DNA of 37,060 bases from Desulfurellaceae bacterium (GTDB lineage Bacteria > Desulfobacterota > Binatia > Bin18), in the NCBI GenBank assembly GCA_021296095.1, contig JAGWBB010000042.1, positions 1 through 37,060 of the forward strand, given 5' to 3'. Of this stretch, positions 1 to 37,060 are shown piece after piece. Position 1 is the first letter of the stretch. The number at the start of each line of letters is the position of its first letter. The notes below the pieces were generated by a model, which saw only the letters and a list, made by a program, of their open reading frames with translations, was not told the origin of the DNA and searched no databases. A program made the translations under genes and the position numbers.

Positions 1-2
1 GA

Positions 3-227
3 CCCGAGCAGGTCATGCATGTCGGCGATTCGCTGCTGCACGATATTGTCGGTGCCCAGGCGGTCGGGATTCACGGCGTGTGGCTGAACCGCAAACGCCT
101 CGCCGTCGCCGACCTGCCGGCCCAGCTTCAACACCAGCTCGGGGATACTCGAGCAGAATATGAGATTAGCAGCCTGACCGAGCTGCACGCCTGTATCGAC
201 CGGCTCATGGAGATCGCCCCCGGCTGA
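3..227 (+). CDS. HAD-family hydrolase, C-terminal part (runs off left edge)
   Basis: The reading frame is open from the left edge and ends at TGA 225-227, so only about 74 C-terminal residues are present. They begin PEQVMHVGDS and continue LLHDIVGAQAVGIHGVWLNR. This is the conserved motif III/IV region of haloacid dehalogenase phosphatases, where the Asp after Gly binds Mg2+ and the GAxxAG segment follows. The nucleophile Asp motif must lie upstream of the window. The substrate cannot be told from this piece; subfamily IA phosphatases act on small phosphorylated metabolites in the cytoplasm. The next gene starts 57 bp downstream on the same strand. Confidence 0.8.
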   Translation, partial: PEQVMHVGDSLLHDIVGAQAVGIHGVWLNRKRLAVADLPAQLQHQLGDTRAEYEISSLTELHACIDRLMEIAPG

Positions 228-284
228 GCCGCACAGCTTGCCTCGGGCCGGACGGTTCGGCTATGAGGAGTCAGAGACACCACC

Positions 285-845
285 ATGGATAAAAACGCCT
301 ACGACATTCTCCTGTTCAACTACTACCGCGAGGCCGAGCTGCGCGGCGCCGACCTCATTCTGCGCTTGATCAACCGCATGGACGACCCCCGTCTACAAGA
401 AAAACTCTCCCGGCATCTGGCCGACGAAACCAAGCACGCCTGGCTGTGGACCGAACGGATTCGGGCCCTGGGTGGCATCCCGGTCCGTATTGACAACGGC
501 TATCATCGTCATCTGCGCCGCAAGATCGGCCTGCCCTCAAAGCTACTCGACCTGCTCGCCCTGACCTATGTGGTCGAAGAGCGCTCGCGCAAGCGCTACG
601 AAGAGCACGCCGCCCGGCCCGAGGTAGACACCGCCACCCGCAAAGTCCTTGACGAACTTCAGGAGGATGAAGAGCGCCACCTCAGCTGGGTGTCTGAGAA
701 ACTGACCCGGATGGCCGAACACGAGAGCCAGGACAGAGTCACGGCCGTCCTTGAGCGCTATCGAACACTCGAAGCAGAGGTGTTTGCCGAGATGGTGGCG
801 GACGAGCAGCGGGCCTTGCAGAAGATAACGGAAGACGTGGACTGA
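285..845 (+). CDS. Ferritin-like di-iron domain protein
   Basis: A 186-residue, mostly helical, soluble protein with two ExxH motifs: E48-T-K-H51 and E129-E-R-H132. Further acidic candidates lie at E16/E18 and E98/E99. This four-helix spacing fits a di-iron or di-manganese centre of the ferritin/rubrerythrin superfamily. There is no rubredoxin-type CxxC and no signal peptide. An AGGAG stretch 15-20 bp upstream is a weak ribosome site. It converges with the VWA gene, only 8 bp away. Family members act in iron storage, peroxide removal or as metal oxidases; which applies here cannot be read from the sequence. Confidence 0.75.
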   Translation: MDKNAYDILLFNYYREAELRGADLILRLINRMDDPRLQEKLSRHLADETKHAWLWTERIRALGGIPVRIDNGYHRHLRRKIGLPSKLLDLLALTYVVEERSRKRYEEHAARPEVDTATRKVLDELQEDEERHLSWVSEKLTRMAEHESQDRVTAVLERYRTLEAEVFAEMVADEQRALQKITEDVD

Positions 846-870
846 GGCGTCAGTTAGAGTTTCTTTTTCT
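841..870 (+). terminator. Weak possible terminator after the ferritin-like gene
   Basis: ACTGA (841-845) and TCAGT (850-854) form a 5-bp stem with a 4-base loop, followed within a few bases by TTTCTTTTTC. The stem includes the stop codon of the ferritin-like gene. The stem is short and the T-rich stretch also encodes the lysine-rich end of the convergent VWA protein, so this may be coincidence. Confidence 0.3.
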
Positions 871-2452
871 TCTTCGACACGTAATCGACCAGCAGATACT
901 CTCCCAGGCTGTCGGGCCGGGTATAAAACGCCCGGCCCCGGTTGAGCTGGGTCATTTTTTCGACAAAGGCCCGCAGGCTGGGGCTATCGTCGAGCATGAA
1001 CGTATTAATCGTCACCCCGCGCTGGGTGGCCCGCTCGACCTCTCTGAGCGTTTCCTGGGCGGCCCGCATGCTGATCCCGCCAAACGACAAGGGCCACTCA
1101 CAGTACAGCCGACCATGAGAAAAATAGGCCGTCGGCTGTCCGTCGGTCACCACAATAATCTGGCGGTTCTGGCTCGGATGGCGGTGAATCAGGTCTGAGG
1201 CCAGGCGAATGCCGTCCTGCAGATTGGTGAACGGATCGCCCATATTCCAGCTGGCCTCGGGCAGATCCTTGACCTTCAGCTCAACCGCCCGGGTAAAGAA
1301 GCCGACGATGGCAAAGTAGTCGCGCGGATAGCGCGTCCGAATCAGGCTCTCCAGGGCCAGGGCGACTTTTTTGGCCGCAGCGAAGCGTCCCTCCCAGCTC
1401 ATCGACCAACTCATATCGAGCAGCAGGACGGTCGAGGTGGTGGTCGCGTGGTCGGTTTCATACACCGTAAAATCGTCGGGCTGGATGCGCAGCGGCACCC
1501 CGCTGCCGTTACGCGTCAGCGACTTTTTGAGGGTGCCGATCAGATCGAGATGGAAGGGATCGCCGTAGGCGTAGGGCTTGGTCTCGTTGACCTTGATCTC
1601 GGCAATGCCGCGGTGGTCGGCGGCGTGGGCGCCGGAGCGATCCCGGAGCAGGGTGGCATAAATGTCCTGGAGCGCCAACTGGCCGATACGCCGAATGCCC
1701 TTGGGCGACAGCATCAAGCGCCCTTCGCGAGGGATGACAAACCCGGCCTCCTGCAACAGCGCCTGCATCTGTTGCAGGTTCTCGAAGTCTTGGAGTGCGC
1801 CCTGGCCGAGCATATCCTGGAGCATGCTGGGGTCGATTTTCTCGGGCTGACCCGACAGCAGGTTCTGCTCCATCTCCTGCAGCTGGGTCATCTCTTTCAT
1901 CAGGTCGAGGGCCTCGTCATAGGTCAGCGACTGGGGACCGTTGAACAGATCGTTATAGCGCCGCTGAAAGTCCTCCAGAGAACGAATGTTCTCGAACTCC
2001 TGCATGAGTTCGTCAAACGCCTCTTGGGCGGCCTCGTCCTCGAACGGATAGCGACTGAGCTTCTCCATTTTATCGCTCATCCGCTGGGGCAGCCGGTCGA
2101 GAAACTCCTCGTTTTTCTCCAACTCGGGTTTCTGCGGACGGCGCTGCTGAAGCGTGTCACGCTCCTGGTTCAGGATCTGATTCAGCTTGTCCTGCATCTC
2201 GTCCAAGGACGAGTCCAGATTGGCCTGGCGGTAGCGCTCGCGCATCTGCTCACGCAGGTCGCGGACCAGGTCGTCCAAGCCCTTGAGCTTTTCGTCGTTC
2301 TCCCCCTCCACGCCCTGGCGCATGAGTTTGTCCATGGCTTGGCGCATGTCGTCGGTGGCCGACAGATGGTCGGCCAGCTCTTGGAAAACCTTGTCGGCAG
2401 ACAGCTGGACCCGCTGACTCCCGTCCCAGGCGGTATAGCGTATGGTGATCAT
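854..2452 (-). CDS. VWA (von Willebrand factor A) domain protein, partner of the MoxR-type ATPase
   Basis: A 532-residue protein. Residues 20-240 are rich in Glu, Gln and Leu and look like long helices or coiled coil. The C-terminal VWA domain holds a complete MIDAS metal site: D346-x-S348-x-S350, T409 and D437. It ends in five lysines. The MoxR-like AAA+ ATPase lies 60 bp upstream on the same strand. Such AAA+/VWA pairs work as a chelatase-like or cofactor-inserting chaperone machine, as in BchI/BchD, NorQ/NorD and CbbQ/CbbO, with the MIDAS contacting the client. The client here is unknown. The ferritin-like gene is adjacent but convergent, so a link to it is speculative. Confidence 0.85.
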   Translation of the reverse strand: MITIRYTAWDGSQRVQLSADKVFQELADHLSATDDMRQAMDKLMRQGVEGENDEKLKGLDDLVRDLREQMRERYRQANLDSSLDEMQDKLNQILNQERDTLQQRRPQKPELEKNEEFLDRLPQRMSDKMEKLSRYPFEDEAAQEAFDELMQEFENIRSLEDFQRRYNDLFNGPQSLTYDEALDLMKEMTQLQEMEQNLLSGQPEKIDPSMLQDMLGQGALQDFENLQQMQALLQEAGFVIPREGRLMLSPKGIRRIGQLALQDIYATLLRDRSGAHAADHRGIAEIKVNETKPYAYGDPFHLDLIGTLKKSLTRNGSGVPLRIQPDDFTVYETDHATTTSTVLLLDMSWSMSWEGRFAAAKKVALALESLIRTRYPRDYFAIVGFFTRAVELKVKDLPEASWNMGDPFTNLQDGIRLASDLIHRHPSQNRQIIVVTDGQPTAYFSHGRLYCEWPLSFGGISMRAAQETLREVERATQRGVTINTFMLDDSPSLRAFVEKMTQLNRGRAFYTRPDSLGEYLLVDYVSKKKKKL

Positions 2453-2512
2453 GCCGTGAGCCTGTGTTGAACCTAGCCAGAAGGTCGGGAGAATCCCGGG
2501 CCTGAGGGGCGG

Positions 2513-3934
2513 CTAGGCCCGGTAGGTAGCGCGCCCGCCTTCGCTCTCTTTATTGAGTTTCTGGTGCAGATGGAGGCCTTCGAGGATGAACTCGGTCGCC
2601 GCAGCAATCAGACTCGGCTGCGAATCCACCCCCAGGACCTTGAGACCATCGGCCAGCCCGGTGATCGTGTGTTGACCATCCAGGTAGTCCTCGGCCGCCA
2701 TGCCATCCGAAATCTCGACGCCCCAGCCATTCTTGAAATGGTCCACGACCGAAGCCAGCCCTTCGACGCTCAGGTGTTGATCAAACACCTTTTGCACCGC
2801 TCGGCTGATCAGCCGCTCGATGATCTCGCCGTCTTTCTTCTCCTCGCCCGAGTACTCCAGCTCAATCTTGCCGGCGGTCGAGGGATACAGCGCGTGCAGG
2901 TCGCTGATCCTGGGCACCACGTCCGTCTCGCCGAGGCGCACAGCGCGTTTCTCGGCGTTGCTGAGCAGACTCTCAAAATTGTTGATCGTCACCCGGACGC
3001 TGACCCCCGAGGCCTGGTTGATCTCGCTCGAATTGCGCGCCTCCATGGTCAGCTGGGCCAGAATCTCCTTCATGAACTGCGGCACCTGAAACGCCCGTTC
3101 GCCGCGCGGAAAGATCGTGGCCTCTTGTTCCATGATCGAAATCTCATGGTCGAGCGAGCGCGGGTAATGGGTCCGGATTTGGACATCAAAGCGGTCTTTC
3201 AGCGGGGTAATGATCCGCCCCCGGCTGGTGTAGTCTTCCGGGTTAGCACTGGCCACAATCATCACATCGACCGGCAGGCGGATTTTGAAGCCCTTGATCT
3301 GAACGTCTTTCTCCTCCATCAGGTTGAACAGACCGACCTGGACTTTTTCGGTCAGGTCGGGCAGTTCATTGATGGCAAAGATACCGCGGTTGGTACGGGG
3401 AATGAGCCCGTAGTGGACGGTCTCTTCGTTGGACAGATAGCGCCCTTCGGCGACCTTGATCGGATCAACCTCGCCGATCAAGTCGGCCACCGCCACATCC
3501 GGGGTGGCCAGTTTTTCGGCGTAGCGTCCCTCGCGCTCCAGCCACGCGATCTCCACCTCGTCACCCCGCTCGGCCGCCAGCCGCCGACCCTGGGGCGAGA
3601 TCGGGCCAAAAGGGTTCTCGGGAATCTCGGCGTCCCGAATGATCGGCACATAGGGGTCCAACAAGGAGATCAGGCCGCGAATGATCCGCGACTTGGCTTG
3701 GCCCCGTTCGCCCAGGAACACCATGTGATGGCCAGCCAGGACAGCGTTCTCAATATCTGGAATCACGCTGTCTTCATAGCCGATAATACCGGGCAGGATC
3801 TGCTCACCCGCCGCGAGCATACGCAGCAGATTGGTCCGCATCTCTTCCCGTACGGAAAGGACCTGGTAGCCTGCCGTTTTCAGGTCTCCAAGCGTCCGGG
3901 CTTCCTGACGTAGGGTTTCGCTGGGGTGTTGCAC
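2513..3934 (-). CDS. MoxR/magnesium-chelatase-type AAA+ ATPase
   Basis: A 473-residue AAA+ ATPase. Walker A is at residues 75-82 (GERGQAKS) and a Walker B-like strand, GIFAINEL, ends at E190. A sensor-1 type segment (VASANPEDY) follows, and a helical C-terminal lid domain. The layout matches chelatase I-type/MoxR ATPases. The GTG start at 3934 lies 8 bp after the ihfB stop; a purine-rich GAGGAGAGG stands about 13 bp upstream, within the ihfB end. It probably forms a hexamer that remodels a client with the VWA protein encoded next. Which protein they act on is not visible. Confidence 0.87.
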   Translation of the reverse strand: MQHPSETLRQEARTLGDLKTAGYQVLSVREEMRTNLLRMLAAGEQILPGIIGYEDSVIPDIENAVLAGHHMVFLGERGQAKSRIIRGLISLLDPYVPIIRDAEIPENPFGPISPQGRRLAAERGDEVEIAWLEREGRYAEKLATPDVAVADLIGEVDPIKVAEGRYLSNEETVHYGLIPRTNRGIFAINELPDLTEKVQVGLFNLMEEKDVQIKGFKIRLPVDVMIVASANPEDYTSRGRIITPLKDRFDVQIRTHYPRSLDHEISIMEQEATIFPRGERAFQVPQFMKEILAQLTMEARNSSEINQASGVSVRVTINNFESLLSNAEKRAVRLGETDVVPRISDLHALYPSTAGKIELEYSGEEKKDGEIIERLISRAVQKVFDQHLSVEGLASVVDHFKNGWGVEISDGMAAEDYLDGQHTITGLADGLKVLGVDSQPSLIAAATEFILEGLHLHQKLNKESEGGRATYRA

Positions 3935-3942
3935 TGCGATCT

Positions 3943-4314
3943 TTACCTCTCCTCTGCGCTTTCGGTCTGGGGCTCTGGACGCAAGCCAGCGGGCGCACCG
4001 TCCGACGCCGGCACGCTCGTCTGGGTCGGCACCGTTTTATGGTCTACCCGCAGTCGGAGTTCTTTGCCGACCTTGAACAACAACACACGTTTGGCCGCCA
4101 CTGGGACGACCATACCGGTGCGCGGATTGCGTCCCTCGCGAGCCGGGCGATCCTTAATGATAAAACTTCCAAATCCCCGGATTTCGATCCGTTCGCCCTG
4201 CACCAAAGCCTGCGTCATGCTATCAAACACCGCGTTGACCATGACCTCGACTTCACGCCGCGAGAAACGGGGATATTGCTCGGCTACTTCCTCGATAAGA
4301 TCCCGCTTGGTCAC
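3943..4314 (-). CDS. ihfB: HU/IHF-family DNA-binding protein, IHF beta-like
   Basis: A 123-residue protein. The first 92 or so residues follow the IHF beta pattern: N-terminal MTKRDLIEEVAE helix, then RIEIRGFGSF, then the DNA-wrapping arm GRNPRTG, then FKVGKELR. It would bend DNA as a dimer in the nucleoid. The usual family length is about 94 residues. Here roughly 30 more follow, rich in Pro, Ser, Thr and Glu and probably disordered. It sits 11 bp after rpsA, the classic rpsA-ihfB arrangement, and 8 bp before the MoxR gene. HU rather than IHF beta is possible, but position and motifs favour IHF beta. Confidence 0.9.
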   Translation of the reverse strand: MTKRDLIEEVAEQYPRFSRREVEVMVNAVFDSMTQALVQGERIEIRGFGSFIIKDRPAREGRNPRTGMVVPVAAKRVLLFKVGKELRLRVDHKTVPTQTSVPASDGAPAGLRPEPQTESAEER

Positions 4315-4325
4315 CGCCCTGCCCC

Positions 4326-6158
4326 TCAGGCTTTCTGCCGGCCGTCCTTATCCTCAGCCTCATCCCGGTCCAGGCGTAATTCCTCGCCCAGAATATCCTC
4401 AAAGGAAAACCGCGCATCTTCCCGTTCCCGCTGCAAATAGGCCTCCATCTCGGCTCGTTCCTCGGTCCGCCGCAGGGCTTTAATACTCAGGCCCATCTTG
4501 TGTTCCCGGGCGTCAATGTGGATGACCTCAGCCTCGACCTCGGTCCCGACGTCAAACAGCGCCGACGGTTTCTCGACCCGTTCGGTCGACAGCTGAGAAA
4601 TATGGACCAGTCCCTCAACCCCGTCTTCGACTTCGACAAACACACCGAAATCGGTCACGCTAGTGATCTTGCCGTTGATCCGCGTGCCAATTGGATGGCG
4701 TTCGGCCAGCGTCTGCCATGGGTCCGTTGCAGCCTGTTTAATGCCCAGCGAGACCCGCTCGTTTGCCACGTCCACCCCGAGGATGACCGCCTCCACCTCA
4801 TCGCCCTTTTTGAACAGCTCCGAGGGGTGTTTGATCTTTTTTGTCCAGTGCAGATCAGAAATATGGGCCAAGCCGTCAATGCCGTCCTCAACCTCAACGA
4901 ACACACCGAAATCGGTAATGCTCTTGACCTTGCCCGAAATATGGCTGCCGACCGGATGGTTCATCCGCACCAGCTCCCACGGATTGGGCGAAATCTGCTT
5001 GAGCCCCAGGGAGATGCGCCGGTGGTCAGGGTTAATGTCCAGGACAACGACATCGACCTCATCCCCGACCGACAGCAGCTTGGAGGGATGGGTGATGCGC
5101 TTGGTCCACGACATTTCGGACACGTGCAGCAAGCCCTCGACGCCGCTCTCCAACTCGACAAAGGCGCCGTAATCGGCCAAGCTGACGGCTTTTCCGTGCA
5201 CGCGACCCTCCACCGTATAGCGCTCGGCAACGGTGAGCCAGGGATCAGGAATCAGCTGCTTGAGACCCAGCGAGACCCGCTCGCGCTTGGCATCGTACTT
5301 GAGGACCACGACCTTGACGGTCTCGCCGGTCTTGACCATTTCCGACGGATGGCCGACACGGCCCCACGACATATCGGTCACGTGCAACAGGCCGTCTATG
5401 CCACCGAGATCGACAAACGCCCCGTAGTCGGTGATATTCTTGACCGTCCCCTCCAGAATGACCCCCTCCTCAAGCAGCTTCAGCGTCTCTTCGCGCAGGG
5501 TCGCCCGTTCCTGCTCCAGAACCGTTCGGCGCGAGACCACCACATTGGCCCGTGAGCGATTAAACTTCAGGACCGCAAACTTCTCCCGGCGTCCGATGAA
5601 ACGATCCAGATCCCGCACCGGCCGTAAATCGACGTGTGAGCCGGGCAAAAAGGCCGAGACCCCGATATCGACCTTGAGTCCGCCCTTGACCTTGCCGACG
5701 ATGCTGCCCTCGATGGGCACATTATTGGTAAAGGCCTCCTCAATCTTGTGCCATACCCGAAACTCTTCGGCCTTGGCTCGAGACAGCACCACGCCTTCCT
5801 GCTCGGCGTCGGCCGAGTCAAAAAAGACCTCGACCTCATCGCCCTCACTTATAGTGACTTCCCCGTCCCGCGAGCGAAACTCGGCCACAGGGATCTGTCC
5901 CTCCGATTTATAGCCGATGTCGATCGTGACCACCTCGGGTCCGATGTTCACCACCCGCCCCTGGACGACTTCGCCGGGTTTGACCGTCTGCAAGCTCTGT
6001 TCAAACAGTTGGCTGAAATCTTCAGGTCCGCCGGCCGGCCCCTCTTCCTGTCCCTCTTCCTGACTCTCTTGGGGGGGGCTTTCCGGCTGAGCCAGGCTCT
6101 CAGTGGCGGTCTGCTCGTTTTGAGCCTGGGTTTGTTCGTGTTCGGTGTTGTGTTCCAT
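4326..6158 (-). CDS. rpsA: 30S ribosomal protein S1
   Basis: Six consecutive S1 (OB-fold) RNA-binding repeats are visible, the last four with the ITDYGAFV/VTDFGVFVEVEDG signature. The protein helps the 30S subunit capture mRNA. I chose the ATG at 6158 (610 residues, MEHNTEHEQ) because AGGGGG lies 11 bp before it. The open frame extends to 6347, but that part overlaps cmk and has no homologous look. About 50 residues rich in Glu, Gln and Pro precede the first S1 repeat, an acidic and probably disordered leader. The start lies 59 bp inside the cmk frame, so translational coupling is likely. Confidence 0.95.
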   Translation of the reverse strand: MEHNTEHEQTQAQNEQTATESLAQPESPPQESQEEGQEEGPAGGPEDFSQLFEQSLQTVKPGEVVQGRVVNIGPEVVTIDIGYKSEGQIPVAEFRSRDGEVTISEGDEVEVFFDSADAEQEGVVLSRAKAEEFRVWHKIEEAFTNNVPIEGSIVGKVKGGLKVDIGVSAFLPGSHVDLRPVRDLDRFIGRREKFAVLKFNRSRANVVVSRRTVLEQERATLREETLKLLEEGVILEGTVKNITDYGAFVDLGGIDGLLHVTDMSWGRVGHPSEMVKTGETVKVVVLKYDAKRERVSLGLKQLIPDPWLTVAERYTVEGRVHGKAVSLADYGAFVELESGVEGLLHVSEMSWTKRITHPSKLLSVGDEVDVVVLDINPDHRRISLGLKQISPNPWELVRMNHPVGSHISGKVKSITDFGVFVEVEDGIDGLAHISDLHWTKKIKHPSELFKKGDEVEAVILGVDVANERVSLGIKQAATDPWQTLAERHPIGTRINGKITSVTDFGVFVEVEDGVEGLVHISQLSTERVEKPSALFDVGTEVEAEVIHIDAREHKMGLSIKALRRTEERAEMEAYLQREREDARFSFEDILGEELRLDRDEAEDKDGRQKA

Positions 6159-6936
6159 GTGCGTGTGTACCCCCTGGGAAGCTGCCTGCTTCTCGCCTCT
6201 CCATACCCCCCTCTCCATCAGGTTGCAAGGGCTGCGCTCCGTGCTTTTTCCTTTTTGCATCGCCACTTGCATAGTTTTCTGCATACGTGGCGAGCGCGTC
6301 CACCACTTCTGCCAGGCTGAGGTCGGTGGTGTCAAGAATGACGGCATCGGTGGCTGGACGCAGCGGCGCGTGGCTGCGCCCCGTGTCCCGCTCGTCCCGT
6401 TCCTGCATAGCGCGGCGCGTCAGCGCCAGAGAAGTCGGGCGGCCCGTACGGCGGAGTTCTTGATGGCGCCGCCGGCTGCGTTCTTCGGCCGAGGCATCCA
6501 GGTAGACCTTGAGATCGGCCTCGGGAAAGACCACGGTTCCGATATCCCGACCCTCGACCACCACCCTTCCGCCACGGCCCAACTCGCGCTGGGCCGTCAG
6601 CAAACGCGCACGCACGAGCGGCTGGGCCGATACCCGGGAGGCCATCTGACTCACCTCGGGACGCCGAATCTGCTCTGTCACATCCCGTTGTCCCACAAAC
6701 AGACGCTGGCCACCCGGAGCCGGCTCAAAGCGCACATCGAGGGTTTCACACACCGGTGCCAGGGCCGCGGCGTCCTCGGGGTCGAGCCCTTGCTCCCAGA
6801 CCAGCAGGCCGACTGCCCGATACAGCGCTCCGGTATCAACATAGCGATAGCCCAGACGCTCGGCCAACAGGCGGCTGGCCGAGCTTTTGCCGGCTCCGGC
6901 CGGACCGTCGAGGGCGATGATCAGATCTTTTTTCAT
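6100..6936 (-). CDS. cmk: Cytidylate kinase
   Basis: Phosphorylates CMP and dCMP with ATP. The protein starts MKKDLIIALDGPAGAGKSS, with the P-loop GPAGAGKS, then YVDTGALYR (substrate binding), VVEGRDIGTVVFP and an Arg-rich lid (EERSRRRHQELR). I placed the start at the ATG at 6936, 4 bp after the aroA stop; a GTG at 6966 is in frame but lies within aroA. The conserved domain ends near residue 222. The frame then continues about 55 basic residues and overlaps the rpsA start by 59 bp. That tail may be real or just readthrough to the next stop. Confidence 0.93.
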   Translation of the reverse strand: MKKDLIIALDGPAGAGKSSASRLLAERLGYRYVDTGALYRAVGLLVWEQGLDPEDAAALAPVCETLDVRFEPAPGGQRLFVGQRDVTEQIRRPEVSQMASRVSAQPLVRARLLTAQRELGRGGRVVVEGRDIGTVVFPEADLKVYLDASAEERSRRRHQELRRTGRPTSLALTRRAMQERDERDTGRSHAPLRPATDAVILDTTDLSLAEVVDALATYAENYASGDAKRKKHGAQPLQPDGEGGMERREAGSFPGGTHAHGTQHRTRTNPGSKRADRH

Positions 6937-6940
6937 AGCC

Positions 6941-8287
6941 TTACCGGACGGCCCGGATATCAACACCGCTCAGTTCTTGCAACACCCGGTAGAAGCCCGG
7001 GAAGGAAATATCGACGCAGCTGGCCTGATCCAGGGCGAGCGGTCCGGCCGCCCGCAGACCGGCCACACTGAGCGCCATGGCGATGCGGTGGTCGCCCCCG
7101 CTGGAGACGCGTGCGGCTCGAAACGGCTGGGCCGATCCGGCCCGGCCCTCAATGACCAGCCCATCCGGCAGCTCGGTCACCCCAACGCCCAGGGCGTGGA
7201 GCGCGCCAGCAAGCATCTGGAGCCGGTCGCTCTCCTTGACCCGCAGCTCCTGAGCGCCGCGAATCACGGTCGTGCCCTCGGCACAGGCCGCAGCGACCGC
7301 AATGATCGGAAACTCGTCAATGGCCCGGACGACCAGATCGCCATCAATCCGGGTGCCGCGCAGCCGACTGGCGTGGACCACCACATCGCCTACCGGTTCA
7401 CCCCCCGCCTCGCGCTCATTTTCAATGTGCAGCGCCGCGCCCATGGCTTGGAAAACATCAAGCACCCCGGTCCGGGTCGGATTGACCCCAACGCCGCACA
7501 CGCGCAGGGCGGAGTGTGGCACGATCAGTCCCGCCCCAATGAAAAAAGCGGCCGACGACAGGTCGCCGGGGACCTCAAGCTCGCAGCCGCGCAGCCGCTG
7601 TCGGCCGGCGACCGAGACCGTCGTGTCCCGCACCTCGACCCGACCGCCAAACGTCCCCAGCAGGCGCTCGGTATGATCGCGGGAACGGACCGGCTCCCAG
7701 ACCCGGGTTGTGCCCCGGGCCTGGAGACCAGCCAACAGAATGGCTGACTTGACCTGGGCGCTGGCCACCGGACTGCGGTAGTCTATCGCCCGCAGCGTCT
7801 GAGCCGGGCCAAGGCCGTGGATGTGCAGAGGCAGACGGTTCGTTCCGTCCTCACCCGTGATCTTCGCACCCATCTGGCACAGCGGATCAAGCACCCGACT
7901 CATTGGCCGGCGACGAAGCGACGCATCACCGTCAAGCCGGGAGGAAAAACTCCGGCCCGCCAAGACGCCGCACAACAGTCGGGCGGTCGTCCCCGAATTG
8001 CCGCAGGCGAGGGACTGTGACGGCGCCTGCAATCCGTCCCAGCCCCGACCCGTGACAAGCACCTCGGTGCCGTCATGCGCAATCTCGACCCCCAGTTCCT
8101 GGAAAGCACCGATTGTGCTGCGGTTATCCCCGCCCAGAGAACAGTTACGGATGCGGCTCTGGCCGTGGGCGACGGCAGCCAGAATGACCCCCCGATGGCT
8201 GATCGACTTGTCGCCGGGCAGGCTGATGTCTCCGCGCAGTCCGGCCGAGGCCGACGAGAGGGGATTGACGAGCAGGGCGTCGGTCAT
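6941..8287 (-). CDS. aroA: 3-phosphoshikimate 1-carboxyvinyltransferase (EPSP synthase)
   Basis: Sixth step of the shikimate pathway: shikimate-3-phosphate plus PEP gives EPSP. The 448-residue protein carries LPGDKSISHR at 23-32 (catalytic Lys27), GNSGTTARLL at 96-105 (PEP-binding loop with Gly before Thr), and later IDEFPIIAVAAA and KESDRL. LPGDKSISHR resembles class II enzymes. The ATGA overlap at 8284-8287 couples it to tyrA upstream, and cmk starts 4 bp downstream. Together with pheA, hisC and tyrA it forms an aromatic amino acid block. Confidence 0.96.
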   Translation of the reverse strand: MTDALLVNPLSSASAGLRGDISLPGDKSISHRGVILAAVAHGQSRIRNCSLGGDNRSTIGAFQELGVEIAHDGTEVLVTGRGWDGLQAPSQSLACGNSGTTARLLCGVLAGRSFSSRLDGDASLRRRPMSRVLDPLCQMGAKITGEDGTNRLPLHIHGLGPAQTLRAIDYRSPVASAQVKSAILLAGLQARGTTRVWEPVRSRDHTERLLGTFGGRVEVRDTTVSVAGRQRLRGCELEVPGDLSSAAFFIGAGLIVPHSALRVCGVGVNPTRTGVLDVFQAMGAALHIENEREAGGEPVGDVVVHASRLRGTRIDGDLVVRAIDEFPIIAVAAACAEGTTVIRGAQELRVKESDRLQMLAGALHALGVGVTELPDGLVIEGRAGSAQPFRAARVSSGGDHRIAMALSVAGLRAAGPLALDQASCVDISFPGFYRVLQELSGVDIRAVR

Positions 8288-9165
8288 GACCGCTCCCGCA
8301 GGCGCGTCAGACGCTGGCGTTCGGTCCGGGCCGCAGCCATCATCTCGGCCAGGATCTTGCCATCAGCCCCGGCAATGGCCGCTTTGAAGTCGGCCAGGGC
8401 GGCCTCAAACTCGGTCACTGCGTCCAGCAGAGCCTGGCGATTCTCGAGGCAGATATCCCGCCACATCTCGACCGGACTGGCCGCCACCCGGCTCAGATCG
8501 TGGAAGGCGCTGCCCGCGTAGGCCAGGGCATCCACGTCGGCCAGCGGGTTGGCCAGCACGGCATTCATCACACTGAAGGCGATCACATGCGGCAGGTGAC
8601 TGACCCGCGCCAGCACCCGGTCGTGGACCCGCATATCCATCTCCTCGACCCGCATGCCGACCGCCTGCCACAGCTCGCGGACCCGGGCCAGGGCAGCCGG
8701 ATCGGTGCGGGGGGTCGGTGTCAGCACGCACAGCCGGTTCTCAAACAGCGAGGCAAAGGCCGCCCCCGCCCCGGCCTGCTCGGTTCCGGCAACCGGGTGC
8801 GCTCCGACACACGGCAGAGACGCCGGGAGCAGCTCCTCCAAGACCGTCACTACCTGTTCCTTGACGCTGCCCGCGTCGGTGACAATGCAGCCCGGCGGCA
8901 GATGGGGGATGAACTGCTCCAGCACCCGGCGGGTAGCGGCGACCGGTACGGCCAGCAGAAACAGGTCCGCCTCCCGGGCTGCCTCGGCCGGGTCAAAGGT
9001 ATAGGCGTCAATACAGCCCCGCTCCAGCCCGAGCTTGAGGTTGGCCTCGGTCCGACCAAAGCCGACCACCTCGCCGACCAGACCGCGCTCGCGGACGGCC
9101 AGCCCCAGCGAGCCGCCGATCAGACCGACCCCGGCAATAATCAGACGATTGAACAGACAGGTCAT
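8284..9165 (-). CDS. tyrA: Prephenate (or arogenate) dehydrogenase
   Basis: A 293-residue NAD(P)-dependent dehydrogenase of tyrosine synthesis. The Rossmann motif GVGLIG lies at residues 12-17, followed by LFLLAVPV and the family signatures TDAGSVK and GAHPVAGTEQAG. No chorismate mutase or ACT domain is attached, so it is the short monofunctional form. It overlaps aroA by 4 bp downstream and hisC by 1 bp upstream, indicating one transcript. Prephenate versus arogenate preference cannot be decided here. Confidence 0.94.
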   Translation of the reverse strand: MTCLFNRLIIAGVGLIGGSLGLAVRERGLVGEVVGFGRTEANLKLGLERGCIDAYTFDPAEAAREADLFLLAVPVAATRRVLEQFIPHLPPGCIVTDAGSVKEQVVTVLEELLPASLPCVGAHPVAGTEQAGAGAAFASLFENRLCVLTPTPRTDPAALARVRELWQAVGMRVEEMDMRVHDRVLARVSHLPHVIAFSVMNAVLANPLADVDALAYAGSAFHDLSRVAASPVEMWRDICLENRQALLDAVTEFEAALADFKAAIAGADGKILAEMMAAARTERQRLTRLRERS

Positions 9166-10256
9166 TAGGCTTCCTTGACAATCCGCTCCAGCGCCTCAAT
9201 AAAGCGCTCGTTCTCGGACGGTGTGCCGACGCTCACCCGGGCGTAGCCCGGATAGCCGTAGCCCTCCATCGGCCGGACAATAATCCCGGCCGGGAGCAGC
9301 TTCTGGGCAACCCCGGCTCCGATATTGACCAGCAGAAAGTTGGCCCAGCTCGGCGCGCACTCCACGCCCAGGCGGTCCAGCTCGGCGCGCAAATAGGCCA
9401 GGCCGTGCCTGTTGTTGTCCTGGGTGCGGCGAATATGCGCCTCATCGTCCAGGGCGGCCAAGGCCCCGACCTGGGCCAGGCTGTTGACGTTGAACGGCTG
9501 GCGAATACGGTTGAGAGCGTCGGTCAGCTGGGGCGAGGAGACGCCATAGCCGACCCGCAGCCCGGCCAAGCCGCAGATCTTGGAGAAGGTCCTCAGGGTC
9601 ACGATGAGCCGCCCGTCGCTGTGATACTCGAGCGAGTTCGGGTAGGCCGGGTCATCCACAAACTCGAAATACGCCTCATCGACCACAACCAGCACATCCG
9701 ACGGAATGCGCTTTAAGAACGCCTCCCACTCGTCGCGGGGATAGATCGTTCCGGTCGGATTGTTGGGATTGTCCAGAAAGACGATCCGGGTATCGGCAGT
9801 CACAGCCTCGGCCATAGCCGCCAAGTCAAACCGAAAACCCGTATGCGGCACCACGATGGTCCGTCCTCCGGCGGCTTTATTGACCAGATGGTAGATGGCA
9901 AAGGCGTGTTCACCGACCACGATGGATTCACCGATCCGGACAAAGGTCCGCACAATCATCTCGATCAGCTCGTTTGAACCGTTGCCGAGAATCAGACGCG
10001 AACGGTCAAGACCGAGCTTCTCGGACAGACGCTTTTTCAGATAAAACGCGTCGCCGTCGGGATACCGATTGAGGTCGGGCAGCGCGGCCGTAATCGCCGC
10101 AACCGCCCTGGGTGAGGGACCGAGCGGATTTTCGTTGGAGGCAATTTTGATCGAGTCGGTGATACCGTACTCGCGCTCGACCTCCTCGATCGGCTTACCG
10201 GGCTGATAGGGAGTCAGGGACAGAATCCATTCGGGAACATACTTGCTGATATCCAT
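9165..10256 (-). CDS. hisC: Histidinol-phosphate aminotransferase (may also serve aromatic amino acids)
   Basis: A 363-residue fold-type I PLP aminotransferase. SNENPLGPSP (from residue 40) is the typical HisC substrate segment, NPNNPTG contacts the cofactor, VVDEAYFEF gives the PLP-pairing Asp, and TFSK226 is the PLP lysine, followed by GLAGLRVGYG. Its position between pheA and tyrA matches the supraoperon copy known in Proteobacteria (HisHb), where it can transaminate phenylpyruvate or prephenate. The function in histidine, aromatics or both is an inference. It overlaps tyrA by 1 bp. Confidence 0.92.
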   Translation of the reverse strand: MDISKYVPEWILSLTPYQPGKPIEEVEREYGITDSIKIASNENPLGPSPRAVAAITAALPDLNRYPDGDAFYLKKRLSEKLGLDRSRLILGNGSNELIEMIVRTFVRIGESIVVGEHAFAIYHLVNKAAGGRTIVVPHTGFRFDLAAMAEAVTADTRIVFLDNPNNPTGTIYPRDEWEAFLKRIPSDVLVVVDEAYFEFVDDPAYPNSLEYHSDGRLIVTLRTFSKICGLAGLRVGYGVSSPQLTDALNRIRQPFNVNSLAQVGALAALDDEAHIRRTQDNNRHGLAYLRAELDRLGVECAPSWANFLLVNIGAGVAQKLLPAGIIVRPMEGYGYPGYARVSVGTPSENERFIEALERIVKEA

Positions 10257-10297
10257 ACGTCCTCACCAGGTAACGACCAGACGACGCGGCCCGACCC

Positions 10298-11401
10298 TCA
10301 GGCCGGGCTGGCCGGTCTGGCGGTCGCATACGAGCCCAGGATTCTGACCTGGACGCACAAGGGTTCAATCTCTTGGAGCGCCCGGGCCAGGGGGGGATCC
10401 GTGCGGTGGCCTTCCACGTCAATGAAAAACACATACTCCCAGGGTTTGCCTTTGAGCGGGCGCGACTCGATGCGCAGCATATTGATCGCGTTGTCGGCAA
10501 AAGGTTTGAGCGTCTGGTACAGGACGCCGGCCCGGTCCTTGACCGACACAAACAGTGCGGTTTTATCGTGGCCGGTCGGCTTTGAGGGCTGGGCATGGCC
10601 CAGGATGGCAAAGCGGGTGAAGTTGTCGGTCTGGTCCTGGATGTCGGCGGCCAGCACCCTAAGTTTATACTCCTCGCCGGCCAGGCGACTGGCAATGGCA
10701 GCGGTGCGGGTATCGCGGCTGGCCAGCTCGGCCGCCCGCGAGTTGCTGCTGGCCTCTTCAACCACCGCGCCCGGCAGGTGGGTGGCCAGCCAGCGCCGGC
10801 ACTGGGCCAGAGCCTGCGGGTGGGCCAGGACTCGCTCTACCCGTCCCAGCCGCTGGGCACGACTCAGCAGACAGTGACGGATGGCCAGCGAGCGTTCGGC
10901 AATAATGGTCAGGGCCGACTCGACAAACAGATCGAGCGTGATATCGACCGCACCGCCGGTCGAATTTTCAATCGGCACGACCCCATAATCGGTGTGCTCG
11001 TGCTCGACCTCGGCAAACACCTCGGGAATCGTCGCCACCGGGACACACTCGGCCTGGGCGCCAAACTGTTCGCGAGCGGCCATATGGGTGTAGGACGCGG
11101 CCGGCCCCAGATAGGCAATCCTGGGCAGCTGTTCGAGGGCCCGCGAGGCGGAGATGATCTCGCGGTACACGGCCTGGACGGCACGGGTCGAGAGCGGCCC
11201 GCCGTTGAGGTCGGCCAGGCGGGCCATGACTTCATGTTCCCGGCTCGGCACATAGACCGCAGCCCGCTCGTTGTGCTTGGCCTGGCCGATGCGCTGGGCC
11301 AGTCGTGCCCGACGGTTGAGCAGGCGGACAATCTGGGCATCAAGCTGGTCAATTTTTTCGCGCAGGGGAGCGAGCGAGGCAGGGGGGCGTTTTTTCGGCA
11401 C
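10298..11401 (-). CDS. pheA: Bifunctional chorismate mutase / prephenate dehydratase (P-protein)
   Basis: Converts chorismate to prephenate and then phenylpyruvate. It has three domains: an AroQ-type chorismate mutase helix bundle (LREKIDQLDAQIVRLLNRR), prephenate dehydratase (YLGPAASYTHMAA, GVVPIENSTGGAV, and the catalytic NFTRFAIL Thr-Arg-Phe), and an ACT domain with ESRPLKGKPWEYVFF. The ESRP motif binds Phe, so feedback inhibition is expected. I favour the GTG at 11401 (367 residues), 13 bp after the accA stop. An in-frame GTG at 11470 would add 23 basic residues inside accA. Confidence 0.94.
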   Translation of the reverse strand: MPKKRPPASLAPLREKIDQLDAQIVRLLNRRARLAQRIGQAKHNERAAVYVPSREHEVMARLADLNGGPLSTRAVQAVYREIISASRALEQLPRIAYLGPAASYTHMAAREQFGAQAECVPVATIPEVFAEVEHEHTDYGVVPIENSTGGAVDITLDLFVESALTIIAERSLAIRHCLLSRAQRLGRVERVLAHPQALAQCRRWLATHLPGAVVEEASSNSRAAELASRDTRTAAIASRLAGEEYKLRVLAADIQDQTDNFTRFAILGHAQPSKPTGHDKTALFVSVKDRAGVLYQTLKPFADNAINMLRIESRPLKGKPWEYVFFIDVEGHRTDPPLARALQEIEPLCVQVRILGSYATARPASPA

Positions 11402-11414
11402 GGCTCGTTTTGTA

Positions 11415-12428
11415 CTACGATTCGCGATCCGCGTCCATCGACGTCCGACCCGCTTGGCGGCCTCCCTCACGCACCGCAGCCGTGCCCATACGCCGGAATT
11501 TCTCGTAGCGTCGGGCCAACAGCTCGTCCAGCGGCAGGCCGACGACCTCGTCCAGATGCCGGGCGATGGCCCGTCCGACCGCAGCCATAGCCGCCTCCGG
11601 ATGGCGGTGCGCGCCGCCCTGGGGCTCGGCCACGATCTCGTCAGTCACCCCCAGACGCAACAGGTCGGGGGCGGTAATCTTCATCGCCTCGGCCGCCCTG
11701 GCCACCCGCTCGGGGGTACGCTCGCCGTACAGAATGGCGGCGCAGCCCTCCGGGGTAATGACCGAATAACACGCGTTTTCCTGCATCAGCACCCGGTCAC
11801 CGACTCCCAGAGCCAGGGCTCCGCCACTCCCTCCCTCGCCAATCACGACCACGATCACCGGCGTTCGCAGACCGGCCAGCTCACGGATATTGCGGGCAAT
11901 GGCCTCGGCCTGGCCGCGCTCTTCGGCGCCCACCCCGGGGTAGGCGCCCTGGGTGTCGATAAAGGCCACCACCGGTCGCCCAAAGCGCTCCGCCAGCTGG
12001 AACAGACGCAGAGCTTTGCGATAGCCCTCGGGGCGCGGCATACCAAAATTGCGGTGGACCTTTTCCTGGACCGTTCGACCGCGCTGGTGACCGAGCACAA
12101 CCAGGGGTCGTCCCTGGAAGCGGACCAGGCCGCCGACAATGGCCGGGTCATCGGCAAACGTCCGGTCGCCGTGGAGTTCGACAAACTCGGTTCCCAGGAA
12201 CCGGAGATAATCCAGGGTATAGGGCCGGTCGGTGTGGCGTGAGAGCTGGATACGCTGCCAGGGCTGCAGGGCTGTATAGATCTCCGCCTCCTGGGCCTGC
12301 TGATATTCGGTCAGCTGGGCCAGCTCGGCCCGCTCCTCGGCCGAGCAGTCTTCTCGGCGTCCCAGCGCCTCAAGCCGCTTATCGATCTCGCTCAGCTCCT
12401 GCTCAAAATCCAGATAGGTCGTCTGCAC
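11415..12428 (-). CDS. accA: Acetyl-CoA carboxylase carboxyltransferase subunit alpha
   Basis: Transfers the carboxyl group from biotin-BCCP to acetyl-CoA as part of the AccA2-AccD2 complex in fatty acid synthesis. The protein has the FEQELSEIDKRLEAL helix, ELHGDRTFADDPAIVGG, GHQRGRTVQEK, FIDTQGAYPG and the GEGGSGGALALG oxyanion region. The frame is open to 12500, but I chose the GTG at 12428 (337 residues) because AAGGGG lies 7 bp before it and it begins 13 bp after the miaA stop. accD is not in the window. Confidence 0.95.
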   Translation of the reverse strand: MQTTYLDFEQELSEIDKRLEALGRREDCSAEERAELAQLTEYQQAQEAEIYTALQPWQRIQLSRHTDRPYTLDYLRFLGTEFVELHGDRTFADDPAIVGGLVRFQGRPLVVLGHQRGRTVQEKVHRNFGMPRPEGYRKALRLFQLAERFGRPVVAFIDTQGAYPGVGAEERGQAEAIARNIRELAGLRTPVIVVVIGEGGSGGALALGVGDRVLMQENACYSVITPEGCAAILYGERTPERVARAAEAMKITAPDLLRLGVTDEIVAEPQGGAHRHPEAAMAAVGRAIARHLDEVVGLPLDELLARRYEKFRRMGTAAVREGGRQAGRTSMDADRES

Positions 12429-12441
12429 AGCCGTCCCCTTA

Positions 12442-13362
12442 TCAAATCTGGAAAAATCGCGCGACCATGGTCCAGATCCGATTAACCTGACCCGGTTCAA
12501 ACCAGCACATCTCCGGCTCAGCGCGAAACCACGTCATCTGGCGTTTGGCCAGCCGCCGGGTGTGCTGAGCCATATCGGTTAGCGCCTCTTCCAGCCCACT
12601 CCGATTTTCGAGTACACGCCGCATCTGGGCATAGCCAATCGTCTGTAGAACGGGCAGGTCGGGACTATAACCCCGCTGCCACAGCCCGCGCAGCTCTTCC
12701 ACCAACCCGCCCTGGACCATCTCCCGACAGCGCTGCCCGATCCGCTCGTACAGTCTGGCCCGGTCCGGCTTGAGTCCGATCATCAGGGTGTCAAAAGGCT
12801 GTTCTCGAAAACCGTGTCGCGCCTGCCACTGACTGAGCGGGGTGCCGCTGAGCAGCACCACCTCCAGGGCCCGGACGAGGCGCAGCGTGTCGTGCGGATG
12901 CAGACGAGCTGCGGCCGGGGGATCGAGCTGTTGCAGTCGGCGGTGCAGGAAGTCGCCGCCGACTTCGGCTTCCTGCTGCCGCAGGCGGGCGCGCAGCGCC
13001 GCATCGGCCGGCGGGCCGGCGCACAGCCCGCGCGTCAGCGCCCGGATGTAGAGTCCCGTCCCACCGACCACCACCACCCGTTTCCCGCGCCGCCGCATGT
13101 CATCAATAGCGGCCTGGGCCAAGCGCCGAAAACGCGCCACGTCAAAGCCGGCCTCGGGTTCGACCACATCGAGCAAATGGTGGCGGACGGCCCGCCGTTC
13201 GTGGGAAGTGGGTTTGGCGGTCCCGATATCGAGATAACGGTACACTTGGCGGGAGTCGGCGCTCACGATTTCGGCGTTACAGCGGCCGGCCAGCTCAACT
13301 CCCAGGGCGGTTTTTCCGCTGGCCGTCGGCCCGGCAATCACAACCAGCTGTGGCTTGCCCAC
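12442..13362 (-). CDS. miaA: tRNA dimethylallyltransferase
   Basis: Adds a dimethylallyl group to A37 of tRNAs that read UNN codons. From the GTG at 13362 the protein has 306 residues: P-loop GPTASGKT (11-18), then SADSRQVYRYLDIGTAKP, HHLLDVVEP, VVGGTGLYIRAL and PVLQTIGYAQ, all family signatures. The open frame runs on to 13629, but that part lies inside cofC. This start is only 1 bp after the cofC stop. The downstream accA begins 13 bp later, placing miaA firmly in the supraoperon. Confidence 0.95.
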   Translation of the reverse strand: MGKPQLVVIAGPTASGKTALGVELAGRCNAEIVSADSRQVYRYLDIGTAKPTSHERRAVRHHLLDVVEPEAGFDVARFRRLAQAAIDDMRRRGKRVVVVGGTGLYIRALTRGLCAGPPADAALRARLRQQEAEVGGDFLHRRLQQLDPPAAARLHPHDTLRLVRALEVVLLSGTPLSQWQARHGFREQPFDTLMIGLKPDRARLYERIGQRCREMVQGGLVEELRGLWQRGYSPDLPVLQTIGYAQMRRVLENRSGLEEALTDMAQHTRRLAKRQMTWFRAEPEMCWFEPGQVNRIWTMVARFFQI

Positions 13363-13363
13363 G

Positions 13364-14029
13364 TTACACCGATGGCGGTTTGCGGTCGGCGCCAAAGACG
13401 CCATACTCGCGCAGCACCCGAGCGGTATGCGGAGCCAGACGCTGGTGCGCACACTGTTTGAGGTCTTCGACCGAGTCCAGATCAAAGCGAATGCTCGGCG
13501 CCTCGACGACGCGGCACGCAATCCCCTGACGGCGGGCGGCTTTCTGATGAGCGGCCAGGCTGGGGCCGCCAAAACACGGCTGCATGACCAGCGGCGGCAC
13601 GCGCAGAAAGGCGTTGGTACCGTCCCCATACTTGCAGCGCACGAGCAGGATCTCGGGCCGACCGCTCAGTTGGGCGAACAGCCGGGCAATGTCTGGGGGC
13701 TGGATAAGCGGCAGATCGGACAGCAACACCAGGAGTGTTGTCGCCCCATGGCGGACACAGAAATCGCTGCCCAGTTCGGTCGCCCCGTTCAGCCCGCGCG
13801 GCCAGCCCTCGGCCACGGCCAAGGCTCCCAGCCCCCGGGCCAGGGTCAACAGGGACGGGTCGGAGCTGACCACCGCGACCCGATCAACCGCCGAGACCTG
13901 CAACACGCTCGACACCACATCGGTCAGCATCGCCCGCGACACGGCGCGACGGGCCGCCTCGGACAGCAGTGGCGACAGGCGGGTCTTGCCCTCGGCCAGC
14001 GCCTTGACCGGCACCAGTACAAAGTTCAC
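13364..14029 (-). CDS. cofC: 2-phospho-L-lactate (or PEP) guanylyltransferase, coenzyme F420 biosynthesis
   Basis: A 221-residue nucleotidyltransferase of the CofC/FbiD family, which activates 2-phospholactate or phosphoenolpyruvate with GTP for F420 assembly. Visible motifs are VPVKALAEGKTRLSPLLS at the N-terminus, LLSDLPLI, GDGTNAFLRVPP and CFGGPSLAAHQKAA. I chose the GTG at 14029, with GGGG 6 bp before it; the frame runs to 14143 without similarity. It is the first gene of the minus-strand run and is divergent from the thiolase. The F420-type oxidoreductase at 23754 agrees with F420 use. MobA-like transferases are the main alternative. Confidence 0.87.
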   Translation of the reverse strand: MNFVLVPVKALAEGKTRLSPLLSEAARRAVSRAMLTDVVSSVLQVSAVDRVAVVSSDPSLLTLARGLGALAVAEGWPRGLNGATELGSDFCVRHGATTLLVLLSDLPLIQPPDIARLFAQLSGRPEILLVRCKYGDGTNAFLRVPPLVMQPCFGGPSLAAHQKAARRQGIACRVVEAPSIRFDLDSVEDLKQCAHQRLAPHTARVLREYGVFGADRKPPSV

Positions 14030-14056
14030 AGCAGCCCCATAGTGGCGAAATTCTGC

Positions 14057-14086
14057 TTGCCGAACAAGGGCGTGTGGGCGTATAGT
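14057..14086 (+). promoter_or_regulatory. Sigma70-like promoter for the thiolase operon
   Basis: TTGCCG at 14057-14062 and TATAGT at 14081-14086 are separated by 18 bp, a good match to -35 and -10 elements. Transcription would begin near 14093, about 75 bp before the thiolase ATG. The promoter lies in the divergent gap between cofC and the thiolase. Confidence 0.55.
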
Positions 14087-14105
14087 GGGGCGTTTTGAAC
14101 TGCAC

Positions 14106-14162
14106 GGGGAACGATGCTGACCACCCCATCGGGCAGAGATCATCGTTCCCCTTTGAAGGGAG
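14106..14162 (+). promoter_or_regulatory. Inverted repeat in the thiolase leader (operator or RNA hairpin)
   Basis: GGGGAACGATG (14106-14116) and CATCGTTCCCC (14141-14151) are perfect 11-bp inverted repeats, 24 bp apart. CTG/CAG at 14117-14119 and 14134-14136 could extend the stem. The element starts about 20 bp after the predicted -10 box. The ribosome site GAAGGGAG lies just behind its right arm. TCCCCTT of that arm can also pair, with a one-base bulge, with the AAGGGA of the ribosome site. No T-run follows, so it is not a terminator. Confidence 0.55.
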
Positions 14163-14169
14163 CACGCAT

Positions 14170-15372
14170 ATGAGACAGGTAGCCATCGTCGGAGCCGGCA
14201 TGACCCGTTTTGCCAAACACCTCGACCGGAGCATGAAAGACCTGACCCGCGAGGCGGTCGACGCCTGCCTGACCTCGTCCGGCGTCGACAAGAACAAGCT
14301 GGAAGCCGCAGCGGTCGGCAACGCCATGGCCGGCCTGCTGACCGGCCAGGAGTGCATCCGCGGCCAGGTCGTGCTGCGCGACATGGGTATCGGCGGCATT
14401 CCGGTCATCAATACCGAAAATGCCTGCGCCAGCGCGGGCACCGCCTTTCATCTGGCTTGGCTGTACGTAGCCTCCGGCCTGTACGACACCGTCCTGGCCG
14501 TTGGCATGGAAAAGCTCTTTCACCGCGACAAGAGCCGTTCGTTCGCCGCCCTGGGCAGCGCGATTGACGTAGAACTGATGGAACAAACGCTGGCCGACAT
14601 GAACGAGGCCACGTCCGACGGCGCCGGCACCTCACGCAGCCTGTTCATGGACTTCTACGCCCAGCTGGCCCGCGACCATATGGACACCTACGGCACGACC
14701 GCCGAGCACTACGCCAAGATCGCGGCCAAGAACCACACCCACGGCAGCCTTAACCCCCACGCCCAGTTCCAAACGCCGCGCAGCCCCCAGGAGGTCCTGG
14801 ACGCACCCCTGATCGCCGATCCGCTGACCCGCCTGATGTGCTCGCCGATCGGCGATGGCGCGGCCGCAGTCGTGTTGACCAGCGCCGACACCGCCCGACA
14901 GTACACCAGCCAGCCGGTCTATGTCAGAGCCTCGGCCGTGTGTTCGGGCCAGGACCACCAGCCGCACGAGCCCGGCATCAGCCAGCGGGCGGCCCAACTG
15001 GCTTATGAGGCGGCTGGCATCGGGCCGCAAGACCTGGACGTGGCCGAAATCCACGACGCCTCGGCTCCGGCCGAGCTGATGCTGTACGAAGAGCTGGGCC
15101 TGTGTCCGGCCGGGGACGGCGGCCGTCTCATTGACGAGGGGGTAACCGCCCTGGGTGGCCGTCTGCCCGTCAACCCCAGCGGCGGGCTGCTGGCCAAGGG
15201 CCATCCGGTCGGCGCCACCGGGGTGGCCCAGATCGCCGAAATCTTCTGGCAGCTGCGCGGCCAGGCCGACAAACGTCAGGTCGCCGGGGCCAAGGTCGGG
15301 CTGACCGAGAACGGCGGCGGCCTGCTGCGCGGCGAAGCCGCCGCGACGACCGTGCATATTCTGAGTGTGTAG
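14170..15372 (+). CDS. Thiolase-family protein (SCP2/SCP-x type acetyl-CoA acetyltransferase)
   Basis: A 400-residue thiolase. The acyl-accepting Cys is C86 in NTENACASAG; H295 lies in EIHDASAPAEL and H345 in GGLLAKGHPVGATG. The C-terminal second Cys of classical thiolases is replaced by Glu in TENGGG (E380), as in SCP2-like thiolases, which often act on branched or sterol side-chain substrates. Start: ATG 14170 with GAAGGGAG 7 bp upstream. rsmD starts on the last base of the stop codon. The substrate is unknown; no acyl-CoA dehydrogenase or hydratase is nearby. Confidence 0.88.
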   Translation: MRQVAIVGAGMTRFAKHLDRSMKDLTREAVDACLTSSGVDKNKLEAAAVGNAMAGLLTGQECIRGQVVLRDMGIGGIPVINTENACASAGTAFHLAWLYVASGLYDTVLAVGMEKLFHRDKSRSFAALGSAIDVELMEQTLADMNEATSDGAGTSRSLFMDFYAQLARDHMDTYGTTAEHYAKIAAKNHTHGSLNPHAQFQTPRSPQEVLDAPLIADPLTRLMCSPIGDGAAAVVLTSADTARQYTSQPVYVRASAVCSGQDHQPHEPGISQRAAQLAYEAAGIGPQDLDVAEIHDASAPAELMLYEELGLCPAGDGGRLIDEGVTALGGRLPVNPSGGLLAKGHPVGATGVAQIAEIFWQLRGQADKRQVAGAKVGLTENGGGLLRGEAAATTVHILSV

Positions 15373-15944
15373 TGCGTATTATCGCCGGTTCACGCGGCGG
15401 ACTCCAGCTCAAGGCGCCCAAGGGCTACACCGTCCGGCCGACCGCCGACCAGGTCAGAGAGGCAATCTTCAACATTCTGGTCAGCCGCTTTACGCTCCAC
15501 GGGGCAGCCGTCCTCGACCTGTTTGCCGGCACCGGCGCGCTGGGCCTCGAAGCCCTGAGTCGGGGGGCCGAGTCGGTCGTCTTTGTCGACCCCCACCCGG
15601 AAGCCCAGCGCACGATTCGGACCAACCTGCGGATCACCGGCTTTCGTCAGCGGGGCCGGGTGGTGCGCGCCTACGCCGCAACCGGGCTGAAAATCGTCGC
15701 CCAGCAGGGGCTGCGCTTCGATGGCGTCTTTGCTGACCCGCCCTACGCCGAGGGCTGGGTGGACAAAACCCTGCGAGCCCTGACCGGCGGCCGGCTGCTC
15801 AGCCCGGACGCCTGGGTCGTGGTCGAGCACGACCCGCACGAGAGCGGCGCCGAGACCTACGCCGGTTTGGTATTGACGGATCGCCGCCATTACGGCAAAA
15901 CCGGGGTGTCCTTCTACCAGCGCCAAGACGAGGAGGCCGTGTGA
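15372..15944 (+). CDS. rsmD: 16S rRNA (guanine(966)-N(2))-methyltransferase
   Basis: A 190-residue SAM-dependent methyltransferase. MRIIAGSRGG and RPTADQVREAIFNIL are RsmD signatures, LDLFAGTGALGLEALSRGA is SAM motif I, and FADPPYAEG is the catalytic DPPY motif IV. The GTG start (15372-15374) overlaps the thiolase TAG by one base, and coaD overlaps its end by 4 bp (GTGA). The rsmD-coaD pair is conserved across many bacteria. Confidence 0.95.
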   Translation: MRIIAGSRGGLQLKAPKGYTVRPTADQVREAIFNILVSRFTLHGAAVLDLFAGTGALGLEALSRGAESVVFVDPHPEAQRTIRTNLRITGFRQRGRVVRAYAATGLKIVAQQGLRFDGVFADPPYAEGWVDKTLRALTGGRLLSPDAWVVVEHDPHESGAETYAGLVLTDRRHYGKTGVSFYQRQDEEAV

Positions 15945-16435
15945 AACGTCGGGGCATTTACCCAGGCTCTTTTGATCCGCCAACCTACGGACACATCGAC
16001 ATTGTCCGCCGCAGCTTGGAGATTGTTGACGAGGTGGTGGTGGCGGTGGTGTACAATCCGCAGAAGACGAACTATCTGTTCACGCCCGAGGAACGCCTCG
16101 ACATGTTCCGCGAGGAATTTACAGAGATTGGCGACCGGGTGATCTACGATAGTTTTTATGGTCTACTGGTCGACTATGTCGAGAAAATGCAGGCCAGCAT
16201 TGTCATTCGTGGCCTGCGGGCGGCGTCCGATTTCGAGTATGAATTTCAGATGGCACTGATGAACCGACACATGAAACCGAATATCGATACCCTCTTCCTG
16301 GCTACCGGGGCGGCCCATTTTTATACCGCCTCGCGCCTGGTCAAGGAAATCGCCAGCTTCGACGGGTCGGTCCAGGGCTTGGTCCCGGCCCACATCGAGC
16401 GGCGTCTGCGGGAAAAGCTGGCCGCAACCTCCTGA
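15941..16435 (+). CDS. coaD: Phosphopantetheine adenylyltransferase
   Basis: Penultimate step of coenzyme A synthesis: 4'-phosphopantetheine plus ATP gives dephospho-CoA. The 164-residue protein starts with YPGSFDPPTYGH (7-18, His18 being the nucleotidyltransferase HxGH-type histidine). It contains VIRGLRAASDFEYE and then TASRLVKEIASFDGSV, in place of the more common ISSTxVKE form. GTG start at 15941, with AGGAGG 4 bp upstream inside rsmD. Confidence 0.95.
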   Translation: MKRRGIYPGSFDPPTYGHIDIVRRSLEIVDEVVVAVVYNPQKTNYLFTPEERLDMFREEFTEIGDRVIYDSFYGLLVDYVEKMQASIVIRGLRAASDFEYEFQMALMNRHMKPNIDTLFLATGAAHFYTASRLVKEIASFDGSVQGLVPAHIERRLREKLAATS

Positions 16436-16460
16436 GCATTCTCAACCCCCATACACCACC

Positions 16461-17663
16461 ATGATACAGCTCGCCGAACGTCTATCGCTCATCAAGCCGT
16501 CTCCCACCTTAGCCGTCACCGCCCAGGTTGCCGCCCTCGGCCGCCAGGGCATCAACGTGATTGATTTTGGCGCCGGAGAGCCCGACTTTGACACGCCCGA
16601 CCATATCAAGGCAGCGGCCGTGGCCGCCATCCAACACGGCCAGACCAAGTACACCCCGGTCGGCGGGACCGCAGCCCTCAAAGAGGCGATCATCGCCAAA
16701 CTGGAGCGGGATAACGGGCTCAGCTATGCCTTGTCGGAGGTGACCACCAACTCGGGCGGCAAACACACCCTGTTCAACGCCTTCCACGCCCTGTTCGGGC
16801 CGGGCGACGAGGTCCTGATTCCCACCCCCTACTGGGTCAGTTATTCGGACATGGTGATCCTGACCGGCGCGCGGCCCAAGCTCCTGCCGACGAGCGAGGA
16901 GACCGGTTTCAAGCTGACCGACGGCCAGCTCAGGGCGGCACTCGGTCCCGACACCAAGGCCCTGCTGCTCAACAGCCCCTCAAATCCGACCGGCGCGGCT
17001 TATACCGAGCACGAACTGGGTCAGCTGATCGAGGTGATCGAGCAGACCGATCTGCTCGTCATTTCGGACGATGTGTACGAGAAGTTTCTGTACGATGCGC
17101 CGCGCTGCGCCCAGATCCTGGCTCTCAAACCCGAGCTGCGCGACCGGGTGCTGCTGGTCAACTCGGTGTCCAAGACCTACGCCATGACCGGCTGGCGCCT
17201 GGGCTATGCCGCGGGCCCGGCCAACCTGATCAAAGCCCTGGAAACGCTCCAGAGCCAGAGCACCTCAAACCCCAGCTCAATCAGCCAGGCTGCGGCCGTG
17301 GCGGCGTTGACCGGGACCCAGGAGCCGGTCGGTGTGATGGCCGCCGAGTTTGCCAAACGCCGCAACTACATCGTCGACCGCCTGCGCGCCATTCCCGGCA
17401 TCACCTGCACCCTGCCCGAGGGCGCCTTCTACGTCTTCCCCAACGTGTCCGGCTACTTTGGGGCAAGCGCCGGGGACACTCGCATCGAATCGGCAACCGA
17501 CTTCGCCCTGTATCTGCTGGAAGAGGCGCGTGTCGCCCTGGTCGCCGGCGAGGGCTTTGGCGCGCCCAATAATGTCCGCATCTCGTACGCCACGTCGATG
17601 GCCAACCTGGAAAAAGGCATGGATCAGATCGAGGCCGCGCTCACGCGCCTGGAGCGGGCCTAG
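16461..17663 (+). CDS. PLP-dependent aminotransferase, probable aspartate aminotransferase
   Basis: A 400-residue class I aminotransferase of subgroup I-gamma. It has DFGAGEPDFDTPDHI near the N-terminus, KYTPVGGTAALKEAI, LNSPSNPTGAAY, SDDVYEKFLYD and NSVSK238TYAMTGWRLGYAAGP with the PLP lysine. This pattern is typical of AspC-type enzymes in alphaproteobacteria and Thermus, some of which also accept prephenate. It starts 25 bp after coaD and ends 7 bp before the convergent monooxygenase gene. Confidence 0.88.
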   Translation: MIQLAERLSLIKPSPTLAVTAQVAALGRQGINVIDFGAGEPDFDTPDHIKAAAVAAIQHGQTKYTPVGGTAALKEAIIAKLERDNGLSYALSEVTTNSGGKHTLFNAFHALFGPGDEVLIPTPYWVSYSDMVILTGARPKLLPTSEETGFKLTDGQLRAALGPDTKALLLNSPSNPTGAAYTEHELGQLIEVIEQTDLLVISDDVYEKFLYDAPRCAQILALKPELRDRVLLVNSVSKTYAMTGWRLGYAAGPANLIKALETLQSQSTSNPSSISQAAAVAALTGTQEPVGVMAAEFAKRRNYIVDRLRAIPGITCTLPEGAFYVFPNVSGYFGASAGDTRIESATDFALYLLEEARVALVAGEGFGAPNNVRISYATSMANLEKGMDQIEAALTRLERA

Positions 17664-17670
17664 GGCCTCC

Positions 17671-18777
17671 TCAACCGGCGGCCGGCGGCCGCTCACCCGC
17701 CTCTCCCACCACCCCCAACTGCCGGAGCAGGGGCACAATCTCGCGGCCGAACCGGACCGTGTCGTCATAATACGACAGAAAACACATCAGCACGCCGTCG
17801 AGCCCCAGCTCGTACAGCCGCTTGAGCTTGAGGGCGACCTGTTCGGCCGTGCCGATAACCGGCAGGGCGCCCGCCCCCAGGGCAAACATCTCCAGGGTGA
17901 AATGATCGAACGAGCCGCTGCCGATGCCCAGCCCCCGGGCCCAGTTCTCGGTTGCCACGGGATCCATCTGGTCGAGAATCCGACGTTTTTCGTCTTCGGC
18001 CTCTTTTTCGGTCTCGCGCCATAAGACAAACGGGTAGCCCGCGCAGCGGACGCGACGCCTGTACCGGTCAGCCCGGACCTTGAAGTCCCGGGTCAGCTCC
18101 CCGGTCTCCTCGATAGACGACTGGCCGATAAACGCCCAGTCACACAGCCGGGCGACCAGCTCCTTGGCGTCTTCCGATACCCCGGCGTTGACGATGGGTG
18201 GGTGCGGTTTGCACCCCGGCTGCGGATTCACATAGCCGCCCGTAATCCGGTACCACGGCGAGTCGTAGTCAAACGTGCCCGGCTCCTCGGTCCACAGCCC
18301 TTTCAGAATCTCGATGAACGCGGCTGTCTTGGCGTAGCGCTGGTCGTGGGGCAACAGCTCAATACCCATCATGCCGAACTCTTCCCGGCTCCAGCCGCTG
18401 ACAATATTGATGCCCCAACGTCCCCCGCCGATATGGTCCAGCGTCGCGCCCATTTTGGCCGCCACCAGGGGGTGAAAGACCGGCACGTGGACGGTCGAAT
18501 AGACCTTCAGCCGGGTCGTCACCGCCAGCAGCGCGGCCGCCCAGGTCATGGTCTCCTGCGACAGACCCAGGTAGTTGGTTTCGCCTCCGAAACCGCGCCA
18601 GCGGCTGACCGGAAACAGAAAGTCAAAACCCGCCGCCTCGGCCGCCAGGGCAATCCGCTTATTCGATGCATACGGCCACTCGTCGGGGCCGGTCCGATAG
18701 GTGCTGATCGAATACGCGTTGCTACAGTTGGGCATGAAAATGCCGAGTTGAAGAGGCTCACGCTCGGTCTGCGTCAC
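17671..18777 (-). CDS. LLM-class flavin-dependent monooxygenase (SsuD/SfnG/RutA-like)
   Basis: A luciferase-like TIM-barrel oxidoreductase of about 368 residues. Features include FDFLFPVSRWRGFGG, the GGGRWGINIVSGWSREEFGMMG segment typical of the alkanesulfonate, dimethylsulfone and pyrimidine monooxygenase group, and AFIEILKGLWTEEPGTFDYDSPWY. These enzymes use FMNH2 from a separate reductase. I favour the GTG at 18777, 6 bp after GGAGG; the GTG at 18783 touches the ribosome site. Convergent with the aminotransferase. No flavin reductase or sulfonate transporter is in the window, so the substrate is open. Confidence 0.85.
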   Translation of the reverse strand: MTQTEREPLQLGIFMPNCSNAYSISTYRTGPDEWPYASNKRIALAAEAAGFDFLFPVSRWRGFGGETNYLGLSQETMTWAAALLAVTTRLKVYSTVHVPVFHPLVAAKMGATLDHIGGGRWGINIVSGWSREEFGMMGIELLPHDQRYAKTAAFIEILKGLWTEEPGTFDYDSPWYRITGGYVNPQPGCKPHPPIVNAGVSEDAKELVARLCDWAFIGQSSIEETGELTRDFKVRADRYRRRVRCAGYPFVLWRETEKEAEDEKRRILDQMDPVATENWARGLGIGSGSFDHFTLEMFALGAGALPVIGTAEQVALKLKRLYELGLDGVLMCFLSYYDDTVRFGREIVPLLRQLGVVGEAGERPPAAG

Positions 18778-18810
18778 CGTCACCCTCCTTGTTCATTGCC
18801 GTTCCGTTCG

Positions 18811-19017
18811 TCACCTAGCCAGGAACTCATCCAGCGTCACCCCGGCCTGCCTGAGGATAGCCCTCAGCGTCCCTTCGGGCAGTTCGCCGGGATGGTTGGG
18901 AATGGTGGTATACAGACCAGTCGAAGGATTGAACCAGATTTCGTGGGAACAGGCGCTTGCCGATCTAAACGAAAACCCAAGGAGCTGAGTTTTGCGCTCA
19001 CGCGTCCAGCCTTTCAT
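18811..19017 (-). CDS. HicA-like mRNA interferase toxin, short N-terminus
   Basis: A 68-residue protein. Its C-terminal part, SHEIWFNPSTGLYTTIPNH followed by PGELPEGTLRAILRQAGVTLDEF, is the HicA (YcfA) double-stranded-RNA-binding fold. The catalytic His follows Cys-Ser rather than the usual Gly-Ser. The first 25 residues do not look like the usual helix, so the N-terminus may be altered. HicA toxins cut mRNA and are neutralised by HicB. No HicB lies beside it; a 32-codon frame overlaps its start instead. Confidence 0.7.
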   Translation of the reverse strand: MKGWTRERKTQLLGFSFRSASACSHEIWFNPSTGLYTTIPNHPGELPEGTLRAILRQAGVTLDEFLAR

Positions 19018-19096
19018 CCATCTCCATCAATAATCTCTGCGTCTCCTCCCCCGAACGGCGCATGTCGATATCTACCCTGCTGACCGCTGGCGTCAT
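18998..19096 (-). CDS. Small ORF overlapping the HicA-like start
   Basis: A 32-codon ATG frame ending at TGA 18998-19000, 20 bp inside the HicA-like gene. The peptide is Glu- and Arg-rich (DMRRSGEETQRLL and EMDERLDA). The overlap resembles the toxin-antitoxin pattern in which the first gene runs into the second, but the peptide matches no antitoxin I recognise and is very short. It could be the remains of an antitoxin or chance. Confidence 0.3.
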   Translation of the reverse strand: MTPAVSRVDIDMRRSGEETQRLLMEMDERLDA

Positions 19097-19138
19097 ACAC
19101 ACCGGCAGGATACACGGTAGGCATTGCAGCATCCCTCG

Positions 19139-19966
19139 TTACTCGGCGCAACTGTCCGTCAAACGATCGAGGCCAGCCTGCCAGGTTATCGCGTGGCCAA
19201 CTATGTAGTGAAGTTCTATCAGGTCTATCATCTCACAGGCGTGTTCAAAGTTTCGCCGCCAATTGGCATCGAAGTGTCCGAAGCCGAGGTAGCCGAGCGC
19301 AAGCAGGTCGATACGTTCCTCATTGTTCAGTCCCTCAACTAGGCGATAAAGACGCCTGTAAGCTGGGGAATCCTCGCAAAGTTTCCAGATTTCATCTGCT
19401 ATGAATTTCAGACCCCTGGTCTCAGCATGGACGGTGTCAAAAATATGCTTTTCGGTATCGGCGAGGAGATTGTAGGCGGCAATGAGTTCCTGAATTTTAT
19501 CTCGCCCGATTACCAGCGCGGTCGCTGCGGCACCGATCTCGTCCGCAAATCCAGCAGAGCCGATGTAGCGAACTGGGTCGCTAACGAAACCGGTAGTGAC
19601 CTTTTTTGCAAACTTGTGATCGGCAGTAACCAGCACTGATTCAGTCGCTTCCGCGCAAGCAAGATAGAGACAATCGTACACCGGATGATCGAGTTCCTGC
19701 GCGACTTCCGCCGCCCGCGCGATGAGCGTGCTGATGGGATACAAGGAGACAATCTCATCCAGACTCTGTATCTTGTCCAGATATGGTTGGGTATCAGAAA
19801 TCTCGTTCTGGCGCGCTTTTTTCCAAATGGTGTTGGCAAACTCGGCCAGCAGCATATCGGGCGCGTAGAGTGTGAGACGATGGGCGAGCAACAGGCGTGC
19901 TTCCTCGAAAAACGGCTCCTGCACGAACCATTTGACGACGACGCTAGCGTCAACGGTCAGCTTCAC
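19139..19966 (-). CDS. PIN-domain (VapC/FitB-like) toxin fused to a DUF3775-like domain
   Basis: A 275-residue protein. Residues 1-135 are a PIN RNase domain with the acidic residues D6, E42, D98 and D116. Standalone VapC proteins end near there. Residues 145-270 form a second domain resembling DUF3775: LVEGLNNEERIDLLALGYLG and HFDANWRRNFEHA, then a helical end with IVGHAITWQAGLDRL. The start overlaps the antitoxin gene by 4 bp (ATGA). The PIN part would cleave RNA and be silenced by the adjacent antitoxin; the role of the extra domain is unknown. Confidence 0.8.
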   Translation of the reverse strand: MKLTVDASVVVKWFVQEPFFEEARLLLAHRLTLYAPDMLLAEFANTIWKKARQNEISDTQPYLDKIQSLDEIVSLYPISTLIARAAEVAQELDHPVYDCLYLACAEATESVLVTADHKFAKKVTTGFVSDPVRYIGSAGFADEIGAAATALVIGRDKIQELIAAYNLLADTEKHIFDTVHAETRGLKFIADEIWKLCEDSPAYRRLYRLVEGLNNEERIDLLALGYLGFGHFDANWRRNFEHACEMIDLIELHYIVGHAITWQAGLDRLTDSCAE

Positions 19967-20199
19967 CGCTCTCGGTCCTTGCGTAACAGTTCGACGCTAT
20001 CTGTCTGCGCGGCCTTGGAAGTTGCGGCGGCGATTGCGGCGGTTCGCTGGCGAAAGTCGGCCATACGGACGCGCTGATCTGCTCGCTGCGTCAGTACGTA
20101 CCGGACCTCGGCCTCCAGCGAACGCTGGTTTGCCTTGGCCTGAGCCTTCAACGTCTCGATCACGCCATCGTCGAGATTTCGGATCGTCAGGTTTCCCAT
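19963..20199 (-). CDS. FitA/VapB-like ribbon-helix-helix antitoxin
   Basis: A 78-residue protein beginning MGNLTIRNLDDGVIETLKAQ, followed by SLEAEVRYVL, a ribbon-helix-helix DNA-binding domain typical of FitA antitoxins. The C-terminal tail is the likely toxin-binding part. I chose the ATG at 20199, just after GGAGGAAGG; the ATG at 20217 would put the ribosome site inside the gene. It is coupled to the PIN toxin by a 4-bp overlap and preceded by a palindrome that is its likely operator. Confidence 0.87.
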   Translation of the reverse strand: MGNLTIRNLDDGVIETLKAQAKANQRSLEAEVRYVLTQRADQRVRMADFRQRTAAIAAATSKAAQTDSVELLRKDRER

Positions 20200-20217
20200 T
20201 CGCCTTCCTCCTTTCAT

Positions 20218-20255
20218 GATGTCATAATGCTAGCATTGTGACATCACTGAAACAA
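20218..20255 (-). promoter_or_regulatory. Promoter and palindromic operator of the FitA/PIN toxin pair
   Basis: Positions 20218-20245 form a 28-bp palindrome with a CTAG centre (half-site GATGTCA-x-AATGCT) in which 26 of 28 bases match. On the minus strand, TTGTTT (20250-20255) and TAGCAT (20227-20232) are 17 bp apart, so the palindrome covers the -10 region. It ends about 19 bp before the antitoxin ATG. This placement suits autorepression by a dimeric ribbon-helix-helix protein. Confidence 0.65.
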
Positions 20256-20339
20256 GCTTTTGTGGGAGCAACTGCCTCCAGAGCGAGCCGAGTTGCACGT
20301 CGCGCAGGGTTTTCGGATGTGCCGATCAGGCCATGTCGT

Positions 20340-22058
20340 CTATTCCAACCTCTCCAACTCACGAATCGACGGATTCCACGTCCAGCAGCCCTGCCAGGCT
20401 CGACAGATGCGCGGCGCGTTCGGTCCTTTGATCCGAACGGTTGCGTCATGAATGTCGCTCAGATTTTTGGTGCCGGTCGCATCGGGCAGAAAGGTCCGAA
20501 AGACATGCGTCAGGCTGCCGCTTGACCCGTCGCCTTCGAGTGTCACCACACCAAACCCGGGACAACTGCCCACGGCCGCGTGCTTGACGGTCACCGGGTG
20601 CGGGCCCCGGAAGGAGACGATGAGCTTTCGGCCATCGGGAGAAATATCCACCAGGTCCGGGGCCGGATCGTCGCTGAACTCATAGTCCTCGCCGTCCTGA
20701 TTGACGAAGGGCGCCCCTTCGCCGACACACCACCCCGACCCGGTGAGATCCAGGCTGCTCACATGCGCCTCGGCCTGCTCTTCCAGCGTAGCGTCGGGAT
20801 CGTTGATGATCTTGCCCATGTCGAACACTTCAGCATTATTTTGCACCCGATCAAACTGATACAGATACCGTCGGGTGGGCGAAATGGTCAGGCCGTGGGC
20901 GTCGCGACGGCTGGCCAGCGCCTCTTCGGAGGTGAGGCCCAGCGTTTTCTCTTCATAAAACTTGACGACCGGCGGCATATTGGGCGTGGTGTGGGGGCTT
21001 GCCCCATCGGGATAATCGAGCGGCAGACGATACATGATAAACACCGAGTCATCCGCGCCCGCAGCACTCGCCGAGACGCCCGCGTTCAGGTGCATGAAGC
21101 CGCCCCCTTCCGCGCCGCCACACCCGGCCCCGCTGATGACATCATTGGTATATTCGGCCACGATCGACATCGGTTCGGTCGTGACATCGACCACGAACAG
21201 CCCGCCACCGCCGAAGGTGACATACACGTGCTGGCTGGTGCTGCTGGGGATGGGACACACCACCACGTTATTGGGCCGGCCCGGCCCTTCCTTCAGCGCG
21301 CCGCTCGGCGTGTGCAGCGTCTGGAAGTTGGCATACGCCCCGCTCACCCGACCGGCCGGCAGGGTCGAATCGGCCCGCGCTGCCATGGCCGTCAGGTCCC
21401 GTCCCCCGACCAGATCGAGCGTAGCGGCTTTGTTGAAGGTGAAGGTGTCTGCGGCCTGGTCGTAATCGATGCGCTCCAACAGCTTGGCGCTAAGATTGGC
21501 CACGATCAATTTGGTGCCGTCCGGAGTCCAGAAGGACATATGGTTCGAGGGAGCCGAGCCTGCCGGGCCGGTCGTCCGGAAGAGGGCCTTGCCAAGCTTG
21601 GCCGCCTCGCGCGGGCTGCCCCGAATCGGCCTGCACAGCTTGAACCGTTCACCCGACAACGTACACTGCCCCTCCGCATCAATAATCCCGACCAGCCCGA
21701 CGCCCGGACCAAAAAAATTCGCGTTCATGAAGCGATGCGACGGGTGGGGCAACATGCCGTGGAGCCGCTCGACATCCGCGCCAAGCTCCGACAGCGCGTA
21801 GGGAAAGACATCGGCCGCTTCGATCACAGTCGGCCCGAACAGCGGATGGTCTTCGTCATACGTTCCGGGCTGGGCGATCAGGATGTCGCGGCCGTCGTAC
21901 ACCAGAATGCGACCGCCAAAGGTGCCGGTGGGATTCTCGGCGCTGATATCGGCGCTGTTCGATTGATCGGACAGCCACACTTCCCACTCAATCGCCAGGG
22001 CATGACTGGCGCTCAACACACCCACCGCGATTAGGCCGGCAACGGTTTTCCACTTCAT
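20340..22058 (-). CDS. Secreted beta-propeller-like protein of unknown function
   Basis: About 572 residues. The N-terminus MKWKTVAGLIAVGVLSASHALA is a clear Sec signal peptide with cleavage after ALA, so the mature protein is exported. Repeated strand-turn units such as MSFWTPDGTKLIVANLS, HVYVTFGGGGLFVVDV, TISPTRRYLYQFD and DISPDGRKLIVSF suggest a YVTN/WD-like propeller. Several Cys residues could form disulfides. I favour the ATG at 22058, 8 bp after AGGAGG, over the ATG at 22064. No catalytic motif was recognised. It is divergent from the CobW gene and stands alone. Confidence 0.7.
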   Translation of the reverse strand: MKWKTVAGLIAVGVLSASHALAIEWEVWLSDQSNSADISAENPTGTFGGRILVYDGRDILIAQPGTYDEDHPLFGPTVIEAADVFPYALSELGADVERLHGMLPHPSHRFMNANFFGPGVGLVGIIDAEGQCTLSGERFKLCRPIRGSPREAAKLGKALFRTTGPAGSAPSNHMSFWTPDGTKLIVANLSAKLLERIDYDQAADTFTFNKAATLDLVGGRDLTAMAARADSTLPAGRVSGAYANFQTLHTPSGALKEGPGRPNNVVVCPIPSSTSQHVYVTFGGGGLFVVDVTTEPMSIVAEYTNDVISGAGCGGAEGGGFMHLNAGVSASAAGADDSVFIMYRLPLDYPDGASPHTTPNMPPVVKFYEEKTLGLTSEEALASRRDAHGLTISPTRRYLYQFDRVQNNAEVFDMGKIINDPDATLEEQAEAHVSSLDLTGSGWCVGEGAPFVNQDGEDYEFSDDPAPDLVDISPDGRKLIVSFRGPHPVTVKHAAVGSCPGFGVVTLEGDGSSGSLTHVFRTFLPDATGTKNLSDIHDATVRIKGPNAPRICRAWQGCWTWNPSIRELERLE

Positions 22059-22155
22059 GTGCATATCCTCCTTTTCATCAGGGACATATTGCTGGGCACC
22101 TCTTTAGCCGTTCCTTCCCTTTCCCGCAACCGGGAATCCTGTAATACTGGCCGGC

Positions 22156-22896
22156 ATGGCCGACGCCCCTGCCCTCGACAAAGAACGCCTGGTTTTCAGC
22201 GAGACCGGGCGGATTCCGCTCCACCTGATCTCCGGCTTTCTGGGCAGCGGCAAAACCACCCTGCTGAAGCGCCTGCTCGATCACTGCCTGGCCAGCGGCC
22301 TCAAACCCGCAGTCATGATGAACGAGTACGGCGAGGTCAATATCGACGGCGAGCTGCTGCGCGGCCAGGGTTTCAGCGTCCGCGAAATGAGCAACGGCTG
22401 TATCTGCTGCACCATCGGCGCGACCCTCGGCCTGGCCTTGCAGGAAGTCGCGGCACTGGGGCCGGATGTCATCTTCGTGGAGGCCACCGGCCTGGCCGAC
22501 CCGATCGAGCTGATCGATCAGGCCACCAAAGAAGAGGCGCTGACCGTGGTCCGCCTGGCGTCGCTGATCGCCGTGCTGGACCCGGTGAACTTCGCCCGGC
22601 TGGCCGAAGAGCTGCACGCCGGAATCCGGCAGCAGACCGAGCTGGCCGACTTCGTGCTGCTCAACAAACGCGACCTGGCCGCTGCCGCTACGCTGACAGA
22701 CCTGACGGCGCAGATTCGCCAGCTCAACCCCCGCGCCCAGATTGTGCTGACCGAACGGGGCGAGATGGACTACGACCGCATCCTGGCCGCAGCCGGAGAC
22801 ATCGTCCGCCCGCCGCAGTCCCGCCAGCCGAGTCCGGCCCACGACCACTTTCACACCCTGACCCATCTGTGTGACGCCCCGCTGGACCGCGGCTGA
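22156..22896 (+). CDS. CobW/YjiA-family GTPase metallochaperone, N-terminal part of a split gene
   Basis: A G3E-family GTPase domain of 246 residues: Walker A GFLGSGKTT (27-35), the metal-binding motif GCICC (81-85), FVEATGLADP and NKRD (170-173). Such proteins deliver Zn, Co or other metals using GTP. It ends DAPLDRG-stop where homologues normally continue into the C-terminal domain. That domain is encoded next, starting on the last base of this stop (TGATG). A loss of roughly 13 bp at the junction, estimated from the usual family sequence, would explain the break; two coupled polypeptides are the alternative. Confidence 0.85.
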   Translation: MADAPALDKERLVFSETGRIPLHLISGFLGSGKTTLLKRLLDHCLASGLKPAVMMNEYGEVNIDGELLRGQGFSVREMSNGCICCTIGATLGLALQEVAALGPDVIFVEATGLADPIELIDQATKEEALTVVRLASLIAVLDPVNFARLAEELHAGIRQQTELADFVLLNKRDLAAAATLTDLTAQIRQLNPRAQIVLTERGEMDYDRILAAAGDIVRPPQSRQPSPAHDHFHTLTHLCDAPLDRG

Positions 22897-23150
22897 TGCG
22901 GACGCTGCCGCCCAGCGTCTGGCGGGCAAAAGGCTTTGTGCGCTTCACCGACTCTGAGGAACAATGGATGTTCCAGTACGTCGCCGGCGAGTTGGACATG
23001 GAATGGATCGACCTGTTGCCCGAGCCGCCCGAACACGTGGTGTTCATCGGCAAGGGCTTTGATCGCGATGCTCTCCACGCAGCGCTGCTGGCGTGCGGCG
23101 AGTCCACGGCCGACACACCCGACCCACAGGAGGACCGTCATGATTTATGA
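22896..23150 (+). CDS. CobW C-terminal domain, second half of the split gene
   Basis: An 84-residue frame starting with the ATG that overlaps the TGA of the preceding GTPase. It reads RTLPPSVWRAKGFVRF, then WMFQYVAGELDMEWID and FIGKGFDRDALHAAL, the standard C-terminal domain of CobW/YjiA proteins. It has no ribosome site of its own beyond the TGATG overlap, so re-initiation would be needed to make it. It overlaps the next gene by 11 bp. Confidence 0.75.
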   Translation: MRTLPPSVWRAKGFVRFTDSEEQWMFQYVAGELDMEWIDLLPEPPEHVVFIGKGFDRDALHAALLACGESTADTPDPQEDRHDL

Positions 23151-23738
23151 AGTTCGGACCTATCGGTTCCCGAGTGCGAAAAACGCTTTGCCGAGGCCCT
23201 GCCCCACCGCGAAAAATATTCTCCCTTGGGCGCCTTCTGGCATACCGACATCGGCCCGCTGAACCGGATCATCCACGTCTGGCCCTACGACGACCTGCGC
23301 CAGCGCACCGAGCTGCGCGGCCAGGCCATGGCCGACCCCAACTGGCCACCCAAAATCGGGGCGATGATCGAAGACATGGAGTCGGAGATCTTTATTCCGG
23401 CGCCGTTCATGCAGCCCCTGGGCCAGAGAAACCTGGGCGGGGTGTACGAGATGCGGACCTACCTGTACCAGCCGGGCGCCCTGCCGACCGTCCTGGAACG
23501 CTGGGCCGAGGCTGTGCCGGCCCGGACCGAGCTGTCGCCGCTGGCGGCGTGCTGGTACACCGAGATCGGCGGCCTCAACAAGTTCGTCCATATCTGGCCC
23601 TACGCCGACCTTGAGGAGCGGGCCCGCATTCGGGCCGCCTCGCTCAAGCTGCCCAACTGGCCGCCGGGCACGCGCGAGTTTCTGGTCAGCCAGGACAGCA
23701 CAATTCTGATCCCGGCCGCGTTTTCTCCCATGCACTGA
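23140..23738 (+). pseudogene. NIPSNAP-family protein, frameshifted near its start
   Basis: AGGAGG (23128-23133) precedes an ATG at 23140 that encodes MIYEVRTY, the normal NIPSNAP start. After RTY the frame is lost. The expected sequence VPECEKRFAEALPHREKY, then SPLGAFWHT, continues in another frame and stays open to 23738. A second, intact NIPSNAP repeat (YEMRTYLYQPGALP onward) lets the break be sized: six residues are missing, about 16 bp net. NIPSNAP proteins are small ferredoxin-fold dimers of unclear function. If the deletion is an assembly error, the real protein would have about 205 residues. Confidence 0.8.
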
Positions 23739-23753
23739 CTGGAGGGTATTCCC

Positions 23754-24680
23754 ATGGGCGGTATAAAAATCGGTATCGGCTTCGGGCAGTGGAAATACGG
23801 GCTGCCCGACCCCGAACTCATCTGTAGCAGCGCCGAGCTGGCCGAAGACCTGGGGCTCGACTCGGTCTGGCTGTCGGACCACATCGTCACCCGCAACCCA
23901 ACCCTGGATATCACCTGCCTGTTCGCCATGATTGCGGCCCGGACCAAAAAACTCAGGATGGGGCCGAGCGTCCTGACCCTGCCGGCCCGCCATCCCGTTC
24001 AGGTGGCCAAGACCTACGCCACCCTCGACTATCTGTCGAACGGACGCATGATCATGGCCGTGGGTAGCGGCAGCGATACGCGCGACCTGGCGGCGTCGGG
24101 CATCTCGCCCCGCGAACGCGGCAAGCGGCTGGACGAGGGCATTGATATCCTGCGCCGCCTGTGGACCGAGTCGAGTGTCAGCTACGAGGGCCAGTTCTAC
24201 CAGTTCGAGGACGTGACGATTGAACCCAAGCCGGCCAAAGGCTCGCTGGACATCTGGATCGGGGGCAAGAGCGACGCGATTCTCAGACGGGTCGTGCGTT
24301 TGGGCGACGGCTGGTTTCCGGCCCTGACCACCCCGTACGAATTCCGCGCCGACATGGACAAACTGCAAGCCTACGGCGAGTCCTACGGCCGGCCGGTCGA
24401 TTCGCGCGAAGCCGGGGTGCTGCTGCTGACCCATGTGTGCGAGGACCGCGAAAAGGGCTGGGAAACCGTTGCGCCCTTTCTGCGCGGTCTGCCCATGCCG
24501 CCCGAAGACCTGGCCGCCCGCTGTGTGGTCGGCCCGCCCGAGGAGTGCGTGGAAAAAATACAGGACTTCGTCAACGCCGGGTGTGTCAAGTTTGTCCTGC
24601 GACCGGCCTGCCCGCTGGACGAGATCCAGCCCCAGATCACGCGCTACGGCACAGACATCCTGCCCCATTTCGTGACCTGA
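23754..24680 (+). CDS. LLM-class oxidoreductase, probably F420-dependent
   Basis: A 308-residue luciferase-like TIM-barrel protein. [11 protein letters not shown] near residue 40, [37 protein letters not shown], and [19 protein letters not shown] followed by YEGQFYQF are typical of the F420-dependent subgroup. The ATG follows GGAGGG by 7 bp, 15 bp after the NIPSNAP stop. The sodium symporter starts 4 bp later, so the three are probably one transcript. F420 use is inferred from the subgroup and from cofC elsewhere in the window; FMN is possible. Confidence 0.85.
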
Positions 24681-24684
24681 CCCC

Positions 24685-26259
24685 ATGACCGAACAGCAGG
24701 AGCGGTGGGGGAGTCGGCTCGGCATCATTCTGGCCGTTGCCGGCTCGGCGGTCGGGCTGGGCAACTTCCTGCGCTTTCCCGGCCAGGCTGCCCAGCACGG
24801 CGGCGGGGCGTTCATGATCCCCTACCTGTGCGCCCTGCTCTTTCTGGGCATTCCGCTGTGCTGGGCGGAGTGGACCATGGGCCGCTACGGCGGGCGCAAG
24901 GGTCTGCACTCCGCTCCGTCCATCCTGGGCGTGATCGGCAAAGGCGCCCCGGCCCGCTATCTGGGCGTGCTGGGCATCCTCGCCCCGCTGCTGGTCAACA
25001 TGTACTACGTGCTGATCGAGGCCTGGTGCCTGCGCTATTTCCTGGCCTATGTGACCGGCGACCTCGACCTCGGCTCCGACCCCGCCCAGTACGCGGCCCG
25101 CTCGGGCGACTTTTTCCGCACAGTCAGCGGCGACGGTGCCAACGGCCTGATCCCGGACGGCAGCGCCGGGCTGGTGTTCCTGCTGTTCGTCATCGGCTTT
25201 AACCTGTGGTTCATTCGCCGCGGCCTGGCCAAAGGCATTGAAACCTTCTGCAAGATCGCCATGCCGGCCCTGATCGTGTGCGCCCTGATTGTGCTGGTCC
25301 GGGTCTTGACCCTGGGCACGCCCGACCCGGCCCGGCCCGACCAGAACGTGCTGGCCGGCCTGGGTTTCATGTGGAACCCCGACCTGTCTCATCTGGGCGA
25401 TTTCCAGACCTGGCTGGCGGCCGCCGGACAGGTCTTTTTCAGCATCGGGATCGGCTTTGGCATCATCATCAACTACGCCTCCTACCTGACCAAGAACGAC
25501 GATGTGGTCCTGTCCGGGCTGACCGCCTCGGCCACCAACGAGTTCTGCGAGGTGGCGCTCGGCGGCCTGATTACCATTCCGGCCGCCTTTGTGTTTGTCG
25601 GGGTCGGCCTGGCGGTCGGCTCCACCTTCGGACTCGGCTTTCAGACCCTGCCCATCGTCTTCGCCTCCATGGGCGAGGCCGGTCGTCTGATCGGAGCGAT
25701 CTGGTTCTTCATGCTCTTTCTGGCTGCGGTCACCAGCTCCCTGTCCATGCTCCAGCCGGTGTTCGCCTTCCTGGCCGAAGCCCTGGGCCTGTCCCGCTCC
25801 AGAGCCCTGGTGTATCTGGGCGGCCTGACCAGCCTGGGCGCGCTGTGGGTGCTGTACTTCAGTCGCGGCCAGGTCGCCCTCGACACCATAGACTTCTGGG
25901 TCGGCACCCTGGCCATTGTCATCCTGGCCACCGTCCAGAGCGTGTGCTTCAGCTGGGTGTTCGGCATCGACAGGGGCCTGGCCGAGGCGCATACCGGGGC
26001 GCAGCTGCGCATACCGGGCGTCTTCCGCTTTGTCATGAAGTATGTGACGCCAGCCTATCTGCTGATCGTCCTGATCGGCTTTTGTCTCCAGAGCCTGCCG
26101 GGCTATGTCCGGGGCTTGGCCGACAACACGGTCGCCGGCTGGACCCTGGTTTTTATCGGGCTGATCCTGGTCCTGCTGGTGGTCATCACCAGAATCGGAG
26201 AGCGGCGCTGGCGGGCGGCCGGGCTGGATATTGACGGGCGCCTGCCGCCCAAGGACTGA
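24685..26259 (+). CDS. Sodium-dependent transporter, neurotransmitter:sodium symporter (NSS/SNF) family
   Basis: A 524-residue integral membrane protein with about 12 hydrophobic segments. The first holds the NSS signature [18 protein letters not shown], where the unwound helix binds Na+ and substrate, then [10 protein letters not shown]. Bacterial members import amino acids with Na+. It starts 4 bp after the F420-type oxidoreductase and is followed by a 40-residue membrane peptide, an arrangement known for NSS transporters with a small subunit. The substrate is not determined. Confidence 0.92.
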
Positions 26260-26273
26260 ACGGGAGTGGAGCG

Positions 26274-26396
26274 ATGACGGCTGGGGGCTGGATTTTCATG
26301 CTGACATCGGTCGGCTTCGTGCTGGGGCTGGTCGGGTTCTGTTTTTACCGGGTGTTGAGCGGGTCGGGAACGCACCGGCCGGGGGATGACTCGTAG
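26274..26396 (+). CDS. Small membrane peptide, putative NSS transporter small subunit (MetS-like)
   Basis: A 40-codon gene: ATG 26274, TAG 26394-26396, with GGGAGTGGAG just upstream. The peptide starts MTAGGWIFML, has one hydrophobic span (SVGFVLGLVGFCFY) and ends in a short polar tail. It lies 14 bp after the symporter and is closed by a terminator that begins right after the stop. Methionine/alanine NSS importers have a comparable tiny subunit (MetS); the likeness here is in position, size and topology rather than clear sequence identity. Confidence 0.65.
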   Translation: MTAGGWIFMLTSVGFVLGLVGFCFYRVLSGSGTHRPGDDS

Positions 26397-26419
26397 GGTG
26401 ATGGAGCATCACCTTTTCT
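26397..26419 (+). terminator. Rho-independent terminator closing the symporter operon
   Basis: GGTGATG (26397-26403) and CATCACC (26407-26413) form a perfect 7-bp stem with a GAG loop, followed by TTTTCT. It starts directly after the stop codon of the 40-residue peptide. Confidence 0.75.
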
Positions 26420-26503
26420 CCAGGGCGTGCGAACCGGCGGCCGGGGACCGCTCGAAACGAGAAGCAGCATAGGGACGCGGTGGGGCGATTTCAAGCCGAC
26501 GCC

Positions 26504-27220
26504 TCAGGCCATGCACCGCTCCAGCCGCTCCTTGCGCCTCGGCCAGTCCGGCAGCACCCGATCCAGCAGGGCGAAAAAGGCCGGCCCATGGTGGGGCTCG
26601 GCAATGTGGCACAGCTCATGGGTGATGACATAGTCAATCGCCTCGACCGGCGCCTCGACCAGGCGGCGGTTGAGCAGCAGCCGCGAGGTCGGCGACATCG
26701 ACCCCCAGCGCCGACGCAGCCGTCGGACGCTCAGCCCCTGCGGCCGGACCGCTTCCGGGTCGGGGAAGCGCGCCAGGTTCACCTCCAGCCGTTCGGCGAA
26801 TTTGACCTGAGCCCGGTCGCGGTACCAGCCTTCGACCAGCCCGCGCGTGACCTCGGCCCGCTCAGGTTCACGGCTGTGGACAAGGATAAAGCCACGGCTC
26901 AGCCTGACCGTCGCCCGCGCGTGGGGCAACACCTTCAGGCGATACCGCCGGCCGAGATAGCGATGGGTTTCGCCGGCCACAAAACGCCGCTCGGGCGTCT
27001 GGGGCAGATACCGGGCGAAAAGGCGCTGCTGGCGGCGCACCCAGGCCGCACGCTTGCGCACCTTGTCGGCAATGGCCTCCAGCGGGGCGTCGAGCGGCGC
27101 GGCAACCACAACCGTCGCATCCGGCTCCACGCCGATCTCCAGGGTCGCGCGCTGGCGGCGCACCACCGCGAACTCAATCGTCTGCGCGCCGTAACGCACC
27201 CGATGCCGCTCCGCCCTCAT
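26504..27220 (-). CDS. YgjP-like M48 metallopeptidase domain protein (DUF45)
   Basis: A 238-residue protein with the zinc-protease motif HELCH, followed by the third ligand in HHGPAFFALLD and the upstream RRWGSMS/LLLNRRL segments. This is the YgjP/SprT-like fold often encoded beside type I restriction genes. Its start overlaps the end of the hsdR C-terminal frame by 4 bp (ATGA), so it is the last gene of the hsdR unit. The biological role of these proteins is poorly known. A role in controlling the restriction enzyme by proteolysis is a hypothesis. Confidence 0.85.
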   Translation of the reverse strand: MRAERHRVRYGAQTIEFAVVRRQRATLEIGVEPDATVVVAAPLDAPLEAIADKVRKRAAWVRRQQRLFARYLPQTPERRFVAGETHRYLGRRYRLKVLPHARATVRLSRGFILVHSREPERAEVTRGLVEGWYRDRAQVKFAERLEVNLARFPDPEAVRPQGLSVRRLRRRWGSMSPTSRLLLNRRLVEAPVEAIDYVITHELCHIAEPHHGPAFFALLDRVLPDWPRRKERLERCMA

Positions 27221-27993
27221 CCGGGAAACCTCGCCCTGGCCAGCTTCACGATCTCGGCCTCCAGCTCATCCAGGACCTCGTCCGACAGCGCGATGCCTTT
27301 CTCGTCGCGCAGCACATCGAAAAAGTAGTCGTCGATGGCGTTGCGCAGGCTGTTCTGGGCGACGGCGTTGGACCACATGTCAACGATGTGGTGAGCCTTG
27401 ACGATATCAATGATGGCCAGGGCGATAGTGGCGACCTCGACCCTGTCGAGCGGCTCGCTATCGGCGCGGACCAGCGCTCCGTCGAGAATGCCAAAAAACG
27501 CCTGCCCGTCGTCGTTGCCTCTGAGCGGCTCGGGCACGTCGCGGCCCCGGTCCTTGCGGGCAACCTTGGCGGCCAGCTCAAGCACCCGGTTGAGATAGTC
27601 GCGCTCGGACAGCCGTCTGGCGCGGTAGTCGCGGATCGTCTCCTCCAGCAGCTCCGAGAAGCGCCGGTAGAAGCTCGGGTCCTCGTCCAGCCTCTCGGTG
27701 AGGGTCCGCCGCGTGGCGCTGGCGATGCGGTCGGCCTTGGAGGCGTCGGAAATGCCCGTCTCGTCAACAATCGCCCTCAGCGCCTCGGGGTCGTTGATAT
27801 TGACGGCTTCGATAATGGTCTCGGCCGGCCCGGCGACCACCTGCTCATCGAGCAGCCGCCGTATCGTGGGCTCGAACTCCTTGACATCGACCGTCTCCTG
27901 GTAGCGCAGGCGGACCGCGTGCCGCAGCTCCGAGAAGCGCTGCCAGTCGCGCTTGAGCGTGTCAATCTGCGTCTGGTCGAACACGTCAAGCAC
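27217..27993 (-). CDS. hsdR: Type I restriction enzyme HsdR, C-terminal part (frameshifted gene)
   Basis: 258 residues from the GTG at 27993, all helical, matching the HsdR C-terminal region that binds the methyltransferase: the DTLKRDWQRFSELRHAVRLRY segment, RRLSERDYLNRVLELA and NSLRNAIDDYFFDVLRDE. The same frame is open upstream to about 28078 and there encodes KAVRQDFYERLRAFGRCLHI, the sequence expected to follow directly from the upstream frame. So this is the second piece of one gene, broken near 28078. Independent translation is uncertain. Confidence 0.85.
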   Translation of the reverse strand: MLDVFDQTQIDTLKRDWQRFSELRHAVRLRYQETVDVKEFEPTIRRLLDEQVVAGPAETIIEAVNINDPEALRAIVDETGISDASKADRIASATRRTLTERLDEDPSFYRRFSELLEETIRDYRARRLSERDYLNRVLELAAKVARKDRGRDVPEPLRGNDDGQAFFGILDGALVRADSEPLDRVEVATIALAIIDIVKAHHIVDMWSNAVAQNSLRNAIDDYFFDVLRDEKGIALSDEVLDELEAEIVKLARARFPG

Positions 27994-30502
27994 CTTGTGC
28001 GACGAGAGCGCAATGTGCAGACAGCGGCCAAAGGCGCGCAGCCGTTCGTAAAAGTCCTGACGGACAGCCTTGCTCCATGTCCCGCGTGTTCCTGACCGGC
28101 CGAAAGAGGTCCCACAGCTGATCGTGAAGCTGGGGCAGCCTGCGGATGTGCTCCCGCACGTCGTGCAGCGTCCCGGTCAGGTCCGCCGCGTCAAACCCCT
28201 GGAAGGCGGTATAGGTGGACAGCGCCTTGTCCAGCTCGCCGAGCAGCCCCTCGTAGTCGACGATGAAACCGAACTGCTTCTCAAGCCCGTCCTCCTCGTA
28301 CAGCCGGTTCACCCGCGCGATGGCTTGCAGCAGGGTGTGTTCGCGCAGCGACTTGCACACGTACAGCACCGCGTTGCGGGGCGCGTCAAAACCGGTCAGC
28401 AGCTTGGACACGACGATGAGGATTTCCGGCTCGCCCGGCCCCTTGAAGGCGTCAATGATCCGGCGATTATACTCGCCCTCCGTCCCGTACTGCGCCATCA
28501 TCCGCGTCCAGAACGCACGGACGAGGTCTTGGGATGCCGAATCAACCTCTTCGTTGCCCTCATTGTCGTCGGGCGGCGAAATGACGATGGCGCTGCTCAC
28601 CTGCCCGAGCGCGTCGAGCGCCGCCTTGAAGCGCACGGCCGCAGCCTTGGACGGGGCGACGAGCTGGGCCTTGAAGCCGCTCCCCTGCCAATACCGCCGG
28701 AAGTGTTCGGAGATATCGAGCGCCTTGGCCCGAATCGCCTGGTCGGTCTTGGCCAGGGCGTCCATGCGCGAGAACTTCCGCTTGAGGTCGGCCCGCTGCC
28801 GTTCGTTCAGCCCCCCGCTGAGCTTTTCGAACCAGCGGTCGATCATGTCCGGGGTGAGGCGCTGTGCGACAATCCGGCCCTCGTACAGCAGCGGCACCAC
28901 GGCTTCGTCGGCAACCGCCTCGTCTATGGCGTAGGTGTCGATAAGCCCGCCGAAGGTGGACAGGGTGTTCTTCTCCTTGTGCAGCAGCGGCGTGCCGGTA
29001 AAGCCGAGGTAGCAGGCCCTGGGCAGGATGCGCCGCATCTTCATGGCCAGCTCGCCGTGCCCGCCGTAGCGGCCGGTCTGGCTGCGGTGGCTCTCATCCA
29101 CCAGCACGAAGATGTTGGGGTCTTCGTCGGCCGCTGCGCCGCTCCGCGCCGCAATGTCGAATTTGTTGATGATGGTGGTGACCAGTGACGTCTTGTTGCG
29201 GATCAGCTTGAGCAGATGCGCGCCGCTGGTCGCCCGGACCGGCTCCATTTCGCACGACCGGAAGGTATCCCTGATCTGCCGGTCGAGGTCGTCACGGTCG
29301 GTCACGATGACGATGCGCGGGTTGGGAATGTCGTGGTCGAGCGCCAGGGCGCGGCCCAGCATGACCATGCTCAGCGACTTGCCCGAGCCCTGGGTGTGCC
29401 AGATGACGCCGCCCCTGCGACGGCCGGCCGTGTCGAACTGCTTGACCCGCTCCACGGCCCTGCAAACGGCGAAGAACTGCTGGTGACGGGCGATCTTGCG
29501 CACGCCGCCGTCAAAGACGGTGAAGCGTCGTACCAGATCGAGCAGGCGTGCGGGCCGGCACAGGGCGAAGATGGCGCGGTCCTGAGCCGTGATGGCGCGT
29601 CCGCCCTCGGCCGCCAGCGCCTCGAAATGCGCCCGCGCGTCGGCCAGCCCGCCGGCATACACAGCCTGGGCTTCGGCCACCGCCAGCGGCCGGTCAATCA
29701 AGCCCTGCAAGCGGACCGGCGGCTCAGCCAGCGGCGTGTCGTCCTCAAGCGCGCCGACCAGGGCCGCCCGTTCGGCCGCGTTCGGCTCTGCCGCAGCCAG
29801 CTCGGCCAGCCGCTCATCGTCCTCCTCGCGCCACGCCTGCCAGAACTTGCGTGGCGTGCCGACCGTTGCGTAGCGCGCCTCGCGCCGGTTCAGGCTCAGC
29901 AGCAGCTGGGCGAAGTGGAACAGCTGCGGGATGTTGTCCTCACCCTGGTAGCCGATCAGCTGGCTGTCAGCCTTTTTCAGGCTTGCGGTCGGTCGTTTGT
30001 TTTCGATGACCACAAAGGGGATGCCGTTGACGAAGGCGACAATGTCACAGCGGCGGGTCTGGGTGCTGCCGGTTCGCTCGACCGCCATCTCTGCGGTCAC
30101 GTGATACACGTTGTTGTCCGGCGTGTCCCAATCGACATAGCGGAACGAGTACGACTTCGAGTCTCCGTCAATGGTCTTGGTAATGGTCGTACCCAGCACG
30201 AGCGTGTCATAGATGTCCTGATTGGTGCCGCGCAGGCCCTTGAGCCGGTCGGGCGTGGGCTTCAGCCGACGTATCGCCTCATGGGCGTCTTCGAGATCGA
30301 AGGCATACTCGCGGCCGCGATGCGTGAACCGGTTGAGCCGCAGCAGCTGCTCGGTCAGCACCTCGTCGAGGATGACGTTGCGCAGCCGCCCGCCGCGCAA
30401 GGCCAGCGCCTCAGCCTGAGAGAGCGGCCTGAAGCCCAACGCCACCAGGAGTTGCAGAGCCGGGATTTGGGACTGATATTTTTCGGTCGCGTCGAAGCTC
30501 AT
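27986..30502 (-). CDS. hsdR: Type I restriction enzyme HsdR, N-terminal nuclease and translocase part
   Basis: About 838 residues from the ATG at 30502. The nuclease domain has D153 and E167-x-K169 (IENKRP), the PD-(D/E)XK site. The motor domain has Walker A QGSGKS (371-376), LVDESHRS as the DEAD-like box and later helicase motifs (LLTGFDAPRN, QAIARVNR). The frame breaks after NTRDMEQ near 28078; the last 28 or so residues are out-of-frame sequence. About 23 bp seem to be missing, estimated from usual HsdR sequences. With hsdM absent, the system is probably inactive. Confidence 0.88.
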   Translation of the reverse strand: MSFDATEKYQSQIPALQLLVALGFRPLSQAEALALRGGRLRNVILDEVLTEQLLRLNRFTHRGREYAFDLEDAHEAIRRLKPTPDRLKGLRGTNQDIYDTLVLGTTITKTIDGDSKSYSFRYVDWDTPDNNVYHVTAEMAVERTGSTQTRRCDIVAFVNGIPFVVIENKRPTASLKKADSQLIGYQGEDNIPQLFHFAQLLLSLNRREARYATVGTPRKFWQAWREEDDERLAELAAAEPNAAERAALVGALEDDTPLAEPPVRLQGLIDRPLAVAEAQAVYAGGLADARAHFEALAAEGGRAITAQDRAIFALCRPARLLDLVRRFTVFDGGVRKIARHQQFFAVCRAVERVKQFDTAGRRRGGVIWHTQGSGKSLSMVMLGRALALDHDIPNPRIVIVTDRDDLDRQIRDTFRSCEMEPVRATSGAHLLKLIRNKTSLVTTIINKFDIAARSGAAADEDPNIFVLVDESHRSQTGRYGGHGELAMKMRRILPRACYLGFTGTPLLHKEKNTLSTFGGLIDTYAIDEAVADEAVVPLLYEGRIVAQRLTPDMIDRWFEKLSGGLNERQRADLKRKFSRMDALAKTDQAIRAKALDISEHFRRYWQGSGFKAQLVAPSKAAAVRFKAALDALGQVSSAIVISPPDDNEGNEEVDSASQDLVRAFWTRMMAQYGTEGEYNRRIIDAFKGPGEPEILIVVSKLLTGFDAPRNAVLYVCKSLREHTLLQAIARVNRLYEEDGLEKQFGFIVDYEGLLGELDKALSTYTAFQGFDAADLTGTLHDVREHIRRLPQLHDQLWDLFRPVRNTRDMEQGCPSGLLRTAARLWPLSAHCALVAQGA

Positions 30503-30599
30503 AAACGTACCGGAGATAAAGTGAGGTCGGTCGGAAAGCCGGTGTTCGCCCACAGCGTCAGCGAGGCATCCGTTCGCGTTTGTGGCAGTGTCTCGCTTT

Positions 30600-30925
30600 G
30601 AGATTCCCCCTCACCCCAGCCCTCTCCCTCCAGGGGCTCACGGCACGACAGTTTGGGAAATGGGACGGGAGGGGGGAGGGCTTCATCCCCTCCTGGGAGG
30701 GGTGCCGCGTGAGCGGCGGGGTGGGTTGTCCCCCGCCCCTGCTGCCGCGTCCGCAGGGAGCCGCCGGCAGCGTGCTTCAACCCCCCCCGGCCTTCGGCCA
30801 CCCCTCCCAGGAGGGGAACCGGCGACTCTTTTCCTCGTCTACGCAAAACTGTCGTGTCCTCAGCCCTCCAGGGGAGAGGGAGCAGGAAATTCCCTCCCCC
30901 TTGAGGGGAGGGCCAGGGAGGGGGA
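30600..30925. repeat. Cluster of palindromic repeat elements between modules
   Basis: This stretch holds no credible gene but at least five palindromic elements. CCCCTCCTGGGAGGGG (30687-30702) is followed by a CCGC-GTGA-GCGG hairpin (30705-30716). An inverted copy has GGCC-TTC-GGCC (30789-30799) followed by CCCCTCCCAGGAGGGG (30801-30816). CCCTCCAGGGG occurs at 30626 and 30864, and an 8-bp stem CCCTCCCC/GGGGAGGG lies at 30892-30912. It looks like REP/MITE-type repeats nested in one another. Confidence 0.7.
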
Positions 30926-31049
30926 TGCGTCACACACACAAGGACGATGTGAAGCTGAGACGCTACCGCGCTTGTCTTTGTCTTGCCATTTCAAACCTGT
31001 GGGTCTGCCCTCACCAGACAAAGGATCGGGACTCACCTGATCGACAAGG

Positions 31050-31083
31050 GGGCTCTGGAAATCCAGAGCCCTTTTGTTTTTTT
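31050..31083 (+). terminator. Strong rho-independent terminator with no visible gene in front
   Basis: GGGCTCTGGA and TCCAGAGCCC (31050-31071) form a 10-bp perfect stem around AA, followed by TTTTGTTTTTTT on the plus strand. No plus-strand gene lies within several kilobases upstream, and on the minus strand no T-run follows. The 31084-31108 gap to the VapC gene is otherwise empty. Confidence 0.75.
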
Positions 31084-31108
31084 GGCTTCGCCAAACAGCT
31101 GTCAAAGC

Positions 31109-31516
31109 TCATGAGGCGCGCCAGACTCGAAGCGGTGTCCACTCCGCAACGTGGGTGAAATCTCGGTCAGCCGATAACATGACCAGCTCGTGGCGGATGC
31201 AAAGCTGGGCGAGCAGCGCGTCAATGGTTCCGACCTGAACGCCGTGGCGACGGCACTCGTTGCGCAACCCAGCCGCGTCAATGTGGTCCTCGCGCCTCGG
31301 AACGATCATGGGTAAGGCGGCGAAGCGCTCCACGATCCGCGCCCCAGCCCTCGGTCCCTGATAGCCTTGCAACAATTCTTGCAGCACGATTCCGGTCGTA
31401 TGAATCGCTTCACCGCTCTGCAAGGCGTCCCGGAGACGCTGCACCTGGGGGCCTTCGGGCGCCGCATTGCGCCGCAAGGCCAGTGACCACACACTGGTGT
31501 CTACAAACAGCGTCAC
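31109..31516 (-). CDS. vapC: VapC-type PIN-domain RNase toxin
   Basis: 135 residues, a complete PIN domain with D6 (FVDTSVW), E47 (LQELLQG), D99 (GTIDALLAQL) and D117 (LSADRDF). VapC toxins cut tRNA or rRNA and block translation. The start overlaps the antitoxin end by 4 bp. Both genes look intact, in contrast to most neighbours in this island, as expected for an addictive pair. Confidence 0.9.
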   Translation of the reverse strand: MTLFVDTSVWSLALRRNAAPEGPQVQRLRDALQSGEAIHTTGIVLQELLQGYQGPRAGARIVERFAALPMIVPRREDHIDAAGLRNECRRHGVQVGTIDALLAQLCIRHELVMLSADRDFTHVAEWTPLRVWRAS

Positions 31517-31713
31517 CCGCGGGTCCGTTCACGCTTGTAGTCGTACTCGTCGTCCCAGTCGAACTTCCCGAACAAGTCGAGCAAGCGTTCCTGCTCTCGC
31601 CGAGCAATGAATTCCCGCAAGGCTCGGGTGACGGTCGCCTTCTTCGTTTTCTCGCCGCCGACTTCCAAGGCCTTGTTCAGGAGGGCCGAGTCTATCGCCA
31701 GATTCGTCGCCAT
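31513..31713 (-). CDS. vapB: VapB-type antitoxin
   Basis: About 66 residues: MATNLAIDSALLNKALEVGG, then KTKKATVTRALREFIARRE, a ribbon-helix-helix DNA-binding domain, and an acidic C-terminal tail (LFGKFDWDDEYDY) that would fill the VapC active site. I chose the ATG at 31713, 7 bp after GGAGAG; the ATG at 31728 lacks a site. Upstream, GTGTG occurs twice around an AT-rich TAATTTTAT, a possible promoter and operator. Confidence 0.87.
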   Translation of the reverse strand: MATNLAIDSALLNKALEVGGEKTKKATVTRALREFIARREQERLLDLFGKFDWDDEYDYKRERTRG

Positions 31714-31752
31714 TGTGTCACTCTCCACACATAAAATTACACACGGATAATC

Positions 31753-32283
31753 TCAGAGCGCCGCTGCGGTCAAGCGCCTGGAGCGTTTCACGTTGGGCTG
31801 TAGGTGCCCGTCATGCCGGACTTGATCCAGCCTCCAATTGTGTCCCCACGGTACTGCCGTGACAATCTGGTACAGCAGTTCCTCCGCGTTGCCTTCCTGG
31901 TTCAATTTGGCAACAGCGTGTTGCCATTTTTCATCAACGGATGGGACGGAACTCTGCCGGTTCAATTCTGCGACGGCTTGCCGCAGAAATTCAGGCTGAG
32001 AGTAGGCGGTGTAAAACTGTCTCATGTTTCGCAGATTACGCGGCGAAAAGCCGGTCACTGCGGGAAAGGCTGTAGACAGGTCGCGCGACAGGCGATCTAT
32101 GACCGCCTGACCCCAGCCGTGGGCGTTCTGCTTTTCGACGATTCCGCGTCCGATGTCCCAATACAGCAGAATCAGGTCACGGTTCACGGCCCGTGCCGCA
32201 GAAATCTGCGCCGATTGAATGCGCGACTTGACCTCGCCCAGCCAGGCCGCGTAATCAGCCGCTTTTGCGACGGTATCGGTCAT
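31753..32283 (-). pseudogene. DUF1016 (YhcG-type) protein, truncated after the N-terminal domain
   Basis: 176 residues starting after AGGAGG. The N-terminal DUF1016 domain is clear: ISAARAVNRDLILLYWDIG, then HGWGQAVIDRLSRDL and GFSPRNLRNMRQFY. Full proteins have about 350 residues and end in a PD-(D/E)XK-type nuclease domain. Here the frame leaves homology after AVPWGHN and ends in a 27-residue tail (RLDQVRHDGHLQ onward). That tail resembles translation of a widespread intergenic repeat, TGGATCAAGTCCGGCATGA on the minus strand. It is most likely a remnant. Confidence 0.75.
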
Positions 32284-32684
32284 TTCGTAATCCTCCTGCT
32301 TTTCCCGTCTCTTTACGGACAGGCGCAGGGCTTGGCCCAGTTGACGACCCCCTACCCCCCCTCTTCCTGTTTTTCAATGATTTCAGCATGTTAGCTCGCT
32401 ATATTGCCGTATAGGCACACTGCTCCGGGTAGCCCGGTTCCCGCACGAAGGGACCGTGAGCCTTGCCGACCACGACCGGGCACGTTCCCACTGGCGCGGG
32501 GTATAGAGGCTACCGCGTGGCATTGGCTGCGTGCGCTTTCTTTCCGCTTCCGCCACCATACCAATTATCTCCACCAGATGGGACAACGAACCCGCATCCT
32601 GGGTAGGGTATCAGTTTGAGCCGTAAACCATTGTTTTTACTGGCCAGAAAATTTCAAAGCGATACACGACCTGATATTCGCAGG
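32284..32684. other. 400-bp stretch without a recognised gene
   Basis: Short frames exist on both strands, but none has a ribosome site, a familiar motif or coding-like composition. It lies between the truncated DUF1016 gene and an hsdS tail. Nothing further could be supported. Confidence 0.5.
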
Positions 32685-32855
32685 TCATCTCTTTACCCGC
32701 CATTCGCCAGTGAGCAGCTTTTGCATCAGGCTGCGTTTCTGGCGTGCCACAGTGGCTATCTCAGCCTGAAACCTTTCTACCACCTCGCTCCCTGTCTTCA
32801 GGATTCCAGCAATCTCGCGCTGCTCAGAGAGAGAGGGGAGAGAAACGGTCATTTT
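32685..32855 (-). pseudogene. hsdS 3'-end fragment (tail copy 1)
   Basis: The frame encodes VSLPSLSEQREIAGIL, a helical segment, then RQKRSLMQKLLTGEWRVKR-stop. This is the distal conserved helix and C-terminus of a type I specificity subunit. It closely matches the end of the complete hsdS at 34749 (RQKRGLMQKLLTGEWRVK). The DNA also matches: about 50 bp around the tail differ at only a few positions. No target-recognition domain precedes it. Confidence 0.8.
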
Positions 32856-32868
32856 GCGTCTCCGCTTC

Positions 32869-33237
32869 CTAACGGCCAGGCTCGCCTTGATTCGGGGGAG
32901 CGTCGTGCAACACGAAACCCTCATCCGGCAAGAACCCGCTTGCTTCGATAGATTTGTGCTGAGGCACGAGCATCAACGGTTGATCCAGACCGGCCGCCGG
33001 GGTTGTCAGATACCATTCCTCTGTTCCCGCCTCGACCAGCAGTGACCGCAAATCGAGCAGACCGGCGCGGAATTGGCGCAACCGTTCCGGCCCAACGCCC
33101 GCCACCAGGTAGCGATCCAGGCCGTTCTGAGCCTCAACCGCTACCGCAATGTATTGCCCGCCCGTGGCATCCTGCGCCTCGAAAACCTGCGGGCCATCGT
33201 AAGAGAAGAGCGTGTTCGTGTGTTGGATCGTTTTCAT
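32869..33237 (-). CDS. DUF6575-like protein of unknown function
   Basis: 122 residues, soluble. The sequence has SYDGPQVFEAQDATGGQYIAV, DRYLVAGVGPERLRQFRAG and LLDLRSLLVEAG, which I associate with DUF6575-type proteins seen near toxin-antitoxin and restriction genes. The C-terminus stops at GFLPDEGFVLHD plus a few residues, right where the hsdS tail begins, so it may be cut short. No catalytic motif is visible. Confidence 0.6.
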   Translation of the reverse strand: MKTIQHTNTLFSYDGPQVFEAQDATGGQYIAVAVEAQNGLDRYLVAGVGPERLRQFRAGLLDLRSLLVEAGTEEWYLTTPAAGLDQPLMLVPQHKSIEASGFLPDEGFVLHDAPPNQGEPGR

Positions 33238-33255
33238 GCTCGCAGTGGGCCATCC

Positions 33256-33350
33256 GTAGGTTGGATTAGCGAAGCGTAATCCAACATCCCAGCGGAACGC
33301 CCCGTGTCGGCTTGCGCTCCGCTAAGCCGACCCACCACTACGTGGGTGGA
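33256..33350. repeat. Three consecutive palindromes (REP-like)
   Basis: GTTGGATTA/TAATCCAAC (33260-33268 and 33277-33285), GTCGGCTT/AAGCCGAC (33306-33313 and 33324-33331) and CCCAC/GTGGG (33331-33335 and 33342-33346) follow one another in the gap between the DUF6575-like gene and the Shedu gene. The first resembles the GTAGGTTGG-type palindromes common in intergenic DNA. They could also act as transcript 3' ends. Confidence 0.65.
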
Positions 33351-33354
33351 TACG

Positions 33355-34749
33355 TCATTCCCGTAGGAAGTCATAAAGCTGTTCCAGCCTTTTTAGCAAT
33401 TCATCGAAAGTGACGATTTCAACGTCCTTGGAATTTCCACGGAAAAACTCGAATGACTTCAACTGGTCTTCGTCTGACGGCACCCTCCCAATAATCAGAC
33501 AGCAGTGAACCGAGTATGACTCGATGTCATAAATTCGACTGTTATTTTTAATTTGCGCGATTTGGCCCTCGAACTGATACTTCTGATCAAGCACCTGGTT
33601 GATTGACCCAGATAACGCTACTGACGGTGTGTAGACCCCTTCGCGGTACGGAGTCCCATTGAGAAGTTTCGCCTGTGGGGTCTTGATTTCTATGATCGCC
33701 GCGTTGTTGGTCAGGCTGTTCTTGACCAGAAAATCGGTGATCTTCCCGCCTGAACCGGAAAACTTGCGGCCACCGACCGAAGCCTGATCCTGGACCTTGA
33801 TGGCCGGATAACCGAACGCTTGATTCAGAATGAACGGATTCTGGTTGAAAAAGGCCTGCCAGTGGCTTTCGTCAAGTTTCTGGCAGAGCATTTCTTTGTA
33901 ACGCTTAATCAGGTTTTCGAGCGTCACCAGCTCAATGTCGCTTTGCAGCTTGGCAAGCTTGTCGGGATGCTTCTCGGCAATATCCTTGGCGTGGTCACTC
34001 ACCACGCGGAGTACCGCATTTTGGTCGTCTTCTGAAAGAGGCTCTTTACCTTCCGCTGCGGCCGTTAAGAGTTTGCGGTAAGGATGCCTCCCGGTCTTAG
34101 CAGTCTTGGTGGGTAATCCGAGACGCTTAGCCAGAATGTTGTAAGCGGCTACTTTTTTGACCGAGTATGCAGCGTTCCGGGTGTGCTGAGCGACCTTGTT
34201 TAGCTCCAACCTCAGCTCCTCAAAATCCTCTTCGGCAATATTGAAGACTCGGCCCCTGGACGTTATCCCGGTCTGACGTTTGCTCGAAATCACAATCTCG
34301 GTGCAGTCGGAGAGTGATTGTACGGCGTCTATAATGGAGTAGTAAGGCCTGGCTAGGCCAAGGCCATATGCATAGTCCTTGGTGAAGGTCGAAGGGAGGT
34401 CCTGCAACATTGCTCGAACCTCTTCGGATGTTTCGGGTACGGTTTGGTCGAAATCCAGATAAGAGCTATCCGGGCACTCAAGCGTGATGCACTTAACCTT
34501 GCTGTATTTTGATTTTAAGAATCTATCGTGAAGGCTAAGAGTATAGAGTGTTCTAATGGGATAGATCGTGAGAGATCGCTCCTTACCGTTGATGAGCAAT
34601 AGCTTGGTCCTATGCTCGCCCACCTCACCCGAGTCCAGGCGTGCATGCTCTGGAGGGACGAAATATACCTTCGCGATATTAGGGCGAATCTTCTTCACTC
34701 TCAGAAAGCCATCACGCTTAGGATCATGGGGCACCTGGATCCGAGGCAT
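33355..34749 (-). CDS. Shedu anti-phage nuclease (SduA, DUF4263)
   Basis: A 464-residue protein. Residues 290-390 are the DUF4263 nuclease: DESHWQAFFNQNPFIL, then ITDF with D339, IIEIKTP with E354 and K356 (a PD-(D/E)XK site), and YREGVYTPSVALSGSINQVL. Single-gene Shedu systems protect bacteria from phage by DNA cleavage; the N-terminal 280 residues are probably the sensing part. Its ATG overlaps the hsdS stop by one base (TGATG), so it is made from the hsdS transcript. Catalytic residues look intact. Confidence 0.85.
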   Translation of the reverse strand: MPRIQVPHDPKRDGFLRVKKIRPNIAKVYFVPPEHARLDSGEVGEHRTKLLLINGKERSLTIYPIRTLYTLSLHDRFLKSKYSKVKCITLECPDSSYLDFDQTVPETSEEVRAMLQDLPSTFTKDYAYGLGLARPYYSIIDAVQSLSDCTEIVISSKRQTGITSRGRVFNIAEEDFEELRLELNKVAQHTRNAAYSVKKVAAYNILAKRLGLPTKTAKTGRHPYRKLLTAAAEGKEPLSEDDQNAVLRVVSDHAKDIAEKHPDKLAKLQSDIELVTLENLIKRYKEMLCQKLDESHWQAFFNQNPFILNQAFGYPAIKVQDQASVGGRKFSGSGGKITDFLVKNSLTNNAAIIEIKTPQAKLLNGTPYREGVYTPSVALSGSINQVLDQKYQFEGQIAQIKNNSRIYDIESYSVHCCLIIGRVPSDEDQLKSFEFFRGNSKDVEIVTFDELLKRLEQLYDFLRE

Positions 34750-35945
34750 CAGTTTTCCTCCACTTTAACCCGCCATTCGCCGGTGAGCAGCTTTTGCATC
34801 AGGCCGCGTTTCTGGCGCGTGAGAGTGTCAAGTTCGGTTTCGCGGAGGGCAATCTCACGGTCGGCCACGGCGAGGACCTCTGCGATCTCATCCTGTCGGT
34901 CACGCTGCGGAAGTTTTACCGGGGATGCCAGAAAATCGTCTGGCGCAATCCGACGCGCCTTGCGCTGGCCACGGGCAAGGTGAAGCTGGGCCGTGTAATA
35001 GGCAGGGCGCGTGAGATACTCGATTAACCACTTCGGGTTGACGTGTTCGCTGATATCGAAGGCCGGCAGGTCCAAGCTCGATTCGTAGCCTCGAAGCGAT
35101 TCAGGAACAAGGGCGAACGCGCCATTCAAGAAATCAAGCTTGCTGTAGATCAGTTGACCAGGAGAGCGGCGATAGTAACGGGTTTTCGTACTCCCGTCTC
35201 GTTTGTCGCTCTTTGGCACGGCTCCCTTTCCGTAGAGTTTTACCGTGATCTTTCGGGCTGACGCACCGTCTGAACCAAGAATGCGGCTTTCTGTGAGAAA
35301 TTCGCCAAAAACGGTGGGCCGTCCGCCGAGGACGGCTTCAGTAATCAGTTTGGTTCGTAGCGCTTCACGACGGGCGTTCAGCGCTGTTGCAAGTTTTGTT
35401 GCGGCCTCAATCGCCTCGTCCCAGGTCCGCAGGATTTCGGCAATTTTGCGCTGTTCGGGGAGCGAGGGAAGAAGAACGGGAAACTCCTTGAGTTGTGTCG
35501 AATTGATACTCGCAAGATTCGTGCTCTGCTTTGACGAGAGCTGAAAATAGCGCCGTCCATACCCGGAGGCGGCCTGATACGCGAGAAATTCGGGCAGCAA
35601 CAAAGATGCCTTCGGACGAACAGCAAAAATATGATTCTGGTGTAAGCAGGGCGTAATCTGACCTTGCCAGACCGTTCCCCTCCCCAACTTGTCGAAGTCG
35701 CCGCCCTCCGTGAACAGGACATCGCCATCCCGAAGGCTGTACCTCTCGACCTCAGCCTGTTCGACCGCAATTTCCTTGATTACCGAAAGATCAACATACC
35801 CGTCCTGGACATTCGCAACACGCAGATAAGGCAGGGAAATAGGCGAACCATTCACGCGCTTGCCTTTGGCAAGGCCGGTCTGAACATCGGATAGCAAGGA
35901 GAGCGGAACCTTCCGCCAATCTTTGGGAAGTTCTGGGCTACGCAC
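34749..35945 (-). CDS. hsdS: Type I restriction-modification specificity subunit HsdS
   Basis: 398 residues with the usual double layout: a first target-recognition domain (10-160), a conserved helix (LPSLPEQRKIAEIL onward), a second target-recognition domain (200-345), and a second helix ending LMQKLLTGEWRVKVEEN. It would direct HsdM/HsdR to a bipartite DNA site. GTG start 6 bp after AAGGAG. Unusually, no hsdM precedes it; a truncated HicB gene does, and a Shedu gene follows with a one-base overlap. Confidence 0.92.
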   Translation of the reverse strand: MRSPELPKDWRKVPLSLLSDVQTGLAKGKRVNGSPISLPYLRVANVQDGYVDLSVIKEIAVEQAEVERYSLRDGDVLFTEGGDFDKLGRGTVWQGQITPCLHQNHIFAVRPKASLLLPEFLAYQAASGYGRRYFQLSSKQSTNLASINSTQLKEFPVLLPSLPEQRKIAEILRTWDEAIEAATKLATALNARREALRTKLITEAVLGGRPTVFGEFLTESRILGSDGASARKITVKLYGKGAVPKSDKRDGSTKTRYYRRSPGQLIYSKLDFLNGAFALVPESLRGYESSLDLPAFDISEHVNPKWLIEYLTRPAYYTAQLHLARGQRKARRIAPDDFLASPVKLPQRDRQDEIAEVLAVADREIALRETELDTLTRQKRGLMQKLLTGEWRVKVEEN

Positions 35946-35989
35946 ATCTACTCCTTCTCTTCCATCCCTTCCCGGTCGTGGCGCTCAAC

Positions 35990-36211
35990 TCAGCCCGCAC
36001 TATCAAGCGCTCCGGGTTCAACGCCGTCCTCTCGACACATGGCGAGAAATACCTTGAGGGACGCCTCGCCCTCGGCTTTCAGACCTGCGATATCCCGTGC
36101 GTAGAAATCCGCCCCGCCGTTCAAACCGACGAATTCACCCCGGAACATGTCGATGCCGGGGTCGAATTGAATGAGCGCCCAGTATCCGTTGATCTCCGTC
36201 ATGTTTTTCAT
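35990..36211 (-). pseudogene. HicB-family antitoxin lacking its DNA-binding end
   Basis: 73 residues: MKNMTEINGYWALIQFD, then MFRGEFVGLNGGADFYARDIAGL and EGEASLKVFLAMCRE, the HicB toxin-masking fold. HicB proteins normally continue with an arc-type helix motif of about 40 residues for DNA binding. Here the frame ends at GVEPGALDSAG, 44 bp before hsdS. The 3' part seems to have been replaced when hsdS arrived. GGAG precedes the ATG at 36211. No HicA gene is adjacent. Confidence 0.75.
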
Positions 36212-36263
36212 GGTTGTACTCCATTGCGCCTCAGACATTCACGACTATGAGAATACGCCGGAA

Positions 36264-36421
36264 TCTGACCCCTATCTGACCCCTATTTAAGGCACCCAGG
36301 GGTCTTATTCACCTCTCCCAGCTTCGGATACGTCTCAGCCGTCACCCCCGGCTCCTCCAAACGTAGGTCAGCTACTCACGTTCGTTGAAGGACACAATTG
36401 TCTCCGCAGCGCGGAGACAAT
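36264..36421. repeat. Tandem 11-mer and 25-bp palindrome upstream of the HicB remnant
   Basis: TCTGACCCCTA occurs twice in tandem near 36264-36286. GACCCCT/AGGGGTC (ending 36304) can form a 7-bp stem. ATTGTCTCCGC (36397-36407) and GCGGAGACAAT (36411-36421) are a perfect 11-bp inverted repeat around AGC. The 36240-36470 gap holds no credible gene; these repeats are all I see in it. Confidence 0.6.
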
Positions 36422-36471
36422 CTGCGCACCATTTCGCTTTTTAGCCATCAGCCATCAACTCCTTTCCCTCA

Positions 36472-36510
36472 CTATCTACCCGTCAGCAGCTTTTGTACCA
36501 GGCTGCGCCT
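36472..36510 (-). pseudogene. hsdS 3'-end fragment (tail copy 2)
   Basis: On the minus strand one frame reads RRSLVQKLLTGR-stop, matching the KRxLMQKLLTGEW ending of hsdS. The DNA aligns with the tails at 32700 and 34790 around CAGCAGCTTTTG (plus strand), more diverged than they are. It is fused in another frame to the VapC fragment upstream, whose last ten codons run through it. Confidence 0.6.
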
Positions 36511-36704
36511 CTAAGGAGCAGTTGCCGCTTGCGCGCCCCATCCGATATCCGGGCCACCCTGTAACGCAGTTCGTGGAGGATCGGGGCCGCCGTGCATATC
36601 TCGTGGCGATATACTTGCAGGCGTGACCGGACTTCGCCGTCAGGGTGCCGCCGGGTAGGTTCGGACAGGATGTTGCTGTCGAGCAGGTCATTCAATCCGG
36701 CCAT
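36483..36704 (-). pseudogene. VapC-type PIN toxin, N-terminal fragment
   Basis: The frame from the ATG at 36704 reads MAGLNDLLDSNILSEPTRR, then ICTAAPILHELRYRVARI. This is a PIN start with the first Asp and the conserved Glu (HEL). Standalone PIN toxins have about 130-140 residues; this one stops after about 73, having run into the hsdS tail, and the later Asp residues are lost. It should be inactive. The antitoxin gene upstream overlaps it by 13 bp. Confidence 0.75.
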
Positions 36705-36841
36705 GAGAACTCCGGCGCCGGGCGCCGGTCCCGCCACCCGTCCACTTCGTCAGGCGTCAACTCCGGCCAGTCGAAGCCGGCTTGCGCGCGCCAGTCCTCA
36801 ACCGCTTGCCAGAAATCCTTAGCAACGGATATTTCCAGCAT
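36692..36841 (-). CDS. Small antitoxin-like protein paired with the VapC fragment
   Basis: 49 residues starting MLEISVAKDFWQAVEDWRAQ and ending with an acidic/aromatic tail (PEFSWPD). AGGAGG lies 7 bp before the ATG at 36841. It overlaps the PIN fragment by 13 bp, the usual antitoxin-first arrangement, and a palindrome lies upstream. The type of antitoxin is not one I can name. It may persist after the loss of its toxin. Confidence 0.6.
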   Translation of the reverse strand: MLEISVAKDFWQAVEDWRAQAGFDWPELTPDEVDGWRDRRPAPEFSWPD

Positions 36842-36862
36842 GACTTTCACCTCCTGGCCATG

Positions 36863-36876
36863 AATATGGCCATATT
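36863..36876. promoter_or_regulatory. 14-bp palindrome, likely operator of the small antitoxin
   Basis: AATATGGCCATATT is a perfect palindrome, 21 bp upstream of the antitoxin ATG and just before its ribosome site. Its position fits autorepression of a toxin-antitoxin pair. Confidence 0.5.
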
Positions 36877-36927
36877 GACCCATTCTCGCCATCACTGTAA
36901 ACGGCACATTTCAGAGGAGATTCACGT

Positions 36928-37060
36928 CGCAGAGGGTCTTTGAGCGAAATCAGGGCCAGGCTATGCGTCCAACTCCATTGTCGTACCAGCGATACGACAA
37001 TCTCTTTTTCGCCTTCGGTCCGTTCACTCTCCGCCATCGACAGAACTGGATGCCGGGCCA
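36928..37060 (-). pseudogene. DUF1016-like fragment at the right edge
   Basis: The minus-strand frame is open from the window edge and reads VLSMAESERTEGEKEIVVSL, then VRQWSWTHSLALISLKDPLRRE. The WSWTH...LKDPLRRE part is the end of the DUF1016 N-terminal domain, which normally goes on FYAEMC. Here it leaves homology after RRE (SPLKCAVYSD), so the gene is broken. It is a different piece from the DUF1016 remnant at 31753. The 5' part lies outside the window. Confidence 0.55.

Follow-up and report, generated by a model that had tools for sequence, protein, structure and literature searches.

The anticodon nuclease gene prrC is found between hsdS and hsdR. In EcoprrI, a type IC system, its product is sequestered and silenced by the restriction-modification complex and released by the T4 protein Stp (PMC3874165), and rlo inserts occupy type I loci of Campylobacter (PMC2610378). 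DarTG2, a toxin-antitoxin pair that the repressor RptR controls, likewise lies between hsdS and hsdR in the RRDM island of EPEC, a position its authors consider a potential recombination hotspot for defence systems (PMC12255303), and further candidate defence genes have been gathered by 'guilt-by-embedding' (PMC10855318). Shedu, by contrast, has been described in its types I and II as a single-protein system (PMC12409362), and a literature search whose coverage lay outside the main Shedu papers and the embedded-defence preprints found no description of Shedu in the hsdS–hsdR position.

Here we describe such an arrangement in a 37,060-nt stretch of bacterial DNA (the window). As with PrrC and rlo, a separate defence effector gene sits inside a type I (IC-like) hsd operon; unlike PrrC, the effector belongs to the Shedu family and cuts DNA. 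The DarTG2 locus of EPEC shares with the window both the hsdS–hsdR slot and a metallopeptidase gene at the operon end, differing in its effector and in that the half-length hsdS of the window's family is not mentioned for it. The same operon family also contains the PADLOC candidates RhuM (PDC-S05), HAD (PDC-S34) and DUF4917 (PDC-S21); unlike these candidates, SduA is a nuclease with an established role in defence. By analogy, the window sduA would work like an embedded payload of a known kind, with Shedu as its cargo. Our preferred reading, to which we give a probability of roughly 0.78, is that sduA is an interchangeable defence payload in the hsdS–hsdR slot of an EcoR124-like operon, and probably an independent nuclease rather than one aimed by HsdS.

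A Shedu gene within a type I restriction operon

The window's hsdS (34749..35945, minus strand; GTG start, 398 aa) encodes a type I specificity subunit (Pfam Methylase_S, 2.9e-15; PADLOC Specificity_I, 3.6e-55) and is followed directly by sduA (33355..34749, minus strand; ATG start, 464 aa), which encodes a Shedu nuclease (Pfam SduA_C, 2.1e-25; PADLOC SduA, 3.5e-162). On the minus strand their junction reads ...GTGGAGGAAAACTGATGCCT..., the TGA of hsdS and the ATG of sduA having their A in common (TGATG), and a Shine-Dalgarno-like GGAGG lies in the last hsdS codons, just 5' of the sduA start. The C-terminal tail of HsdS, QKLLTGEWRVK, is conserved, and its DNA holds both the GGAGG and the TGATG used by sduA. 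The first-pass annotation had named these two genes and their one-base overlap; open reading frame coordinates and the minus-strand reading bear out the overlap, and Pfam, PADLOC and the presence of the catalytic residues bear out the identities.

The remainder of the operon likewise lies on the minus strand. Between sduA and hsdR the slot contains a further gene, for a DUF6575 protein (32869..33237; 8.4e-07), a relic of a second hsdS comprising its 3' end (32685..32888; ...RSLMQKLLTGEWRVKR*), a gene for a DUF1016_N protein (PDC-S02; 31753..32283) that is shorter than its full-length relatives, a VapB-like antitoxin reading frame judged by eye (31513..31713) and a VapC PIN toxin gene (31109..31516). 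Whereas sduA and hsdS are both intact, hsdR (27217-30553) is split near residue 780: its first part (27986..30553) aligns to HsdR 1-780, with nuclease and helicase domains present, and its last part (27217..27993) covers region 788-1071 in another frame, the frame and about 7 codons being lost in this draft assembly. HsdR is intact in most relatives, at about 1071 aa, and the break may be either a real loss or an error of the draft assembly; as assembled, the window lacks the intact HsdR expected of a type I system. The operon closes with a conserved last gene for a YgjP/SprT-like metalloprotease (26504..27220). The contig (63,420 bases) continues past the window, with hsdM at contig positions 37379-38896 on the minus strand and a half-length hsdS (201 aa) that shares 4 nt with hsdM. 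A single locus thus combines hsdM, hsdS and hsdR, as in type I restriction-modification. HsdM is closer to that of the type IC enzyme EcoR124II (1.2e-64) than to that of EcoKI (about 1e-17), and the first match of HsdR is EcoR124 HsdR, similarities by which the operon appears EcoR124-like and IC-like.

The SduA protein has an N-terminal domain (about residues 1-232) and a C-terminal PD-(D/E)XK nuclease (about 260-464). Residues D339, E354 and K356 of the catalytic site are present and conserved in relatives, giving the DUF4263/SduA_C domain with catalytic residues by which Shedu is recognized. The sequence matches known SduA proteins (B. cereus 8ti8 and 8ti9; E. coli 8ps4 and 8ps5) with E 6.8e-46, and in structure comparison the nuclease domain matches B. 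cereus 8ti9 with Z 22.9, establishing an intact Shedu nuclease core. What separates this protein from the B. cereus and E. coli ones, which share its C-terminal nuclease, is its surrounding restriction-modification operon and its N-terminal domain, which is without a solved relative: the predicted model of residues 1-232 (pLDDT 84, fair confidence) found no match in the PDB, E. coli SduA included, a result compatible with kinship.

These structural comparisons bear on a special form of the payload reading, in which ends made by type I cleavage would activate Shedu to degrade linear DNA, selection acting on joint expression with no contact between the proteins. Sensing of free DNA ends is described for some Shedu proteins, in the part of PMC12409362 that cites Loeff 2025 and Gu 2025. 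The full-length SduA model does align with E. coli SduA (8ps4/8ps5) over residues 15-464 with Z about 13, but at an rmsd of 18 Å, and we set this fit aside as evidence; with the N-terminal domain alone finding no E. coli SduA match, and with HsdR broken in the window assembly, we regard cooperation through DNA ends as a tentative possibility.

Recurrence of the hsdS–sduA pair

The closest plasmid homologues, in Methylocystis, Roseicitreum and Neotabrizicola, encode SduA proteins 61-62% identical to that of the window, in operons ordered half-hsdS, hsdM, rhuM, hsdS, sduA, a HAD or DUF3800 gene, hsdR and ygjP, and each has the 1-nt overlap between hsdS and sduA. An alignment-based profile scan, taking one genome per species, yielded 25 more SduA loci; a scan of genome contigs with the single window protein as query gave no match, and phage records contained no SduA relative. 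A TGATG or TAATG junction occurs in genome loci L025, L026, L028, L029 and L044, while in L034 hsdS and sduA abut directly. A related sduA therefore follows hsdS in ten operons: the window, eight with the 1-nt overlap, and one in which the genes abut. With eight further operons sharing it, the overlap can hardly be a local accident. Neither is it special to this pair of genes, since in the eight-gene Methylocystis operon all seven junctions overlap, by 1-8 nt.

The window's SduA belongs to a clade of 12 rows in the SduA tree (support 92/85), 10 of which have the hsdS–sduA pair. The other two are L030, which is solitary, and L027, which has a TGATG and upstream DNA without an hsdS tail, too short to call its context; calls of context leave out L027, L032, L035 and L046, all with too little upstream DNA. 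Clade loci with enough DNA have much the same neighbourhood, and operons of this kind occur in alpha- and betaproteobacteria as well as in the window's own lineage. For this Shedu clade, then, the overlap is not unique to one genome and the contexts are not random, and the suggestion that Shedu rides on a restriction operon gains support. Elsewhere the association loosens: some SduA relatives stand alone, retaining the catalytic residues, and a survey of 395 host-phylum genomes turned up 15 other DUF4263 genes, each lacking an hsdS in the roughly 1.5 kb upstream. The link to hsdS thus belongs to particular Shedu clades and not to Shedu generally.

A second, distant Shedu clade (support 100/100) shows a comparable placement, with SduA 9 nt behind hsdS in EcoAI-type operons (L021, L038, L040 and L045); in its members L022, L039 and L043 hsdS is not next to sduA. 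In this clade sduA is mostly followed by a gene for a putative GHKL-type ATPase of 672 aa that overlaps it by 4 nt (L021:10001-13395, L039:10001-13395, L043:9956-13347, L045:9956-13353), and this pair is found with or without EcoAI-type restriction-modification genes. The ATPase call was made by eye, a Pfam search of the 672-aa protein giving no match. Fusions of GHKL and Shedu are known, as in VcSduA of V. cholerae (PMC12137116), and by analogy the pair may represent a split version of a VcSduA-like system. Two further loci (L041:1715-6386 and L024:7845-13300) have sduA followed by genes for an OLD-like AAA ATPase and a UvrD-like helicase, names given by eye and from record annotation, in an arrangement reminiscent of Gabija.

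Contents and exchange of the hsdS–hsdR slot

A reverse search from HsdM gave a view of operons that had not been chosen for SduA. HsdM at least 77% identical to that of the window's operon occurs on ten plasmids, only three of which carry SduA. Genomes of Alphaproteobacteria, the class to which L025 belongs, and of the order that includes the Rhodobacteraceae locus L029 brought the set to 20 non-redundant operons, a small sample and mostly Rhodobacterales. The gap between hsdS and hsdR is filled in all 20: by SduA in three, DUF6119 in six, a Ser/Thr kinase with a small protein in four, DUF3800 in four, HAD alone in one, a small protein with DUF4917 (PDC-S21) in one (L104), and a Kiwa-like pair of KwaB and a small upstream protein in one (L090). 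Among more distant relatives, Abi_2 and a dGTPase-like HD protein are further occupants (the latter in L116 and L118), and in two of these relatives, L109 and L115, the slot is almost empty. The non-Shedu payloads are joined to hsdS equally tightly, with a 1-nt overlap in L051 and L056, both carrying DUF6119, and overlaps of 4 or 8 nt elsewhere. Since unrelated payloads fill the same slot with similar junctions, adjacency to hsdS is not specific to Shedu. We summarize the operon as half-hsdS, hsdM, optional rhuM, hsdS, payload, hsdR and ygjP.

Two features upstream of the slot also recur. A half-size hsdS of about 200 aa, with one recognition domain, precedes hsdM in addition to the full hsdS in the window's own genome (L002:4894-5499, minus strand) and in L018-L020, L025, L028, L029, L034, L050-L055, L057 and L058, and is conserved across operons. 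The gap between hsdM and hsdS forms a second variable slot, containing RhuM (L018-L020), a GIY-YIG nuclease (L058) or nothing; in the window's own genome (L002:1991-3242) it contains a DUF1016-like fragment and small unassigned frames beside a run of N.

In comparisons of close relatives, the payload is the main difference between operons, and homology is lost at the hsdS 3' end and regained where hsdR starts. L034 (SduA) and L101 (kinase) have 91.5% DNA identity in the hsdM region and 89% from hsdR to ygjP. L019 (SduA, DUF3800) and L104 (DUF4917) share 85-91% identity until homology ends 10 nt short of the hsdS stop; from the hsdR start it returns, at 85%, for 9 kb. The payload has thus been swapped at the DNA level. 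Within these pairs the recognition part of hsdS diverges too, a difference that type I systems are expected to show. Exchange by recombination would be expected to leave such marks as the relic hsdS tail in the window, possibly a trace of recombination at the hsdS tail, the bare hsdS tail that precedes sduA in L033 and the low GC content of sduA (0.50 versus 0.65 for hsdR).

Nor does the restriction machinery distinguish Shedu-bearing operons. Second halves of HsdS that are 91% identical in DNA are found with and without Shedu, and SduA is scattered on the HsdM tree with no clear clustering: its label requires 7 changes, compared with 8.5 on average after shuffling, and 90 of 500 shuffles gave a value as low. 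A search of HsdM, HsdS and HsdR for alignment columns marking SduA-bearing operons found none with a frequency difference of at least 0.7; the best differences were 0.63 in HsdM (19/500 shuffles) and 0.63 in HsdS (37/500), with shuffles that ignore relatedness. These results tell against the first-pass suggestion that HsdS gives the Shedu nuclease its sequence specificity, in which SduA would bind HsdS or HsdMS and cut at HsdS sites. The conserved direct adjacency and 1-nt overlap, and the recurrence of adjacency in a second restriction-modification type, are what such guidance would predict, but the same overlap occurs with DUF6119, the operon already has an HsdR with its own nuclease domain, and solitary SduA relatives and the 15 host-phylum genes do without hsdS; we consider guidance by HsdS highly improbable.

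The same evidence bears on a guard role modelled on PrrC, in which the restriction complex would silence the payload, or be monitored by it, and Shedu would be freed when a phage inhibits restriction. Such control is proven in a related restriction type (PMC3874165, PMC2610378), and the HsdM of the window's operon is nearer to EcoR124II than to EcoKI. Against it stand the missing marker columns and the solitary SduA relatives, and a single restriction backbone would need to guard at least seven unrelated payloads, so that we think a guard role for Shedu unlikely. In a broader reading, the slot would be a standard docking position whose chemically unrelated effectors, Shedu among them, all answer to the state of a single restriction complex acting as a general guard backbone; we judge this plug-in arrangement quite unlikely.

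A Shedu clade as a probable restriction-operon payload

Under the payload reading, swaps would probably proceed through homologous recombination within the hsd genes on either side of the slot, with the end of hsdS providing a ribosome-binding site and stop-start overlap to whichever payload sits there. A payload so placed would be made together with the restriction enzyme, its translation coupled to that of hsdS. Shedu would then attack phage DNA independently of the restriction enzyme and in support of it, as an additional nuclease activated through a putative sensor in its N-terminal domain. Two observations count against so loose an association: in this clade SduA keeps to hsdS (10 of 12 rows) far more closely than Shedu does generally, and the second clade also lies behind hsdS, in an unrelated restriction-modification type. 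On both grounds, some functional link between Shedu and restriction-modification is plausible.

Described as a single-gene system, Shedu here contributes a whole clade as payload of type I restriction operons. This raises the question of whether embedded payloads are merely co-expressed with restriction, or wired to it as PrrC is. The slot is shared with kinases, Kiwa-like proteins, DUF4917 and DUF6119, and reading it in relatives is thus a way to find new defence genes.
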